A stretch of DNA of 64,000 bases from Phyllobacterium sp. 21LDTY02-6 (GTDB taxonomy: Bacteria > Pseudomonadota > Alphaproteobacteria > Rhizobiales > Rhizobiaceae). The first letter of the stretch is position 1; the number at the start of each line of letters is the position of its first letter. Location: the NCBI RefSeq assembly GCF_023554255.2, contig NZ_JAMJWD020000004.1, positions 434,001-498,000 of the forward strand. The letters are read 5' to 3'. The position numbers were made by a program, and so were the translations under genes. Shown here one piece after another: positions 1-64,000 of the stretch. The notes under the pieces are model-generated. The model worked only from the letters and a program-made list of their open reading frames with translations, had not been told where the DNA came from and searched no databases.

Positions 1-879
1 TCCAATCGAGCGAAAAGCGGCCACCAGCGTGTTCGCCATGAGCATGGCGATGGTCATGGGGCCGACGCCGCCGGGCACCGGCGTGACGGCCTTCGCGACG
101 CTTGCGGCCTCGGCGAAATCGACGTCGCCGACAAGGCGCGTCTTGCCCTCGCCCTTTTCGGGCGCGGCGATGCGGTTGATGCCGACATCGATGACCACGG
201 CGCCCGGCTTCACCCAGTCGGCCTTCACCATTTGCGGCCTGCCGACCGCCGCAACGAGAATGTCCGCCGTGCGGCACAGGGCGGCAAGGTCCTTCGTCTT
301 GCTGTGAGCGATGGTCACGGTGGCATTATGCGCCAGAAGCAGGTTGAACATGGGCTTGCCGACGATGTTCGAACGCCCGATGACGACCGCGTTGAGCCCC
401 GACAGGTCGCGCCCGAGTGCGCGCTCGATCAGCAGCATCGAGCCCGCAGGCGTGCACGGAACGAAGGCCGTCTCCAGTTCGCCGGTGCCGAGCTTGCCGA
501 CATTGATGAAGTGGAAGCCGTCCACATCCTTGTCCGGGGAGATGGTCTGGATGATGCGGCCGGAATCGATGTGCTTCGGCAGCGGCAATTGCACGAGGAT
601 ACCGTGGATGAGCGGATCGGCGTTCAGTGTCTCGACAAGAGCGACGAGTTCCGCCTCCGACGTCGATTCCGGCAGGGTGTGCTGCACCGAATGAAAGCCG
701 CATTCCCGCGCCTTCCGGCCCTTCGACGCCACATAGACCTGGCTCGCCGGGTCCTCGCCGACGATGACGACGGCTATTCCCGGCGTGATGCCGGAGGAAG
801 CTATCAGCTCGGCGGCAGAGGCTTTGACCTTCGCAACCACGTCCTCGGCAATTTCCCTGCCATTGATCGTCACCGCCAT
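1..879 (-). CDS. folD: FolD bifunctional methylenetetrahydrofolate dehydrogenase/cyclohydrolase (3' end cut off)
   Basis: Cytosolic one-carbon enzyme that oxidises 5,10-methylene-THF with NADP and hydrolyses the methenyl product to 10-formyl-THF. The 293 codons in the window translate to a typical Fol[14 protein letters not shown] near residues 50-62 carries the catalytic Lys, [10 protein letters not shown] follows, the Rossmann motif GRSNIVGKP lies near residue 170, and [13 protein letters not shown] is near the end. Only a few C-terminal residues lie beyond position 1. The ATG at 879 has an AGGAG Shine-Dalgarno six bases upstream. It is divergent from a sarcosine oxidase beta gene, whose family produces 5,10-methylene-THF, so the pairing makes metabolic sense. 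Confidence 0.95.
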
Positions 880-1102
880 TGTTCGCTCCTCGGACTTCAC
901 GCTCTCGGGTTGATCGCCATTCTGTTGATTTTGCGCTTAAACAATACCGCCAGAACGGCGTCTGCTGACGCAATAGCGAAAGCGGCGCGCGAGAGCAATG
1001 CGATGATGTGACCGCCTGGCCGGGTTTGCGCCCGATAGAACTTGGCTAAATCCGGGAATCCGAGCATGATCCCGGGCGACTGCAGCGAATCCGGGGATAT
1101 TC

Positions 1103-2356
1103 ATGCGCTATTCGGCCCTCAGCCTGTTCAAGAACGCCCTCACCGGCAACAAGGATTGGAAGCCCGCATGGCGAAAGCCCGATCCCAAGCCGGGCTATGA
1201 CGTCGTCATCATCGGCGGCGGCCACGGGCTTGCGACGGCCTATTATCTCGCCAAGGAGCATGGCCTGCGCAATATCGCCGTGGTGGAGAAGGGCTGGCTC
1301 GGCTCCGGCAATATCGGCCGCAATACCACCGCTATCCGCTCCAACTACCTTCTCACCGAGAACCAGCATTTCTACGAGGCCTCGATGAAGCTGTGGGAGA
1401 CGCTCTCCCAGGACCTCAACTACAATGTGATGTTTTCCCAGCGCGGCGTCGTCAACCTCGCCCATTCCCTGCCGCAGCTCGATGCCTATGCGCGCCGTGG
1501 CAACCAGATGCGCCTCAACGGCATCGATTGCGAGCTCATGACGCCGGAGCAGATCAGGAAGCTCGTTCCCGGCCTCGATATCGGTCCGAATGCGCGCTTT
1601 CCCATCCTCGGCGGGTTGATGCAGCGCAGCGCCGGCACGGCGCGCCACGACGCCGTCGTCTGGGGCTATGCCCGCGCCGCCGACCAGCTTGGGGTCGATA
1701 TCATCGAGAATTGCGAAGTCACCGGCTTCATGAAGGATGGCGACCGCATCACCGGCGTCATGACGACGCGCGGCCCGATCAATGCGAAGAAAGTCGGTTG
1801 CGCCGTCGCCGGCAGCACGAGCGAACTGATGCGGCGCGCCGGCATAGACCGCCTGCCGCTGGAATCGCATGTGCTGCAGGCCTTCGTTTCGGAAGCGCTG
1901 AAGCCGGTCGTCGATACGGTGGCGACCTTCGGCGGCGGGCATCTCTATTTCAGCCAGTCCGACAAGGGCGGCCTCGTCTTCGGCGGCGATATAGACGGTT
2001 ATAATTCCTACGCCCAGCGCGGCAATTTGCCCGTCGTCGAGGATGTGATGAGCGAGTTCGTCGCGCTCATTCCCGCGCTGGCGCGGGTGAAGCTGCTGCG
2101 CTCATGGGGCGGCATCATGGATATGAGCATGGATGGCTCGCCGATCATCACCACCGGCCCGCTGCCCGGCATGTATCTCAATACCGGCTGGTGCTATGGC
2201 GGGTTCAAGGCGACGCCCATTTCCGGCAAATGCTTTGCGTGGACCATTGCCAAGGACGAGCCGCATCCGCTGACTGTCCCGTTCGGGCTCGACCGGTTCT
2301 ATCGCGGCTATGTCATCGACGACAAGGGCCAGGGACCGACGCCGCGCCTGCATTGA
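1103..2356 (+). CDS. soxB: Sarcosine oxidase beta subunit family FAD oxidoreductase (SoxB-like)
   Basis: The 417-residue product matches the beta subunit of heterotetrameric sarcosine oxidase, which demethylates sarcosine and hands the one-carbon unit to tetrahydrofolate. The dinucleotide-binding motif VVIIGGGHGLATAYYLA lies at residues 34-50. His182 in RHDAVVWG is at the position where the family attaches FMN covalently. The C-terminal GWCYGGFKATP motif is present. A GGGGA site precedes the ATG. The alpha, gamma and delta subunit genes (soxA, soxG, soxD) that normally follow in one operon are absent: the next gene is convergent and unrelated. It is therefore either an orphan beta subunit whose partners lie elsewhere or a stand-alone DAO-family enzyme. 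The family call is strong; the substrate is inferred. Confidence 0.88.
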   Translation: MRYSALSLFKNALTGNKDWKPAWRKPDPKPGYDVVIIGGGHGLATAYYLAKEHGLRNIAVVEKGWLGSGNIGRNTTAIRSNYLLTENQHFYEASMKLWETLSQDLNYNVMFSQRGVVNLAHSLPQLDAYARRGNQMRLNGIDCELMTPEQIRKLVPGLDIGPNARFPILGGLMQRSAGTARHDAVVWGYARAADQLGVDIIENCEVTGFMKDGDRITGVMTTRGPINAKKVGCAVAGSTSELMRRAGIDRLPLESHVLQAFVSEALKPVVDTVATFGGGHLYFSQSDKGGLVFGGDIDGYNSYAQRGNLPVVEDVMSEFVALIPALARVKLLRSWGGIMDMSMDGSPIITTGPLPGMYLNTGWCYGGFKATPISGKCFAWTIAKDEPHPLTVPFGLDRFYRGYVIDDKGQGPTPRLH

Positions 2357-2385
2357 TGCAACGAATTCGACATTCGCATGCCAGG

Positions 2386-2445
2386 CAGGCGCATCCCAGT
2401 CAGGCGTATGCGTGTCAGGCGCATCCCGGTCAGGCGGTCCGCCTG
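2386..2445. repeat. 15-bp tandem repeat ending in a perfect palindrome
   Basis: Three head-to-tail 15-bp units (2386-2400, 2401-2415, 2416-2430) share the pattern CAGGCGCATCCCAGT with a few changes. They run straight into CAGGCGGTCCGCCTG (2431-2445), a perfect interrupted palindrome. The array fills the gap between the convergent ends of soxB (2356) and the Wzz gene (stop at 2430). The palindrome may act as a terminator stem for the soxB transcript, but no long T run follows it, so this is only a suggestion. Confidence 0.7.
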
Positions 2446-4619
2446 TCCTTTTCCTCGTCCAGCACCTTGCGCAGCCGGGCGATCTTTTCGAGCGCCGTCT
2501 CGATATTGGTATTGTCGTGCGGCCTAGCCTCGAAAAGTGCGTCGCCATAGGCGTAGAGGAATTCGGCCACCGCCTCGGCGTCGTCCGCCTCCATCGAGGC
2601 ATCGCCCCTCGGCGAAGAATTCGCCTCCGCCCGCCTTATCGCAGCGCCAAGACGTGAACCGGGTTCGGCGGTCGCACCTGCATCGTTCCTGCCGCGGCTG
2701 CCATCCGGCGCCGGGCCGAGCGGTCCATCCCCGTCACTCCGGTTGCCGGCGCGGAAGCTTTCAATCATGCCGAGCAGCATGGCCAGGCCAAGGCCAGCCA
2801 GCAAGCCGCCGATCAGCCCGGCTATGGCCACCAGCTTGCGCGAACCGCCGCTGCTTTCCAGCGCAGGCCGCGCCGGTGAAATGACACGGATATTGGCCGT
2901 GCTGACACCTTCGAGCTCGCCCATTTCGCGGGCGCGCAGCAGAAAGGCCTCGTAGACCTCGCGTTTCGCCGTCACCTCGCGCTGAAGCTCGCGCAGCTTG
3001 ATCATTTCCTCATTGTTGCTGGCGGTGCGCGCCTTCAGCTGGGCAAGGCGTCCCGCCAGTTCCTGCTCCTGCTGCGTCGACCGGTCGAGTTCGACCTGCA
3101 CCGAGGACGCGATGCGCCGCAACTCGTTGCGGATCTCGGTGCGGATGCCGCTCACCTGTGATTGCGCCTGGATCAGCTGCGGGTGCCTCGGCCCGAGTTT
3201 CGTGGCAAGGCCGTCCGCCTGCTGCTTGAGCGCGCCATATTGCGAACGCAGCGCGACGATGACGCCGGAACGGAACTCCTCCGGCAAGGTATTGCCAAGG
3301 ACACCCTCCACCGACGCATTGCGGATCGAATCCGCCTGCGCCTTGAGGCGGATGGTCTGGTTGCGCGCAGCGGTGAGTTCGTCATTGGTGCGCGTTATCT
3401 CGTCGTCGCTGATCAGCCGGCCCTGGACATCGACGAGGTCGTTGTCGGCCTTGAACTTCTGCACCGCGTTTTCCGCATCCTCGACGCCCTGCCGCAGATC
3501 GTTCAGCCGCGCCGTCAGCGCCTCCGTCGCCTGCCGCGCCGTATCGGACTGGATGTTCGCCTGCTCCTCGCGGAACACGTCGGAGACGGTATTGGCGATG
3601 AAGGCCGACTTGTCGGGATCGCGCGATTCGACGGTGATGTTGAAGATGAAGTTCTTGGTGCTGCGTTCGACATTCAGATGATCGTAGAGGTTGCGCAGCA
3701 GCAGCGTTTCCTGCGTTGTCGCGTCCGGCGTGCTGTCGGACGAAAAGAGCTCCCGCACGGCGGAAAGCAGGCCGGGTTCCCTGAGATCGCCGTTGAATTC
3801 GGGATCGGTCGCAAGACCGGCCTTGTCGATCACTTTCGTCAGGACGCTGCTCGACTGGATGAGACGCAGCTGGCTTTCGGCGATCGCCAGCGAAGCATCC
3901 ACCGGCAATTGGCTGGAAGCGATCTCCTTTTCGACGATCTTCAGATCGCGCGGATCGACAAGCATCTCGACCGTCGACGAATAGAGTTTCGGCAAAGTCA
4001 TGGCATAGCCGACGCCGATGAGCGTGCCGATGATGGTTGTCGCGAGGATCAGCGATTTCGAGCGCAGCACCCTGTTGATGACGATGCGGGGGTCGATGAG
4101 TGGCTTCCAGTCATCGGTTTCCGGCCGGGCCGGCGCTTGAACGGGCGCGTATACGGGATCTGACGTGTAAACGGGCGTCGCCGGCGGCGTCGGAACCCTC
4201 GCCTCGCTGCGCGGCTCCAGATCCGCGTCCGGTCGCCAACCCGGAGCCTCGTCGCCGTGCAAGGGCTGAAACTCGGTCGGTGTGAACTGCGGCGGCGGCA
4301 CGTGATCGGTCTGGCGCTCCGCCGCATCGACGCGGCGGTTGAGTTCGGCCTTGATCGCGGCCATGTCGGCGCGCATGCGGTCTACCGCCGATTGCTGATC
4401 CGCATCCGGATCGAAATCGGGAAAAGGCGCGATCTCGGGCAGTGGCAGCGGCGCCGCATCCGTTTCCGCCGCGAGGCGAAGAGCGCGCATGCGCCGGTAA
4501 TGGTCGAGATTGTCCTCGCCACGCGGCTCGTTGCCGGGCGTCTCCCGCTGATCCTCGACCTCACTTGCAAACGAGAGAAGCGAGCGTCGCTTCGCCGTCT
4601 CGTTATCGCCACTGCTCAT
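2430..4619 (-). CDS. Wzz/GNVR polysaccharide co-polymerase (GumC/ExoP type, no kinase domain)
   Basis: Inner-membrane chain-length determinant for exopolysaccharide export, 729 residues. Residues 1-185 form a long charged, proline-rich cytoplasmic extension. TM1 is at about 190-208 and is followed by the Wzz motif ending near VDPRDLKIVEKEIASS. A long coiled-coil periplasmic part carries the GNVR-like segment, and TM2 is at about 598-618. The C-terminal tail of about 107 residues is low complexity and has no Walker A motif, so the tyrosine autokinase found in Wzc/ExoP proteins is missing. The start at 4619 is chosen over an upstream in-frame ATG because GGAG lies about nine bases before it. 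It is divergent from a flippase gene, which supports a role in polymer export. Confidence 0.88.
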   Translation of the reverse strand: MSSGDNETAKRRSLLSFASEVEDQRETPGNEPRGEDNLDHYRRMRALRLAAETDAAPLPLPEIAPFPDFDPDADQQSAVDRMRADMAAIKAELNRRVDAAERQTDHVPPPQFTPTEFQPLHGDEAPGWRPDADLEPRSEARVPTPPATPVYTSDPVYAPVQAPARPETDDWKPLIDPRIVINRVLRSKSLILATTIIGTLIGVGYAMTLPKLYSSTVEMLVDPRDLKIVEKEIASSQLPVDASLAIAESQLRLIQSSSVLTKVIDKAGLATDPEFNGDLREPGLLSAVRELFSSDSTPDATTQETLLLRNLYDHLNVERSTKNFIFNITVESRDPDKSAFIANTVSDVFREEQANIQSDTARQATEALTARLNDLRQGVEDAENAVQKFKADNDLVDVQGRLISDDEITRTNDELTAARNQTIRLKAQADSIRNASVEGVLGNTLPEEFRSGVIVALRSQYGALKQQADGLATKLGPRHPQLIQAQSQVSGIRTEIRNELRRIASSVQVELDRSTQQEQELAGRLAQLKARTASNNEEMIKLRELQREVTAKREVYEAFLLRAREMGELEGVSTANIRVISPARPALESSGGSRKLVAIAGLIGGLLAGLGLAMLLGMIESFRAGNRSDGDGPLGPAPDGSRGRNDAGATAEPGSRLGAAIRRAEANSSPRGDASMEADDAEAVAEFLYAYGDALFEARPHDNTNIETALEKIARLRKVLDEEKDRRTA

Positions 4620-4723
4620 TCGAATTGAACTCCAAGACCGTCGATGCGCGGTTAATCGATCATAAAAGTCTATGGGAAAAAATTCGTTAATGGTAGGCTT
4701 GGCATCGATCGTCCCGCCCGATA

Positions 4724-6049
4724 TTGCTGCGTGAGCACAAGGTGTTAAGGCTTTTCGTCCAAGATGAGCCAACCGCCCTCAGGCAGGAAGTGAAATTGGT
4801 TCTGCGCCACATCAAAGCCAACCAAGGCATCATTCGCGATTATTTTTCGGTGATCAGCGGTTCGGCCGGCAGGCTCGTCATTTCGCTCGCCTATTTCGTG
4901 GCGCTCGCCAATACGCTGACCATTGCCGAATTCGGTCTTTTCGCCACTGCTTCGGCGACGGGCGTCATGCTGTCCCGGCTCGTTTCCTTCGGCTTCGTTT
5001 CTCCGCTCTACCGGGTGGCGACGGTCAAGCCGCATCTGATCGGCGCCTATACCGGCGGCTTCCTCGCCGCGGTGGTGCTGTCGCTGCCCTTTTTCCTGGC
5101 GGCAGCTTTTCTCGCCCATTTGATCTTCTTCGGCTCGAGCCTGCCGCTCGCCACTTTCGCCGTCATCGTCGGTGCCGAAGCGCTGCTCTGGCGCTCGCTC
5201 GAAGTCGTCGTCATCGTCAATAACGGCCTCAACCGGTTCGGCCGCGCCGCGATCCTCGTCGTCATCGGCACCGCCCTGCGGGCAATCGCCGCCGTGCTTT
5301 TCGCCTTCTCCTGGGTCACGAGCCTCGAGGCCTGGAGCTGGTGGTATGCCGGCGCCAATGGTATCGCATTGCTGATCGCCATCATCTATTTCTATCCGAG
5401 GGTCAGGCTGCGGCTGGTGCCACGGATCTATCGCCGGCGGCTCGCCGACTCCTTCGCTGTGGCAGGGGCGGAAGTGCTGTTCTATGTGCAGTCCGAACTG
5501 GACAAGCTGCTGGTGCTGGCCATTGGCGGTCCACAGACGGCCGGCGTCTATTCGATCATCATGCGGCTGGTCGATCTGACCGCCCTGCCCATCCGCTCGT
5601 TCAACATGATGCTGGTGCAGAAGCTGATGCGCACGCCCGACATGCTGCGCTCCCTCACCACGCGGATCGGCCTCGAAGCCGGCGTTTTCCTCGTCTCGGC
5701 GATCGGCCTCGGCGGATTGGCGCTTTTCCTGCATCTCTTCCCGCGGGCGCTGGGCGGCAATGTCGCCTCCGTCGTTGCGCTGCTGCCGCTGGTGCTGCTC
5801 GTCCCGGGCTTCCGCAATCTCCTCGAATATCAGGCTGAAATTCTCTATGCGCGCGGCCAGTCGGGCATTCGAGCGGTCAATCTTGCCGTTCTCGGCATCG
5901 CCAAGGCGGGCCTGCTCTACCTGCTCCTGACCCGCATGCCGGGCGTCGACGACTGGCTGGTCTGGCTCAATGCGGTTTTTGCCGCGCTCTATCTGCTCTC
6001 GGCGATCCTGACATATCGCGCCATCAGGCGGTCGGCACGCCGGGTCTAG
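4724..6049 (+). CDS. Polysaccharide flippase-like integral membrane protein (Wzx family)
   Basis: A hydrophobic protein of 441 residues with about 12 predicted membrane helices and the general look of the oligosaccharide flippase/MOP superfamily. A typical N-terminal stretch reads ISLAYFVALANTLTIAEFG (about residues 53-71). It would move lipid-linked repeat units across the inner membrane for the surrounding polysaccharide genes. The start is uncertain: the longest frame begins with TTG at 4724, and GTG codons at 4742 and about 4790 are alternatives, since there is no ATG before the first helix. The 3' end overlaps the convergent glycosyltransferase by four bases. The family call rests on topology and context rather than a catalytic motif. 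Confidence 0.8.
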   Translation: MLREHKVLRLFVQDEPTALRQEVKLVLRHIKANQGIIRDYFSVISGSAGRLVISLAYFVALANTLTIAEFGLFATASATGVMLSRLVSFGFVSPLYRVATVKPHLIGAYTGGFLAAVVLSLPFFLAAAFLAHLIFFGSSLPLATFAVIVGAEALLWRSLEVVVIVNNGLNRFGRAAILVVIGTALRAIAAVLFAFSWVTSLEAWSWWYAGANGIALLIAIIYFYPRVRLRLVPRIYRRRLADSFAVAGAEVLFYVQSELDKLLVLAIGGPQTAGVYSIIMRLVDLTALPIRSFNMMLVQKLMRTPDMLRSLTTRIGLEAGVFLVSAIGLGGLALFLHLFPRALGGNVASVVALLPLVLLVPGFRNLLEYQAEILYARGQSGIRAVNLAVLGIAKAGLLYLLLTRMPGVDDWLVWLNAVFAALYLLSAILTYRAIRRSARRV

Positions 6050-6912
6050 AGCCGCAGCAATCGCCGGATGCGCCCGGTATTGTCGCCGGTGAAGGATTGT
6101 ATGCCGATGGCCACCTGATGCGGCGCCATGCCTGCCACGAAGGCGAGAAGTTCCTCATCCGTGGGTGCCGGCGCGAACCAGTGGATGCGGCACAATTCCG
6201 CCCCATCGTGGAAAAATCCTTCTCCGCCGACGACTTCATCCGCATAGCGCCCATAGATCATACATTCGGAAAAACGCCGCTCGCGGCCGATGGCTGCAAT
6301 CCAGTGCCGGCCCGACAGTCGTTCGATTTGGCTGCACATGTCGACCACGGTCTCGCGCCGCCAGGCGATCAGCGTGCCGACATAATCATGGCCCTCTGCA
6401 CTCGTCACCGGCAGGCCGAGCAGCTTTCCGGCATTGGTCGACCAGATGCGCTGATCGCCCGGCACCGGCCGCAGCAGGTCGCCATCGCGGCGGAACAGCC
6501 GCAGATCGCCGCCGCGCCACAGCGACGCGCAGTCGAACGGCTTGAGAAATGTGACGTCGGAATCGACATAGAACAGGGCGGCGTCCTCAAGATGCGACGC
6601 AATGGCTATCCTGCGCAGCTGCTGTGCGTGCCAGCCGCGCAGCGGCATCGTCCGCGGCGAGAGCCAGAGCCTGCGGCGACCCAGATTTGTCGGGTCCGGA
6701 AAAGGCCTGATCCAGCCGGGAAGCAGGTCGCGCTCGTCCACCACCTGGCGGCGTGGACCCTCGAGCTGCTTGAACAGGGCGACGTCGCGGTGCTCGACCA
6801 GGATGTAATGCTTGCCGTGCCCGGTCACGAAACGATCCATCGTCTCGCATAACAGCCGGCAACGCTCGAAATCCGGAGCATAGCTCGCCGTTACCACCGC
6901 TACTGAACCCAT
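6046..6912 (-). CDS. DUF6492-type glycosyltransferase-like protein
   Basis: A product of 288 residues that starts VAVVTASYAPDFERC and holds the DxD-like signature FYVDSDVTFLKPFD, as in GT-A enzymes that bind a nucleotide sugar through a metal ion. The pattern resembles DUF6492 proteins found in rhizobial polysaccharide loci; this assignment is from memory of the family. The ATG at 6912 sits inside the 3' end of the upstream WecG gene, giving a 13-base overlap that suggests translational coupling. It is the last gene of a three-gene glycosyltransferase operon reading leftward (GT4-like, WecG, this gene). The sugar and acceptor cannot be told. Confidence 0.75.
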   Translation of the reverse strand: MGSVAVVTASYAPDFERCRLLCETMDRFVTGHGKHYILVEHRDVALFKQLEGPRRQVVDERDLLPGWIRPFPDPTNLGRRRLWLSPRTMPLRGWHAQQLRRIAIASHLEDAALFYVDSDVTFLKPFDCASLWRGGDLRLFRRDGDLLRPVPGDQRIWSTNAGKLLGLPVTSAEGHDYVGTLIAWRRETVVDMCSQIERLSGRHWIAAIGRERRFSECMIYGRYADEVVGGEGFFHDGAELCRIHWFAPAPTDEELLAFVAGMAPHQVAIGIQSFTGDNTGRIRRLLRL

Positions 6913-7664
6913 TTGACGCCCTTCAATTTCGCCTGAAGCACGCGTATCAGGAAAAGCGGGTTTCCGACAATATAGCGCCGCCACAGCCGCCGCGGCTCCT
7001 GCATCAGCCGGTAGGCCCATTCCAGCCGCAGGCGCTGGATATGGGCCGGGGCGCGGGGCACGGCGCCGCCCATGAAATCGAAGAGCGCGCCGACACCGAA
7101 GGCCAGGATGCAATGTTGCGGGCCGAGCATCCGCGCCATGAACAATTCCTGCCGGGGAACGCCCATGGCGACCAGCAGGATATGCGGGGCGAAGTCCTGC
7201 AATGCCTGCGACAGGCGGGGCTCGTCGGCGGGGGTGAAAAACCCGTCGCTGATGATGCGGTATTCATGCTGCGGCGCAAGCTCGCGGAATTTAGCCGCCG
7301 CGCGCTTCACCACCTCCGGCCGGGCGCCGATGAGGCCGATACGCAGCGGCTGTTGCAGCGCCTGCAGCAGCGCCGGAGTGAAATCGGTACCGTTGAGATT
7401 GGCCGGAAATGGCGTGCCATGCAGCAGTTTCGAAGCTATATCGACGCCGATTCCATCCGGCAGGACCAGGAAATCCTGCAGAACCGAGCGAAATTCGCTG
7501 TTCTCGCAGGCGAGATTGGCGTTATGGGCGTTGAGCCAGGTCACGCGGGTGAATTGCCGCGATGAAATCCGCTCCGCCATCTCGGCGATCGCCTCGTCCC
7601 GGCGCAGAGGCGCTACCGGCACGCCGAGGATCAGGCGCCCCGGTATCGGGCCGTTGTCATCCAT
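6900..7664 (-). CDS. WecG/TagA/CpsF family glycosyltransferase (GT26)
   Basis: The 254-residue product matches GT26 enzymes, which add N-acetylmannosamine(uronic acid) or similar sugars to a lipid-linked intermediate at the inner face of the membrane. Visible signatures are WLNAHNANLA, VLPDGIGVD, LNGTDFTPALL, GLIGARPEVV and VAMGVPRQELFM, followed by the basic C-terminal segment RLRLEWAYRLMQEPRRLWRRY that usually docks to the membrane. The start ATG at 7664 overlaps the stop of the upstream gene in ATGGATGA. An earlier ATG far upstream in the same frame would run through the neighbouring gene and is rejected. Substrate identity is inferred from the family only. Confidence 0.92.
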   Translation of the reverse strand: MDDNGPIPGRLILGVPVAPLRRDEAIAEMAERISSRQFTRVTWLNAHNANLACENSEFRSVLQDFLVLPDGIGVDIASKLLHGTPFPANLNGTDFTPALLQALQQPLRIGLIGARPEVVKRAAAKFRELAPQHEYRIISDGFFTPADEPRLSQALQDFAPHILLVAMGVPRQELFMARMLGPQHCILAFGVGALFDFMGGAVPRAPAHIQRLRLEWAYRLMQEPRRLWRRYIVGNPLFLIRVLQAKLKGVKWVQ

Positions 7665-8829
7665 TCGACTGTTCCAGTCTTGCCAGCCCAAGCCGCAGTT
7701 GCGCGTCGAGCCGTTCGACCTGCGCGGCATGGAACGACGTTCCGTCGCAATCGAGGTTCTCTCCGGATCTGGAGCGGGCGACCAGCCGGTTGACGGCAGC
7801 GGCGAAGGTGCGTGGATCATCGGCGACCGTGCAATTGGCCGGAACGCCGGCGATGCCGCGGACCGAAAGCGAGGTCGCAACGCTCGGCAGGCCGAGTTCG
7901 AACGTCTCGATCGTCTTAAGCTGTACCCCGGTCCCTGCCCTGCTGATGAGCGGAATGACGGCGGAGCCTAGCACGAACTGCTTCGCGTCCGGCACGCGCC
8001 CGGCGAATTCGACCTTCGGCCATGCGGCCTTGAGGTCGGCAGGCGTCGCCCCGGCCACCGTCACGCGGATCTGAGGATCGAGATGCGGCGCGACCTCGCG
8101 CAGGAACCATTCGAGCCCGATCCTGTTCGGCTGCCATGTCCATGTGCCGATCAGGCCGATGTCGCGCTCAATGCGGCGCGGGCCCTGGCGCGGCGGCACG
8201 GTGCCGGTCGCAAGCGGCAGTGCCGCCGCCTTGTCGCTGCCGGCGAGACCGAGCGCTGCAATATCCTCTTCGGCAAGCGTGAAGACGAACGCCGCACGGT
8301 CGCACAGGCGGCGTTCCAGCCCGGCGAGCAACCGGGCCTCGCGGCCAAACAGGAATTTCTGGATGGGGCTGGTGGCAGCCTGCGCGTTTTCGGCGGCGGA
8401 CCGGTGCTCGACATTATGCGCAACGAACATTTGCGGCCGGTCGTTGAAGCAGTCTTCGAAAGTTCCGGATAGTGGAACTCCGTTCAGCATATAGAAATCG
8501 AAGGGTTCGGCCCGTGCCATGGCTGCACGCAGATCCCGGCGCGAAACCACCCGCAATTTGACCGAAGAAACCGTCAATCCGGTGGCAAATGCCTTCGCTA
8601 TCCACCCGATCTTGCGCAAGATGCCCGCCGTTTCGTTACGGACATCGACCTCGCCGAGTACGATCGTCTGCGCGGGATCGGCGGGCTTGCTCCCCGGCCA
8701 GATGAAACCGAGCACGGTCACCTTGACGCCAAGGCGCACCAGGCCGTCGATGATCGCCTTGTTGGCAATCTCGTAGCCCGTGGTAGGGTTTTCGTCTGGA
8801 ACCAGAGATGTTACGAACAAAACATTCAT
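7657..8829 (-). CDS. Glycosyltransferase, GT-B fold (GT4/group 1-like)
   Basis: A product of 390 residues. The N-terminal half begins MNVLFVTSLVPDENPTTGYE, like other group 1 enzymes. The C-terminal half has the nucleotide-sugar-binding pattern GTGVQLKTIETFELGLPSVA, comparable to the conserved E-x7-E region of GT4 enzymes. HNVEHRS near residue 140 resembles the acceptor-side loop of related GTs. It is the first gene of the leftward glycosyltransferase operon and overlaps wecG by eight bases. The start at 8829 is an ATG just inside the divergent intergenic region shared with the GT2 gene. It probably adds one sugar to the lipid-linked repeat unit. Confidence 0.85.
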   Translation of the reverse strand: MNVLFVTSLVPDENPTTGYEIANKAIIDGLVRLGVKVTVLGFIWPGSKPADPAQTIVLGEVDVRNETAGILRKIGWIAKAFATGLTVSSVKLRVVSRRDLRAAMARAEPFDFYMLNGVPLSGTFEDCFNDRPQMFVAHNVEHRSAAENAQAATSPIQKFLFGREARLLAGLERRLCDRAAFVFTLAEEDIAALGLAGSDKAAALPLATGTVPPRQGPRRIERDIGLIGTWTWQPNRIGLEWFLREVAPHLDPQIRVTVAGATPADLKAAWPKVEFAGRVPDAKQFVLGSAVIPLISRAGTGVQLKTIETFELGLPSVATSLSVRGIAGVPANCTVADDPRTFAAAVNRLVARSRSGENLDCDGTSFHAAQVERLDAQLRLGLARLEQSNG

Positions 8830-8941
8830 CGATCTTGTTTTCTCGCCGCGCTTTCTTCGGCGCGTAATGAATTATTGAACAAGTGGCGTCTATACCCTGT
8901 GAAGATAAATAACGGATAAATAGTTTTGGGCGCGATCTTCG

Positions 8942-9931
8942 ATGCAACTGCCTGACAATATTTCCATCGTGGCGCAATCGCCCGGGCTGGAACCGGAGAA
9001 GATCGAGGTCGTGGTGACGCTCCCGACCTTCAAGCGACCGGAACATCTGCTGAAGACACTGGCGTCTCTCGAAGCCCAGCAGACGCGCAGGCGCTTTGCC
9101 GTGATCGTCATGGAAAACGAAGCCGAGCGGCGGGACGGCGCGGCAGCGGCGCTCGAGCTGTTTGCCGGCGGGAAGATCCCCGGCCTGCTGATCATCGCCC
9201 ATGATCGCGGCAATTGTAACGCCTATAATGCCGGCTGGCGGACGGCGCTTGCGGTCTTTCCGCGCTTTTCCTCGCTGGTCGTCATCGATGATGACGAGAT
9301 CGCCGATCCGAACTGGCTGGAAAACCTCTGCGCCACGCGCGAAGCTTTCGGCGTCGATTTCGTCGGCGGCCCGCAAATCCCGATATTCGCGCGCAAGGAG
9401 CACCAATCCTTCGCATCGCATCCGGTTTTTCGCCCGCATTATTCGCAAACCGGGCCAGTTCCGATCCTTTATTCCTCCGGAAACCTCCTGATCGGGCGCA
9501 ATGTCCTTGAGGCGATGCCGTTTCCATTTCTCGATCTCGCCTTCAACTTCATGGGCGGCGGAGATTCGGATTTCATCGACCGCAGCGTTCGCCGCGGCTT
9601 CCGCCTTGCCTGGTGCGCCGAAGCCCCGGTCTACGAGACAGTGCCCGAACGGCGTGTCGAGGCGAGCTGGATCAGGGCGCGCGCGCTGCGAAACGGCGTG
9701 ATTTCAAGCCTTATCGAACGGCGCAAGCATGCCGGCGGCGCTTTCGGGCGCACGAAGACGACGCTGAAGAGCCTGGCGCTCCTCGCCGCATCGCCGGCAA
9801 GGGGCGCCGTGGCGGCGCTCAAATCAGGATCATTGTCCATTGGCGCCTATCCCATCTATATCGGGCTTGGGCGCGTGCTGGCGGATTTCGGATATTCGAA
9901 TGAGCAATACCGGCAGCCTGAAAAGAATTGA
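8942..9931 (+). CDS. Glycosyltransferase family 2 (GT-A fold)
   Basis: A product of 329 residues with a canonical GT2 N-terminus: VVVTLPTFKRPEHLLKTLAS near residues 23-42, a GNCNAYNAGWRTAL segment, and the metal-binding LVVIDDDEIADPNW near residues 116-129. The later GGGDSDFIDR resembles the ED-type catalytic base region. No membrane segments are obvious. It overlaps the following ligase/polymerase gene by 32 bases, so the two are very likely co-translated. It is divergent from the leftward glycosyltransferase operon. Probable role: transfer of one sugar in the repeat unit of the same polymer. Confidence 0.88.
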   Translation: MQLPDNISIVAQSPGLEPEKIEVVVTLPTFKRPEHLLKTLASLEAQQTRRRFAVIVMENEAERRDGAAAALELFAGGKIPGLLIIAHDRGNCNAYNAGWRTALAVFPRFSSLVVIDDDEIADPNWLENLCATREAFGVDFVGGPQIPIFARKEHQSFASHPVFRPHYSQTGPVPILYSSGNLLIGRNVLEAMPFPFLDLAFNFMGGGDSDFIDRSVRRGFRLAWCAEAPVYETVPERRVEASWIRARALRNGVISSLIERRKHAGGAFGRTKTTLKSLALLAASPARGAVAALKSGSLSIGAYPIYIGLGRVLADFGYSNEQYRQPEKN

Positions 9932-11201
9932 AAAGGCGATCCCGCTTCGCCTCGCCGCAAGCCTGATCGCGGCGCTGGTCCTCTGCGTGCTCATCATCTC
10001 GTTCCGGCCTTTCCAGCCGGCCAGCACTGCCGCTGCCGGCAGCGGCGGCGATCTCGTCAACCAGCTCGGCTTCGGCGCTCTCGGCGGCCTGTCCATCATC
10101 GCGATGATCGGGCTGGCCGATCCGCGCCGGCTGCTCTGCCTCGCAAGCCCGCTCTGGGCGCTCATGTTCGGCTTCCTGTTCTATTCCACCCTGATCGCCG
10201 TCGATCCGGCCGCGGCGCAGCGCGCCGTGATCTTCACATTGATCGGCGTGCTCTGCATCATCGCGGTACTGGCCTTGCCGCGCGATGGCGATGGTTTCTC
10301 CCTCGTCCTCTCGATCGCGGGCATTGCCGTCCTGGTGCTGTCCTATGTCGGGCTTGCCGTCGTCCCCGACCTTGCCAGACATACGGCGGCGGAGGTCGAG
10401 GCCCAGCACGCCGGCCTCTGGCGCGGCATCTTCGCCCACAAGAACATTGCCGCGCCGGTCATGGCCGCCTTCGTCTTCGCCGGCATCTACCTGATCCGCC
10501 GCCGCTGGCTGAAGCCCGGCATCGCCATATTGCTGCTGGCGCTGGTGTTCGTCGCCCATACCGGCTCGAAAACCTCGACGGCGCTCGTGCCGCTGGTGAT
10601 CCTGCTCGTGATGCTGCCCGGCCTGATGGGCCTTCGCCTGATCGCGGCGCTGATCATCGCCCTCGTCCTCTTCGCCTTCTTCTACTTCACCATCGGCACC
10701 GTGTTCTTCCCCGGCGCGCGCGATTTCCTGCTCAATCTCGGCGTCGATGCCACATTCACCGGCCGCTCCTCGATCTGGCAGTTCGCGCTGGAGAAACTGG
10801 CCGATACGCCCTGGCGCGGCTACGGGCTCGAAAGCTTCTGGGAAGCGCCCGTCGTGCAACAGGCGGAAAACCCCTATTATCTGGATTGGGACGTGCGCGG
10901 CATCGTTCATGCCCATAATGGCTATCTCGACATTGCCATCGCCATGGGTATCCCGGCACTCGTCTGCGCCATGCTGGTGCTGGTGCTTTTGCCGCTGATC
11001 GATTATGTCCGCTGCCTGAAGAAGCGCGAGAATATCTTCCTCGCCGATTTCTTCATGATGTGCCTGACCTTCGCGCTGATGAACGCATTTCTCGAAAGCT
11101 TCTTCTTCCGGCGCGCCGATCCGGTCTGGCTGCTGGTGGTCATGGCGACCTTCGGCCTGCGGCTTACCGCAAGGCAGGTCATATTGCCTCGTTCCGCCTA
11201 A
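9900..11201 (+). CDS. O-antigen ligase / polysaccharide polymerase family membrane protein
   Basis: A product of 433 residues with about 11-12 hydrophobic segments. The Wzy_C/WaaL-type periplasmic loop is visible around FTGRSSIWQFALEKL and GYGLESFW, with the conserved HAHNGYLDIAIAMGIPA further on. WaaL proteins ligate O-antigen to lipid A core and Wzy/ExoQ proteins polymerise repeat units; the two cannot be separated from sequence. Beside a Wzz-type co-polymerase and a flippase, polymerase is the likelier job. The ATG at 9900 overlaps the end of the GT2 gene. Confidence 0.87.
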   Translation: MSNTGSLKRIEKAIPLRLAASLIAALVLCVLIISFRPFQPASTAAAGSGGDLVNQLGFGALGGLSIIAMIGLADPRRLLCLASPLWALMFGFLFYSTLIAVDPAAAQRAVIFTLIGVLCIIAVLALPRDGDGFSLVLSIAGIAVLVLSYVGLAVVPDLARHTAAEVEAQHAGLWRGIFAHKNIAAPVMAAFVFAGIYLIRRRWLKPGIAILLLALVFVAHTGSKTSTALVPLVILLVMLPGLMGLRLIAALIIALVLFAFFYFTIGTVFFPGARDFLLNLGVDATFTGRSSIWQFALEKLADTPWRGYGLESFWEAPVVQQAENPYYLDWDVRGIVHAHNGYLDIAIAMGIPALVCAMLVLVLLPLIDYVRCLKKRENIFLADFFMMCLTFALMNAFLESFFFRRADPVWLLVVMATFGLRLTARQVILPRSA

Positions 11202-11272
11202 TCGGCGGCGCTTGAGTTGACCACCGCCGGCTTAGGCATCAAATTGCACCCGATTCATCTGGGAGAACAAAA

Positions 11273-12094
11273 ATGGACGGTAATCTGGTTCTGGTCGGCT
11301 GCGGCAATATGGGTTTCGCCATGCTCAAGGGTTGGCTCGCCGCGGGCATCCTGAAGCCGGAGCAGATCGCCGTCGTCGAACCGGCGGATGCTCTGCGCGA
11401 ACGCGCGGCGACGCTCGGTGTCGCCGCCGTCGCCGATGTCGCGGCCCTCGCCGAAGACTATCCGGCCCGCATCATCATTGTCGCGGTCAAGCCGCAGGTC
11501 ATGGGCAATGTCCTGCCGGCCTACAAGCGCTTTGCCGGAAGTGCCACTTTCGTCAGCGTCGCGGCGGGCATAAAGGTCGGGTTCTTCGAAGATCATCTCG
11601 GAACGGGTACCGCCATCATCCGCACCATCCCGAATACCCCGGCGGCGATCGGCAAGGGCATGATCGTCACCTACCGCAACAGCCATGTCGATGCCACCGA
11701 TGCGGCGCTGGTCGATGAATTGCTGAAGACGAGCGGCGAAGTGGCATCCGTAGCGGATGAAAGCCTGATCGATGCCGCGACGGCGGTCTCCGGCTCGGGC
11801 CCGGCCTATGTGTTCCACTTCATCGAATGCCTGACCGAAGCGGCGATCGCCGTGGGATTCGAGCCCGAAACGGCTGGGCTCCTCGCCATGCAGACCGTTT
11901 ATGGCGCAGCCTCGCTCGCCGCCTCCAGCGCGGATTCGCCGACGCTGCTTCGCGAACAGGTAACGAGCCCGCGCGGCACGACCGCTGCGGCTCTCGATGT
12001 CCTGATGGGCCACGACAAGCTGAAGCAGCTCATGGCCGAGGCCGTTTCCGCCGCCCATCAGCGCGCCATTGAACTCGGTTCCGGCGCGGCGTAG
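11273..12094 (+). CDS. proC: Pyrroline-5-carboxylate reductase (ProC)
   Basis: Last enzyme of proline synthesis: it reduces pyrroline-5-carboxylate with NAD(P)H. The 273-residue product is of normal length. The Rossmann motif LVGCGNMGFAML lies at residues 7-18, VAVKPQVM near residue 75, the signature SVAAGI near residue 96, RTIPNTPAAIGKG near residue 119, and the C-terminal SGSGPAYVFHFIECL and TSPRGTTAAALDVL blocks complete the family pattern. GGGAG lies upstream of the ATG. It stands alone, with no other proline genes in the window. Confidence 0.97.
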   Translation: MDGNLVLVGCGNMGFAMLKGWLAAGILKPEQIAVVEPADALRERAATLGVAAVADVAALAEDYPARIIIVAVKPQVMGNVLPAYKRFAGSATFVSVAAGIKVGFFEDHLGTGTAIIRTIPNTPAAIGKGMIVTYRNSHVDATDAALVDELLKTSGEVASVADESLIDAATAVSGSGPAYVFHFIECLTEAAIAVGFEPETAGLLAMQTVYGAASLAASSADSPTLLREQVTSPRGTTAAALDVLMGHDKLKQLMAEAVSAAHQRAIELGSGAA

Positions 12095-12130
12095 ACCGCC
12101 GCGACCACCGGGTCAGCTATCGGATAGCGA

Positions 12131-12514
12131 TCAGCTCGGCTTTTTGGTCACGAGCGTGAGCAGCCCCTTGGAATCGAGGCTGGCGATGACGACCGCCTCG
12201 GAGGTCAGCCCCTTTTCCTTCAGCGCTGCGGTCACCTCAGGCGATTGATCGATGGAGGAACGCAGCTTCTTCACATCGCTGTCGCTGCGCTGGGCAACGG
12301 CATCATTGACCTGGGTTTTCGTAGCTTCCGGCAGCTCGTTGATATCGACGATGTTGATCGTCGTGATCTGCGGAGCTGCGCTCTGACCCGGCGTTTCCGC
12401 CTTTGGTGCCGTCTCGGTGGCGCTGGGTGCAGGTTGGGTCGCTGTCTGTGCATAGGCCACGGATGTGGCCAGTGGGAAGACCGCACAGAGCGCGGCCACT
12501 ATCATCTTTCGCAT
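12131..12514 (-). CDS. Small secreted protein of unknown function
   Basis: A 127-residue product with a clear signal peptide (MRKMIVAALCAVFPLATSVA, cleavage near AYA-Q), then a threonine/proline/alanine-rich linker and a C-terminal part with IVDINELPEATKTQVNDAVA. I do not recognise a family. The start at 12514 is preferred because AAAGGA lies six bases upstream; a GTG five codons earlier is the alternative. The gene faces proC tail to tail and stands alone, so its context says little. Confidence 0.75.
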   Translation of the reverse strand: MRKMIVAALCAVFPLATSVAYAQTATQPAPSATETAPKAETPGQSAAPQITTINIVDINELPEATKTQVNDAVAQRSDSDVKKLRSSIDQSPEVTAALKEKGLTSEAVVIASLDSKGLLTLVTKKPS

Positions 12515-12678
12515 CGTTATTCCTTTCACGTGATTGGCGAACGATCATGCAGAATCAGGACATCAACGTCCGATTCATTGATGACTCGCGCAGTTCACGC
12601 GGGGAATTGGCCCTCAACCTGCCGACGATCAGGTTATTTCGGGGCAATGTCGTGGCGAAAATGTGTCCAGGCCGAAGA

Positions 12679-13704
12679 CTACCCCGCCCTGGCGGCCTCC
12701 GCCGGCGCCGGTTCCGCCAACTGGATCATCTCGCGCGCCAGCAATTCGTAGGAGCGGACGCGGGCGGCGTGATCGAAGATCATTCCCGTCACCATGACCT
12801 CGTCTGCGCCGGTACGGGCGATGAATTCCTCGACGCCGGCCTTCGCCGTTTGCGGCGAGCCAGCCACGGAACAGGAGAGCGAGTGGCGCAATATTGCCCG
12901 TGCCTGGAGATCGAGCGTCTCTTCATAGCCCGCGACGGGCGGCGGCAGCGGGCCCGGCCGACCGGTGCGCAGGTTGACGAAGGCCTGCTGCTGCGACGTC
13001 TGCAGCAATTTGGCCTCTTCGTCCGTATCGGCGACGAACACATTCAGACCGAGCATGACATAGGGTTTTTCGAGATAGGCGGAGGGCTGGAACCGCGCGC
13101 GATAGATCTCGATCGCCGGTTCCAGATCCGACGGCGCGAAATGCGAGGCGAAGGCATAGGGCAGGCCGAGCGCGGCGGCGAGCTGGGCGCCGAAGAGGCT
13201 CGAGCCAAGAATCCACACCGGAACATCGAGGCCGGCTCCCGGGACCGCGATCACCCGCTGACCTTCCTCGGGCTCGCGGAAATAACCGAGCAGTTCGACC
13301 ACGTCCTGGGGAAAACCGTTGATGTCCTGATCGAGGTTGCGCCGCAATGCCTGCGCGGTCAGCTGATCCGTGCCCGGCGCCCGGCCGACGCCAAGATCGA
13401 TGCGGCCGGGATGCAGTGCGGCGAGCGTACCGAAGGCTTCGGCCACCATCAACGGCGAATGGTTCGGCAACATGATGCCGCCGGCGCCGAGGCGTATCTT
13501 CGAGGTGCCGGCCGCGACATGCGCTATGACGACGGCTGTCGCCGCGCTGGCGATGCCGCGCATATTGTGGTGTTCTGCCAACCACAGGCGATTATAGCCG
13601 ACACGCTCCGCGCTGCGTGCGAGATCGAGGGAGTTTCGGAGTGATTGGGCCGCGTTGCCGCCAACTACAATCGGTGAAAGGTCGAGAACGGATAATGGGG
13701 TCAT
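12679..13704 (-). CDS. LLM class flavin-dependent oxidoreductase (luciferase-like, YhbW type)
   Basis: A 341-residue TIM-barrel flavoprotein of the bacterial luciferase superfamily. The start [20 protein letters not shown], then [40 protein letters not shown] and [14 protein letters not shown] match the group 1 luciferase-family oxidoreductases. Such enzymes use FMNH2 from a separate reductase or deazaflavin; here FMN is more likely. The physiological substrate is unknown. There are no operon partners. Confidence 0.92.
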
Positions 13705-13855
13705 TGCCAGAATATAGGCTGCCTCTTCCCCGGCGCAATAAGTGGCGGCCCGCCTGATGCTTCATAAATTTTGAACTCTGGTTCAATTCGCCATTCGAGG
13801 ACGCCGCCGAGCGGCTTCGGCTACAGGCGATCCATCGGCCGGCCCGTCGGCCGCG

Positions 13856-14059
13856 TCAGAGGCGCTTGTCCCCGCTGGCCGCAGCACCAAGATTCAATCC
13901 ATGCAACGGATGCAATTCAGCCTGGAGCTGTTCATCCGACTCGCGGATTGCCGTTTCGATGAAGTAGGCGATCATATCCAGCCCCTCCTGATCGGCGAGC
14001 GCGCACAACCTCGAAAGTTCTTCTTTCAGGACCTTCAATGTCTCCAAACGCTTGCTCAT
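13856..14059 (-). CDS. Small conserved-looking hypothetical protein, 67 aa
   Basis: Product of 67 residues, MSKRLETLKVLKEELSRLCA onward, largely helical and acidic, with a segment LDMIAYFIETAIRESDEQLQ. It has no signal peptide or membrane helix. It resembles short cytosolic proteins common in Hyphomicrobiales, but I cannot name a family. Base composition is like that of the neighbouring genes, and an AT-rich non-coding stretch lies upstream (14060-14343), which suits a promoter. Confidence 0.65.
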   Translation of the reverse strand: MSKRLETLKVLKEELSRLCALADQEGLDMIAYFIETAIRESDEQLQAELHPLHGLNLGAAASGDKRL

Positions 14060-14343
14060 GCAATGCTCCCGCCCCGGACGTCCCTGCGAAGACTATCTGC
14101 GCAGAGACCCTGGATACTACCCGCGTTCAACAAAATATGGCGTTCTTGCTTGTTGCCGTTTCTGCAAAAATCGACGCCGCTCACTTTTGCCAGAATATAT
14201 TTTTTTCGGATATCACAATAAATCTCTCTCGTCTCCATGTCGCTTGTATTATCAAGCAAAAATCTTCGTGAACTGCCTACGCAAGTTTTAAATATAATAA
14301 AACTTTAATAAATATGTATCCAGAGATGCTGTCGCTTTACCTG

Positions 14344-14694
14344 TCAAAGCTTTGAAAGTCTTACCTCTGCCTTGCCGCACAGCTTCCTGTTGCCGTTCTT
14401 CACCGCTTTGTCGATGATGCCGGAGGCGAGATCCGAAACGACTTCGACCGCGATGTCTTCGGGCAGACCGGTCTCTTGCATGCCGGCGCGCATGGCAGCC
14501 TCGCTGGCCGTGGAATCCGATCCGCAGACATAGGCCCGCGCTTCGAGGAGCGCGGCGCGCTGGAACTTCTTGTTGTAGATTTCGCTCGTACCGCTGTCGG
14601 CCTCATCCATGCTGAAAGCATGAGCGGCCATTCCGCTGCCGAGAAGCGCGGTGCCTAGAATTGTCGCGAATGCGATTGATCTGCCGTAGCGCAT
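14344..14694 (-). CDS. Small secreted protein of unknown function, 116 aa
   Basis: Product of 116 residues with a signal peptide (first about 26 residues, ending MAAHAF) and a mature part with two cysteines (YVCGSDSTASE and RKLCGKAEV), probably a periplasmic disulfide. The family is not recognised. It is monocistronic: upstream lies a 460-base gap that holds a small RNA on the other strand, and downstream an AT-rich gap. Confidence 0.7.
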   Translation of the reverse strand: MRYGRSIAFATILGTALLGSGMAAHAFSMDEADSGTSEIYNKKFQRAALLEARAYVCGSDSTASEAAMRAGMQETGLPEDIAVEVVSDLASGIIDKAVKNGNRKLCGKAEVRLSKL

Positions 14695-14904
14695 CGTACC
14701 GACCTTTCCTCGCGTGGCCGGAAAAATTCAGGAAATCGCCGCCATGCGAACCCTTTATTAACGGATGTGGTGGCGCAGATGTTCCATTCGGCGATTATCA
14801 AGACAATGTGAGGGTGCAACCGCAGGTCATGTTGCGATGCACACGGCGCAATGCTGCTATGCAATATTGTCTATGTCATTTCATCTGCGTTGCGCTATCT
14901 TTGG

Positions 14905-15030
14905 ATCAGGAATTTTCGACGGTATCTCCTCCTCCCGATCCGTCGAAACGGATGGTCTCTTCTCCTCCCAGAAGACCCTCCATAACCAACGAAACCCACC
15001 GCACCTCCTCCCGCGGTGGGTTTTGTTGTT
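14905..15030 (+). ncRNA. Three-hairpin sRNA with CUCCUCCC loops (cuckoo/CcsR or alpha-r14 type)
   Basis: Three successive stem-loops each expose an anti-Shine-Dalgarno motif. Hairpin 1 pairs TTTCGACGG (14914-14922) with CCGTCGAAA (14940-14948), with CTCCTCCTCCC in the loop. Hairpin 2 pairs GGTCT (14954-14958) with AGACC (14973-14977), with CTCCTCCC at 14962-14969. Hairpin 3 pairs AAACCCACCGC (14992-15002) with GCGGTGGGTTT (15013-15023), with CCTCCTCCC in the loop and a T-rich tail (TGTTGTTT), making it an intrinsic terminator. This is the architecture known for the alphaproteobacterial CUCCUCCC-motif sRNAs. The 5' end is estimated and no clear promoter was assigned. Neighbouring genes lie on the other strand. 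Confidence 0.8.
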
Positions 15031-15100
15031 TCAGGACCCGGCTCCTGTCTCAGGACATTTCATTCTCAAAGCTTTCATTGCCATTGCCGTCACACCCGGA

Positions 15101-15133
15101 AATGAAAATGCCGCCTCCCGGAGGAAGCGGCAT
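15101..15133 (-). terminator. Intrinsic terminator of the small lipoprotein gene
   Basis: On the minus strand ATGCCGC (15133-15127) pairs with GCGGCAT (15114-15108), the inner bases CCTCC/GGAGG extend the stem, and the stem is followed by TTTTCATT. It lies 25 bases after the lipoprotein stop codon and also insulates the convergent sRNA. Confidence 0.75.
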
Positions 15134-15157
15134 CTGATCGGCCTACGAAGAACGCGC

Positions 15158-15376
15158 CTATTGCGGACGGGCAGTCTGGATGCGCCGCTGTTCGACGCTC
15201 TCTTCGAATGAAAGCTTCTTCTCCGGCGTTGCCTTTTGCATCAGCTCCTTTGGCGGCGGCACGAAGGACGTATCCGTGACGGGAGATTTGCCGGCAGTAC
15301 CCGGCGTTTTCATTGCGGTCGTGCAACCGGCAATGGCTATGAGTGACAGAACGGCAAGGATGGGAACTGCGCGCAT
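15158..15376 (-). CDS. Small lipoprotein of unknown function, 72 aa
   Basis: Product of 72 residues with a type II signal sequence ending in the lipobox IAGC (Cys at about residue 17), then a short, mainly polar mature part (TSFVPPPKELMQKATPEKK). The start at 15376 has AAAGGA upstream; a longer frame that begins further upstream lacks such a site. No family is recognised. Three 23-bp tandem repeats lie 65-133 bases upstream of the start. Confidence 0.7.
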   Translation of the reverse strand: MRAVPILAVLSLIAIAGCTTAMKTPGTAGKSPVTDTSFVPPPKELMQKATPEKKLSFEESVEQRRIQTARPQ

Positions 15377-15440
15377 TCGGCTTTCCTTTGTGGTGGGCCC
15401 AGAATCAGACGGGCATGCGGGGGTGCTTCCGTTGTACATC

Positions 15441-15509
15441 CAATCATGGCGATAGAAGGGTGGCAATCATGGCGACTGAAGGGTGGCAATCATGGCGACA
15501 GACGCGTGG
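15441..15509. repeat. Three tandem copies of a 23-bp repeat
   Basis: Copies at 15441-15463, 15464-15486 and 15487-15509 all begin CAATCATGGCGA; copies 1 and 2 differ at only two positions and copy 3 is slightly diverged. The array sits between the stop of glycerate kinase (15513) and the start of the lipoprotein gene (15376), both on the minus strand. Confidence 0.9.
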
Positions 15510-15512
15510 CCC

Positions 15513-16784
15513 CTAGCGCACGAGGATTGCACGGAGATCATTGACGTTGGTGCCGGTCGGGCCGGGCACGAAAAGATCGCCCAGGGCCGAAAATGCCGTC
15601 CAGGCATCGTTGCCATTGAGAAAAGCTGCGGCATCGAGCCCCTTTTCATGCAGCCGTTCGACCGTGGTGCCATCGGCAAAAGCCCCGGCATTGTCTTCCG
15701 ATCCGTCGATCCCATCCGTATCGGCCGCGAATGCGCTGATGCCCTCCGTCCCCTCTATGTCGATGGCGAGGGAGAGCAGGAATTCGGTGTTGCGTCCGCC
15801 CTTGCCCTTGTGGCGCACGGTGACCGTGGTTTCGCCGCCCGAAAGAATGACGACCGGCTTTGCGAAGGGCTGATTGCGCAAGGCGACATGTTTGGCCAGA
15901 GCCGAATGGACATGCGCGACCTCTCTCGCCTCACCCTCGATCGCGTCGGAAAGGATGAATGCTTCGACACCTGCCATGCGCGCGGCATCGGCCGCCGCCT
16001 GCAGCGAAACCCCTGCCGAGGCGATGACCTCGACCGCATGACCCTTGAAGACGGCATCGTTCGGCTGCGGGGCTGCTGCTGCTTCCGAGCGAAGATGCTT
16101 CATCGCCGCCGCCGGCAGGTCGAGCCTGTAGCGCTCGACGAAGCGCAGCGCATCCTCGCGGCTGGTGGCATCGGCTATGGTCGGACCCGAGGCGACAAAG
16201 GCCGGATTGTCACCCGGAATGTCGGAAACGATGAGCGAATGAACGCGGGCCGGATGTGCCGCAGCGGCGAGCCGGCCGCCCTTGATGGTCGAAAGGTGCT
16301 TGCGGATGGCATTCATGGCCGATATCGGCGCGCCCGACGCCAGAAGCGCCTTGTTGACCGCAATCTCGTCTTCGATCGTCATCCCCTCCGGCGGCGAAGG
16401 CAGCAAGGCCGATCCGCCACCCGATATGAGCGCAACGACCAGATCGTCGGCGCTGAGGCCGCTAACGGCGTCGAGAAGCCGCTTCGACGCCACGAGCCCT
16501 GCGGCATCGGGGACGGGATGCGAGGCCTCGATGATCTCGATCTCATCACAGGGCGCGCCAAAGCCATAGCGCGTGACGACGACGCCCTCGATCGGCGCAT
16601 CCCCATGGCGCTTTCTCCATGCCCGTTCGAAGGCCTGCGCCATCTGCGCGGAGCCCTTGCCGGCACCGACGACGATCGTCCTGCCTCTCGGCTTCTCCGG
16701 CAGATGCGCCTCGATCGTGGCAGCCGGGTCCGCTGCGTCGACCGCCGCGCGAAACAGCGCCTCAAAAAACTTCCTGTCATCCAT
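15513..16784 (-). CDS. gckA: Glycerate 2-kinase, MOFRL family (GckA/TtuD type)
   Basis: Phosphorylates D-glycerate to 2-phosphoglycerate in glyoxylate, tartrate and serine-type metabolism. The 423-residue product has the N-terminal DUF4147 domain (TIVVGAGKGSAQMAQAFE near residue 36, EASHPVPDAAG, ISGGGSALLPSPPEGMT near residue 120, NAIRKHLSTIKGGRLA) and the C-terminal MOFRL domain (VVILSGGETTVTV, KGGRNTEFLLSLA, AADTDGIDG, DAGAF-like EDNAGAFADGTT). Length is normal. No partner genes such as hydroxypyruvate reductase lie next to it; the following amidase on the same strand is about 100 bases upstream and not clearly linked. Confidence 0.95.
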   Translation of the reverse strand: MDDRKFFEALFRAAVDAADPAATIEAHLPEKPRGRTIVVGAGKGSAQMAQAFERAWRKRHGDAPIEGVVVTRYGFGAPCDEIEIIEASHPVPDAAGLVASKRLLDAVSGLSADDLVVALISGGGSALLPSPPEGMTIEDEIAVNKALLASGAPISAMNAIRKHLSTIKGGRLAAAAHPARVHSLIVSDIPGDNPAFVASGPTIADATSREDALRFVERYRLDLPAAAMKHLRSEAAAAPQPNDAVFKGHAVEVIASAGVSLQAAADAARMAGVEAFILSDAIEGEAREVAHVHSALAKHVALRNQPFAKPVVILSGGETTVTVRHKGKGGRNTEFLLSLAIDIEGTEGISAFAADTDGIDGSEDNAGAFADGTTVERLHEKGLDAAAFLNGNDAWTAFSALGDLFVPGPTGTNVNDLRAILVR

Positions 16785-16890
16785 AGGCTCAGGCTTCCAT
16801 GCAGAGCAGGAACGAATAATGGCGGTTCAAGGGATACTCCTCTGGCAGAATTGCGGCCCATCCTGACCACACGGCGAAAAAATGCGAGTG

Positions 16891-18306
16891 CTATTTCTGC
16901 TTTTCCGCATGAAATTGGCCAATTGGGCCCCGCTGGGACAGCAACGTCTCCACGGCGGCGGCAGCGGCCAGCAGCCGTCCGTCCGCGCCATGCCGTGCCA
17001 TCAGCATGAGCCCGACAGGCAGTTCCGTATCGGGGATCGGCAGGCTTATGGCCGTCAGGTCGAACTGGTTGGCGATTTGCGTATTGCGCAGGAGCAGGCC
17101 CTCGACCTCCCTGTAGACCGCATCGTCGGCAACGGATTGATGTGTCGGCGCCACGATCGGCACCGTCGGCAGGGCGAGAAAGTCGAATTCCGCCAGCCGC
17201 GCATCCATTTCGCCCGCCAGCACCCGGCGTTTCTGCATCAGCGCGACATAGTCCCGTTCCGTCACGCCAAGGCGGCGCAGCAGCGGCCGCTGCACCCGCT
17301 GATCGACATCGAGCCCTGTCTTCTCGAGCCAGCCGGCATGGACGCGGCTCGCCTCGATACCGGCGATGGAGCCGATCGCCGTCGCCTCCGCCATGGCTTC
17401 GATGAGGTCGTCCAACGAGTGTTCCACCAGCAACGCGCCCGCATGCTCGCAAAGCGCGATCGCCCGGGCAAACCCGCCGGCGACAGTCTCGTCGAGCGCC
17501 TGCAGCGGAATGCCGACCGGTATGCCGATCTTCACCCCGGCCAGTTGGCGCGGCTGCAGCGGATGATATGGCTCGCCGGCTATGATCGCGTCCGCCAGCG
17601 CACAATCCGCCACGTTGCGTGCCAGCGGACCTATCGAATCAAGGCTCGGAGATAGCGGAAATGCGCCCGATAGCGGCACGCGCCTTGCCGTGGGCTTGAA
17701 GCCCGTGACACCGTTCAGCGCCGCGGGTATGCGCACCGAGCCGCCCGTGTCGGAGCCGATGGAAATATCGCTCGTCCCTTCCGCCACCGACACCGCCGCA
17801 CCGATCGACGATCCTCCGGCAACCCGCGCTGGATCCACGGCATTGCCGGCCGGCGCGGAGTGCGGGTTGAGCCCGACCGCCGTGAAGGCGAACTCCGTCA
17901 TCAATGTCTTGCCGATGATTATCGCGCCGGCGGCTCGCAGACGTTGCACGACCAGCGCATCGGCAGCAGCGGGCTCCGCCTCGCGCCGCATCAGCGATCC
18001 GGCCAATGTCGGCTCGCCTTCCACATCGAAGAGGTCCTTGATCGAGACGATGCGGCCATCCAGCGCACCGAGCGGCCGGCCCTCGACCCGGCGCTGGTCG
18101 GCGGCGTCCGCCTCCTGTCTCGCCCGCCCGGCATAGATGCGCGTGAATATCCGCTCATCGCCATTGCGGCCGGCAAGGACGCCGAGAACTTCGTCGACAC
18201 GATCGCGCGCGGTTTGCTTCAAGGATTGCAAGGCTTTGGTCTCTCGAATGGCGGGGCGAATATTCATATCGGCTGTCGCGGCCACGGTCAAAACGGCAGG
18301 CGCCAT
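16891..18306 (-). CDS. Amidase signature family hydrolase
   Basis: A 471-residue member of the amidase signature family, which cleaves carbon-nitrogen bonds in amides. The catalytic Ser-cisSer-Lys elements are visible: Lys90 in RIVSIKDLFD, the serine pair in GGSSIGAAVS (166-167) and the nucleophile Ser190 in GSDTGGSVRIPA. The usual GGSSGG has Ile in place of the first following Gly, a small departure. FKPTARRVPLSGAFPLSPSLD follows as expected. It may be a general amidase or AtzF-like; the substrate cannot be told. The start could be 18306 or the ATG 13 codons downstream, and neither has a strong ribosome site. Confidence 0.9.
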   Translation of the reverse strand: MAPAVLTVAATADMNIRPAIRETKALQSLKQTARDRVDEVLGVLAGRNGDERIFTRIYAGRARQEADAADQRRVEGRPLGALDGRIVSIKDLFDVEGEPTLAGSLMRREAEPAAADALVVQRLRAAGAIIIGKTLMTEFAFTAVGLNPHSAPAGNAVDPARVAGGSSIGAAVSVAEGTSDISIGSDTGGSVRIPAALNGVTGFKPTARRVPLSGAFPLSPSLDSIGPLARNVADCALADAIIAGEPYHPLQPRQLAGVKIGIPVGIPLQALDETVAGGFARAIALCEHAGALLVEHSLDDLIEAMAEATAIGSIAGIEASRVHAGWLEKTGLDVDQRVQRPLLRRLGVTERDYVALMQKRRVLAGEMDARLAEFDFLALPTVPIVAPTHQSVADDAVYREVEGLLLRNTQIANQFDLTAISLPIPDTELPVGLMLMARHGADGRLLAAAAAVETLLSQRGPIGQFHAEKQK

Positions 18307-18405
18307 GCACTGGACTCAACGCTGCATTGCAACAATTGCAGTTTTCAGCCGGGCCGAATTGACGGAGACTTATCAGCGGGAGGGTCAACGATAAAGGGGT
18401 AGAAC

Positions 18406-18549
18406 ATGAGCCTTCGCAACCGCATCAGGAAATACCGTCAATACCGGCAGAACCTCTACGAGTTGAGCGTCTGCACGGACCGCAACCTTGCCGATCTTGG
18501 CATCGCACGCTCCGACATCCGCCGCATCGCCTGGATGGCCTGCAATTGA
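18406..18549 (+). CDS. DUF1127 small arginine-rich protein, 47 aa
   Basis: Short gene read directly from the sequence: 47 codons from the ATG at 18406 to the TGA at 18547-18549, with AAAGGGG upstream. The product has the DUF1127 pattern: a basic RNRIRKYRQYRQNLYEL start, then LSVCTDRNLADLGIARSDIR with the family's L-x-D-I-G-I/L-x-R-x-DI core. DUF1127 proteins in alphaproteobacteria bind RNA and take part in phosphate, stress and sRNA regulation; in Rhodobacter one is co-transcribed with the CUCCUCCC sRNAs. Here the matching sRNA candidate lies about 3.4 kb away rather than next to it. Confidence 0.88.
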   Translation: MSLRNRIRKYRQYRQNLYELSVCTDRNLADLGIARSDIRRIAWMACN

Positions 18550-18711
18550 TCAGGTAGTGCTTGCGGGACCAGCCTCTGGTCTTTCCAGGGGCTGCGCCTC
18601 AGCGTCAGGCGAAAAACAGCACGTTCCTGCAAGCCGTTCGCAGCAACGAACGTGCATGGCAGAAAACCGTCCGGTCACATCAGGTTACATCCGGCCGCAA
18701 GGGCGAAACGT

Positions 18712-18936
18712 TCAGCAGGGCGGCTCGTCGCCAAGCTCCCTCGCCTTCCTCCGCAGCAATCCGTCTATTTCTTCCTGCACCTGCGATAGTCCCCAGCCAT
18801 TGGCCAGGGCCTTCCGGTAGACGGAAAGCAATTGCACGGACGACACCTTGTCCAGATAGCGTTCGCGCAGAATATCACGGCAATTGACCGTCAATTGAAC
18901 CTGATCGGCTCCACTTTCAGGAGATGTATTACTCAC
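18712..18936 (-). CDS. Hypothetical 74-aa protein with GTG start
   Basis: Coding frame inferred from GTG at 18936, preceded by AGGGAG eight bases upstream, to the stop at 18712. The product contains LTVNCRDILRERYLDKVSSV and ALANGWGLSQVQEEIDGLLR, an ordinary soluble helical composition. A longer frame reading through the divergent gene upstream has an implausible Pro/Arg/Ser-rich composition and is rejected. No family is recognised. Confidence 0.6.
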   Translation of the reverse strand: MSNTSPESGADQVQLTVNCRDILRERYLDKVSSVQLLSVYRKALANGWGLSQVQEEIDGLLRRKARELGDEPPC

Positions 18937-19069
18937 ATCACGCACTCCCTGAGCGCGGCTCCACCCCGGTAATTGTCGCTTTCGGTCGTCAGCCGCAGCT
19001 TTATATTTGCAGAAAACCGGCGAATAGGCGAGTCTCGGCCTATCCGGGGCGATCAGGGGAACACGCATC

Positions 19070-19498
19070 ATGTTATCGGGATCATGGAAATTCATTGCGG
19101 TCGTCATTGCCCTCATGGCGCTTTCCGGCCGGCCGGTATTGGCCGAGCCATCCCAAGCGCCGCGGGAATTGCAGGGACGATGGCTTGCCGAAGACATCGG
19201 CGGCGCCGGCGTGATCGACCGGCTCCAGACGATCCTCGAAATCCGCGAAGACGGGGCCATAGGCGGTTCGGGCGGTTGCAACCGCATGCGTGGAACAGCC
19301 AAAATCGAAGGCCGGAAGATCAATTTCGGGCCGATCGCAAGCACGAGGATGGCCTGCGTGCCTGCCGCGATGGTTCAGGAACGCAAATTCTTCGCGGCAA
19401 TGGAAAAGGTTCGCTCGTGGCGGATCGACAAGAAGCGGCAAAAACTGGTGTTGCTGGACCGGCGCGGCAAGCGTCTGGTTGTCTTTACCAGGGCTTAG
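19070..19498 (+). CDS. META domain-containing secreted protein (HslJ-like)
   Basis: A 142-residue product with a signal peptide (about residues 1-25, cleavage after PVLA) and one META domain: LQGRWLAEDIGG, the signature GGSGGCNRMRGTAKIEG around residues 64-80, and INFGPIASTRMACVPAAMVQ. META domains occur in heat-shock protein HslJ and related envelope proteins that affect stress or antibiotic tolerance; the molecular function is unknown. It overlaps the end of the convergent LysR gene by four bases. Confidence 0.87.
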   Translation: MLSGSWKFIAVVIALMALSGRPVLAEPSQAPRELQGRWLAEDIGGAGVIDRLQTILEIREDGAIGGSGGCNRMRGTAKIEGRKINFGPIASTRMACVPAAMVQERKFFAAMEKVRSWRIDKKRQKLVLLDRRGKRLVVFTRA

Positions 19499-20391
19499 GG
19501 CAAGTCGACCGTACGGAAGACCTCCACCATCCAGTCCATGAATACGCGCAGCCGCGGCGAGAGCTGCTTGCTGCGCGGATAGAGCAGCGAGACCTGGCTG
19601 GGCGACGGCGGATAGTCCGGCAGGAGCGGTACGAGCTCGCCCGAATTGAAGTATTTTTCCAGCCGATAGCGCGGGGCCTGGATGATGCCGAGGCCGGCAA
19701 GGGCGGCGGCGAAATAGGTTTCCGCGCCCGTGACGGTCATCGCCACCGGCAGCGTGACAGTGCGCAGCGTGCCCTCGACGGAGAATTCCAGCGGCATGAT
19801 CGCCCCGGTCGCCGATGAACGAAAGCCGATCATGGCGTGCCCCGCCAGGTCTTCGATCCGCTGCGGCGCGCCGCGGCTTTGGCAATAGGCCGGAGAGGCA
19901 CATGTGGCCTCGCGCAGGACGGTGAGACGGTGGGCGACCATCTCGCTATCCTGGAGTTCACCGACGCGCAGCACGCAATCCACCCCTTCCCGCACGAGAT
20001 CGACAAACCGGTCGCCCTCGCTCATGTGAAGCTCGATTTCCGGATACAGGGCAAAAAATTCGCCGAGCCGGGGCATGACGAAGGTCCTCGCAAGCATTCC
20101 CTGGACGTCTACCCGCAGCAGCCCCTTTGGCTTGCCTTTCGAAAAAGCCGCCTCCGCATCCTCAAGATCGGCGATCAGCCGCTGGCAACGGCCATAATAT
20201 GCCTCGCCATCGAGTGTCGGCCGCACATGGCGCGTCGTTCGCTGCAGCAGGCGCGCTCCGAGCCGCGCCTCCAGCGCCTTGATCGCATCCGTCACTGTCG
20301 CGCGGGGCAGGCCAAGATCCTGCGCCGCCAGCGTGAAGCTGCGCCTTTCGACGATCCTGACGAATACCCGCATCGCATCATATCGATCCAT
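19495..20391 (-). CDS. LysR family transcriptional regulator
   Basis: A 298-residue regulator. The winged helix-turn-helix is at residues 1-60 (MRVFVRIVERRSFTLAAQDL, PRATVTDAIKALEARLGARL, LLQRTTRHVRPTLDG) and a periplasmic-binding-like effector domain follows. It is divergent from the SDR gene at 20511 with a 119-base intergenic region, the classic LysR arrangement, so it probably controls that SDR. The effector is unknown. Confidence 0.94.
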   Translation of the reverse strand: MDRYDAMRVFVRIVERRSFTLAAQDLGLPRATVTDAIKALEARLGARLLQRTTRHVRPTLDGEAYYGRCQRLIADLEDAEAAFSKGKPKGLLRVDVQGMLARTFVMPRLGEFFALYPEIELHMSEGDRFVDLVREGVDCVLRVGELQDSEMVAHRLTVLREATCASPAYCQSRGAPQRIEDLAGHAMIGFRSSATGAIMPLEFSVEGTLRTVTLPVAMTVTGAETYFAAALAGLGIIQAPRYRLEKYFNSGELVPLLPDYPPSPSQVSLLYPRSKQLSPRLRVFMDWMVEVFRTVDLP

Positions 20392-20510
20392 TGTTCGAAA
20401 ATCCGTATTATCCTGCCGAATTCTAGCCGATTATTCCTACAGCCGGGAGTGCTAAGTTTCGAAGATCGAAGCGAGACGACCGATCAAACTGCGACGAAAG
20501 GAACAATGTC

Positions 20511-21245
20511 ATGAGCGATCGAAGGGTAGCCATCGTAACAGGTGCATCGCGCGGCATCGGTGCGGGCATAGCGGAGCGGCTGGCGAAGGATGGCTTCACC
20601 GTCATCGTCAATTATGCCGGTCGCCACCAGGACGCCGAGGCCGTGGTTGCCGGGATCGAGGCTGGTGGCGGCCAGGCGATAGCGGCACAGGCCGATGTGA
20701 GCGATCCGCAAGCCGTTGCGCGGATGTTCGACGCTGCAGAGGCGGCATTTGGCGGGATCGACATGCTCGTCAACAATGCGGGCATCATGGCGCTCAAGCC
20801 CATCGCCGACAGCGACGACGCCATGTTCGACAGGATGATGGCGATCAACCTGAAAGGCAGCTTCAACTGCATGCGGGAGGCGGCGAGACGCGTACGCGAC
20901 GGCGGGCGCATCATCAATCTTTCCACCAGCGTAGTCGGCATCCGGCTGGAGACCTACGGCATATATGCGGCGACGAAGGCGGCCGTGGAGACGATGGGCG
21001 CCATTCTTTCGAAGGAAATGCGCGGCCGCTCGATCACCGTCAACACAGTGGCGCCGGGCCCGACGGCAACCGACCTTTTCCTCGACGGAAAAACGCCCGA
21101 ACTCGTCGAGCGCCTGGCCAAGATGAACCCGCTGGAGCGGCTGGGCACGCCCGCCGACATCGCCTCCGTCGTCGCTTTCCTTGCCGGACCGGACGGCGGC
21201 TGGATCAACGGCCAGGTCGTCCGCGCCAATGGCGGCATGGTGTAA
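20511..21245 (+). CDS. SDR family oxidoreductase (classical)
   Basis: A 244-residue classical short-chain dehydrogenase. The cofactor motif TGASRGIGAGIAERL begins at residue 10, NNAG is near residue 87, and the catalytic Ser and Tyr-x3-Lys are in LSTSVVGIRLETYGIYAATK. An Arg or Asn rather than Asp after the second strand (NYAGRHQD) suggests NADP preference, as in FabG-like or SDR family members annotated as 3-oxoacyl reductases. Divergent LysR control is likely. The substrate is not assignable. Confidence 0.92.
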   Translation: MSDRRVAIVTGASRGIGAGIAERLAKDGFTVIVNYAGRHQDAEAVVAGIEAGGGQAIAAQADVSDPQAVARMFDAAEAAFGGIDMLVNNAGIMALKPIADSDDAMFDRMMAINLKGSFNCMREAARRVRDGGRIINLSTSVVGIRLETYGIYAATKAAVETMGAILSKEMRGRSITVNTVAPGPTATDLFLDGKTPELVERLAKMNPLERLGTPADIASVVAFLAGPDGGWINGQVVRANGGMV

Positions 21246-21347
21246 GTACATATCGGCGTGGGACTTTGCTCCAAGCGATGGCCCGTAAACTGGCGCCAAT
21301 GAGGAAGTGCCTGGTTACGGGAGTGAAACGCGACAACTTGGACAGCG

Positions 21348-21866
21348 TTATGCAGGAAGTGACGACAGTATTTGTTGCGTAGGAAGGAGGAGCGTCCCAC
21401 CTATTCCCTTCGCATCCACAAAACCAAACTTTCGGTAGAATGTCTCCGCTTCCTTATCAAGAGCATGGACCATGACCGCTCTGAACGCCACTGCTTGCGC
21501 AGCGGAAACAACGCTTAGGAGGGCATTTTTAAGGAGCGCGGCTCCCAGGCCCTTCCCCTGGTGTTTTTCATCGACCGCAAGTCGCGCCAACAGAGCTACC
21601 GGAATTTGGGCTGGTGCCTGTGTCCCTTTTACCTGCCGAGGCGCATCGTTGCGACTTATCATGCCAGCACAAAGGGAGTGATAGCCGACGACAGCATTAG
21701 ACTCATCGGCTATTACGAAGGTTCGTGAATAGCCCTGATTTTGGTTGTAAAGAGCCATGTCTCGCAACCAATCATCAAGCACAGGCTTTCCACTTGAAAA
21801 GCCGTCGAGCAGGTGTTCGCCGGCTAGCGGAGCGGGTCTTCGAAATGCCACGCTTAATCGATCCAC
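21348..21866 (-). CDS. GNAT family acetyltransferase toxin (TacT/AtaT-like)
   Basis: A 172-residue GNAT protein of the toxin class that acetylates aminoacyl-tRNA and stops translation. The acetyl-CoA site is in LAVDEKHQGKGLGAALLKNA and the expected tyrosine is in AETFYRKFGFV. The start resembles TacT: LAGEHLLDGFSSGKPVLDDW. It overlaps the antitoxin gene by 13 bases, with antitoxin first, the standard type II layout. The lower GC of this pair compared with its neighbours, and its place beside tRNA-Phe, suggest horizontal gain. Confidence 0.9.
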   Translation of the reverse strand: MDRLSVAFRRPAPLAGEHLLDGFSSGKPVLDDWLRDMALYNQNQGYSRTFVIADESNAVVGYHSLCAGMISRNDAPRQVKGTQAPAQIPVALLARLAVDEKHQGKGLGAALLKNALLSVVSAAQAVAFRAVMVHALDKEAETFYRKFGFVDAKGIGGTLLLPTQQILSSLPA

Positions 21867-22129
21867 GCCATGTTGCTCTTGAAGAGCCGGACCAATTCTT
21901 TGTTAGGCTTGCCGTCCTTGGAAAGCAGTTCGTTGACATTGTCAAAAACACCAGCGTCAACTCCAATAAAACGCTGGTCAAGTAATTCTTTTTGCGCGGA
22001 GTGGACGGCAGCTTCAGTCATGAATGCAGTGAGCGACTTACCGCAAATTTCGGCTGCCCTACTAATCGTATCATGCGTGTCCGAGTCCATCCGCAGATTG
22101 ATTTTTTCGGTTTTCTTCAAAGCTGACAT
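21854..22129 (-). CDS. DUF1778 ribbon-helix-helix antitoxin (TacA-like)
   Basis: A 91-residue product. The N-terminal INLRMDSDTHDTISRAAEIC is the DNA-binding ribbon-helix-helix, TAFMTEAAVHSAQKELLDQR completes the DUF1778 domain, and the C-terminal tail (KPNKELVRLFKSNMAWID) would wrap the GNAT toxin. It neutralises the toxin and represses the operon. It is the first gene of the TA operon; a 14-bp palindrome lies 86 bases upstream as a candidate operator. Confidence 0.92.
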   Translation of the reverse strand: MSALKKTEKINLRMDSDTHDTISRAAEICGKSLTAFMTEAAVHSAQKELLDQRFIGVDAGVFDNVNELLSKDGKPNKELVRLFKSNMAWID

Positions 22130-22214
22130 TTTTCACACCTCCACCAATCAAAACTATGCAGAATTGAAAGGAACCGTTCTTCTATAAGCTCTGTAGATAG
22201 TGACTTGTATGGAC

Positions 22215-22228
22215 GATGTAAATACATC
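22215..22228. promoter_or_regulatory. Palindrome upstream of the TA operon
   Basis: GATGTAAATACATC is a perfect 14-bp palindrome 86 bases upstream of the antitoxin start in AT-rich DNA. Ribbon-helix-helix antitoxins bind such short palindromes, so it is a candidate operator; the distance is a little large. Confidence 0.4.
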
Positions 22229-22346
22229 AACGATCAATTGTTAAATTGGCGACCCTTGATACCCCACTAACAGCTTTCTGGCGTATGAGAGCTAGCGCAC
22301 CAGAATCGAATCCTGAGACGTTGAATTTTGTCATGAAAAGATGAAG

Positions 22347-22422
22347 TGGTGCCCAGACGCGGATTCGAACCACGGACACGCGGATTTTCAATCCGCTGCT
22401 CTACCAACTGAGCTATCTGGGC
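22347..22422 (-). tRNA. tRNA-Phe (GAA)
   Basis: A full 76-nt cloverleaf on the minus strand. Acceptor GCCCAGA pairs with TCTGGGC, the D-arm has AGCTCAGTTGGTAGAGC, the anticodon stem GCGGA/TCCGC holds the loop TTGAAAA with anticodon GAA, the T-loop is GGTTCGAATCC and the encoded CCA is at 22347-22349. The TA module lies just downstream. Confidence 0.97.
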
Positions 22423-22628
22423 ACTCCCGGCCCGCATTCGCGGCCTGTCGATCGACGTGTTGGTTTCCGTCGGAAGCGCGTGGGTTATAACACTAAAAAT
22501 CGTCCTGTCCAGCATCAACTCACGAATTTTTCGCCGTTTTTCTGCCTCTTGCAAAGGGCAAGGATAGATGCGTTTGTTGATGCAGCTAAGGACGGGATTC
22601 GCAATCTATGGATGAAATGGGGGAGAGG

Positions 22629-23679
22629 GTGGCCACGCCGAAGCCATTTGGCTGGGGAATCATCGGCAGTGGCAGGGTGGCGGGGCAATTCGCATCGGAT
22701 CTTGCCAGCGTCGGGGGCGCGGAACTTGTGGCAAATTATTCCCGCACGCAGGCGAATGCGACGCGCTTCGCCAAGAATTTCCTCAGCCTGCGGCCCTATG
22801 CCGATCTCGATGCCTTCCTGGCCGATCCCGCCATCGATGCCGTCTATATCGCGACGCCGAACTCGCTTCACGTGGCGCAGTCGCTGAAGGCGGTGCGCTC
22901 CGGCAAGCCGGTGCTTGTGGAAAAGCCCCTCGCCCCATCCCATGCCGAGGCCGCCGTTATCCAGCGTGAAGCGGCGCGTGCCAATGTCTTCGCCATGGAG
23001 GCGATGTGGACGCGTTTCCTGCCGGCGGTGATCGCAGCCAAGGCGAAGCTCGATGCGGGCGCCATAGGGACCGTGCGAAGACTGACGGCGGAACTCGCCT
23101 ACAGGCACGAATTCGACCCGCAGGACCGCCTGTTCAGCCGCTCATTGGGTGGCGGGGCGACGCTCGACCTTGGCGTCTATTGCGTCTCGCTGGCCATGTA
23201 TTTTCTCGGGCAGCCGCAGAAGGTCTCGGGCCTGTGGCATGCGGCGCCCAATGGCGTCGACATGAGTTCCGAAATCACGCTGCATTATGATCATGCGACA
23301 GCGGAGCTTTCCTGCGGCTTCGACAGGGATGGCGCCAATCATCTCGTGATCGAGGGGAGCGAAGGCGCGCTCAGGCTCGACAATCCGTTCCTCAAGGCGC
23401 AGCGCCTGACCCTCTATCACGGGCTCGCATGCCGGGCTCCCTTCGGCCCATTGTCGGGTCCGCCCGGCCTCTTCGGCAAAATGCTGGATCGCCTTCCGAT
23501 ACCCGGCCGCAGCACGGAGGAATATCCGTTCGAGGGCAATGGCCTGCAATTCGAGGCGGAAGCCGCCATGCGCGCCATCCAGCGCGGCGAGACCGCAACG
23601 GCGGCGATGCCCATCGGCGACAGCGTCAATGTCCTGCGGGCGCTGAACCTCGTCCTGTCGCAGCCGGCATCGCAGAAGA

Positions 23680-23693
<14 letters not shown>
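22629..23693 (+). CDS. Gfo/Idh/MocA family oxidoreductase
   Basis: An NAD(P)-dependent sugar or cyclitol dehydrogenase-like protein of about 354 residues. The Rossmann motif is GWGIIGSGRVAGQFASDL, followed by VYIATPNSLHV and the signature GKPVLVEKPLAPSHAEA with the catalytic-site EKP lysine. I prefer the GTG start at 22629 because GGGGGAG lies five bases upstream; an ATG at 22608 is the alternative. Its 3' end overlaps the convergent relative by 14 bases. The substrate is unknown; related proteins act on myo-inositol, glucose or trans-dihydrodiols. Confidence 0.9.
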
Positions 23694-24843
<1,150 letters not shown>

Positions 24844-24909
24844 GCTGCGAACATTAACGCCTCGAAGTGAAAAGAGGGTGAAGGCCGGCACCGGACCCCG
24901 CGGGCTGCT

Positions 24910-25119
24910 TCAGCCCTCATCATCCTCATTGCTGTCGTCGGCGCTCTCCACCGCGGGCAGGACATAGGCCCCGCTCAACCAACGGTTGAGATCGATGTCG
25001 CGGCACCGGGCCGAGCAGAATGGATAATGCTCGCGCTGCGACGGCCGCTTGCACTCCGGGCACGGGCGCGGCGGCCGCAAGGGCGTCACTTTGGCTGAGG
25101 TTTTGTTTTCTTCGGTCAA
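24910..25119 (-). CDS. yacG: YacG zinc-finger DNA gyrase inhibitor
   Basis: A small product (69 residues from the chosen TTG start at 25119) with the four-cysteine zinc finger of YacG: PCPECKRPSQREHYPFCSARC, then RDIDLNRWLSGAYVLP. YacG binds GyrB and blocks DNA binding by gyrase. GAGGACGAG precedes the TTG. The gene follows maf by ten bases, the usual alphaproteobacterial order. The tail is acidic. Confidence 0.9.
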   Translation of the reverse strand: MTEENKTSAKVTPLRPPRPCPECKRPSQREHYPFCSARCRDIDLNRWLSGAYVLPAVESADDSNEDDEG

Positions 25120-25129
25120 TGTCTCGTCC

Positions 25130-25747
25130 TCAATGGGCGGAAGACTGCCAATTGGAATAGACAGGGTAGCCTTCGCCGTGAAGCAGGCTCGCGGTTTCAT
25201 GGAGCGGCAGGCCGACCACATTGGAATAGGAGCCCACCAGCTTGACGACGAAGCCGCCGGCGAGGCCCTGGATGGCGTAGCCGCCCGCCTTGCCGCGCCA
25301 CTCGCCGGACGCGAGATAGCTCTCCATCTCCTCGCGCGACAGCCGTTTGAAGCGCACGCGGGTTTCGACGAGGTCCTGGCGTAGCTTGCCGGAAGGCGTA
25401 ACGAGGCAAAGCCCGGTATAGACGCGGTGCGAGCGCCCCGACAGCAGCCTCAGGCAGGCCGTGGCATCGTCGAGTATCTCCGCTTTGGGCAGGACGCGCC
25501 TGCCGACGGCCACCACGGTATCGGCGGCAATGATGAATGTGCCGGTGGTATCGCGCATCTCGCCGGCCACCTTCTCTGCCTTCAGGCGCGACAGGCGTCG
25601 TGCGAGCGAGCGCGGATGCTCGGCGCGCAGCGGGGTCTCGTCCACGTCGGCCGGTGCGAGACGATCAGGTTCTATGCCGATCTGGCCCAGGAGCGCCAGG
25701 CGGCGCGGCGAGCCCGATGCCAAAACAAGTTTCTGCTGATCGCTCAT
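25130..25747 (-). CDS. maf: Maf family nucleotide pyrophosphatase
   Basis: A 205-residue house-cleaning enzyme that hydrolyses non-canonical or excess nucleoside triphosphates. The signature [12 protein letters not shown] is near the N-terminus, [21 protein letters not shown] in the middle and [24 protein letters not shown] near the C-terminus with the usual catalytic residues. It sits between infA and yacG, reading leftward, as in many Hyphomicrobiales. Confidence 0.96.
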
Positions 25748-25777
25748 CCAGGATGTCCTGAGGCCGGGTGCGGAGGA

Positions 25778-25996
25778 TTATTTGAAACGGTAGGTGATGC
25801 GACCCTTGGTCAGGTCGTAGGGGGTCATTTCGACGAGGACCTTGTCGCCGGCCAGGACGCGAATGCGATTCTTGCGCATGCGGCCTGCGGTATGCGCAAT
25901 GATTTCATGATCGTTTTCAAGCTTCACGCGGAACATCGCGTTGGGCAGCAGCTCCGTTACCAGACCGGGAAACTCCAGTACTTCTTCTTTCGCCAT
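25778..25996 (-). CDS. infA: Translation initiation factor IF-1
   Basis: A 72-residue single OB-fold protein that binds the A site of the 30S subunit. The sequence [19 protein letters not shown], then [20 protein letters not shown] and [20 protein letters not shown] is the canonical IF-1. It is 30 bases upstream of maf and 147 bases downstream of the phosphatase gene, so it may have its own promoter in that gap. Confidence 0.98.
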
Positions 25997-26143
25997 GCGT
26001 TATTTTATCTCCAGATAAGTGAATTGCGGTCTTCGGACCGGAATTTTGCGCGGAACCTATAGTATTGCGCGTCATTTGTGAACAACCGAGTTGGATCAAT
26101 CGCACAGGCCGCCCAAAGGCTGCGGATAGTCGCAGGGGCCGGC

Positions 26144-26650
26144 TCAGCCGCGCGGCGCGAAGCGCTCCTCGATGTGATGCAGCAAATGATCGCGAACGTC
26201 GCGATATGCCTGCAATATCTGATCGCGGCGGCCCCTCACCAGCGTCGGATCGGGCGTCGGCCAATACTCGACCTGCACGGATGACGTCCGCGTCAGTTCC
26301 AGTGCCATATGGTGTGCCTTGGGCGACAATGTAACGATCAGGTCGAAATAATCGTCCTCGAGCTCCTTGAAGGTGCGCGGCAGGGCCGATGTCCGTTGCA
26401 GGCCGATCTCCTCGAGCACGGCATCGACGAACGGATCAGCCTCGCCCTTCTCCACACCGGCGGAGGCGATATAGGTGCGGGAGGGCAATATCCTGCGCGC
26501 CAGTGCCTCGGCGATGGGCGAGCGAATCGAATTCATGCCGCATATGAACAGTACGGCGCCCGGCACCGCCGGTTTGGCGTCTTCGGCGTGGTCGTCCGAT
26601 GCCTGCTCCGGCTGCGGCACTGCCCCTAGCCCCGCCAATGCAGCACACAT
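26144..26650 (-). CDS. Low-molecular-weight protein-tyrosine-phosphatase family protein
   Basis: A 168-residue product. The active-site loop [17 protein letters not shown] has the C-x5-R signature with the Asn of the LMW-PTP/arsenate reductase fold, and the general-acid region is near WPTPDPTL. The N-terminal 30 residues are a low-complexity extension. The ATG at 26650 lies inside the upstream UPF0262 gene (25-base overlap), and the pairing of the two is common in Hyphomicrobiales. The substrate is unknown. Confidence 0.87.
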
Positions 26651-27102
26651 ACAAGGGTGAAGAGGCGGCGGGCGGTGTCGAAATCGACCTCGATCTTGCC
26701 GCCGAGCCTGTCCATCAGGGCCTGCGAGCCTTCATTGTGCAGGCCGCGGCGCCCCATGTCGATGGCCTCGATCTTGCTCGGGCTCGACGACCGGATAGCT
26801 TCGTAATAGCTCTCGCAGATGAGGAAATAGTCCTTGATGACCTTTCTGAGCGGCGTAAGCGAAAGTATATGCGTGACGACATCCTCGCCGCCATCGCGCG
26901 AGATGGCAAAGATGAGGCGGGATTCGGCGAGCGAAATCTTCAGGCGGTAGGGGCCGGCTCCCTCGTCGCCCACCGGACGGAACGAATTTTCCTCGATCAG
27001 GTCGAATATGGCGACAGCGCGTTCATGCTCGACATCGGGCGTCGAACGGCCAATCGTATCGTCCAGCTCCACGTCCACCAATCTTGCATCGCTTGCCGTC
27101 AT
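26626..27102 (-). CDS. UPF0262 family protein
   Basis: A 158-residue protein matching the alphaproteobacterial UPF0262 family: [20 protein letters not shown], then [13 protein letters not shown]-like [35 protein letters not shown] and [21 protein letters not shown]-like text. The function is unknown; it is always found near hisD. It overlaps hisD by the four bases ATGA, so the two are translationally coupled. Confidence 0.93.
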
Positions 27103-28403
27103 TCTCGCCCTTGCGAATTCAGCCTGATTGCCACCGACCTGCCATGCGCATCGAGACCTTCCGCACGGGCCATCTCGATGGCGGCGGGGCCGAGAGCCCG
27201 CAGCTGCTCCACTCCCAGCTTCAGGATGGACGTTCGCTTGACATAGTCAAGCACGGAAAGACCGGAGGAGAATCGTGCGGAGCGCGCCGTCGGCAGCACA
27301 TGGTTGGAGCCGCCGACATAATCGCCGATGACTTCGGGCGTATAGCGGCCAAGGAATATTGCCCCGGCATTGCGTATGCCGGCGAGCAGCGGCTCGGGAT
27401 CAGCGGTGGCGATTTCCAGATGTTCGGCGGCGATGCGGTTGGCGAGCGGCACTGCGGCGGCAAGATCGTCGACGAGGATGACCGCGCCGAAATCGCGCCA
27501 GCTTGCCGATGCGGTTTCGACGCGCGGCAAGGTTCGCAACTGGCGCTCGACGGCTGCCATGACGGCCTCGGCGAAGGCGGCGTCGTCCGTGATCAATATC
27601 GATTGCGCCGCCGTGTCGTGTTCGGCCTGCGCCATGAGATCGGCGGCGATCCAGTCCGGATCATTGTCCGCATCGGCAATGATGAGGACTTCGGACGGGC
27701 CGGCGATCATGTCGATGCCAACCGTTCCGAACACCCGGCGCTTGGCTGCGGCGACATAGGCATTTCCCGGGCCGACGATCTTCGCCACCGGCGCTATGGT
27801 GCCGGTGCCATAGGCAAGCGCTGCGATCGCCTGTGCGCCGCCGACGCGGTAGATCTCCGAAACGCCGGCGAGCCGCGCCGCGACGAGCACCAGCGGGTTC
27901 AACACTCCACCCGGCGACGGCACCACCATGACGATGCGCTCGACGCCGGCCACCCTGGCAGGAACGGCATTCATCAATACCGAACTCGGATAGCTCGCGG
28001 TTCCGCCCGGAACATAGAGGCCGACGGATTCGATCGCCGTCCAGCGCGAGCCAAGCTCGACGCCGAGCGCATCGGTATAATGATCGTCCTTCGGCAATTG
28101 GCGCGCATGATGGGAATGGATGCGGTCACGCGCCAGCGTCAGCGCCTCGACCGTCGCAGCCGGCGCGGCGGCAACGGCATCGTCGATCTGCGCGCTGGTA
28201 ATGGCGATACCATGTTCGGCAAGGTCTATCCGGTCGAACTTCAGCGAATAGTCGATGAGAGCGGCATCGCCCTCGTTGCGCACCCGCCTGATGATCTCCG
28301 CCACGGCGAGATCGACATCTTCCGACACCTCGCGCTTCGTTGCGAGGAAAGCAGCAAACCGCGCCTCGAAATCGGCTTCCGACTGTCTAAGCACAACTAC
28401 CAC
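27099..28403 (-). CDS. hisD: Histidinol dehydrogenase
   Basis: Catalyses the last two steps of histidine synthesis, histidinol to histidine, with NAD and a zinc ion. The 434-residue product has [46 protein letters not shown] and [13 protein letters not shown] (zinc and catalytic histidines), and ends with [20 protein letters not shown]. The GTG start at 28403 is chosen because AGGAG lies eight bases upstream and it fits the family length. It lies between DUF2948 and UPF0262. Confidence 0.96.
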
Positions 28404-28468
28404 ACCGCTACTCCTGCCGCCTGCCGCTGTCCATTCGCCCGGATCATCGCCCGATGCCGGTCCATCGC

Positions 28469-28906
28469 CTAAAGTTCGTGATCGGGTTTCGCCTGGGTTT
28501 CCCATGCGGGGCCGAGATCGGTAAGCTGGACCTCGATCGCCTCCACCTCGAAGCGGAGCGCCTTGTTGGCCGCAAAGACGATCTCGATCGTCCCGGACGG
28601 CGCATCGGTGGCAGTGAAGCGGATGGCGAGGATCGACAGGACGTCATCCTTGAACTGGCGGTCTATCCCGGTGGCGCGCAGATTGGTGGCGCGGCTGAAA
28701 TAGACGGCGGTGCGGCGGCGCTCGAAACTGCGATGCCGCTTGCCATCGGCCGCAAGCTCCCAGACGAAACGGTTTACCCCGAGCACGAGCTTTGCTTCAG
28801 TCGCCAGAAAGTCGATATCACCGACCTTGAGGACGGCATCCTGCAGATGCGCCGAAACGATCTGGAGATCTTCCTCATCCAGCGCAATCAGTTTGAGCGT
28901 GCTCAT
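28469..28906 (-). CDS. DUF2948 family protein
   Basis: A 145-residue alphaproteobacterial protein: STLKLIALDEEDLQIVSAHL, QDAVLKVGDIDFLATEAKLV and NRFVWELAADGKRHRSFERR match the DUF2948 pattern. The function is unknown, and in this order the family is regularly found just before hisD. The ATG at 28906 has GAGG upstream. It is the first gene of the leftward run that ends at yacG. Confidence 0.92.
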   Translation of the reverse strand: MSTLKLIALDEEDLQIVSAHLQDAVLKVGDIDFLATEAKLVLGVNRFVWELAADGKRHRSFERRRTAVYFSRATNLRATGIDRQFKDDVLSILAIRFTATDAPSGTIEIVFAANKALRFEVEAIEVQLTDLGPAWETQAKPDHEL

Positions 28907-28998
28907 ATGTTCTTGCCTCATTCGCAGGTAATGGCTCTGTTCGGTACCTACCTGTTAGAGTAAACCGTGCGGAATTGGAATTATCCATCGGCAATATT

Positions 28999-29032
28999 CA
29001 AAGCTGCCGCGGGTTGTTTTCCACACGGCAGC
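28999..29032 (-). terminator. Probable terminator of murA
   Basis: On the minus strand GCTGCCG (29032-29026) pairs with CGGCAGC (29009-29003) and is followed by TTTGAA. It lies about 32 bases past the murA stop. The T run is short, so confidence is limited. Confidence 0.45.
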
Positions 29033-29063
29033 CGCAGGGCATGCAGGGCCTTGCCGGATGCGG

Positions 29064-30353
29064 TCAGTCGCTGATGCGTTCGACCACCGCGCCGCAACGC
29101 GTCAGCTTTTCCTCGAGGCGCTCGAAGCCCCGGTCGAGGTGGTAGACGCGGTTGACGGTGGTCTCGCCTTCGGCGGCGAGGCCGGCGATGACGAGCGACA
29201 CCGAGGCGCGCAAATCGGTCGCCATGACCGGCGCGCCACGCAGGCGCTCGACGCCTTCGATCGTCGCTGTCTGGCCGGAGAGCGAAATCTTCGCGCCGAG
29301 CCGCGCCAGTTCCTGCACGTGCATGAAGCGGTTCTCGAAAATCGTCTCGGTGATCTGCGACGTGCCCTTGGCTTTCGTCATGAGGCCCATGAACTGCGCC
29401 TGCAGGTCGGTGGGGAAGCCTGGAAATGGCTGCGTCGTCACATCGACCGGCATGATCCCATGGCCGTTGCGCACGATGCGGAGGCCGGAATTGGTTTCCG
29501 ATATTTCCGCGCCCGCCTGGCCGAGCGTCGTCAGTGCCGACTTGAGGAGATTGGCGTCGGCCCCTTCAAGGATGACGTCGCCGCCGGTCATCGCCACCGC
29601 CATGGCATAGGTGCCGGTCTCGATACGGTCCGGAATGACGCGAACGCGCGCGCCGGAAAGGCTCGTCACGCCCTCGATGGTGATGGTGTCGGTGCCGGCG
29701 CCGGTGATCTTCGCGCCCATGGCATTGAGGCAATCGGCGAGATTGACGACTTCCGGCTCCTGCGCGGCGTTTTCGATGATCGTCTCGCCCTTGGCCAGCG
29801 TCGCGGCCATCAGCATGACATGGGTGGCGCCGACGGAGACTTTCGGGAAGGTGAAGCGCGTTCCGACAAGGCCGCCCTTGGCGCTGGCCTTCACATAGCC
29901 GTTCTCGATCTCGATCTCCGCGCCGAGCGCGGCAAGGCCCTCGATGAAGAGATCGACCGGCCGCGTCCCGATGGCGCAGCCGCCCGGCAGCGACACCGTC
30001 GCCGTGCCCATGCGGGCGAGGAGCGGCCCGATGACCCAGAAGCTGGCGCGCATCTTCGAAACGAGCTCGTAGGGCGCCATCGTGTCGACGATGTTGCGGG
30101 CGGTGAAATGAATGGTGCGGGAATAGGCGCCGTCCTGGCGTTCGCGCCGGCCATTGACCGAATAATCCACGCCGTGATTGCCGAGGATACGGATCAGTTG
30201 TTCCACATCGGCGAGGTGCGGCACGTTTTCGAGCGTCAGCGTGTCGTCCGTCAGCAGCGATGCGATCATCAACGGCAATGCCGCATTCTTGGCGCCCGAA
30301 ATCGGAATGACGCCATTGAGCTTGTTACCGCCAACAATCTTGATGCGATCCAT
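29064..30353 (-). CDS. murA: UDP-N-acetylglucosamine 1-carboxyvinyltransferase
   Basis: First committed step of peptidoglycan synthesis: transfers enolpyruvate from PEP to UDP-GlcNAc. The 429-residue product has [20 protein letters not shown] near the start, the catalytic cysteine Cys126 in [14 protein letters not shown] (the fosfomycin target, present here), and the C-terminal [10 protein letters not shown] region. Length is standard. It is monocistronic, with a small basic protein gene upstream on the same strand. Confidence 0.98.
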
Positions 30354-30469
30354 AATTTGTCACTTTCGCGGGAAGACCCGTCCTGTCGTTAAGCCCCTTG
30401 AGAAGGCGGTTGATGTAAACCATCGCGCAAAATGGTTCAAGAAAGGCTTTATGACCGGAGTAAGGCCGA

Positions 30470-30661
30470 TCATGATTCACCGGTGGATGAACGCTCTTCA
30501 GTCTCTGTCGCCGCCTTCAGACCCTCGTCGCGCTCATCCGGCGCCCCGGCGCGACGTGAACGCGTCTGCTGCTTGCGCCGCGCCAGATTGGCGCGCAACT
30601 GCTCGGAACGGCGCTTTTCACGGTTTTCCTGCTCGGTATTTGGCTTCTTTGACGACGACAT
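30470..30661 (-). CDS. Small charged protein upstream of murA, 63 aa
   Basis: A product of 63 residues, highly charged and without hydrophobic segments: KRRSEQLRANLARRKQQTRS is the core. Short proteins with this arginine/lysine-rich 'RAEQLRANLKRRKAQ' look are common next to murA in Hyphomicrobiales and have no known function. The ATG at 30661 has GAGGAA almost adjacent, which is closer than ideal, so the start is uncertain. Confidence 0.7.
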   Translation of the reverse strand: MSSSKKPNTEQENREKRRSEQLRANLARRKQQTRSRRAGAPDERDEGLKAATETEERSSTGES

Positions 30662-30799
30662 TTCCTCAGACTCATGCAAATCGGACAACCCACATGCCGG
30701 CTCATATTCCAGCCGGCCAGATAAATTACAAAGAGAATACGATTGCTTGCTTGCGATTTCATCAATGATATGGCAGAAGTCCGCCGCGTTCGCAAATCG

Positions 30800-30874
30800 G
30801 CTGCGGTAGCTCAGTGGTAGAGCACTCCATTGGTAATGGAGAGGTCGAGAGTTCAATCCTCTCTCGCAGCACCA
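30800..30874 (+). tRNA. tRNA-Thr (GGT)
   Basis: A 75-nt cloverleaf: acceptor GCTGCGG pairs with TCGCAGC, the D-arm is AGCTCAGTGGTAGAGC, the anticodon stem CTCCA/TGGAG frames TTGGTAA with anticodon GGT, the T-arm is GAGAGTTCAATCCTCTC, and CCA is encoded. Confidence 0.96.
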
Positions 30875-30905
30875 TCCCATCTCGTTGATATTTCCACCCC
30901 GTCCG

Positions 30906-31907
30906 TCATTTCATCGCAATGACGACCTTGCCTTTCGCGCGGCCCGTTTCGACATGGGCCAGTGCTTCATTGGTCTGTGCGAAGGGGAAGACGCGATCGA
31001 TCACCGGGCGGATGGCGCCGGCCTCGATCAGCGCGCCGATCCTTGCAAGCTGGTCGCCATTCGCCGTCATGAACAGAAATGAATAATCGATACCGCGGCG
31101 CCGAGCCTTGCTTCTGATGCCGAAGCTCATCAGGCGCATGATCTGGCGCAACGGCCAGCCGGAGCCGTTCTGCCGGGCGAAATCCGGATCGGGCGGGCCC
31201 GAGATCGAAATCAGCTTCCCGCCGGGCTTCAGCACCTCAAGGGATTTCTCCAGCGTGTCCTTGCCGAGGCTGTTGAGAACGACGTCGTAGCCCTCGATCA
31301 CCTCCTCGAATTTCTCATTCCTGTAGTCGATGACGACGTCCGCGCCGAGACTTCGGACGAGTTCGATATTGCCGGTGCTCGTGGTCGTCGCCACATGGGC
31401 GCCAAGGTGCCTTGCAAGCTGGATGGCGATGGTGCCGACACCGCCCGAGCCGGCATGGATCAGAATCTTCTGCCCCTTCTCCAGACGGGCGCGCTCGACC
31501 AGCACCTGCCATGCGGTGAGCGCAACGAGAGGGATGGACGCCGCCTCTTCCATGGTGAGGTTTGCAGGCTTCGGCGCCACATCCGCCGCGTCGATGGCGA
31601 TATATTGCGCGAATGTTCCGATTCGATCCTGCTCCGGACGTGCATAGACCGCGTCGCCGGCCTTGAACCGCCGCACGTTACGGCCCACCCGGACGACAGT
31701 TCCGGCGACATCATTGCCGAGAATCAGCGGAAGCCGATAGGGCAGGATGAGCTTGAATTCTCCATCCCTGATCTTGGCATCGAGAACATTCACGCTGGCG
31801 GCATGGATCTCCACCATCACATCATTGTCACGCAGCTCCGGTTCGGGGACCTCGGCGAGGCGCAGCGCACCGCCCTTGGCGTAGCGGTCGATGAGAAATG
31901 CTTTCAT
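30906..31907 (-). CDS. Zinc-independent MDR family NADP oxidoreductase (quinone oxidoreductase-like)
   Basis: A 333-residue medium-chain dehydrogenase/reductase. The N-terminal GroES-like part has PELRDNDVMVEIHAASVNVLD and LILGNDVAGTVVRVG; the cofactor domain carries ILIHAGSGGVGTIAIQLARH. The zinc-binding cysteines of alcohol dehydrogenases are missing, which puts it in the quinone-oxidoreductase branch. It follows the SDR gene by 37 bases on the same strand, probably as one operon under the divergent HxlR regulator. The ATG at 31907 is preferred to a TTG three codons earlier. Confidence 0.92.
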   Translation of the reverse strand: MKAFLIDRYAKGGALRLAEVPEPELRDNDVMVEIHAASVNVLDAKIRDGEFKLILPYRLPLILGNDVAGTVVRVGRNVRRFKAGDAVYARPEQDRIGTFAQYIAIDAADVAPKPANLTMEEAASIPLVALTAWQVLVERARLEKGQKILIHAGSGGVGTIAIQLARHLGAHVATTTSTGNIELVRSLGADVVIDYRNEKFEEVIEGYDVVLNSLGKDTLEKSLEVLKPGGKLISISGPPDPDFARQNGSGWPLRQIMRLMSFGIRSKARRRGIDYSFLFMTANGDQLARIGALIEAGAIRPVIDRVFPFAQTNEALAHVETGRAKGKVVIAMK

Positions 31908-31944
31908 GATAGCCAACTTTCGCGCGAGGCCGGAAATAACTGGT

Positions 31945-32760
31945 TCAGTCGGTGAGCTTGCTGAATTTACGCAAATTCTTGTCGACGAAGGATTCGGGCA
32001 GGAAGCGGCGCATGAAACGAACCTGCCGCGCTACCTTTCCGGCAGTGTAGCGCCTTTTGGGCGATGCCGCATTGGCTGCCCGTACCACCGTGGCGGCCAC
32101 GATCTCCGGCGCCTCGCCTTCCTCGATAACATCGCGCATCCGCTGCTCGGCGGCGGCACGGACGGTATCATAGACGGCAAGCGGCCGATCGGGCCGGGTA
32201 AGGTTCTCCTCGAAGGAGGTGCGGATGCCGCCCGGCTCGACGAGCACGACACGGATGCCTTGCGTGCGGACCTCATGGTCGAGAGATTCCGAATAGCCCT
32301 CCAGCGCGTGCTTGGTCGATGAATAAAGCGCATTATACGGCGCGGGAATGAGCCCGAGTATGGAACTTACGTTGACGATACGGCCGCTGCGCTGGCGCCG
32401 CATCACCGGCAGCACCGCATTGGTGACGCGCAGGACGCCGAAGACGTTCACATCGAACACGGCCCGTGCCTGGGCGGCCGAGGATTCTTCCGCGCCGCCG
32501 AGCAGCCCGACCCCGGCATTGTTGACGAGGAGGTCGATCTGCCCCGTCCGGCTCAAAACCTCGTCGACCAGCGCCTGGACAGACGCATCATCCGTCACGT
32601 CACAGACCAGCATCGTGACTCCATCCGGACCATTGGCCGCCGGCTTCCGGCTGGTGCCGAAGACGCGGTAACCATCGCGCCGCAGCGCCTGTGCGGTGAC
32701 CAGCCCGATGCCTGAGGAAGCGCCCGTCACGATGGCGACCCGGTTGTCTTTGTTGCTCAT
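31945..32760 (-). CDS. SDR family oxidoreductase
   Basis: A 271-residue classical SDR. VAIVTGASSGIGLVTAQAL is at residues 8-26, LLVNNAGVGLLGG near residue 89, and the catalytic Ser and Tyr-x3-Lys are in VSSILGLIPAPYNALYSSTK. The C-terminal KVARQVRFMRRFLPESFVDK resembles SDRs acting on lipophilic ketones. It is divergent from the HxlR regulator with tight palindromic DNA between them and is followed by the MDR oxidoreductase. The pair looks like a detoxification or reductive-stress operon. Confidence 0.92.
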   Translation of the reverse strand: MSNKDNRVAIVTGASSGIGLVTAQALRRDGYRVFGTSRKPAANGPDGVTMLVCDVTDDASVQALVDEVLSRTGQIDLLVNNAGVGLLGGAEESSAAQARAVFDVNVFGVLRVTNAVLPVMRRQRSGRIVNVSSILGLIPAPYNALYSSTKHALEGYSESLDHEVRTQGIRVVLVEPGGIRTSFEENLTRPDRPLAVYDTVRAAAEQRMRDVIEEGEAPEIVAATVVRAANAASPKRRYTAGKVARQVRFMRRFLPESFVDKNLRKFSKLTD

Positions 32761-32805
32761 TTTCCTGAACCTTCATTTTGTCGTGGAATATCGATGAGCA
32801 ATCAG

Positions 32806-32848
32806 TTACTATTATTTTAGTAGTAAGTCACTATCAAAAAGATACTAA
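32806..32848. promoter_or_regulatory. Candidate HxlR operator with paired inverted repeats
   Basis: An inverted repeat spans 32806-32826 with arms TTACTA and TAGTAA around an AT-rich centre. Immediately downstream is a second imperfect one with arms TATC and GATA around AAAAA (up to about 32848). The region overlaps the expected ribosome site of the HxlR gene and lies 46-88 bases upstream of the divergent SDR start, where an HxlR-type repressor would control both directions. Confidence 0.55.
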
Positions 32849-32849
32849 C

Positions 32850-33281
32850 ATGAAAAAACTTTCCGACCTGCCCTGTCCCATCGCACGCAGCCTCGCCCTC
32901 ATAGGGGATGCCTGGAGCATGCTCATCATGCGCGACGCCCATGCGGGCCTGACCCGCTTCGATGAATTCCGCCGCAGCCTCGGCATCGCCCCGACCATGT
33001 TGACCGCGCGGCTCGCAGCCCTCACGGGCGAGGGGATATTGGAGAAGCGGCGCTATTCCATCCGTCCGCCAAGGGATGAATATGTGCTGACCGAAGCCGG
33101 CCGCGATTTCCTGCCCGTGCTGTTCGCCATCGGCGCATGGGGCCGCAAGCACCGCGGCGACGGCAAGATCACGCGGTTCTACGACGCCGAGACGGGAACG
33201 GAGATCGATCCGCTGACCATCGATCGCGGTACGGGCGCGCCGATCGGGACGCGACCCATCCGCATCGCCGAAGTCGATTGA
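32850..33281 (+). CDS. HxlR family winged-helix regulator
   Basis: A 143-residue regulator. The N-terminal cysteine in LSDLPCPIARSLALIGDAWS is typical of HxlR/YodB-type sensors of electrophiles and quinones. The winged helix covers MLIMRDAHAGLTRFDEFRRS and LGIAPTMLTARLAALTGEGI, then RPPRDEYVLTEAGRDFLPVL. The ATG at 32850 is used; a longer frame reads through the operator region. It is divergent from an oxidoreductase operon, which it probably represses until an electrophile modifies the cysteine. Confidence 0.92.
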   Translation: MKKLSDLPCPIARSLALIGDAWSMLIMRDAHAGLTRFDEFRRSLGIAPTMLTARLAALTGEGILEKRRYSIRPPRDEYVLTEAGRDFLPVLFAIGAWGRKHRGDGKITRFYDAETGTEIDPLTIDRGTGAPIGTRPIRIAEVD

Positions 33282-33339
33282 ACTGCGGCCGCCTTGTTAC
33301 AATGAACCGGACGGGCAGCAATTCGTTCGACTTTTTCGT

Positions 33340-34254
33340 TTATTCGAACGTATCGAGTTCACTGCGGAAGGCATCGACCAGCCAGCCGGAGGCGGGGCCG
33401 AGCGGGCGATCGACCAGATGCAGCGCAAAGATCGAATAGGCGGTTTCCGGATAGGGCTCCAGATCGAGCGGCACGAGACGGCCGGCAGCCATGTCGTCGC
33501 GCACCATCCATTTCGGCAGGCCGCCCCAGCCGAGCCCGGCCAGCATCAACTCCCGCTTCGTCGCGACATCGGTAAGCCGCCAGGTACGATAGGCATAGAC
33601 GCCGAAGTCCATACCCTTGGTCTGTTCGCTCAGATCCGTCACCACCAGTTGCACATGTTCGCGCATGACCGATAGCGGCACCCGCCCGGGATAGAGCGCC
33701 AGCGGATGATCCGGCGCCGCGACAGGAAGCATGCTCGTCTGGCCAAGGCGCACCGTCGCCAGCGCGTCAAAGGGCGTGACCGGCGGGCCGCCGACAGCGA
33801 AATCCACCTGGCGCTTGAGAGCAAGGTCCCAGATGGTGCCGAGCGCACCGACATGAAGGCGCAGGCCAACCGTCGGAAACCGCGTCTCGAATGTCCGCAA
33901 CACGCTGGCGAGCACGGGCGTCGGGATATTGACGTCGACGGCGACGGCGATATTGGCTTCGATGCCCTCCTTCAGGCCCTGCACGCGCGAGCGGAGGTTC
34001 TGCAAGGCAAGCGCCATGCGCCGCGCATCTTCCAGCAGCGCCCGGCCAGCCTCGGTCAGCCGTGGCTCGCGCGTTCCCGACCGCTCGAAAAGCTTGAGCT
34101 CGAGCTGCGCTTCCAGATTGGCGATGGCATAGCTGATCACCGATTGGGAGCGATTGAGCCGGCGTGCCGCGGCCGAGAAACTGCCGGCATCCGCAATCGC
34201 GGCGAAGACGTTCAACTGGTCGAGGGTGGGGTTTGGCTGCATGGCGCGACTCAT
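33340..34254 (-). CDS. LysR family transcriptional regulator
   Basis: A 304-residue LysR protein. The helix-turn-helix covers TLDQLNVFAAIADAGSFSAA and RLNRSQSVISYAIANLEAQL, followed by the effector-binding domain. It is divergent from azoR with a 99-base gap, so it likely regulates that azoreductase, an arrangement seen in many proteobacteria. The effector is unknown, possibly a quinone or azo compound. Confidence 0.93.
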   Translation of the reverse strand: MSRAMQPNPTLDQLNVFAAIADAGSFSAAARRLNRSQSVISYAIANLEAQLELKLFERSGTREPRLTEAGRALLEDARRMALALQNLRSRVQGLKEGIEANIAVAVDVNIPTPVLASVLRTFETRFPTVGLRLHVGALGTIWDLALKRQVDFAVGGPPVTPFDALATVRLGQTSMLPVAAPDHPLALYPGRVPLSVMREHVQLVVTDLSEQTKGMDFGVYAYRTWRLTDVATKRELMLAGLGWGGLPKWMVRDDMAAGRLVPLDLEPYPETAYSIFALHLVDRPLGPASGWLVDAFRSELDTFE

Positions 34255-34353
34255 CTATTTATTCGATGGATTACATAGATATTTTCCCAGTTTTTTAGAT
34301 CGATGTCGAGGCCCAGATTAGCGTCATCAGTTTCAACGCCAAAGGATGACATC

Positions 34354-34971
34354 ATGTCCTCGATACTTCTCGTAACTTCCAGCCCGCGCGGCGACGCATC
34401 GCATTCGACGCGCATCGCCCGGGATTTCGCCCGGCGCCTGCAGGCCGGCCTGCCGAACAGCGAGCTCGTCACGCGCGACCTTGCCAGCGATCCCCTGCCC
34501 CATATCGACGCCGACTTCGCCAGCGGCATCTATACCCCGGCAGAAGCGCGCACCCCGGCGCAGCAGGCAGTCGTCGCCCGCTCCGACGCATTGGTGGACG
34601 AGCTCTTCGCCGCCGATACGATCGTCATCTCCACCGGCTTCATCAATTTCGGCATCTCGTCGAACCTGAAGACCTGGATCGACCATATCGCCCGCGCGGG
34701 GCGCACGTTCAGCTATGGTGCCGACGGCGCCAAGGGGCTGGTGACCGGCAAGAAGGTCTATGTGGTGCTGGCCTCCGGCGGCGTCTATTCGGACGGTCCA
34801 GCGGCGGCCTTCGACCAGGCGACGCCCTATCTTCGAACGGTACTGGGTTTCCTCGGCATGACCGATATCGAATTCGTCCGCATCGAAGGCGTGGCGATGG
34901 GCCCGGAAGCGGAGGCCAAGGCTATCGCCGAGGCAGTGGCGCGAACCAATGATTTCGCCCTTGCGGCCTGA
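34354..34971 (+). CDS. azoR: FMN-dependent NADH-azoreductase
   Basis: A 205-residue flavodoxin-fold enzyme that reduces quinones and azo dyes with NADH. The start SSILLVTSSPRGDASHSTRI carries the FMN-binding S-P-R-x-x-x-S motif; INFGISSNLKTWIDHIARAG and VLASGGVYSDGPA are also typical. The ATG at 34354 has AAAGGA seven bases upstream. Likely function: protection against thiol-reactive quinones, in keeping with the HxlR and MDR genes just upstream. Confidence 0.95.
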   Translation: MSSILLVTSSPRGDASHSTRIARDFARRLQAGLPNSELVTRDLASDPLPHIDADFASGIYTPAEARTPAQQAVVARSDALVDELFAADTIVISTGFINFGISSNLKTWIDHIARAGRTFSYGADGAKGLVTGKKVYVVLASGGVYSDGPAAAFDQATPYLRTVLGFLGMTDIEFVRIEGVAMGPEAEAKAIAEAVARTNDFALAA

Positions 34972-34982
34972 CCGCAAAAAAC

Positions 34983-35007
34983 AAAAGCGGGCCGCTGGCC
35001 CGCTTTT
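34983..35007. terminator. Bidirectional intrinsic terminator after azoR
   Basis: AAAAGCGGGCC (34983-34993) pairs with GGCCCGCTTTT (34997-35007) around a three-base loop, an 11-bp stem with T runs on both strands. It serves azoR from the left and the small gene at 35039 from the right. Confidence 0.9.
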
Positions 35008-35038
35008 TGTTGAATACTGCAAGTAACTCGAACTCGAA

Positions 35039-35227
35039 CTAACCCATACGCCGTTTCTGCTCTGCTTCGTCCAAACGTTTCAATTGATCGAGAATGCTTT
35101 CCGGTACTGTTTCTTCCACCTTGTATATTCCTGCCGCGCGTATCGCCGAGCGATAACAGGATTGCGAGATTTGTCGTCGCACAATTTGGGATAGCTGTTT
35201 TTCGTAGGTCCGGTTATTACCGTCCAT
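35039..35227 (-). CDS. Hypothetical 62-aa protein
   Basis: A soluble product of 62 residues, MDGNNRTYEKQLSQIVRRQI onward, with a C-terminal SILDQLKRLDEAEQKRRMG helix. GGAG lies nine bases before the ATG, and a shared terminator lies just past the stop, both of which support a real gene. The DNA is less GC-rich than the surroundings. No family is recognised. Confidence 0.65.
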   Translation of the reverse strand: MDGNNRTYEKQLSQIVRRQISQSCYRSAIRAAGIYKVEETVPESILDQLKRLDEAEQKRRMG

Positions 35228-35441
35228 CGATTAGACTCCAACTTTATTTTGTCGTTTAACCCATTCTCTACGAAGAAGGTTGGTATCTTTCCTACGTTAT
35301 TGGCCCTTAACGCAATGTGTCGCTGCGCCGCAGGCCTTAGTATTACACAACATCTCGGCAAAAGCGCCTCCCACCGCAACGGGAACGTCCTGCAGTTAAC
35401 AAACGTTTACCGACTGATTTTGTTCAACGGGGGATTTTGCA

Positions 35442-35885
35442 TTGGTGGAGACGTTCGAATACCTCAATTCGCTACCGGTCGTGCCGCATATCATCGCCCT
35501 CTTCATCGCCTATGCGCTGGCGGTGCCGATCGGCGTCGAGCGCGAGGCGGAAGAGCGCAGCGCCGGCGTGCGCACATTTCCGCTGGTGGCGCTGGCCAGC
35601 TGCGGCGTCATCCAGGGAACGGAGCATTTGACGACCGACAATCCCGAGGCGATGGCGCGCATCGTCGAAGGCCTGATCACCGGTGTCGGCTTCATCGGTG
35701 GCGGGGCGATCCTGCAATTGAAGGATTCGGTGCGCGGCACCGCCACGGCCGCCAGCATATGGGCGACCGGGGCCATCGGCATCTCGGCCGGGCTTGCAAG
35801 CTATGATGTCGCCATCATCATCTCGCTGTTCACATTTCTGACGCTGCGGCTGATGCTGCCCTTCAAGAAGGAGCCGAAACGGTAG
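35442..35885 (+). CDS. MgtC/SapB family membrane protein
   Basis: A 147-residue inner-membrane protein with about four helices and the MgtC/SapB core: ALAVPIGVEREAEERSAGVR, FPLVALASCGVIQG, LITGVGFIGGGAILQLKDSV, GTATAASIWATGAIGISAGL. It is a short form without the soluble C-terminal domain of virulence-type MgtC. Start codon TTG at 35442 or GTG at 35445, with GGGGGA upstream. The role is unclear; relatives matter for growth at low magnesium or act on ATP synthase. It is convergent with galE, nine bases apart. Confidence 0.9.
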   Translation: MVETFEYLNSLPVVPHIIALFIAYALAVPIGVEREAEERSAGVRTFPLVALASCGVIQGTEHLTTDNPEAMARIVEGLITGVGFIGGGAILQLKDSVRGTATAASIWATGAIGISAGLASYDVAIIISLFTFLTLRLMLPFKKEPKR

Positions 35886-35894
35886 CCCGGCGCG

Positions 35895-36884
35895 CTATCG
35901 CTGGTTGCGGAACTGCAGCGATGCTTCCCATTTCAATGCGGATTCGACGATCTTGTCGAGATCGTCGAGCTGCGGCACCCAGCCAAGCTCATTGCGCGCC
36001 TTGTTGCTGTCGGCAACCACGGATGCCGCATCGCCCGGCCGCGGGCTGGTGGGGCGTGCGTCGATCGGCGCGCCGTGGACGCGCTCCACGCTGGCGATGA
36101 CTTCCTTGACCGAATAGCCGCGGCCATAGCCGCAATTGGCGACCATGCTGCTGCCGCCGGAGCGTAGCCGTTCGAGAGCCAGCCGATGGGCGGCGACGAG
36201 GTCCGTCACATGGATATAGTCCCGCACGCAGGTGCCGTCCGGCGTCGGGTAATTATTGCCGAACACCTCCATGTAGCGGCGCTTGCCGAGCGCCGTCTCG
36301 CAGGCGATCTTGATCAGATGCGTCGCGCCGCGCGTCGATTGACCGGTGCGTCCATTGGGATCGGCGCCGGCGACGTTGAAGTAGCGCAGCGCAGTATAAT
36401 GGAAGTTGTGGGCGGCGGCAGTGTCGCGCAGCATCCATTCCGTCATCAGCTTCGACAGGCCGTAGGGCGATTCCGGCCGCGTCGGATGGTCTTCATTGAC
36501 CGGCAGAAGCCCGCCATCGCCATAGACCGCGGCGGTGGAGGAAAAGATGAAGTTCTTGACGTCGGACTTCACCGCGGCGTCGATGAGCGTGCGGGATTTC
36601 GCGGTGTTGTTCTCGTAATAGGCGAGCGGATCGCGAACGGAATCGGGCACGACCACCGATCCGGCGAAATGGATGATCGCATCGACATAGTTGCGCTCGA
36701 TGGTCTGGCGCATCAGGCTCTGGTCGCCAATATCGCCGATGACGAGCTTGGCCTCCGGCGGCACCGCCCATTTGAACCCGGTCGAGAGCGTATCGACGAC
36801 GACGACCGATTCCCCCGCCTCCAGCAGATCCCAAACCATGTGGCTGCCAATATAGCCAGCACCCCCCGTCACCAGCACCGTCAT
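35895..36884 (-). CDS. galE: UDP-glucose 4-epimerase
   Basis: Interconverts UDP-glucose and UDP-galactose for polysaccharide precursors. The 329-residue product has the NAD motif VLVTGGAGYIGSHMVWDLLE at the start, SSTAAVYGD around residue 116, and the catalytic Tyr141-x3-Lys145 in SPYGLSKLMTEWML. The C-terminal half contains GTCVRDYIHVTDLV and NCGYGRGYSVKEVI. The ATG at 36884 is the natural start, right before the NAD motif. It could feed the polysaccharide locus at 2.4-11.2 kb. Confidence 0.97.
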   Translation of the reverse strand: MTVLVTGGAGYIGSHMVWDLLEAGESVVVVDTLSTGFKWAVPPEAKLVIGDIGDQSLMRQTIERNYVDAIIHFAGSVVVPDSVRDPLAYYENNTAKSRTLIDAAVKSDVKNFIFSSTAAVYGDGGLLPVNEDHPTRPESPYGLSKLMTEWMLRDTAAAHNFHYTALRYFNVAGADPNGRTGQSTRGATHLIKIACETALGKRRYMEVFGNNYPTPDGTCVRDYIHVTDLVAAHRLALERLRSGGSSMVANCGYGRGYSVKEVIASVERVHGAPIDARPTSPRPGDAASVVADSNKARNELGWVPQLDDLDKIVESALKWEASLQFRNQR

Positions 36885-36972
36885 CGCAATTGCCTTCTGC
36901 TGCGTCCCATTCGCCCTATATTGCAGCATCCGATCGTAGAGCCAATGGTGTCCGGTTCAATAAAGTGGGATT

Positions 36973-37106
36973 GCGGATTGATCCGCGACAATTGCAGATA
37001 TTGATTGTAGATATCACATTCATCAACCTGAGGGGACGGTAGCGGCGGGGTCCCTCGAAGCGTGGCAAATTGCCCACCCCGCGGTCGTGGATTTTGGCGG
37101 CCAAAA
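36973..37106. promoter_or_regulatory. hemA upstream region with three perfect palindromes
   Basis: Three separate palindromes lie upstream of hemA: GCGGATTGATCCGC (36973-36986), GGCAAATTGCC (37064-37074) and TTTTGGCGGCCAAAA (37092-37106, 33 bases before the start). The 254-base gap to galE is long enough for layered control. No exact FNR-type TTGAT-N4-ATCAA site was found. Confidence 0.5.
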
Positions 37107-37138
37107 ACGCTAGTAAATGAAGTGTACAGGAGCATTTC

Positions 37139-38416
37139 ATGGACTATCGGCGGTTTTTCGAAGACGCGATCGACCAGTTGCACGCTGAAAAGCGCTATAG
37201 GGTCTTCGCCAATCTGGAACGGATTGTGGGCAGATTTCCCCGCGCGCTCTGGCGCACGGCCGATGCCACGCGCGAGATCACGGTCTGGTGCTCCAATGAT
37301 TATCTCGGCATGGGACAGCACCCGAAAGTGATTGCCGCGATGCATGACGCCTCGAGCCGCATGGGTTCGGGCGCCGGCGGCACGCGCAATATTTCGGGCA
37401 CCAACCATCCGTTGGTCGAGCTGGAGCTTGAGCTCGCCGATCTGCACGGCAAGGAAGCCGGCCTGGTCTTCACCTCCGGCTTCGTCTCCAACGAGGCGTC
37501 CATTTCGACGATCGCCCGGCTGCTGCCGAACTGCCTCATCCTTTCGGACGAACTCAACCACGCCTCGATGATCGAAGGCGTCAAGCGTTCGGGCGCGGAG
37601 AAGCGCATCTTCCGCCACAATGATCTCGCCCATCTCGAGGAACTGCTGAAAGCTGCCGGTCGCGAGCGCGCCAAGCTCATCGTCTTCGAATCGGTCTATT
37701 CGATGGATGGCGACATCGCCCCGATCGAGGCAATTGCCGATCTGGCCGAGAAATACAATGCCATGACCTATATCGACGAGGTCCATGCGGTGGGCATGTA
37801 TGGCGAACGCGGCGGCGGGATAACCGACCGCGAGGGGCTTTCGCATCGCATCGACATCATCGAAGGCACGTTGGCCAAGGCGTTCGGCACTCTCGGCGGC
37901 TATATTGCCGGCCCGAAGAGCGTGATCGACGCCGTTCGCTCCTATGCGCCGGGCTTCATCTTCACGACCGCGCTGCCGCCGGTGATCGCCGCTGCCGCGA
38001 CCGAGTCGATCCGGCATCTGAAGACCTCGCAGGAGGAGCGCCGGCTGCACCAGCAACAGGCGCAGCTGACAAAGCAGGTCCTCGCCCAGGCCAATCTCCC
38101 GGTCATGCCTTCTGAAACGCATATCGTGCCGCTGCATGTCGGCGATCCCGAATTGTGCAAGAAGGCCAGCGACCGCCTGCTTGAGCAGCACGGCATCTAT
38201 ATCCAGCCGATCAACTATCCGACCGTTCCCCGCGGGACGGAGCGGCTGCGGATCACGCCGACCCCGTTCCACAGCAACGAGCTCATCGTCGAATTGAAGG
38301 ATGCGCTGGTGGAAGTCTGGACCGCGCTCGGCATCCCGTTCTCGACGGGAGAAACTTCGCCGGTCGAAGCCGACGACCGGGTGGTAACGCTCGCCGTATC
38401 AAAAGCCGGCGGCTGA
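37139..38416 (+). CDS. hemA: 5-aminolevulinate synthase
   Basis: Condenses glycine and succinyl-CoA to 5-aminolevulinate, the first step of heme synthesis in alphaproteobacteria (C4 pathway). The 425-residue product has [53 protein letters not shown], the PLP aspartate in [12 protein letters not shown], and the Schiff-base Lys247 in [16 protein letters not shown]. Length is standard. It is monocistronic, with a palindrome-rich promoter region; heme, oxygen and iron regulators control hemA in relatives, but which one acts here cannot be told. Confidence 0.98.
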
Positions 38417-38455
38417 CGTTACCGGAGGCGGCCGTTACCAGAGGCTGGCGGGCCC

Positions 38456-39622
38456 TCAGCGGGCCTTGATCCACTCCGCCAGCCGGTCTGCCGCGGTTTC
38501 GATCTGGTCGAGCCTGCGGGCAAAACACAATCTCAGAAACGCCTCGCCGCCTTCGCCGAACGCAGTTCCCGGCGCAAGTCCGACCTTGGCCTGATCGACG
38601 ATATCGAAGGCGGCGCGATAGGAATCGGTGATGCCGTCTATGCCGAAGAACAGGTAGAAGGCACCAGCCGGCGGCGACAGCCTGACGCGGCCCGTATCGA
38701 TCAGCCTGGCGCACAGGATATCGCGGGCCTGGCGCGCCCGCTCGACCTGCATGCGGACGAATTCATCGCCCTCATCAAGCGCCGCGACAGCACCGCGCTG
38801 CATGAATTGCGCCACGCCCGACGTCGAATATTGAATGAGGTTCTCGATCGTCGTGCCGAGCGAGGGGTGCACGACCAGCCAGCCGACCCGCCAGCCGGTC
38901 ATCGCCCAGTTCTTGGAGAAGCTGTTGACGAAGATGATGCGGTCTTCCGCGTCCATCACATCGAGAAACGAGGGCGCGCGGCGTCCGCCATAATAGAACT
39001 GCGAATAGATTTCGTCGGCGATGATCCAGAGTCCATTGGCGCGCGCCATGGCCAGGATCTCCTTCAGCGTCTCGATATCGGCGGTCCAGCCGGACGGATT
39101 CGTCGGCGTGTTGATGAAGAGCGCCTTCGTCCTCGGCGTGATCTTGTCCTTGATCTTCTGCGGATCGAGCGACCAGCCATTGCCGGTGAAATCCTGGGTG
39201 ACGGCGACCGGCCGGGCACCGCCTATGGCAGCGGCGGCGGCGAAATTCGGCCAGGCCGGAGAAAGGTAGATGACCTCATCGCCCGTGCCGGCCGTAGCCT
39301 GGATCGCCAGCTGGATCGACTGCATGCCCGAGCCGGTGACATAGAAATGCTCCACCGGCAGGCGCAACGCGAAATGTCGGTGGTAATAATCCGACAATGC
39401 CTGGCGCAGCTCCGGAATGCCGGCCTGCCAAGTGTAGAAGGTCTCGCCATTCGCAAGCCCGCGATTGGCGGCGTCGCGGATGAAGTCCGGCGTCGGCAGG
39501 TCGCCCTCGCCCGCCCATAGCGGGATGACGTTCTCCTGCCGCCGGCCGTGGTTCATGACGGCAACGATGCCGCTTTCGGGCGCTGCTGCCGCCTCGTGTC
39601 GCAAATGCTGGATCAGACTCAT
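38456..39622 (-). CDS. Pyridoxal-phosphate aminotransferase, class I/II
   Basis: A 388-residue fold-type I aminotransferase. NTPTNPSGW, IIADEIYSQFYYGG and the PLP Lys237 in NSFSKNWAMTGWRVGWLV are clear, and the C-terminal LRLCFARRLDQIE contains the substrate carboxylate Arg. It belongs to the aspartate aminotransferase superfamily, but the amino acid used is not evident. It is convergent with hemA and has no operon partner. Confidence 0.93.
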   Translation of the reverse strand: MSLIQHLRHEAAAAPESGIVAVMNHGRRQENVIPLWAGEGDLPTPDFIRDAANRGLANGETFYTWQAGIPELRQALSDYYHRHFALRLPVEHFYVTGSGMQSIQLAIQATAGTGDEVIYLSPAWPNFAAAAAIGGARPVAVTQDFTGNGWSLDPQKIKDKITPRTKALFINTPTNPSGWTADIETLKEILAMARANGLWIIADEIYSQFYYGGRRAPSFLDVMDAEDRIIFVNSFSKNWAMTGWRVGWLVVHPSLGTTIENLIQYSTSGVAQFMQRGAVAALDEGDEFVRMQVERARQARDILCARLIDTGRVRLSPPAGAFYLFFGIDGITDSYRAAFDIVDQAKVGLAPGTAFGEGGEAFLRLCFARRLDQIETAADRLAEWIKAR

Positions 39623-39762
39623 GCTCGGGTCCCCTTTTCAGGGGACCACTAAAGCAAGCAGGCCAGTTAATCACGCGGATATTTGTGATGTTTCCATCAG
39701 CCCGAATGATAGTCTGCTGACAGAGCCTGACAAGGCGCCCCCCCTTGCCAGCTACTTGTCCG

Positions 39763-40188
39763 CTACTTGGCCGCGCGGTTCGCCAGCAGATCGCGGATAT
39801 CGGTGAGAAGCGCTTCTTCCTTGGTCGGTGCCGGCGCTGCTTCCGGTTCCGGTGCCTTCTCCTGCCGCTTGAAGCGGTTCATCGCCTTGACGACCATGAA
39901 CAGCACCCAGGCGACGATCAGGAAGTTGATCAACAGGGTGATGAAATTACCATAGGCGATGGTGGCGCCCGCCTCGCGCGCAGCAGCCAGATTGCTGGCA
40001 GGCGCGCCGGCCAACTGGATATAGAGATTAGAAAAATCGATGCCGTTCGTCAGCAGCCCGACGACCGGCATGATGATGTCGGTGACGATGGACTCGACAA
40101 GCTTGCCGAACGCACCGCCGATGATGACGCCGATGGCAAGATCCACCATATTGCCCTTCAGGGCGAATTCCTTGAATTCCTGTAACAT
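39763..40188 (-). CDS. mscL: Large-conductance mechanosensitive channel MscL
   Basis: A 141-residue inner-membrane channel that opens under osmotic downshock. It starts [20 protein letters not shown], contains the TM1 glycine pattern [20 protein letters not shown], a periplasmic loop and TM2 ([20 protein letters not shown]), and ends in a charged cytoplasmic helix with [15 protein letters not shown]. Length is typical. It is a single gene with 200 bases of AT-rich upstream DNA shared with the kinase gene. Confidence 0.97.
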
Positions 40189-40384
40189 GCTATACCGCTC
40201 TCCAACGTTGTATGTTAATCCAAATCTATTATACCCTGAGGCCGGGACTACCAGACGCCGGCAAGAGTAGCAGAAGTTTTACGATAGTTAAGTGCTTGAT
40301 TTGGTTTTCTACTGTTCATTTCCGCAGTAGTTCATCGCAACAAAACAATTACTAGTCTGATACATATTGGACAGAAAGTGACCC

Positions 40385-43300
40385 ATGGGGTCGGCTGCAT
40401 TCATCATCATCCAGCTTTACCTGCTGTTCCAGGCGCTGGTTGCGCTGCAGGCGGACAGACGCCCGGTTTCGACACGGCGCTCGCGGCAGCTTCTTTACCT
40501 GCTGGTGGTTATCGGCAGCGGGACATCCTGGATATTCTACGGCTCGCCCAGCTATGCGGCCGTGCATGGCATCGAATATATCGGCCTCTACATCGGCATC
40601 ATCCTTGCCTATACGATCGGCTTTCCGGTGCTGGCGCATGTCGGGCGCGTCGTGCGGCAGCAGGGCATCGCCTCGATCTCGGATTTCATCGGCTCGCGCT
40701 ACGGCAAGAGCTTCCTCGTCGCCGCCGTCGTCACGGCCATCGTCACCATCGGCCTCGTTCCCTATATCGCGCTGCAGGTGCGCGCGCTGCACTATCTCGC
40801 CGGCGCCTTCAAGGACCAGCCTTTTTTCCCGACGCTCGAACATGATCGTGCCCACGGCATCCTGGAGATCGGCGCGCTGATCCTTTGGGTCGTGTATTAC
40901 TGCGCCCGCTCGCAAAGCTATGGCGAGCGCCATGAGGGGCTCCTCTTCGTCCTCGCCATGGATACCCTCATCAAGTTCGGCGCCTTCGTTCTCGTGGGCA
41001 TCAGCATCCTGCTGGTGATCGACTGGCCGGATGCGTCGTTCGCCGATCGCCTGTGGCAGACGGATATCGTGGCAGGTTTCGGCCAGGATTTCTCCTTCGC
41101 CAATCTTGCCAGCCTCGCCCTGATCGGCGCGGCGGTGATCGTCCTTCTGCCCAGTCAGTTCTATGTGAATTTCGTCGATCAGCGCGGCGGACAGAACCTG
41201 CGATCGGCGCGCTGGTTCGTTCCGCTCTCGCTGTTCGTGATGGGCCTGTTCGTGCTGCCCATCGTCATCGCCGGCCAGGCATTTTCGCACAACCCCGAGC
41301 TCACCGACTTCTATTTCTTCACCGCGCCTCTCGCCGCGGGGGCAAATGTCGTTTCGATCATCGCCTTCATCGGCGGCGTGGCGGCGGCGACGAGCATGAT
41401 CTTCCTGCCTTCGATGCTCCTCGCCGTATCCATCTCCAACGATATCGTGCTGCCCCTGCTCTGGCGCCGGGCGGCCGCCGATCGGAAGGGTGGAGACTTC
41501 GTCGGCACCATTCGCAATACGCGCATGGCGGTCATTGTCGTGGTCCTGCTGATCATGCTCATCTACGAGCATTATCTCAGCGACCATATATACTTCGCCT
41601 CGCTCGCCCTGATCTCGGCGGTGGCATTGATCCAGCTCCTGCCCGCCTTCGTCGGCGGCATCTTCTGGAACCGGGCGACGGCGCGCGGCGCGCTGTGGGG
41701 CATGTGCGGCGGCTTTGCCGTCTGGATCTATACGATGGTGCTGCCGTCGCTCCTCGATCCCGCCTCCGAACTGCTGATTGCGGGTCCTCTCAACCTGTCG
41801 GCGCTCAGGCCCGAAGCGCTGTTCGGCTCCGAGGTGAGCGCCTATGCCAATGGGTTGTTCTGGAGCCTCCTGGTCAATTCGACCCTGTTCGTCGCCGGGT
41901 CCCTGTCGCGCTCGCCGGCGCCGCTGGAACGCATCCAGGCGGCGCATTTCGTCATCGACGGTTCTGCCGTGGCCGATCCCGCCGACATGCTGCAACCGAA
42001 TATCCTCTTCGGCCAGCTCAAGACCACGTTGGCGCGCTATATTGGCGAGCAGCACGCCGATTCCGCCTTTGCCACCTTTTGCCGGCAAGAGGAGATCACG
42101 CTGGCCGACGATCAGCCCGCCGACTTCAAGACCGTGCAATTCGCCGAGCACCTGCTTTCCGAGGTCGTCGGCCCGCCCTCGGCCCGCACCATTCTGGCCC
42201 TCGCAATGGGTCCGACGACCTCGTCGCAGCGCAAGGCGCAGATCCTGCTCGACCATGCCACCGGTGCGCTGGCGCAGAACCGGCAGCTGCTGCAGACCGC
42301 GCTCGACCGCATGGACCAGGGCATCGCCGTCTTCGACAGCGGCCACCGGCTGAGTTGCTGGAACCTGCAATTCCAGTTGATCCTCGAGCTGCCGCGGGAA
42401 TTGCAGCGCATGGGCACGCCGCTCGGCCACATATTGCGGGCAATGTTCCAGCGTGGCGATCTCGTCGATCTTGGCGCCGAATACCAGACCAATGACGGCA
42501 CCGCGCCGATCATTCCGTGGCGGATCAAGATGCGCAATGCCGAGCAGACGATCGAGGTGCGTTCGAACCCCATGCCCGGCGGCGGCCTGGTGACGACCTT
42601 CACCGATATCAGCCAGGCGGTGAATGCCGATGAATTGCTGCGCCGGACCAATGAATCGCTGGAGCAGCGCGTGCGCGAACGGACCGGCGAACTCACGCTG
42701 GCCAACCAGCAGCTGGTCAGGACGCAGAAGCGCGCCGAAGACGCCAATCTGGAAAAGACGCGGTTCCTGGCCGGCGCGAGCCATGACCTGCTGCAGCCGC
42801 TCAATGCGGCGCGGCTCTACTCGTCCGCGCTGACCGAACGCCTCGACAGCATCAATGAAAAGGAACTGGTGCGCAATCTCGACTCGTCGCTGGAAGCCGT
42901 CGAAACCATCATCAGCGCCCTGCTCGACATTTCCCGGCTGGATACCGGCGCGCTGAAGCCGGTGATCTCGGTGTTTCGCATGGATGCCCTGCTGCGGCAG
43001 GTGGAAAGCGATTTCATGCCCATCGCGCGCGAGAAGGGGCTGGAGCTGCGCATCCTGCCGACCTCGGCCGTGGTGGCGACGGATCGCAACCTGCTGCGCC
43101 GGCTGGTGCAGAACCTCGTTTCCAACGCCATCAAATATACCCGCTCGGGCAAGGTGCTGGTGGGCGTGAGGAGGCGGGGCCAGACCCTCCATCTCAATGT
43201 CCATGACACCGGCATCGGCATTCCGAGGACGCGCCTCGACGACATATTCCGCGAGTTCACCCGCCTGACCGGCGGCATGCGCGAATCCGACGGGCTGGGG

Positions 43301-43849
43301 CTCGGCCTCTCGATCGTCGAGCGTATCGCCCATCTGCTCGACATGGGCATCAGCGTCGATTCAACGCCCGGCCGTGGTTCCCGGTTCGCCGTGAGCATGG
43401 CGGCATCGCAAGCGCAGCCGGTATCGGTCAGCATTTCGGCGCCCGCGCCGCAAAAGCCGGGCGCGCTGGCCGGCCTGCGGGTGATGTGCATCGACGACAA
43501 TGAAGCTTCGCTGGCGGGAATGCAGCAGCTGCTGCAGACCTGGGGCTGTACCGTCACGGCGTTTCGTTCGGCGGAAGCGGTTCGCCGCTATTGCCAGGAC
43601 AAGGGCGCCATGCCCGAGGCGGTGCTGGCAGACTACAATCTCGACAATGAGAACGGGCTGGACCTGATCGGCTTCATCCGGGGCCATTTCGGCGGCGAGC
43701 TGCCGGCCTCGCTGGTAACGGCAGACCGTTCGGCGGAGGTCCTCGAAAGGGCGGCGCGGGACCATGTGACGATCCTCAACAAGCCGGTCAAGCCGGCGAT
43801 GCTCCGGGCCCTGATAACGCGCTTGAAGGATAGCGTCGCGGCGGAGTGA
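40385..43849 (+). CDS. Hybrid sensor histidine kinase with N-terminal sodium/solute symporter domain (CrbS/MxtR-like)
   Basis: A large membrane protein of 1154 residues. Residues 1 to about 500 form an SSS transporter-like domain with about 13 helices (YIGLYIGIILAYTIGFPVLA, ISDFIGSRYGKS). A cytoplasmic linker and a PAS domain (about 640-750) follow, then a coiled-coil, HisKA with His800 in AGASHDLLQPLNAARLYSSA, HATPase (LVSNAIKYTRSGKVLVG, DTGIGIP, GLGLGLSI), and a receiver domain with Asp1083 in AVLADYNLDNENG. Such proteins sense acetate or similar carbon sources and act through a NarL-type regulator; that regulator gene lies convergently two bases away. Specific ligand and flux coupling are inferred. 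Confidence 0.92.
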   Translation: MGSAAFIIIQLYLLFQALVALQADRRPVSTRRSRQLLYLLVVIGSGTSWIFYGSPSYAAVHGIEYIGLYIGIILAYTIGFPVLAHVGRVVRQQGIASISDFIGSRYGKSFLVAAVVTAIVTIGLVPYIALQVRALHYLAGAFKDQPFFPTLEHDRAHGILEIGALILWVVYYCARSQSYGERHEGLLFVLAMDTLIKFGAFVLVGISILLVIDWPDASFADRLWQTDIVAGFGQDFSFANLASLALIGAAVIVLLPSQFYVNFVDQRGGQNLRSARWFVPLSLFVMGLFVLPIVIAGQAFSHNPELTDFYFFTAPLAAGANVVSIIAFIGGVAAATSMIFLPSMLLAVSISNDIVLPLLWRRAAADRKGGDFVGTIRNTRMAVIVVVLLIMLIYEHYLSDHIYFASLALISAVALIQLLPAFVGGIFWNRATARGALWGMCGGFAVWIYTMVLPSLLDPASELLIAGPLNLSALRPEALFGSEVSAYANGLFWSLLVNSTLFVAGSLSRSPAPLERIQAAHFVIDGSAVADPADMLQPNILFGQLKTTLARYIGEQHADSAFATFCRQEEITLADDQPADFKTVQFAEHLLSEVVGPPSARTILALAMGPTTSSQRKAQILLDHATGALAQNRQLLQTALDRMDQGIAVFDSGHRLSCWNLQFQLILELPRELQRMGTPLGHILRAMFQRGDLVDLGAEYQTNDGTAPIIPWRIKMRNAEQTIEVRSNPMPGGGLVTTFTDISQAVNADELLRRTNESLEQRVRERTGELTLANQQLVRTQKRAEDANLEKTRFLAGASHDLLQPLNAARLYSSALTERLDSINEKELVRNLDSSLEAVETIISALLDISRLDTGALKPVISVFRMDALLRQVESDFMPIAREKGLELRILPTSAVVATDRNLLRRLVQNLVSNAIKYTRSGKVLVGVRRRGQTLHLNVHDTGIGIPRTRLDDIFREFTRLTGGMRESDGLGLGLSIVERIAHLLDMGISVDSTPGRGSRFAVSMAASQAQPVSVSISAPAPQKPGALAGLRVMCIDDNEASLAGMQQLLQTWGCTVTAFRSAEAVRRYCQDKGAMPEAVLADYNLDNENGLDLIGFIRGHFGGELPASLVTADRSAEVLERAARDHVTILNKPVKPAMLRALITRLKDSVAAE

Positions 43850-43851
43850 GA

Positions 43852-44514
43852 TCAGCTCTCGATCGCCTCGGCGATCTCGCGGTCGCCGCGAAACCGTGCA
43901 AGGCGGATGACGGCCTGGGTGCGACTGTCGACGCCGAGCTTGTAGAGCACGGCCGAGACATGGGCCTTCACCGTCGCTTCCGAAACCTGCAGCTCATGGG
44001 CGATCTGCTTGTTCAGCATGCCGTCCGCCATCATGCCGAGCACGCGGCTCTGCTGCGGCGTCAGCTTGCGGATGCAACGGATGAGATCGGCAAGCTCCGG
44101 CTCGAGTTCGCTCGGCTCGCTGTCGCCGAGCGGCGACCATATTCCGCCGTCGAGAATGACCTGCACGGCCGATCTTATCGTGTCGGGGCTGGAGGATTTG
44201 GAGATGAAACCTGCAGCGCCGAGCTCCAGCGCCGATTGTATGGTCACGGCATCGTCGCTCGCCGAAACGATGGCGATCGGCACCAGCGGCTGGATGGCGC
44301 GCAGGGCGATGAGGCCGGTAAGGCCGCCGGCATCGCTCAGCGAAAGGTCGAGAAGGACAAGGTCGAGATCGGTCGAGACATGAAGCAGCCGCTTTGCGCT
44401 TTCGAGATCGCCGATTTCCATGATTTCCAGCTGTTCGCCGAAGTTTGCCAGCGCCAGTTTGAGCGCGCCTCTAAACAATGGGTGGTCGTCTACGATAACG
44501 AACCGGTAATGCAT
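43852..44514 (-). CDS. NarL/LuxR family response regulator (CrbR/ErdR-like)
   Basis: A 220-residue regulator. The receiver domain has Asp9-Asp10, phosphorylation site Asp56 in LVLLDLSLSDAGG, and Lys106 in GFISKSSS; the LuxR-type helix-turn-helix is at about 149-200 (LTPQQSRVLGMMADGMLNKQ, VSEATVKAHVSAVLYKLGV). It is almost certainly the partner of the adjoining transporter-kinase. In relatives this pair turns on acetyl-CoA synthetase for acetate use; no such gene is in the window. Confidence 0.94.
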   Translation of the reverse strand: MHYRFVIVDDHPLFRGALKLALANFGEQLEIMEIGDLESAKRLLHVSTDLDLVLLDLSLSDAGGLTGLIALRAIQPLVPIAIVSASDDAVTIQSALELGAAGFISKSSSPDTIRSAVQVILDGGIWSPLGDSEPSELEPELADLIRCIRKLTPQQSRVLGMMADGMLNKQIAHELQVSEATVKAHVSAVLYKLGVDSRTQAVIRLARFRGDREIAEAIES

Positions 44515-44737
44515 CTGCTAATCCTCAATTGGTATCAAATAAAACATCTAAACCTAAAGGCGTAATGCCAACGACTAAATCCATTTTTTCTGATATATCA
44601 ATAAGTATTTGGCACTTTGTAAAGTTCTTCGGCTGTATTGAGGGAACGTCGTTAAGCCTAGTCCGTTAAAGTGCCTTGGCAAAACCTTATTCCCGAGCGA
44701 TTATTCAATTGTGGGGACGAGTTAGAAAGAGAATTGC

Positions 44738-45688
44738 ATGATTACACACACTCTTTATCCGGAGGCACAGCCCTATCAGGAGCAGATGCTTGAAGTTTCG
44801 GGGTTGCACACGATACATATTGAGGAATGCGGCAATCCCGACGGCAAGCCGGTAATCATGATTCACGGCGGACCGGGTGGCGGCATCAACCCCACCATGC
44901 GTCGCCTGCATGATCCCGAACAGTACAGGATAATCCTCTTCGACCAGCGCGGCTGCGGCAAATCCACCCCGCATGCGGAGCTCGAGGAGAACACGACCTG
45001 GGACCTCGTCGCGGACATGGAGCGCATCCGCACCCATCTCGGCATCGACAAATGGCAGGTGTTCGGCGGGTCCTGGGGCTCGACGCTGGGGCTCGCCTAT
45101 TCGCAGACCCATCCCGACCATGTCAGCGAACTCATCCTGCGCGGCATCTTCCTCGTCCGGCGCTTCGAGATCGACTGGTTCTATTCCAATGGCGCAAGCA
45201 TCATCTATCCCGACCGTTTCGAGGCCTACCAGGCCCATATCCCGGAAGAGGAACGGGACGACATGGTCGCCGCCTATTACAAGCGCCTGACCGATCCAGA
45301 CCCGGCGGTGCGCCTCGCCGCCGCCAAGAACTGGGCGCGCTGGGAAGGCTCCGCGCTGTCGCTGCTGCCGGACCCCGCGCGCGCCGAAGCCTTCGCGTCG
45401 GATAATTTCGCCATCGCCTTTGCGCGCATCGAATGCCACTACTTCCAGAATGGCGGCTTCTTCGAAACCGACGATCATCTGCTGCGCCATGCGCATCTGA
45501 TCCGGCACATCCCCTGCACCATCGTGCATGGCCGCTATGACATGTGCACACCGCTGCTCAATGCCTGGCACCTCAAGAAAGTATGGCCGGAAGCCGATTT
45601 GCGCATCGTCGAGGATGCCGGTCATGCCGTCACCGAACCCGGCATCGTGCACGAGCTGATCGCGGCGACCAAGCGCTACGCCGCCTAG
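44738..45688 (+). CDS. pip: Prolyl (proline) iminopeptidase, alpha/beta hydrolase
   Basis: Removes N-terminal proline from peptides. The 316-residue product has the S33-family hallmarks: MIHGGPGGGINPTMRRLHDP with the oxyanion-hole motif HGGPGGG (43-49), DQRGCGKSTPH, and the nucleophile Ser112 in GGSWGSTLGLAYSQTHP. The acid (VHGRYDMCTP) and the histidine (DAGHAVTEP) of the triad are visible in the C-terminal half. The cytoplasmic form lacks a signal peptide. A long AT-rich stretch lies between it and the response regulator. Confidence 0.96.
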   Translation: MITHTLYPEAQPYQEQMLEVSGLHTIHIEECGNPDGKPVIMIHGGPGGGINPTMRRLHDPEQYRIILFDQRGCGKSTPHAELEENTTWDLVADMERIRTHLGIDKWQVFGGSWGSTLGLAYSQTHPDHVSELILRGIFLVRRFEIDWFYSNGASIIYPDRFEAYQAHIPEEERDDMVAAYYKRLTDPDPAVRLAAAKNWARWEGSALSLLPDPARAEAFASDNFAIAFARIECHYFQNGGFFETDDHLLRHAHLIRHIPCTIVHGRYDMCTPLLNAWHLKKVWPEADLRIVEDAGHAVTEPGIVHELIAATKRYAA

Positions 45689-45706
45689 GCCGACAAGGCC
45701 CGCCGA

Positions 45707-46150
45707 TCACGCTGCAAGATGCTTGCGGCGTGATTTGACCACCCAGAGATGGCCGAAGGGATCGACGAGAACGCCCGCCCTGTCGCCATTGTCGAGGGTC
45801 TCGACCGCGTTGCGGACGCGCGCGCCCTCCGCGACGGCATGGTGCATGATGCGATCCGCATCATCGACATGGATGTCGAGCATGACCGGCGTCGCGCCGA
45901 TGGCATGGGCCGAGCGCGGCCCGCCGAGCGACGCATCCGCATCGCGCTTGGGATTGGCGCCCACGATCATGATGACGGATTCGCCGAGCCGGATTTCCGC
46001 CGCTATCAGCACGCCCTGGTGCAGATAGGGCCTGCCGACAAGCTGCGCCCCGAATACCGCCCCATAGAAGTCCAGCGCGTTCTGCTGGTCCCCATGACGC
46101 ACAAAAAGCCTTATCGACACCTCGCCAATCAGTGTTGGTACGGCAAACAT
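45707..46150 (-). CDS. VOC superfamily protein (glyoxalase/bleomycin resistance-like)
   Basis: A 147-residue two-module VOC protein: SIRLFVRHGDQQNALDFYGA in the first module and VMLDIHVDDADRIMHHAVAE and DRAGVLVDPFGHLWVVKSRR in the second, as in PhnB/YdcF-like members. Metal or substrate cannot be told. The ATG at 46150 has GGGAG upstream; an earlier ATG lacks one. It is convergent with pip. Confidence 0.88.
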   Translation of the reverse strand: MFAVPTLIGEVSIRLFVRHGDQQNALDFYGAVFGAQLVGRPYLHQGVLIAAEIRLGESVIMIVGANPKRDADASLGGPRSAHAIGATPVMLDIHVDDADRIMHHAVAEGARVRNAVETLDNGDRAGVLVDPFGHLWVVKSRRKHLAA

Positions 46151-46240
46151 CTCATCGCTCCCAGAGAAAGTGGAGCGACCACTATCCGTCATCATTTAGA
46201 ACAAATCAAGAACAAACAGTCTCGATCGTTGCGCTCGTCC

Positions 46241-46675
46241 TCAGGTTTTTTGCGGCGTCGCGGGCGATTGCGGCTCGGTCTTGTCCTCGTCCAGCTCCTT
46301 GGCGAGCCCCATGAAACGGCGCATGAAACGCTCCATATAGCTGAGGCCCTTTTCGAAGTCCTCCTCGGTCGGAAGCGCGTCCCGCACGGCGGGCGGCAGC
46401 TTGCCGATGCCGGCGACGGTTTCCTCCAGCTTCGCCACCCGCGCCTTCAGGTCGGCGATGTCGTCCTCGTAGAGCGTGCGTTCGTCGGCGGCGACCTTGC
46501 AGACGAGCTGGTTCAGCTTTTCGTGGCAGATCGACATTTCGCCGGTACGGTTGTTCATCCGGACATAGCCTTCGGCGGTCTTTTCGAGCGTATAATTCGC
46601 CGTTTCCTCGGCCGCGGCCGGGCCGGCGAGAAGCATGGCGGCAAGCATGACCGGTACTGCGTTTGATCTTGGCAT
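46241..46675 (-). CDS. Periplasmic protein of unknown function with coiled-coil segment
   Basis: A 144-residue product with a signal peptide (MPRSNAVPVMLAAMLLAGPA, cleavage near AAA-E). The mature part holds a Cys pair (MSICHEKLNQLVCKV), a predicted coiled coil (LYEDDIADLKARVAKLEETV) and an acidic tail rich in Met/Arg (SYMERFMRRFMGLAKELDED). GGAGG lies before the ATG at 46675. I recall similar proteins across Hyphomicrobiales but no function. It could act as a small envelope structural or assembly factor; this is not shown by the sequence. Confidence 0.75.
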   Translation of the reverse strand: MPRSNAVPVMLAAMLLAGPAAAEETANYTLEKTAEGYVRMNNRTGEMSICHEKLNQLVCKVAADERTLYEDDIADLKARVAKLEETVAGIGKLPPAVRDALPTEEDFEKGLSYMERFMRRFMGLAKELDEDKTEPQSPATPQKT

Positions 46676-46806
46676 TTCAGGCCTCCAGCGTTCGATACGG
46701 GTCATCATCGCCGTACAATACGCCAAAAATCCGAAACCTTCATGAATTCTGTGACCGGCGCGTCTGCGCTCTTTGCGAAAGCCGTATTTAGCGCTAGTAA
46801 GCGCGC

Positions 46807-47151
46807 ATGTCGCAACTCATCTACAAGATCGCACCGCGAGCGCTCTGGCACGCTGCCGAAGCCAAGGGCGTTTTCGACGGCGCGCCCGTCGACCTGGCCG
46901 ATGGCTATATCCATTTCTCCACCGCCGGGCAGTTGCACGAGACCGCCGCCAAACATTTTGCCGGGCAGGACGATCTCCTGCTCATCGCCGTCGATGCCGC
47001 CGCTCTCGGCGACAGCCTGCGCTTCGAGCCGTCGCGCGGCGGCGCGCTGTTTCCCCATCTCTATGCGGCGCTGCCCGTCAATGCCGCGGCCTGGGTCAGG
47101 CCCCTGCCACTCGGCGGCGACGGCAGGCACATCTTTCCGGATCTCAGCTAA
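46807..47151 (+). CDS. DUF952 family protein
   Basis: A 114-residue protein matching DUF952: LIYKIAPRALWHAAEAKGVF, ADGYIHFSTAGQLHETAAKH and RGGALFPHLYAALPVNAAAW. The fold resembles ADP-ribosyltransferase-like domains, but function is unknown. Its stop overlaps the pyrD start in TAATG, a common coupling in Hyphomicrobiales, so DUF952 and pyrD form one operon. Confidence 0.92.
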   Translation: MSQLIYKIAPRALWHAAEAKGVFDGAPVDLADGYIHFSTAGQLHETAAKHFAGQDDLLLIAVDAAALGDSLRFEPSRGGALFPHLYAALPVNAAAWVRPLPLGGDGRHIFPDLS

Positions 47152-48239
47152 TGGCCAGTCTGTTCCAATCCATCGGGCAAAGGACCCTGTTCTCCCTCGA
47201 GCCGGAGCGGGCGCATGGCCTGTCGATCATGGCCTTGCGTTCCGGCATCGTGCCCGCCTGTGCGACACCGGGCGATCCCGCGCTTCGGATCAATGTCGCC
47301 GGGCTCGATTTTCCCAATCCGCTCGGCATGGCGGCCGGCTACGACAAGAATGCGGAAGTGCCGGACGCCCTGTTGAAGCTCGGTTTCGGCTTTGCCGAAG
47401 TCGGCACCCTGACGCCGCTGCGGCAATCCGGGAACCCCAAGCCGAGAATATTCCGGCTGGTACAGGATCGCGCCGTCATCAACCGTCTCGGCTTCAACAA
47501 TGAGGGCCACGAAGCCGCGTTCCGCCGGTTGTCGGAGCGTAGCGGCAAACGCGGCATCATCGGCGTCAATATCGGCGCCAACAAGGATTCGCCCGACCGC
47601 ATCGCCGATTATGTCGCCGGCATAAGGCGCTTCGCCGGCGTCGCCAGCTATTTCGCCGTGAACATCTCTTCCCCCAATACGCCGGGCCTGCGCGACCTGC
47701 AGACGCGCGACAGCCTGAAGGAACTGCTCGGCCGCGTGCTCGCCGAGCGCGACCGGCAGCAGGGGTCGAAGCGGCCGGTATTCCTGAAGATAGCGCCCGA
47801 CCTGCCCGAAGCGAGCCTGGACGATATCGCCGCCGAACTCGCGCTTCACCCGCTCGACGGCCTCGTCGTTTCCAATACCACCCTCTCCCGCAGCGGCCTG
47901 ATCAACCAGCTGGAACAGCGCGAGACAGGCGGTCTTTCGGGCGCGCCGCTGTTCGAACGTTCGACCATCGTCCTGGCGAAGATGCGCCAGCGCGTCGGCG
48001 CCGACCTGCCGATCATCGGCGTCGGCGGCATTGACAGCGCCGAGACCGCCCTTGCCAAGATCCGCGCCGGCGCCGATCTGGTTCAGCTCTATACGGGGAT
48101 GATCTACAAGGGCCCCGGCATAGCGGCCGAGATCGTCAAGGGCCTTTCCAAGCAGATGAAGCGGGAGGCCGTCGCCAACATATCCGGCCTGCGCGATCTC
48201 GACACGGCCGATTGGGCGGCCCGGCCGCTGCTGGCCTAG
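47151..48239 (+). CDS. pyrD: Dihydroorotate dehydrogenase, class 2 (quinone-dependent)
   Basis: Fourth step of pyrimidine synthesis, passing electrons to membrane quinone. The 362-residue product has the class 2 N-terminal helix, then FPNPLGMAAGYDKNAEVPDA, GFAEVGTLTPLRQSGNPKPR, GVNIGANKDSPD, the active-site NISSPNTPGLRDLQ, FLKIAPDL, and GVGGIDSAETALAKIRAGAD with the FMN phosphate site. The start is set by the one-base overlap with DUF952. Confidence 0.97.
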   Translation: MASLFQSIGQRTLFSLEPERAHGLSIMALRSGIVPACATPGDPALRINVAGLDFPNPLGMAAGYDKNAEVPDALLKLGFGFAEVGTLTPLRQSGNPKPRIFRLVQDRAVINRLGFNNEGHEAAFRRLSERSGKRGIIGVNIGANKDSPDRIADYVAGIRRFAGVASYFAVNISSPNTPGLRDLQTRDSLKELLGRVLAERDRQQGSKRPVFLKIAPDLPEASLDDIAAELALHPLDGLVVSNTTLSRSGLINQLEQRETGGLSGAPLFERSTIVLAKMRQRVGADLPIIGVGGIDSAETALAKIRAGADLVQLYTGMIYKGPGIAAEIVKGLSKQMKREAVANISGLRDLDTADWAARPLLA

Positions 48240-49597
48240 GCCGCGAACTGCGCCCGGGCGCGGGACGGCAGGATCGCCAGCAGCGATATGCCCCGCAGTC
48301 CGAGGAACAGGTGCAGGGCGAGCCAGAGCCCGTGATTGCCGAAATAGACCGGCAGCACCAGATAGGCCGCGAAATAGCCGGCCAGCGACAGCAGCATCAT
48401 GTTGCGCATGTCGCGCGACCAGGTGGCGCCGATGAAGACACCATCCATGTGGAAGGCCAGCAGCCCCATGACCGGCGCCAGCGCCGCCCAGGGCATATAG
48501 GTCGATGCCATTTCCTGCACCTCGGGCGATTTGATCAGGAACCTTATGATGCCGTCGCCGAAGGCGAGGAAGAACAGCGCCATCGCGCTGGCGAGCATCA
48601 GGCCCCACAGGAAGGAAAGCCGCACGCCGCGGTCGAATGCCGGGCGGTAATGGGCGCCGACCGCGCGGCCGGATATCTGCTCGGCGGCGGTGGTGACACC
48701 GTCGATGAGATAGCCCGAGACGAGGAGAAAATTCATGAGTACGGCATTCGCCGCCAGCGTCACCGCGCCTGCCGTGGTGCCGGCGCGGGTGAAATAGGCA
48801 TAGGCGATGAGCAGGAAGAACGAGCGCAGCATGATATCCCGGTTCACCGCGAACATCCGGCGCAGCTCATGCGGATCGAGGATCATCGCCAATGTCGGGT
48901 TCGGCTCGGCGCGGAACTGCCGATAGACGAGCACCAGTCCGACGACCAGCGCGATGCCTTCGCCGAGCACGGTACCCCAGGCGATGCCGGCGACGCCCCA
49001 GCCGGCCAGCAGCCCCAGCCCGATGGTCATGGCGATATTGATGCCATTGAGCAGGAATTGCAGATAGAGCCCCTGCATGGCCCGGCCCTGGCCGAGCAGC
49101 AGGCCGAGCACGGCATAATTGGCAAGCGCCATCGGCGACGACAGAAGGCGGATCGTGACATAGGTCGACATCGCCGCCGATACTGCCGGGTCCGGCTGCA
49201 TGAAGCGGTTCGTCGCCATCAGCACGAGCGGCGTCGCCAGGATGAAGACGATGCCGGCGATCAGGGCGATGCCGATGGAGCGCCAGAACACCGCCTGCTG
49301 CCCCACCTTGTCATGCATGCCCATGGCCTGGGCCACCAGGCCGGTAGTGCCGGCGCGCAGGAAATTCATCGTCGAGAACAGGAAGTCGAAGACCAGCGCA
49401 CCGATGGCGAGGCCGCCGAGCAGATGCGGATCACCCAGCTGGCCGACCACCGCCGTATCGACGAGGCCGAGCAGCGGCGTCGTCAACGATGCGAGCATGA
49501 CCGGAATGGTGATCGCCAGCATCAGCCGGTTCGTCACCTCGAAGGGCCGGACAATCTTCTGCTGCTGTGTCGGCGGAGTGTCGTTCATGAAGGGCAC
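48236..49597 (-). CDS. MATE family efflux transporter (DinF-like)
   Basis: A 453-residue protein with about 12 membrane helices. TPLLGLVDTAVVGQLGDPHL at the N-terminus and PDPAVSAAMSTYVTIRLLSS further on are typical of the DinF branch of the MATE family, which exports drugs or metabolites with proton or sodium antiport. The substrate is not predictable. It overlaps the end of pyrD by four bases. Confidence 0.94.
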   Translation of the reverse strand: MPFMNDTPPTQQQKIVRPFEVTNRLMLAITIPVMLASLTTPLLGLVDTAVVGQLGDPHLLGGLAIGALVFDFLFSTMNFLRAGTTGLVAQAMGMHDKVGQQAVFWRSIGIALIAGIVFILATPLVLMATNRFMQPDPAVSAAMSTYVTIRLLSSPMALANYAVLGLLLGQGRAMQGLYLQFLLNGINIAMTIGLGLLAGWGVAGIAWGTVLGEGIALVVGLVLVYRQFRAEPNPTLAMILDPHELRRMFAVNRDIMLRSFFLLIAYAYFTRAGTTAGAVTLAANAVLMNFLLVSGYLIDGVTTAAEQISGRAVGAHYRPAFDRGVRLSFLWGLMLASAMALFFLAFGDGIIRFLIKSPEVQEMASTYMPWAALAPVMGLLAFHMDGVFIGATWSRDMRNMMLLSLAGYFAAYLVLPVYFGNHGLWLALHLFLGLRGISLLAILPSRARAQFAA

Positions 49598-49667
49598 CGG
49601 AGGTTGCGGCGGGTTGTGCCGTTACCCCTCTCTATGCCATTGCCGGCGTCCGCTTGCCAGTGGCAAA

Positions 49668-50165
49668 TCAGCGCCCGAGCACGAGTGCCCAGTAACGTTC
49701 GCTGCTGCCATTCGCGGCTTCAGCATAGGCGAGGCCATAATGCCTGAACCGCGGGTCGAGCATGTTGCGCCGATGCGGCGGCGAAGCCATCCACATGGCG
49801 AACAGGCGGTCGATACCCATCCTGCCCATCGCGATGTTCTCGGCCGCCGCGCCATCGATGCCATTGCCGCCGACGCGCGTGGCGAAATCCCTGCCCCAAC
49901 CGGTGGTATGGGTCATCCGGCCCCGGCTCGCCATGTAAATGGCCTGCTGCAGGGCGGCCTGCTCGAGCCTGCTGTCGGGCGACATGGATTCGAGCCCGTT
50001 GCCGGAGCGCACCGCCGCCATCGCGCCGCTGGCGGAACCGGACACGCCGGCGCTGGCGCCCGGCCCCCTGCCTGCCGACTGGCAGGCGGCAAGCGGCAGC
50101 AGCAAAGCGAGCAGCGCCCAGTGAAGATGCCTGCGCGGGCGCAGGACCGAATGAATGGCTGGCAT
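49668..50165 (-). CDS. CAP domain (SCP/PR1-like) lipoprotein
   Basis: A 165-residue product with a lipobox (LPLAAC) at the end of the signal sequence, then a CAP superfamily domain: SRLEQAALQQAIYMASRGRM, GAAAENIAMGRMG, FAMWMASPPHRRNMLDPRFR, HYGLAYAEAANGSSERYWAL. The ATG at 50165 has GAGG upstream. Bacterial CAP proteins have been linked to envelope or spore functions, but the activity is unknown. It is single, with the next gene (DUF6460) 53 bases upstream on the same strand. Confidence 0.87.
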   Translation of the reverse strand: MPAIHSVLRPRRHLHWALLALLLPLAACQSAGRGPGASAGVSGSASGAMAAVRSGNGLESMSPDSRLEQAALQQAIYMASRGRMTHTTGWGRDFATRVGGNGIDGAAAENIAMGRMGIDRLFAMWMASPPHRRNMLDPRFRHYGLAYAEAANGSSERYWALVLGR

Positions 50166-50218
50166 GGATGACCTCGTGATAAGTTCACCCGTGCCTAGAG
50201 ACGAATTGTGCCAAAAAT

Positions 50219-50485
50219 TCAGCGGCGATAGTTCAACAATCTCAAGATGATGAAGCACGGCACCACGACGGCGGCGCCGAGCAGCAGGTAAGACGCGAAG
50301 CTCTCGATCGCGCCGAAGCCGAGATTCCAGATGCGGCGTATGAAGCGCTCGACGCCATAGACGATGTCCATCGGCGACCAGTCGAACGCGTTCATGACGA
50401 CGCCGACGACCAGCGATACGACGATCAGCTTGAGCAACACCCGGCCGGGCGTATCCCCTAGAAAGCTGTTGGACCTGTCCGTCAT
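50219..50485 (-). CDS. DUF6460-like small membrane protein, 88 aa
   Basis: Product of 88 residues with two hydrophobic segments: VLLKLIVVSLVVGVVMNAF and YLLLGAAVVVPCFIILRLL around FIRRIWNLGFGAIESFASYL. It resembles DUF6460 proteins of Hyphomicrobiales (recalled, not searched). The ATG at 50485 fits the family length. Function is unknown; it may be co-transcribed with the CAP lipoprotein gene downstream. Confidence 0.78.
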   Translation of the reverse strand: MTDRSNSFLGDTPGRVLLKLIVVSLVVGVVMNAFDWSPMDIVYGVERFIRRIWNLGFGAIESFASYLLLGAAVVVPCFIILRLLNYRR

Positions 50486-50678
50486 CGATTTCTCCAAGCT
50501 GCGTGCTGCGACCATGGCTGATGTAAAGCATATTGCCATGAATTCAAGCTGTCCTGCCCGGTTGGCGCTCCAGACCCTGCACTCGGCCGTGCTGGCGATC
50601 CATAGGATTCATTAGGCGCCGGCGCTTTGTTTGCACGGTGGATGGCCGTATAATGGCGCAAGATCGGGGGCGCGTTCC

Positions 50679-51209
50679 ATGACTACCATTGCCAATGTCT
50701 CATGCTGGGCGGCCGCCCTTGGCGTTGCGGCCATGCTCGCTTCGCCCGCCCGCGCCCAGTCGTCGCCGGGTTCGGGTTGCACGCTCCATCCGGTCGGCGG
50801 CACGGCGCGGCATGTCCTGCAATGCCGCGGCGGCCTGAAGATCACCGCCGAGGCCAATGCGCGCTACAGCCTGATCGACAGCAACCGCGATGGCAGCGTC
50901 GACAAGGTGCGCCTGCAGGACAAGGCGATTCTCATCGATGCACCCGCCTCCCCTCAAGGCTTCGAGGTGATCACGCCCCAGGCCATCGCCGCCGTGCGCG
51001 GCACGCGCTGGGCCGTGGATGCGAGCGCGGCAGGCACAGCCGTCTTCGTCGCAAGGGGCGCCGTGGATGTGAGGCGCCGCGCCGCTGGCGAGCCGGTCGT
51101 GCTCGGCCCGGGCCAGGGCGTCGACGTCGATGCGGGGTCTGCCGCCCTGGTGGTGAAGCGGTGGCCGGCAAAGCGGGTCGCCGCCCTCATGGCCCGGCTC
51201 GGCCAATAG
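50679..51209 (+). CDS. FecR-domain periplasmic protein
   Basis: A 176-residue product with a signal peptide (cleavage after SPARA) and a FecR domain: GGLKITAEANARYSLIDSNR, DGSVDKVRLQDKAILIDAPA, FEVITPQAIAAVRGTRWAVD, FVARGAVDVRRRAAGEPVVL, GPGQGVDVDAGSAAL. It ends four bases before a CHASE2-adenylate cyclase gene, so they form an operon. FecR/CHASE2-cyclase pairs recur in alphaproteobacteria; the periplasmic FecR protein probably feeds a signal to the CHASE2 sensor. Confidence 0.9.
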   Translation: MTTIANVSCWAAALGVAAMLASPARAQSSPGSGCTLHPVGGTARHVLQCRGGLKITAEANARYSLIDSNRDGSVDKVRLQDKAILIDAPASPQGFEVITPQAIAAVRGTRWAVDASAAGTAVFVARGAVDVRRRAAGEPVVLGPGQGVDVDAGSAALVVKRWPAKRVAALMARLGQ

Positions 51210-51212
51210 GAC

Positions 51213-53066
51213 ATGAGGTACCGCAGCGCCCTGATGCTGGCGGCGCTGACGCTTACCCTCGTTTGGGGCGCCGGGCTTGGCGCCGCCCACATGCGCAGCA
51301 ATCTCTGGTTCCTGGAGCGCGTCGAGGCGACGCTGACGGACCTGCGCATTCTCCTGCGCGGCAGCCGGCCCGCCCCCGATGCGCTGACCATCGTCGCCAT
51401 TGACGATCAGACGGTGCAGCGGACCGGCAGCTATCCGCTGGCGCGCGCCAGGATCGCCGAGCTGATCGACGCCATCGGCCGGGCGCGGCCGAATATCATC
51501 GCCGTGGACATGCTGTTCCTCGAGGCCGGGGCGGCGGAAGGCGATGCCGCGCTCGCCGCCGCCCTTGCGCGCACGCCATCCATCATAGCGGGAGCCGCCG
51601 TGTTCCAGCGGAGCAGCCAGCGCGCCGGCGCCGGCGGAGCCCTCCTCGACCGCATCCCCGACGCCGAGAGCTTCCTGCTGCCCCTGCCGCGCTTCAGCGA
51701 GGCGGCACAGGTCGGCATCGTCAATGTCGGCACGGACCAATCCGGCACGCCGCGCGAAATCCCGATGATATTCCGCAGCGGCAGCGACATACGCGCCGCC
51801 TTCCCCCTGCAGGCCGCGGCGCTCTCCCTCGGCGTCGAGCCGGTCTTCGGGGCGGACGGCATCGAGCTCGGCGGCAGGCATGTCGCGACCGATAGCGGCC
51901 AGGCGCTGCCGCTGGCATTCCATGGCCCGCGCGGCACGATAAGGACGATCAGCGCCGCTGCCATTCTCGACGGCAGCTTCGATCCCGCCGATATTTCCGG
52001 CAAGGTCGTGGTCCTCGGCACCACCGTGACCGGCGGCGGCGACGTCTTCCCGACGCCGTTCGACCAGGTCCTGCCCGGCGTCGAAGTCATCGCCACCGCC
52101 ATCGGCCATCTGGTTGCCGATGGCGGCATCACCCGCAACCGGTTCACGCATCGCATCGACGCCGCGACCGCCATCCTCCTGCCGATGCTGCTGGTCACCA
52201 TATTGGCGTTCTGGCCAAACGCGCCGGGCCTCGCGGCGATGGGCGCCGTGCTCGTCTGCTGGTTGGCGCTCAATGCCCTGCTGTTCTCCAACGGCCTGTG
52301 GCTGAGCATATCGCTGCCGCTGACCGCCATCGGCCCGCCAGTGCTGATATTCGGCGCGCTGCAACTGCTCCTGAACCGGCGGCGGGCGCAGCATTTCGCC
52401 AGCCAGAGCCGCATGTTGCAGGCCATCCAGGCGCCCGGCCTCGGCAAATGGCTGGCGCGCCATCCGGATTTTCTGGCTTTGCCGGTGCGCCAGGATGCGG
52501 CGGTGATCTTCATCGACCTGTCGGGCTTCACCGGCCTCAGCGAAATCCTCGGCCCCAATTCGACGCGCGACCTGCTCAACGGCTTCTACCAGATGGTGGA
52601 CGAGGAAGTGGCGGCGAGCGGCGGCAGCATCATCAGCTTCATGGGCGATGGCGCCATGATCCTGTTCGGCCTGCCGGCGCCGAAGCCGGACGATGCGCAG
52701 CGCGCCCTCGGCTGTGCCGTCAGTCTCTGCGGCCGCACCGGGCAATGGCTGGCGACGCTGCCCTCCTCGACCAGCGAGCGCATCGGCTACAAGGTCGGCG
52801 CGCATTTCGGCACGGTCGTCGCCTCGCGCCTTGGCGGCGGCGAGCGCCAGCAGATCACCGCGACCGGAGATACGGTCAACATCGCCAGCAGGCTCATGGA
52901 GATCGCCAAGGCCAACCGCGCCGAACTGGCGCTCAGCAGCGAAATCCTGCATGTGGCGGGTCCGGACAATGCCGCCTCGGCGCGCGGCACGCTGACCGGC
53001 CCGCTCGAAGCCGAGATCAGGGGCAGGTCCGGGGCCGTGACGATCTGGCTATGGCGCGGCGGATGA
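51213..53066 (+). CDS. CHASE2-domain adenylate/guanylate cyclase
   Basis: A 617-residue membrane protein. One N-terminal helix (about 5-25) is followed by the periplasmic CHASE2 domain (about 30-310, with LTIVAIDDQTVQRTGSYPLA and DMLFLEAGAAEGDAAL), then three helices (about 316-386) and a cytosolic class III cyclase domain. The metal-binding Asp435 (FIDLSGFTGLSE) and Asp479 (FMGDGAMILFG) are present, as are Asn556 and Arg560 (GDTVNIASRL) for transition-state binding. It should make cAMP, though purine specificity is not certain. It is co-transcribed with the FecR gene. Confidence 0.94.
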   Translation: MRYRSALMLAALTLTLVWGAGLGAAHMRSNLWFLERVEATLTDLRILLRGSRPAPDALTIVAIDDQTVQRTGSYPLARARIAELIDAIGRARPNIIAVDMLFLEAGAAEGDAALAAALARTPSIIAGAAVFQRSSQRAGAGGALLDRIPDAESFLLPLPRFSEAAQVGIVNVGTDQSGTPREIPMIFRSGSDIRAAFPLQAAALSLGVEPVFGADGIELGGRHVATDSGQALPLAFHGPRGTIRTISAAAILDGSFDPADISGKVVVLGTTVTGGGDVFPTPFDQVLPGVEVIATAIGHLVADGGITRNRFTHRIDAATAILLPMLLVTILAFWPNAPGLAAMGAVLVCWLALNALLFSNGLWLSISLPLTAIGPPVLIFGALQLLLNRRRAQHFASQSRMLQAIQAPGLGKWLARHPDFLALPVRQDAAVIFIDLSGFTGLSEILGPNSTRDLLNGFYQMVDEEVAASGGSIISFMGDGAMILFGLPAPKPDDAQRALGCAVSLCGRTGQWLATLPSSTSERIGYKVGAHFGTVVASRLGGGERQQITATGDTVNIASRLMEIAKANRAELALSSEILHVAGPDNAASARGTLTGPLEAEIRGRSGAVTIWLWRGG

Positions 53067-53094
53067 GGGGGCGGATCGCATCAGTGTACCGCGT

Positions 53095-53234
53095 GCTTCG
53101 ACAGGCTCAGCATGAGGGAAATTGGTTTGATTGCAGGAAAGTTGGGAGCTTAGAAAGGTCTCCGAACTGCCGCCCTGCCAAACACCCACTTCCTCATCCT
53201 GAGCCTGTCGAAGGACGCATTTCATCGATGCAAC
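53095..53234. repeat. Palindromic repeat element, copy 1
   Basis: Terminal arms GCTTCGACAGGCTCAGCATG... (53095-53117) and its inverse CCTCATCCTGAGCCTGTCGA... (53192-53214) flank a core of about 74 bases. The reverse complement of the core aligns with the core of the copy at 63445-63570 (GTGGGTGTTTGGCAGGG at one side, TGCAATCAAA at the other). The right tip ACGCATTTCATCGATGCAAC (53215-53234) matches the right tip of that copy in the same orientation. It carries no gene. Confidence 0.85.
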
Positions 53235-53259
53235 CTCCCTGTTGGAAGTTGGGACAGAA

Positions 53260-53556
53260 CTAGGCGCGCATCGGCGCCGTGATTTCGTGGACGGCGCCAA
53301 TGACGATCAGGATGACGATATAGGCGGCGACGATCAGCCAGAGCGGCCAGGGCCGCGTCGATTTCTTCGCCAGGAGGCCGACGATCAGGCCGGGGACGAG
53401 CGCGAGGGCGACGAGCTGGCTTGCCGCCTCGGACGGCGTCTTGAAGCTCGGCAGCGTGACGCCGAAATAGAGCGCCGCGAGGGCGATCGCCAGCGCGATG
53501 GCTGAACAGACGAGCCCTTTGAGATAGGGGGATTGCGTGCGCTCGGTGCCGGTCAT
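53260..53556 (-). CDS. Small membrane protein of unknown function, 98 aa
   Basis: Product of 98 residues with three hydrophobic segments (GLVCSAIALAIALAALYFGV, LVALALVPGLIVGLLAK, LWLIVAAYIVILIVIGAV). No family is recognised. It lies eight bases downstream of apaG on the same strand, so it is likely co-transcribed with it. Confidence 0.72.
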   Translation of the reverse strand: MTGTERTQSPYLKGLVCSAIALAIALAALYFGVTLPSFKTPSEAASQLVALALVPGLIVGLLAKKSTRPWPLWLIVAAYIVILIVIGAVHEITAPMRA

Positions 53557-53564
53557 GGGGAAGC

Positions 53565-53957
53565 CTAGTTGATGGTGCGGGACTGGTCGGGAATATCCAG
53601 CGAAAAGGCCGGAATGTCGATATCGAAGCGGTCGCCGCCGACGCTTTGCATCGTATATCTGCCGACCATCATGCCCGAAGCGGTCTTCAGCGGGCAGCCG
53701 GACGAATATTGGAAGGAATCGCCCGGGTTCAGCACCGGCTGCTCGCCCACGACCCCCGGTCCGCGCACTTCCTCGACATTGCCATGCGCGTCGGTGATCT
53801 GCCAGTAGCGCGACCGCAATTGCACGGTCGCGTCGGATTCGTTGGAGATCGTTATCCGGTAGCCCCAGACATAATGGTTCGCCGCCGGGTCGGACTGATC
53901 CTCCAGGTAAAAGGGTTCGACAGTGACTTCGATCTCGCGTGTGATGGCTTTATACAT
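53565..53957 (-). CDS. apaG: ApaG (Co2+/Mg2+ efflux-associated) family protein
   Basis: A 130-residue protein with the ApaG/DUF525 fibronectin-like fold: [96 protein letters not shown]. ApaG mutants show altered cobalt/magnesium behaviour; the biochemical role is unsettled. The ATG at 53957 is the usual start. It lies 87 bases downstream of the metZ stop, on the same strand. Confidence 0.97.
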
Positions 53958-54044
53958 ACCTGTCCCAGTGTATGTTCCTGATATCGCCAGCCACGCCGGC
54001 GGCGTCAACCGCTGCGATCTAAATCCTTTGTGATCGCCCTGCGT

Positions 54045-55232
54045 TCACGCCTTCAGCGCCATGTCGAGATCCTCGATCAGGTCGTCGGCATCCTCCAGGC
54101 CGACGGACAGCCGCAACAGCCCATCGGAAATGCCGAGCTCCGCCCGCGCCTCGTCCGACAGGTTCTTGTGGGTCGTGGTCGTCGGATGGGTGATGAGGCT
54201 CTTCGCATCGCCGAGATTGTTGGAGATCTGCACGATCTCGAGCGCGTTTTCAAAGCGGAACGCGCCCTTCTTGCCGCCCTTGACCTCGAAGGCGACAAGG
54301 GTCGAGCCGCCGCTCATCTGCCGGGCGATGATATCCGCCTGCGGATGGTCGGCGCGGCCGGGATAGACCACCTTGGAAATGCCCGGGTGATCGGCGAGGA
54401 AATCGGCGAGCCGCTGCGCCGTCTGGGTCTGCTGGCGCACGCGCACGGCGAGCGTTTCCAGCCCCTTCAGCATCACCCAGGAATTGAACGGGCTCAGCCC
54501 CGGGCCGGTATGGCGGAAATATTCGTGCAGGTTGGCGTCGATCCATTCCTTGTCGGAAAGGATCATGCCGCCGAGGCAGCGCCCCTGCCCGTCAATGTGC
54601 TTGGTGGTCGAGTAGACGACGATATGCGCGCCGAGCTCCAGCGGCTTCTGGAACAGCGGCGTGGCGAAGACATTGTCGACGATCAGCTTCGCGCCGACCG
54701 AATTCGCGACCTTGGCGACGGCAGTGATGTCGATTACTTCCAGCGTCGGATTGGTCGGGCTCTCGAGGAACAGCACCTTGGTGTTGGGGCGGATCGCATT
54801 CTCCCAGTTCTCGATCCTGGAACCATCGATCAGGGTGAACTCGACGCCATAGCGCGGCAGCAAGGTCTCGATGATGTAGCGACAGGAGCCGAACATCGCC
54901 CGCGCCGCCAGCACGTGGTCGCCAGCCTTGACCTGGCACAGGATCGCCGCTGCGACGGCCGCCATGCCGGAGGCGGTGGCGCGCGCATCTTCGGCGCCTT
55001 CCAGCGCACACATGCGCTTTTCGAACATGTCGGTCGTGGGGTTGGCATAGCGCGAATAGATGAAGCCCGGATCCTCGCCCTTGAAACGGGCCTCGGCGGA
55101 CTCGGCGTCGGGATAGACGAAACCCTGTGTCAGGAACAGCGATTCCGATGTCTCGCCAAAGCCTGAGCGAAGCGTGCCGGCATGGACGAGCTGGGTGGCG
55201 GGGCGGAAATTGCGGCTTTTCTTCTCGGTCAT
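54045..55232 (-). CDS. metZ: O-succinylhomoserine sulfhydrylase
   Basis: Makes homocysteine from O-succinylhomoserine (or O-acetyl-) and sulfide in methionine synthesis. The 395-residue product is a Cys/Met metabolism PLP enzyme: FIYSRYANPTTDMFEKRMCA, ATASGMAAVAAAILC, ESPTNPTLEVIDI, DNVFATPLFQKPLELGA and Lys211 in VYSTTKHIDGQG. The SAM-II riboswitch and terminator upstream show control by S-adenosylmethionine, which fits MetZ and argues against other family members. The ATG at 55232 follows the leader directly. Confidence 0.97.
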   Translation of the reverse strand: MTEKKSRNFRPATQLVHAGTLRSGFGETSESLFLTQGFVYPDAESAEARFKGEDPGFIYSRYANPTTDMFEKRMCALEGAEDARATASGMAAVAAAILCQVKAGDHVLAARAMFGSCRYIIETLLPRYGVEFTLIDGSRIENWENAIRPNTKVLFLESPTNPTLEVIDITAVAKVANSVGAKLIVDNVFATPLFQKPLELGAHIVVYSTTKHIDGQGRCLGGMILSDKEWIDANLHEYFRHTGPGLSPFNSWVMLKGLETLAVRVRQQTQTAQRLADFLADHPGISKVVYPGRADHPQADIIARQMSGGSTLVAFEVKGGKKGAFRFENALEIVQISNNLGDAKSLITHPTTTTHKNLSDEARAELGISDGLLRLSVGLEDADDLIEDLDMALKA

Positions 55233-55262
55233 CGTTTTCTCAATCTGCCTCGTGGAGGCAAT

Positions 55263-55298
55263 AAAAAACCGGCCTTGCGGGAATCGCAAAAAGGCCGG
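55263..55298 (-). terminator. Intrinsic terminator in the metZ leader
   Basis: On the minus strand CCGGCCTT (55298-55291) pairs with AAGGCCGG (55276-55269), with a short inner stem, followed by six T residues (55268-55263). It lies between the SAM-II aptamer and the metZ start. An alternative pairing of AGGCCCGG just upstream with CCGGCCT would disrupt this stem, as expected for an anti-terminator. Confidence 0.8.
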
Positions 55299-55313
55299 AC
55301 GTGACCGGGCCTC

Positions 55314-55366
55314 TTTTAGCAAATTGTTTTACGTGGCTGCAAGCCGGCCGGCCAAATCACCACGGG
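55314..55366 (-). ncRNA. SAM-II riboswitch aptamer
   Basis: The minus strand from 55366 contains the SAM-II core: CCCGTGGTGATTTGG, CCGGCCGGCTTGCAGCCACG and AAACAATTTGCTAAA, which match the conserved order (GTGATTTG, CCGGCTTGCAGCCACGT, AAACAA, GCTAAA). The element is about 53 nt and lies 82 bases upstream of metZ, the normal target in alphaproteobacteria. Confidence 0.95.
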
Positions 55367-55454
55367 ATAAGATTGCTTTAATCCTCTTGGGCGCTTGCGT
55401 CAATCGGGTGAAACGCTAAAGCTTTCACCGGATTTGACAGGATTTGACGACCAT

Positions 55455-56543
55455 ATGACACGACAAGCGGGCATTCTTGCCGATAGCGGCATCAGGGCAT
55501 TGCACCAGGCGGGGGCGCTGACGACGGAGCGCGAATTCGACAGCGACCAGATCCAGCCGGCGAGCCTCGACCTGCGTCTCGGCGCCAAGGCCTACCGCGT
55601 CCGCGCCAGCTTCATGCCCGGCCCGGCAACGCCGGTCATCGACAAGCTCGAACGGCTGAAGCTGCACGAGATCGACCTGACTGCCGGCGCCGTGCTCGAA
55701 ACCGGCTGCGTCTATATCGTGCCGCTGCTCGAAAGCCTGGACCTTCCGGCGGACGTGTCGGCCTCGGCCAATCCGAAGAGCTCGACCGGCAGGCTCGACA
55801 TTTTCACCCGCGTCATTGTCGATGGCGCGCAGGAGTTCGACAAGGTACCGGCCGGCTATCGCGGCCCGCTCTATCTCGAGGTCAGCCCGCGCACCTTCCC
55901 GATCGTCGCGCGCACCGGCTCGCGCCTGTCGCAGATCCGGTTCAGGACCGGCCGGGCGCAGCTCGACGAGGCCGAGCTTGCGGCGCTGCACGGCACGGAG
56001 ACGCTGGTCGCCTCGGACACGCCCGACATCACCGGCGGCGGCATTGCGCTGTCGATCGACCTGACCGGCGATGCCAGCGGCCTTGTCGGCTATCGCGGCA
56101 AGCACCATACGGCGGTCGTCGATGTCGACAGGCGCGGCGCGCATGATCTCTATGATTTCTGGGAGCCGATCCACGATCGCGGCGCGCGCGAACTCGTTCT
56201 CGATCCCGACGAGTTCTATATTCTCGTCTCGCGCGAGGCGGTGCATGTGCCGCCGCTCTTTGCCGCCGAGATGACGCCGTTCGATCCGCTGGTGGGCGAA
56301 TTCCGCGTCCATTATGCCGGGTTCTTCGATCCGGGATTCGGCCATACGGCCGCCGGCGGCACCGGCAGCCGGGCGGTGCTCGAAGTGCGCAGCCATGAGG
56401 TGCCCTTCATCCTCGAACACGGGCAGATCGTCGGCCGGCTGATCTATGAACACATGCTCGAACGGCCGAAGGCGCTTTATGGCACCGATCTCGGCTCGAA
56501 TTACCAGGCGCAGGGCCTCAAACTGTCGAAGCATTTCCGCTGA
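55455..56543 (+). CDS. dcd: dCTP deaminase, long two-domain form
   Basis: Deaminates dCTP to dUTP (or further to dUMP if bifunctional) for thymidylate supply. The 362-residue product is about twice the length of E. coli Dcd. The first half has the trimeric dUTPase-fold catalytic segment SANPKSSTGRLDIFTRVIVD, and the second half is a degenerate repeat ending EVPFILEHGQIVGRLIYEHM. This form is usual in Hyphomicrobiales. It is divergent from metZ and followed by tRNA-Gly. The ATG at 55455 is chosen; an upstream in-frame ATG runs into the leader of metZ. Confidence 0.93.
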   Translation: MTRQAGILADSGIRALHQAGALTTEREFDSDQIQPASLDLRLGAKAYRVRASFMPGPATPVIDKLERLKLHEIDLTAGAVLETGCVYIVPLLESLDLPADVSASANPKSSTGRLDIFTRVIVDGAQEFDKVPAGYRGPLYLEVSPRTFPIVARTGSRLSQIRFRTGRAQLDEAELAALHGTETLVASDTPDITGGGIALSIDLTGDASGLVGYRGKHHTAVVDVDRRGAHDLYDFWEPIHDRGARELVLDPDEFYILVSREAVHVPPLFAAEMTPFDPLVGEFRVHYAGFFDPGFGHTAAGGTGSRAVLEVRSHEVPFILEHGQIVGRLIYEHMLERPKALYGTDLGSNYQAQGLKLSKHFR

Positions 56544-56605
56544 AGCTTGCACTGGACAATTCTTGGCTTGCATTTTCGCGCGCCAACCAGCACTGATAGG
56601 CGCAT

Positions 56606-56679
56606 GCGGATGTAGTTCAATGGTAGAACGGCAGCTTCCCAAGCTGCATACGAGGGTTCGATTCCCTTCATCCGCTCCA
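56606..56679 (+). tRNA. tRNA-Gly (CCC)
   Basis: A 74-nt cloverleaf: acceptor GCGGATG pairs with CATCCGC, the D-arm is TAGTTCAATGGTAGA, the anticodon stem GCAGC/GCTGC frames TTCCCAA with anticodon CCC, the T-arm is GAGGGTTCGATTCCCTTC, and CCA is encoded at 56677-56679. Confidence 0.95.
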
Positions 56680-56738
56680 GCCATTTCCAGCCGGCCGCAA
56701 TTCATCCCTCATGGGATGGCATGGCGGCGCGCCACGCC

Positions 56739-57743
56739 CTAGTTCTTTGGGCGGAACTCGGCCGGATCGAACTCGTACAGCGTCGAGCAGAATTCACAGG
56801 TCACGCTGATCTTGCCGTCCTCGATACTGTCGTCGATCTCCTCGGCGGTGAAGCCCGACAGCACCCCGGCGATCTTCTCGCGCGAGCAGGAACATTCGTC
56901 GCTGACCGGCACCGCGTCGAAGACACGCACGCCGCGCTCGTGGAACAGGCGATAGAGCAGCCGCTCGGCGCCGACCTGCGGGTCGGTCAGTTCCGAGCTC
57001 TCGATGGTCGATACCAGCGCCTTGATCTCGGCCCAGTCATCATCCTCGCGGAATTCCGACATGTCGTCCAAGGCGGATTCCGGTACGTCCCCCGCCGAAA
57101 GGTCCGGCTGGCGCATGCGCAGCTCCGATTCCGGCAGGAACTGCACGATCAGGCCCCCGGCCCGCCATTGCTCCACCGGCCTTCCATCCTCGCCGCGCTC
57201 GATGAGCTTGGCCACGGACAGGCGCAGATCGGTCGGTATCTGCTCCGACTGGCGGAAATAGGTCTTGGCGATCTCTTCGAGATTGGAACCGTCGAGCGCG
57301 ACGATGCCCTGGTAGCGCTGCGTATATTCGCCCTGGTCCACCGTCAGCGCCAGGGTGCCGCTGCCGAGGAGCTCTGCCGGCGCCGTCGCCTTCTGCTCGA
57401 TGGCATCGGCGAGCCGCTCCTCGTCGAAACGCGCATAGGCGCGCACCGCATTGGGCGTGCTGAAATCGACGACGAGCATGTCGACAGGCCCGTTCGACTG
57501 CGACTGGAAGATGAACTTGCCCTCGAATTTCAGCGAGGTGCCAAGCAGCACGGTCAGCACGATGGCCTCTGCCAGGAGCTTGGCCACCGGCTCCGGATAG
57601 GCATGCCGGCTCAGAATATCGTCGAGCGTCGGACCGAGTTGCACGGCGCGGCCGCGCGCATCGAGCGCTTCCACCTGGAAGGGCACGACGGCATCGTCGC
57701 CAGCGAACATATATTCGTCCGGATGGCCTGTCACATCAGACAT
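56739..57743 (-). CDS. hslO: Redox-regulated chaperone Hsp33
   Basis: Cytosolic holdase chaperone activated by oxidants. The 334-residue product has the N-terminal Hsp33 domain and the C-terminal zinc-binding redox switch: [20 protein letters not shown] with the Cys-x-Cys pair and [13 protein letters not shown] with the Cys-x2-Cys pair, so all four cysteines are kept. The ATG at 57743 overlaps the argF stop by eight bases, so hslO is the third gene of the argD-argF-hslO operon. Confidence 0.96.
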
Positions 57744-58671
57744 TGCGACCTCCCTCGAGACACCAGGCCAGGATGGCCTTTTGCGCATGCAGCCGGTTTT
57801 CCGCCTCATCGAAGACCACGGAATGCGGCCCGTCAATAACCGAATCCGTCACTTCCTCGCCGCGGTGCGCCGGCAGGCAATGCATGAACAGCGCATCGGG
57901 ATTGGCATGCTGCATCAGCGTGTCATTGACCTGATAGGGCACGAACACATTATGCCCGCGGGCGCGTCCTTCCTGGCCCATCGAGACCCAGGTATCGGTG
58001 ACGATGCAATCCGCACCGCTGACCGCCGCGACGGGATCCGTCGTCAGCATCAGCCGCGCGCCGCTCTGCCGGGCCCATTCGAGATAGCGCGCATCGGGCT
58101 CGCTGCCCTCGGGCGTCGCTATGTTGAGATTGAAATCGAAGCGGGCCGCCGCCTCGACAAGCGAATGCAGCACATTGTTGCCGTCGCCCGTCCAGGCGAA
58201 GGTCTTGCCCTTCACCGGGCCGCGATGCTCCTCGAAGGTCATGATGTCGGCCATGATCTGGCAGGGATGCGTATCGTCGGTCAGCGCATTGATGACCGGC
58301 ACCGTCGCATTTTCCGCCATCTCGGTCAGGCGCTCATGCGTCGTCGTGCGCATCATGATGATATCGACATAGCGCGACAATACTTTAGCGGTGTCGGCAA
58401 TCGTCTCGCTGCGGCCGAGCTGCATCTCGGAACCGGTGAGCATGATGGTCTCGCCGCCGAGCTGGCGCATGCCGACATCGAAGGACACGCGTGTCCGGGT
58501 GGACGGCTTGTCGAAGATCATCGCCAGGACCTTGCCGGCGAAGGGCTTTTCCATGGCGCCGGCCTTCAGCCTCGTCTTGCGCGCGCGCGCATCGTCGAGA
58601 ATGGTCCGCAGATCGGTTGCAGAAAGGGCCGAAATATCCGTGAAGTGACGGACGTCAACTTTGATCGTCAT
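57736..58671 (-). CDS. argF: Ornithine carbamoyltransferase
   Basis: Makes citrulline from ornithine and carbamoyl phosphate. The 311-residue product carries the carbamoyl-phosphate motif [12 protein letters not shown] (residues 53-64), [47 protein letters not shown], and the C-terminal [13 protein letters not shown] with the catalytic Cys. It starts ten bases after the argD stop and overlaps hslO, a typical alphaproteobacterial order. Confidence 0.98.
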
Positions 58672-58681
58672 GATGCTGCCC

Positions 58682-59887
58682 TCAAGCGATCTTCTGCCGG
58701 GCGACCGGAGCAAGGCGCTCCGCCGCCGCTTCGATTTTCGCCAGGGCGTCGCGGATTTCCTCCTCGGTGACCACGAGCGGCGGGATGAGCCGGACGACAT
58801 TGTCGCCGGCGCCGACCGTCAGCAGATGCTCGTCGCGCAGCGCCTGCACCATGGTCGTGTTCGGCACCACGCATTTGAGCCCGCGCAGCAGGCCGCGCCC
58901 GCGCACTTCGGCGATGACCTCCGGATAGCGATCGGCGATCGAGGCAAGGCCCTGCTTCAACAGGATTTCCATCTGCCGCACATGCTGCAGGAAGCCATCG
59001 GCCAGCGCGATATCGAGCACGGCATTGCCGACGGCCATCGCCAGCGGATTGCCGCCATAGGTGGTGCCGTGGGTGCCTGCCGTCATGCCCTTGGCGGCCT
59101 CGGCCGTCGCCAGGCAGACGCCGAGCGGGAAGCCGCCGCCGATGCCCTTGGCCACCGCCATGATATCCGGCGTGATGCCGGACCATTCATGGGCGAAGAG
59201 ACGACCGGTACGGCCCATGCCAGATTGCACCTCGTCGAGGACGAGCAGGATGCCGTGCTCGTCGCACAGTTTGCGCAGCGCGCGCATGGTTTCGTCCGGC
59301 ACCAGCCGCACGCCGCCCTCGCCCTGGATCGGCTCGATCAGGATGGCGGCGGTCTCCGGGCCGATGGCAGCCTTCAGCGCCGCGTTGTCGCCGAAGGGAA
59401 CCTGGTCGAAGCCTTCCACCTTGGGGCCGAAGCCTTCGAGATATTTGGCCTGGCCGCCGGCGGCGATGGTCGCGAGCGTGCGCCCGTGAAACGCGCCCTC
59501 GAAGGTGACAATGCGGAAGCGCTCCGGATGGCCGTTGACATAATGATAGCGGCGCGCCGTCTTGATGGCGCATTCCAGCGCCTCGGCGCCCGAATTGGTG
59601 AAGAAGGCCTTGTCGGCGAAGGTATGGTCGACAAGCCGCTGCCCGAGCCGCTTCTGCCCGGGGATTTCATATATGTTGGACAGGTGCCACAATTTCTCGG
59701 CCTGCGACTTCAGCGCTTCGACGAGATGCGGATGGGAATAGCCGAGGAGATTGACAGCGATGCCGGCCGCGAAATCGAGATAGCGCTGACCGTCTTCCGT
59801 GGTCAGCCAGACACCCTCTCCTCGCTCAAAGCGCAGGCCCGCACGAGCATAAGTGTCGTAAAGCGGCTGCGCATTTGCGTCCGTCAT
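58682..59887 (-). CDS. argD: Acetylornithine aminotransferase
   Basis: PLP enzyme that makes N-acetylornithine for arginine synthesis; it can also act on succinyl-diaminopimelate in the lysine pathway. The 401-residue product has [50 protein letters not shown] and the Schiff-base Lys247 in [16 protein letters not shown]. It is the first gene of argD-argF-hslO. Its ATG overlaps the stop of a 42-codon upstream frame, and a terminator-like hairpin lies 70-100 bases upstream; see the separate entries. Confidence 0.97.
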
Positions 59888-60012
59888 TTTGTTCGGGCCT
59901 CCAAAACCCAGTTGCCAAGCTTGCTGTTCCCGTCATGGAAATCGGCAAAAATGAAATCAAAAAGCCGCCCACAATGCCATTTGGGGCGGCCGCACGGGTG
60001 TAATATCATCAT
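59884..60012 (-). other. Possible 42-codon upstream frame overlapping argD
   Basis: An uninterrupted 42-codon frame starts at ATG 60012 (a second ATG follows directly) and ends in TGA at 59886-59884, overlapping the argD ATG in ATGA. The predicted peptide includes [20 protein letters not shown]. It has no clear Shine-Dalgarno site, and the likely -10 box overlaps its first codons, so it may be untranslated. Confidence 0.3.
59959..59990 (-). terminator. Terminator-like hairpin in the argD leader
   Basis: On the minus strand GCCGCCC (59990-59984) pairs with GGGCGGC (59970-59964) around a 13-base loop and is followed by five T residues. It lies between the probable promoter and the argD start, so transcription must pass it to reach argD. 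This suggests attenuation or RNA stability; it is not a known element. Confidence 0.55.
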
Positions 60013-60030
60013 TCAAGGTCGAATTGTCAA
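60002..60030 (-). promoter_or_regulatory. Probable argD promoter
   Basis: TTGACA (-35, 60030-60025) and GATATT (-10, 60007-60002) on the minus strand are separated by 17 bases, a good sigma-70 arrangement. The predicted start is near 59995, only a few bases before the hairpin. Confidence 0.6.
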
Positions 60031-60098
60031 ATGAACGTTTCGCCGATTTCGGGGCTTTGGCGGCACCGCTCCGCGGGCTTTGCCGGCAAGCGAGAAAA

Positions 60099-60301
60099 GA
60101 GTCTTTTCTGCAACAGTTTAACCTTCAAGTTGGGGAAAACCGAAAAAAGCAACGGAACCGACCGTGCCCGACTCTTGTCACGGAGTCATCGCATATTGTA
60201 GTTTGGAAATCGAAATAGCTAGATTTCGTACGGCGTCCTCGTCACCTGGATAGATATGGTATTTGTTCAATCTGGAGCAATCCCGATGCGAGGAAGGATT
60301 C
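60099..60301. promoter_or_regulatory. gcrA upstream region with four GANTC methylation sites
   Basis: The gap between argD and gcrA (459 bases) has no gene other than the argD leader. Between 60099 and 60301 it contains GAGTC (60099-60103), GACTC (60170-60174), GAGTC (60183-60187) and GATTC (60297-60301). About one would be expected in 203 bases by chance. GANTC is the target of the cell-cycle methylase CcrM, and GcrA acts at such methylated promoters, so this likely reports or feeds back on gcrA. A short inverted repeat (GAAAAG/CTTTTC) surrounds the first site. Confidence 0.5.
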
Positions 60302-60346
60302 AGTCCGCCAGCCGTGCAAAACAGAGCCCCATATGGAGCTAGGGAC

Positions 60347-60862
60347 ATGAACTGGACAGACGAGCGCGTGGAGCAGCTGAAGAAACTTTGGGCCGACGGC
60401 CTGAGCGCGAGCCAGATCGCTGCGCAGCTGGGCGGCGTCAGCCGGAATGCCGTCATCGGCAAGGTCCACCGGTTGAAGCTTTCGGGGCGCGGCAAGACCA
60501 CTTCCAGCCAGGCACGCAGCAAGAAGGTCAACAATTCCGGCGCCGGCCAGCGCAGCTCCGGCGCCAGCCACATGTCCGCCCGGGTGGTGAGCCGCAGCGT
60601 CGGCGCGACGGCACTGCAGACCGAATTCAGCACCGAGGTCGTGACCCACACGGTCACCCGGCCAGCCGAGAATGTCGTCGTTCCGATTTCGCGGCGGCTG
60701 GAACTCGTGCAGCTGAGCGAGCGGACCTGCAAATGGCCCGTGGGCGACCCGCTGATGCCCGGCTTCAGCTTCTGCGGCAATGATGTCGGCGAGAGCGGAC
60801 CCTATTGCAGCTACCATTCGCGCCTGGCCTACCAGCCGGCGTCGGACCGCCGCCGCAAATAG
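60347..60862 (+). CDS. gcrA: GcrA cell-cycle regulator
   Basis: A 171-residue GcrA. The N-terminal DNA-binding domain reads MNWTDERVEQLKKLWADGLS and AQLGGVSRNAVIGKVHRLKL; a low-complexity linker of about 60 residues follows, and the C-terminal domain (about 125-171) has CKWPVGDPLMPGFSFCGND and YCSYHSRLAYQP, which contacts sigma-70. It is a master regulator of cell-cycle genes that works with CcrM methylation. The ATG at 60347 is right for the family. A strong terminator follows. Confidence 0.96.
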   Translation: MNWTDERVEQLKKLWADGLSASQIAAQLGGVSRNAVIGKVHRLKLSGRGKTTSSQARSKKVNNSGAGQRSSGASHMSARVVSRSVGATALQTEFSTEVVTHTVTRPAENVVVPISRRLELVQLSERTCKWPVGDPLMPGFSFCGNDVGESGPYCSYHSRLAYQPASDRRRK

Positions 60863-60900
60863 GGTTCCGGCCTGAACCGGACATGATCCTGCATTGTTCT

Positions 60901-60929
60901 GAGGCGCCACACGGCGCCTCCTTTGTTTT
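60901..60929 (+). terminator. Intrinsic terminator of gcrA
   Basis: GAGGCGCC (60901-60908) pairs with GGCGCCTC (60913-60920) around a four-base loop, followed by CTTTGTTTT. It lies 38 bases past the gcrA stop and before the convergent phoR end. Confidence 0.88.
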
Positions 60930-60958
60930 GGGGCTGTGGGCTGGCGGGACTGCTTCCC

Positions 60959-62218
60959 TCAGGCGTCGCTGGCGCCGAACAGCACCGTGAACGAGGCGCC
61001 CTCGCCAAGGCGCGAGCGGATGACCAGCCGGGCGCGGTGGCGGGTAAGGATATGCTTGACGATGGCGAGGCCGAGCCCGGTGCCCTTCTGCGCCTTGCTG
61101 GTTTCGGCATTGACCCGGTAGAACCGCTCGGTCAGCCGCGGTATGTGCTCGTCGGCGATGCCGGGGCCGAAATCCTGGATTACGGCCTTGGTCACATCGC
61201 CGCTGCGCTTCAGTTCGACGACGACGCGCTTGCCGGACTGGCCGTATTTGCAGGCATTCTCGACGAGGTTCTGGAACACCTGCGTCAGCTCGTCCCGATC
61301 GCCGAGCACATTGATCGGGCCGGCCGCGACATCGCGCTCGATGGTGACGCCGAGATCCTCCGCCAGCGGGCGCATCGTATCGGCGACATGGTTGAGGACG
61401 GCGCTCAGATCGACCTGGTCCTTGACCGCGATATGCGCCTTCATCTCGATGCGCGACAGCGACAGGAGATCGTCGATCAGCCGCGCCATGCGTTCGGCCT
61501 GCTTGTGCATGATCTCGAGGAAATTCTCGCGCGCCTTCTCGTCATTGCGGGCCGGGCCGCGCAGCGTCTCGATGAAGCCGGTAAGCGATGCCAGCGGCGT
61601 GCGCAGCTCATGGCTGGCATTGGCGATGAAATCCGAGCGCATCCGTTCCAGCCGGTGCGCCTCGGTCTGGTCGCGGAACGACAGGAGGAATTGCGGCTCG
61701 CCCGCGCCCACCCGGTCGAGCAGCAGCACCGTCGCCCGGTACCAGCGTTCCAGCGGCACCCGCTCGAAATAATCGGTCGAGCGCGCGGTGCCGTCCTCCA
61801 TCACCGCATGGACCAGCGCCTGGATCTCCGGCGCGCGGAAATGCATCAGCAGCGTGCCGCCGCGGGCGATCGCCCGGAACGCGCCGCTTGCCGCCGGATT
61901 GGCATAGAGAATGGTGCCCTCGCGATCGAAGATGATGAGAGGATCGGGCAATTGCGCCGCAAGCTGCTGGCCGGACAGGCGGAAGATCACCGGATCGGCC
62001 GGCTGTTCCGACAGGGCATCGGTGCGGGGCAGCGCCGCCGAAAGCCCGACGACGGCGACGAGCACCAGCATCAATATGCCGAAGCTCAGCCACCAGGACG
62101 CGCCGAAGCTCAGCACCAGCGCCGTGACGAAGGCGGCCGCCGCCAGCACGAAACGCGAGCGGATGATGCGTTCGATTATCCTGCCTCTCAGACCGTCCCG
62201 GTTTTCGGCTATGCTCAT
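60959..62218 (-). CDS. phoR: Phosphate regulon sensor histidine kinase PhoR
   Basis: Senses phosphate limitation together with the Pst transporter and PhoU. The 419-residue product has two membrane helices (about 22-62), a PAS domain (about 85-190, DPLIIFDREGTILYANPAAS), HisKA with His203 in NASHELRTPLASLTGFIETL, and HATPase motifs QVFQNLVENACKYG, QDFGPGI and KGTGLGLAIVKHIL. The usual pst-phoU-phoB cluster does not follow: gcrA lies convergently downstream. It is divergent from ppk2 with only 64 bases between them. Confidence 0.94.
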   Translation of the reverse strand: MSIAENRDGLRGRIIERIIRSRFVLAAAAFVTALVLSFGASWWLSFGILMLVLVAVVGLSAALPRTDALSEQPADPVIFRLSGQQLAAQLPDPLIIFDREGTILYANPAASGAFRAIARGGTLLMHFRAPEIQALVHAVMEDGTARSTDYFERVPLERWYRATVLLLDRVGAGEPQFLLSFRDQTEAHRLERMRSDFIANASHELRTPLASLTGFIETLRGPARNDEKARENFLEIMHKQAERMARLIDDLLSLSRIEMKAHIAVKDQVDLSAVLNHVADTMRPLAEDLGVTIERDVAAGPINVLGDRDELTQVFQNLVENACKYGQSGKRVVVELKRSGDVTKAVIQDFGPGIADEHIPRLTERFYRVNAETSKAQKGTGLGLAIVKHILTRHRARLVIRSRLGEGASFTVLFGASDA

Positions 62219-62282
62219 GAATAGATAAACTCCATGCGTCTTAATGGTGGACGCTGTTCCGATGTCCCAATAACATGGCTTT

Positions 62283-63209
62283 ATGTCAATTGAGGAAGGC
62301 GCCTTGGGGAAAAGTCCGAAACCGAAAACACCATCTTCGCAGAAAACTATAAAGCCGGTGAAACTCGTGGTCGATGGCAGGAAGCGCAGCTTCGACATCG
62401 AGAACCCGAAGCTGCCCGACTGGATCGATGCCTCGGCGCTGTCTTCCGGCAATTATCCCTATGACGGCAAGATGCCGAAGGACGAGTACAAGGACACGCT
62501 GGAAGCGCTGCAGATCGAGCTCGTCAAGCTGCAATACTGGCTGCAGGAAACGGGCGGGCGCGTCATGACCGTTTTCGAGGGCCGGGATGCGGCCGGCAAG
62601 GGCGGCACCATCTTCAACCTGCGGCAATATATGAACCCGCGCACGGCGCGGAACGTCGCCCTGACCAAGCCGACGGAAGTCGAAGCCACGCAGTGGTATT
62701 TCCAGCGCTATGTGGCGCATTTCCCCAGCGCCGGCGAGTTCGTCACCTTCGACCGATCCTGGTACAATCGCGCCGGCGTCGAGCCGGTGATGGGTTTCTG
62801 CACGCCGCAGCAGCGCGACGCCTTCCTCGACGAAGTGCCGGGCTTCGAGCGCATGATCGTCGCCGACGGCATCCACTTCTTCAAGATATGGCTCAATATC
62901 GGCCAGACGATGCAATTGAAGCGCTTTCACGACCGGCGCCACAGCCCGCTGAAGAACTGGAAGTTTTCGCCGATGGACATTGCCGGCATCGGCAAGTGGG
63001 ACGATTATACCAAGGCGCGCGACCTGATGATCGAGCGCACCCATACGCAGCACGCGCCATGGACCGTGGTGCGGGCGAACGACAAGCGCCGGGCGCGCAT
63101 CGCCGTGATCCGCAGAATATTGCTCAGCCTGCCCTATGCGGGCCGGGACACCGATATCATCGGCAAGGAAGACCCGCTGGTCATCGGCTCAGGCGCGGAG
63201 TTTTTCTGA
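62283..63209 (+). CDS. ppk2: Polyphosphate kinase 2 (single-domain)
   Basis: Transfers phosphate between polyphosphate and nucleoside phosphates. The 308-residue product has the P-loop GRDAAGKGG (100-108), the Walker B-type FDRSWYNR (156-163), [17 protein letters not shown], and [19 protein letters not shown] in the lid. It is a one-domain form of about the usual length; class I or III cannot be separated from these motifs. It is divergent from phoR, which suggests a link between phosphate sensing and polyphosphate use. Confidence 0.96.
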
Positions 63210-63310
63210 CATATGGGGTGGTGATCGGGTCGGGCCGCATGGTGGTGGCAGGGCGAGAGTTCGGGGATTTCAAACCCTGTCACTCTCCGTTTCTGCTCTC
63301 ACCATTTTCC

Positions 63311-63393
63311 TCATGCTGAGCCAACCTCGGTCATGCTGAGCCCCCTCATGCTGCCCCCCTCATGCTGAGCTCGTCGAACCACGAAGCACGCAC
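63311..63393. repeat. Degenerate cluster of REP-like units
   Basis: Four imperfect copies of TCATGCTGAGC (starting near 63312, 63330, 63345 lacking the last bases, and 63360) followed by TCGTCGAACCACGAAGCAC. The last part resembles a decayed arm of the palindromic element. It lies between ppk2 and repeat copy 2. Confidence 0.6.
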
Positions 63394-63420
63394 TATTTCG
63401 ATTTGATGCAAGCAAAGAAA

Positions 63421-63590
63421 GGGACTGCACAAGCGTTGCTGCGCCCTTCGACAGGCTCAGGATGAGGGAATTGGGTGTTTGGCAGGGGGATAATTCTGCG
63501 AGGTTTCCAACCTGGGCTCCCTGCTTTTCTGCAATCAAATCAATCATCCTCGTCCTGAGCCTGTCGAAGGACGCACTTTATTTATGCAAC
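63421..63590. repeat. Palindromic repeat element, copy 2
   Basis: Arms CCTTCGACAGGCTCAGGATG... (63445-63467) and the inverse CCTCGTCCTGAGCCTGTCGA... (63548-63570) flank an 80-base core. The core aligns with the reverse complement of the core at 53118-53191. Left tip GGGACTGCACAAGCGTTGCT (63421-63440) recurs at 63966-63985; right tip ACGCACTTTATTTATGCAAC (63571-63590) matches the right tip of copy 1. Confidence 0.85.
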
Positions 63591-63966
63591 ACACGCCCCT
63601 CCTGGTGGGATAAATGGAAACTTATCCCACCACTTTGAAACCGGGTTATTGTGATTCGGTCCTTTCCAGTGGGGGAGCAGCTTCCGGTGCTGTTTCGATT
63701 TGCTGGGGAAGGATGGCGTTGCCGGGATATCGGAAGTGACAAATCCGATTGGCCAGCAAACTGCAGAAGGAAACGGAGGTGGCGCTTTGTTTTCCGGGTT
63801 GTTGCGTCTGACAAGCGCAGCAACAGCAGGCAAAGACGTCGCGGGCGGTCTTCGGACCTCGACCCTGATACCATACTGACGCGCTGAAGACCGCCCGTCT
63901 CCCCCCATTTCAATGACCAGACGCGATTTTCGCGGGCGTGGTGCGGATTTTCTGCATTTAACAAGA
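63591..63966. other. Non-coding stretch between repeat copies
   Basis: No frame here has the composition of a protein-coding gene. It contains GGGATAA/TTATCCC (63609-63630 region) and a perfect 11-bp inverted repeat, GGGCGGTCTTC (63843-63853) with GAAGACCGCCC (63886-63896), with a 32-base loop and no long T run. Its function is not evident. Confidence 0.4.
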
Positions 63967-64000
63967 GACTGCACAAACGTTGCTGCGCCCTTCGACAGGC
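63967..64000. repeat. Palindromic repeat element, copy 3 (cut by window end)
   Basis: From 63967 to the end the sequence GACTGCACAAACGTTGCTGC followed by GCCCTTCGACAGGC repeats the left tip and first arm of copy 2 with one mismatch. The rest lies beyond the window. Confidence 0.75.

Follow-up and report, generated by a model that had tools for sequence, protein, structure and literature searches.

Does the gap between two minus-strand genes in this Phyllobacterium genome encode a regulatory RNA and, if so, to which family does it belong, what would switch it on and what would it act upon? We address these questions for a 64-kb window (the whole stretch of DNA analyzed), for which a preliminary description had noted a small RNA (sRNA) standing alone in a gap of ∼460 bases, on the strand opposite to its neighbors. 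The gap indeed measures 463 bases (one neighbor starts at 14694, the other ends at 15158), and both neighbors lie on the minus strand; a search of these two genes with Pfam and NCBIfam matched no family. The sRNA matches the Rfam family ar14 (RF02344) with 79.7 bits at a cut-off of 58.8 and covers model positions 1–123 of 123, which bears out the earlier alpha-r14 assignment. The likeness to cuckoo/CcsR RNAs proposed alongside it holds as a resemblance, but we reject membership, as the CcsR1 model (RF02791) scores 20.2 bits, below its threshold of 65.3. A match to RNAI (23.6 versus 47 bits) was taken for chance. Elsewhere in the window, a SAM_alpha riboswitch is found on the minus strand (55294–55373; 77.2 bits, cut-off 36).

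The window sRNA is an ordinary new member of the already described ar14 family, which is in print for Phyllobacteriaceae (PMC7143759). It is most probably a trans-acting antisense repressor of transporter mRNAs of the NfeR1 type, activated by a regulator of the LsrB/VtlR type; we infer its expression, the binding of LsrB and the repression of its targets from the features described below (Table 1).

Table 1. Positions, in the window, of the ar14 sRNA gene and associated features
Feature	Position	Strand	Basis and remarks
Composite LsrB/VtlR-like box, TGCA-N6-GCAA-TG-CTGC-TATGCA	14838–14863	+	-72 to -47 from the sRNA 5′ end
Possible -10 element, CTATCT	14895–14900	+	Reading of the sequence; orthologue consensus TTATTC
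ar14-family sRNA gene (predicted transcript)	14910–15028	+	Ends inferred from Rfam match and terminator-like hairpin
Hairpin 1	14914–14948	+	Fold; loop UCCUCCUCCC, 10 nt
Hairpin 2	14950–14981	+	Fold; loop CCUCCC; weakest of the three
Hairpin 3	14987–15028	+	Fold; loop ACCUCCUCCC, 10 nt; U-rich 3′ side, terminator-like
DUF1127 small-protein gene, 47 aa	18406–18549	+	PF06568, 39.3 bits (cut-off 23.3); ∼3.4 kb downstream of the sRNA

Folding of positions 14908–15030 of the plus strand yields -53.4 kcal/mol (z = -8.1), and none of 200 dinucleotide shuffles is equally stable. Each of the three hairpins carries the anti-Shine-Dalgarno sequence CUCCUCCC. In the entire 64-kb window CTCCTCCC occurs three times on the plus strand (at 14929, 14962, and 15005), always within the sRNA gene, and not once on the minus strand. 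The motif had been placed in all three loops; this is the case for hairpins 1 and 3, where it is fully unpaired, but in hairpin 2 its first CU is paired and only CCUCCC is left in the loop. Folded alone, hairpin 3 has a z of -6.2 and hairpin 2 is weak (z = -1.7, with 11 of 200 shuffles equally stable). The 9-mer of hairpin 2 is UCUCCUCCC instead of the family 9-mer CCUCCUCCC, and the window sRNA thus departs from the published criterion of an exact CCUCCUCCC in all three loops. Three exact 9-mers are present in just 42 of the 98 ar14 matches examined (chosen among the matches listed, as for all family counts below), and an exact 9-mer in every loop is therefore not decisive for membership. The terminator hairpin does carry the motif as described earlier, but not as a peculiarity of this locus: the last 45 nt of the 98 matches contain CTCCTCCC in 83 cases and TCCTCC in 93, and we reject a special role for the terminator-loop motif.

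A syntenic ar14 orthologue is found in all 19 other Phyllobacterium genomes examined (20 of 20 with the window's own). The 20 sequences align with a mean column identity of 97%, compared with a protein identity of 44–68% for the two genes adjacent to the sRNA, where found. The 116-aa gene and a glycerate-kinase-like ttuD are present at all 20 loci, the small right-hand gene at 17. We scanned 55 ttuD loci for motif triplets and searched 16 of them with Rfam as well. Both approaches returned ar14 at the same four Phyllobacterium loci and at none of the loci from other genera, of which 12 were covered by Rfam and 51 by the triplet scan. This leaves the idea that the sRNA travels with ttuD beyond Phyllobacterium unsupported.

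Compensatory changes, which the preliminary description had regarded as telling for the three stems across relatives, are found once in every hairpin. Across 17 distinct orthologues 98.9% of the cells pair, and three pairs are changed on both sides (the shuffle mean is 0.8, and 2 of 500 shuffles reach as many). The pair at columns 12/33 of hairpin 1 differs in the window's own sequence, the one at columns 48/67 of hairpin 2 in four of the 17 distinct rows, and the one at columns 91/108 of hairpin 3 in a single row. Sliding the structure by 1–3 columns leaves 40–53% paired cells and at most one two-sided pair, a control that favors the fold because the structure was derived from these same sequences. 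Further pair types, taken as a measure of covariation, are not in excess over shuffles (351 of 500 as high).

Comparison of the 20 orthologue upstream regions revealed a conserved block (14830–14879) that follows poorly conserved sequence, and a second conserved stretch at 14890–14899. Farther upstream, short conserved stretches at 14752–14785 (e.g. 14760–14763 and 14781–14785) possibly belong to the divergent promoter of the 116-aa gene. The conserved block contains TGCA-N6-GCA(A/T) from -72 and GCA(A/T)-N3-TG-N3-T from about -62 of the sRNA 5′ end. In Sinorhizobium meliloti, LsrB is reported to bind the NfeR1 promoter at TGCA-N6-GCAT, -72 to -60 (PMC10746234), and an LsrB consensus GCAT-N3-TG-N3-T has been placed at -61 to -49 in PabcR1 (PMC8844928). 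The window box matches these NfeR1 and AbcR1 sites in place and nearly in sequence, with one mismatch to each published form: it reads TGCA-N6-GCAA at -72 and GCAA-N3-TG-N3-T at 14848–14860. TGCA-N6-GCAT at -72 is present with at most one mismatch in all 20 orthologues, ten of which match exactly, and CAATGCTGCTATGCA is present at 14849–14863 of the window. In Brucella, VtlR is reported to control AbcR2 and three DUF1127 genes via the motif CAATGCAGCCATGCA (PMC12595884); reports on LsrB control of the AbcR RNAs in S. meliloti disagree (PMC7486931 versus PMC8844928). We see no clear -35 element upstream of the window sRNA. The box points to LsrB-type control, in which an LsrB/VtlR-like LysR regulator would activate the sRNA's own promoter, and the structure suggests that a transcript of ∼119 nt would end at hairpin 3.

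Five ar14 matches at or above cut-off are found in the window's own genome. Three of them (L001:1344–1622, L005:1501–1769, and L004:1501–2168) lie 4–13 nt past the stop codon of a small protein, two trailing DUF1127 genes and one a phasin gene; by Pfam, DUF1127 precedes copies A and E and Phasin_2 precedes copy D. This spacing suggests that the three derive from 3′ UTRs. The remaining copy (L003:236–1620) is located 83 nt past an autotransporter gene with TGCATAGCTATTATGCA ∼50 nt upstream, an arrangement unlike that of the window copy, for which we found no DUF1127 ORF ending within 200 nt upstream. Among the 98 ar14 matches, 36 follow a DUF1127 gene (24 in Phyllobacterium, 12 in other genera), nine a phasin gene (six and three, respectively), and 53 neither (20 window orthologues, seven other Phyllobacterium copies, and 26 copies of other genera). 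Our search found no literature joining DUF1127 or phasin with CCUCCUCCC; as the search did not cover the cuckoo-family and CcaF1 papers, we do not claim these links as unpublished.

TGCA-N6-GCAT, with at most one mismatch and within 130 nt upstream, precedes all 20 window orthologues, where resampled DNA would give 0.26 per sequence, and, by the same criterion, 14 of the 26 unlinked copies from other genera, where 0.12 would be expected. It is present at one of the seven other unlinked Phyllobacterium copies and at none of the 45 DUF1127- or phasin-linked copies. The number of copies bears on whether the window sRNA is active at all. It could be a conserved but silent paralogue, or one called upon in a narrow range of conditions, with another copy such as A doing most of the work, and the northern blot detection of no more than one of six ar14 copies in S. 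meliloti (PMC7143759) fits such a division. We consider this unlikely, as the RNA and its 50-base upstream block are both conserved in 20 of 20 genomes. The DUF1127-linked copy A, which has the best Rfam score (108 bits), is without a box of its own next to it, and the Rfam score thus does not tell activity.

We favor instead an active repressor, whose loops, copying the anti-Shine-Dalgarno sequence, would pair with G-rich, GGGAGGAG-type ribosome-binding sites. The pattern GGGAGGAG-N3–9-ATG occurs at 37 places in the genome, compared with five for the reversed pattern. We took 30 of the 37 sites, which gave 26 ORFs with a minimum length of 100 aa, and 12 of these encode periplasmic solute-binding proteins. 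In the control sets, some ORFs of which may be spurious, the count is 3 of 15 for AAGGAGGA (27 of 27 sites taken) and 0 of 16 for AAGGAGAA (30 of 40 sites taken). The enrichment is significant against the pooled controls (12/26 versus 3/31, p = 0.002; p = 0.0016 when L165 and L168, which look duplicate, are counted once) and against AAGGAGAA alone (p = 0.0009), but not against AAGGAGGA alone (12/26 versus 3/15, p = 0.09). Pairing energies were compared for 25 of the 26 GGGAGGAG ORFs and 13 of 16 control ORFs; that the GGGAGGAG set pairs with lower energy follows from the way it was chosen. A pattern for the 16S rRNA tail was unmatched in the window's own genome and in the 20 genomes searched, and we claim nothing from this comparison.

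Likely targets would be mRNAs for components of transporters, among them periplasmic solute-binding proteins, and pairing would block their translation, as published for the relative in S. meliloti. There, the three motifs of NfeR1 are reported to be redundant in their action on translation starts, most of which belong to transporter mRNAs (PMC7143759; PMC10746234). The hairpins of the window sRNA may likewise serve as repeated, largely redundant seeds, the longest being exposed by hairpins 1 and 3. The published NtrBC loop finds no support here. The start region of ntrB is not of the GGGAGGAG type and pairs with the sRNA at -13.5 kcal/mol, a value inside the range seen for control Shine-Dalgarno sites. 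The NtrC-like motif TGC-N11-GCA, which lies at -116 to -101 in NfeR1 and is described as confined to plant symbionts (PMC10746234), does not occur at 14700–14910. The window sRNA would thus silence transporter translation, without support for an ntrB loop. Hairpin 3 also pairs favorably with the leader of the DUF1127 gene 18406–18549 (-20.0 kcal/mol), and this gene may itself be a target.

Both blocking of ribosome sites and titration of regulators had been envisaged as modes of action; the former fits the published work on NfeR1, the latter has gained no support. An RNA acting as a sponge, with C/U-rich loops that titrate a protein or another RNA and leave mRNAs unblocked, would nonetheless explain why one molecule exposes several identical single-stranded motifs. 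It would also accord with the DUF1127 genes found nearby and beside other ar14 copies, given that the Rhodobacter DUF1127 protein CcaF1 is reported to bind CcsR RNAs (PMC10253847). We hold it to be quite improbable, as NfeR1 loop mutants reportedly lose repression of a base-pairing target (PMC10746234) and the loop motif matches Shine-Dalgarno sites in the window's own genome. That 14910–15028 is no sRNA but part of a coding frame or a mere terminator of a neighbor is scarcely credible: two plus-strand ORFs (14661–15137 and 14765–15211) run through the region and hairpin 3 is terminator-like, but one-base length differences among orthologues within hairpins 1 and 2 disrupt every possible reading frame and hence disfavor coding, the strand is opposite to both neighbors, and the match to a curated sRNA model spans its full length.

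The repressor reading gains context from the distribution of the composite box. The published LsrB consensus by itself is too short for useful searching. The longer pattern considered here draws on the window orthologues and on the genome's own ar15 copy. In its tighter form (at most one mismatch) it has three hits in the 4.6-Mb genome, preceding an ar15 (AbcR) gene, the window sRNA, and the DUF1127 gene linked to ar14 copy A. The boxed ar15 gene adjoins a LysR gene and a trxB-like gene in the order trxB-lysR-abcR. The pattern, relaxed after copy A had been seen, has 59 exact matches in 18 Phyllobacterium genomes, 57 of them before ar14, ar15, or DUF1127 genes; the window orthologues, the ar15 genes, and the DUF1127-ar14 units match partly by construction, because these classes went into the pattern. 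The matches comprise 17 window orthologues, 18 DUF1127-ar14 units, 13 ar15 genes, eight counterparts of the DUF1127 gene 18406–18549, one other DUF1127 gene, and two sites elsewhere; the reversed pattern has none. Two features were not imposed by this construction: the occurrence before lone DUF1127 genes (9 of 59, assigned by sequence likeness, with Pfam covering the gene in the window) and the near absence elsewhere (2 of 59). The eight boxed counterparts are spread over 8 of the 18 genomes, and the gene in the window has a partial box only (TGCA-N6-GCAG, 18328–18341). In the DUF1127-ar14 unit of genome G013, 518 nt separate the box from the sRNA; a G013 copy counted above as following neither gene has its DUF1127 gene further upstream.

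These observations lead us to a tentative proposal, which we regard as possible rather than established. In Phyllobacterium, a single LysR regulator of the LsrB/VtlR type may run ar14 and ar15 sRNAs together with DUF1127 proteins. Some ar14 RNAs would be stand-alone, as in the window, and others released by cleavage from DUF1127 or phasin mRNAs at their 3′ ends, and the DUF1127 proteins would be processing factors or partners of these RNAs, in the manner of CcaF1 and CcsR. If true, this would provide a reason why VtlR/LsrB controls DUF1127 genes at all. What the locus adds is its context: across 18 Phyllobacterium genomes, one composite box is found almost nowhere but before ar14, ar15, and DUF1127 genes. 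Together with the DUF1127- and phasin-linked ar14 copies, the box joins the work on LsrB/VtlR and sRNAs in Rhizobiales with the CcaF1-CcsR unit of Rhodobacter and makes a service of DUF1127 proteins to these sRNAs directly testable.

Among known systems, the window sRNA is closest in kind to NfeR1 of S. meliloti (Smr14C2, SmelC397; RF02344). The two share three hairpins with an anti-Shine-Dalgarno motif per loop, variable stems, a stand-alone gene, target sites of the transporter type, and an LsrB-type TGCA-N6-GCAT box at -72 (one mismatch in the window). Unlike NfeR1, the window copy has the divergent hairpin 2 9-mer, exposing CCUCCC alone, and neither an NtrC-like motif (at 14700–14910) nor a strong ntrB site was found for it. 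With the cuckoo-type CcsR1–4 of Rhodobacter sphaeroides it shares the CCUCCUCCC loops. These RNAs are reported to lie 3′ of ccaF1 (PMC10253847), and it is other ar14 copies that sit directly 3′ of a DUF1127 gene in the same way; the window copy differs in standing alone, in having its own conserved upstream block, and in its RF02791 score. AbcR1 and AbcR2 (ar15, RF02345) resemble it in their published anti-Shine-Dalgarno seed and transporter targets, and the composite box is shared with the genome's own ar15 gene. They belong to another Rfam family and bind Hfq, whereas NfeR1 is described as Hfq-independent (PMC10746234; PMC8844928). Finally, VrsA and Atu1667 of Agrobacterium, which are bound by VtlR, and the Brucella VtlR regulon of AbcR2 and three DUF1127 genes bring the same kinds of genes under one LysR regulator (PMC12595884; PMC7486931).
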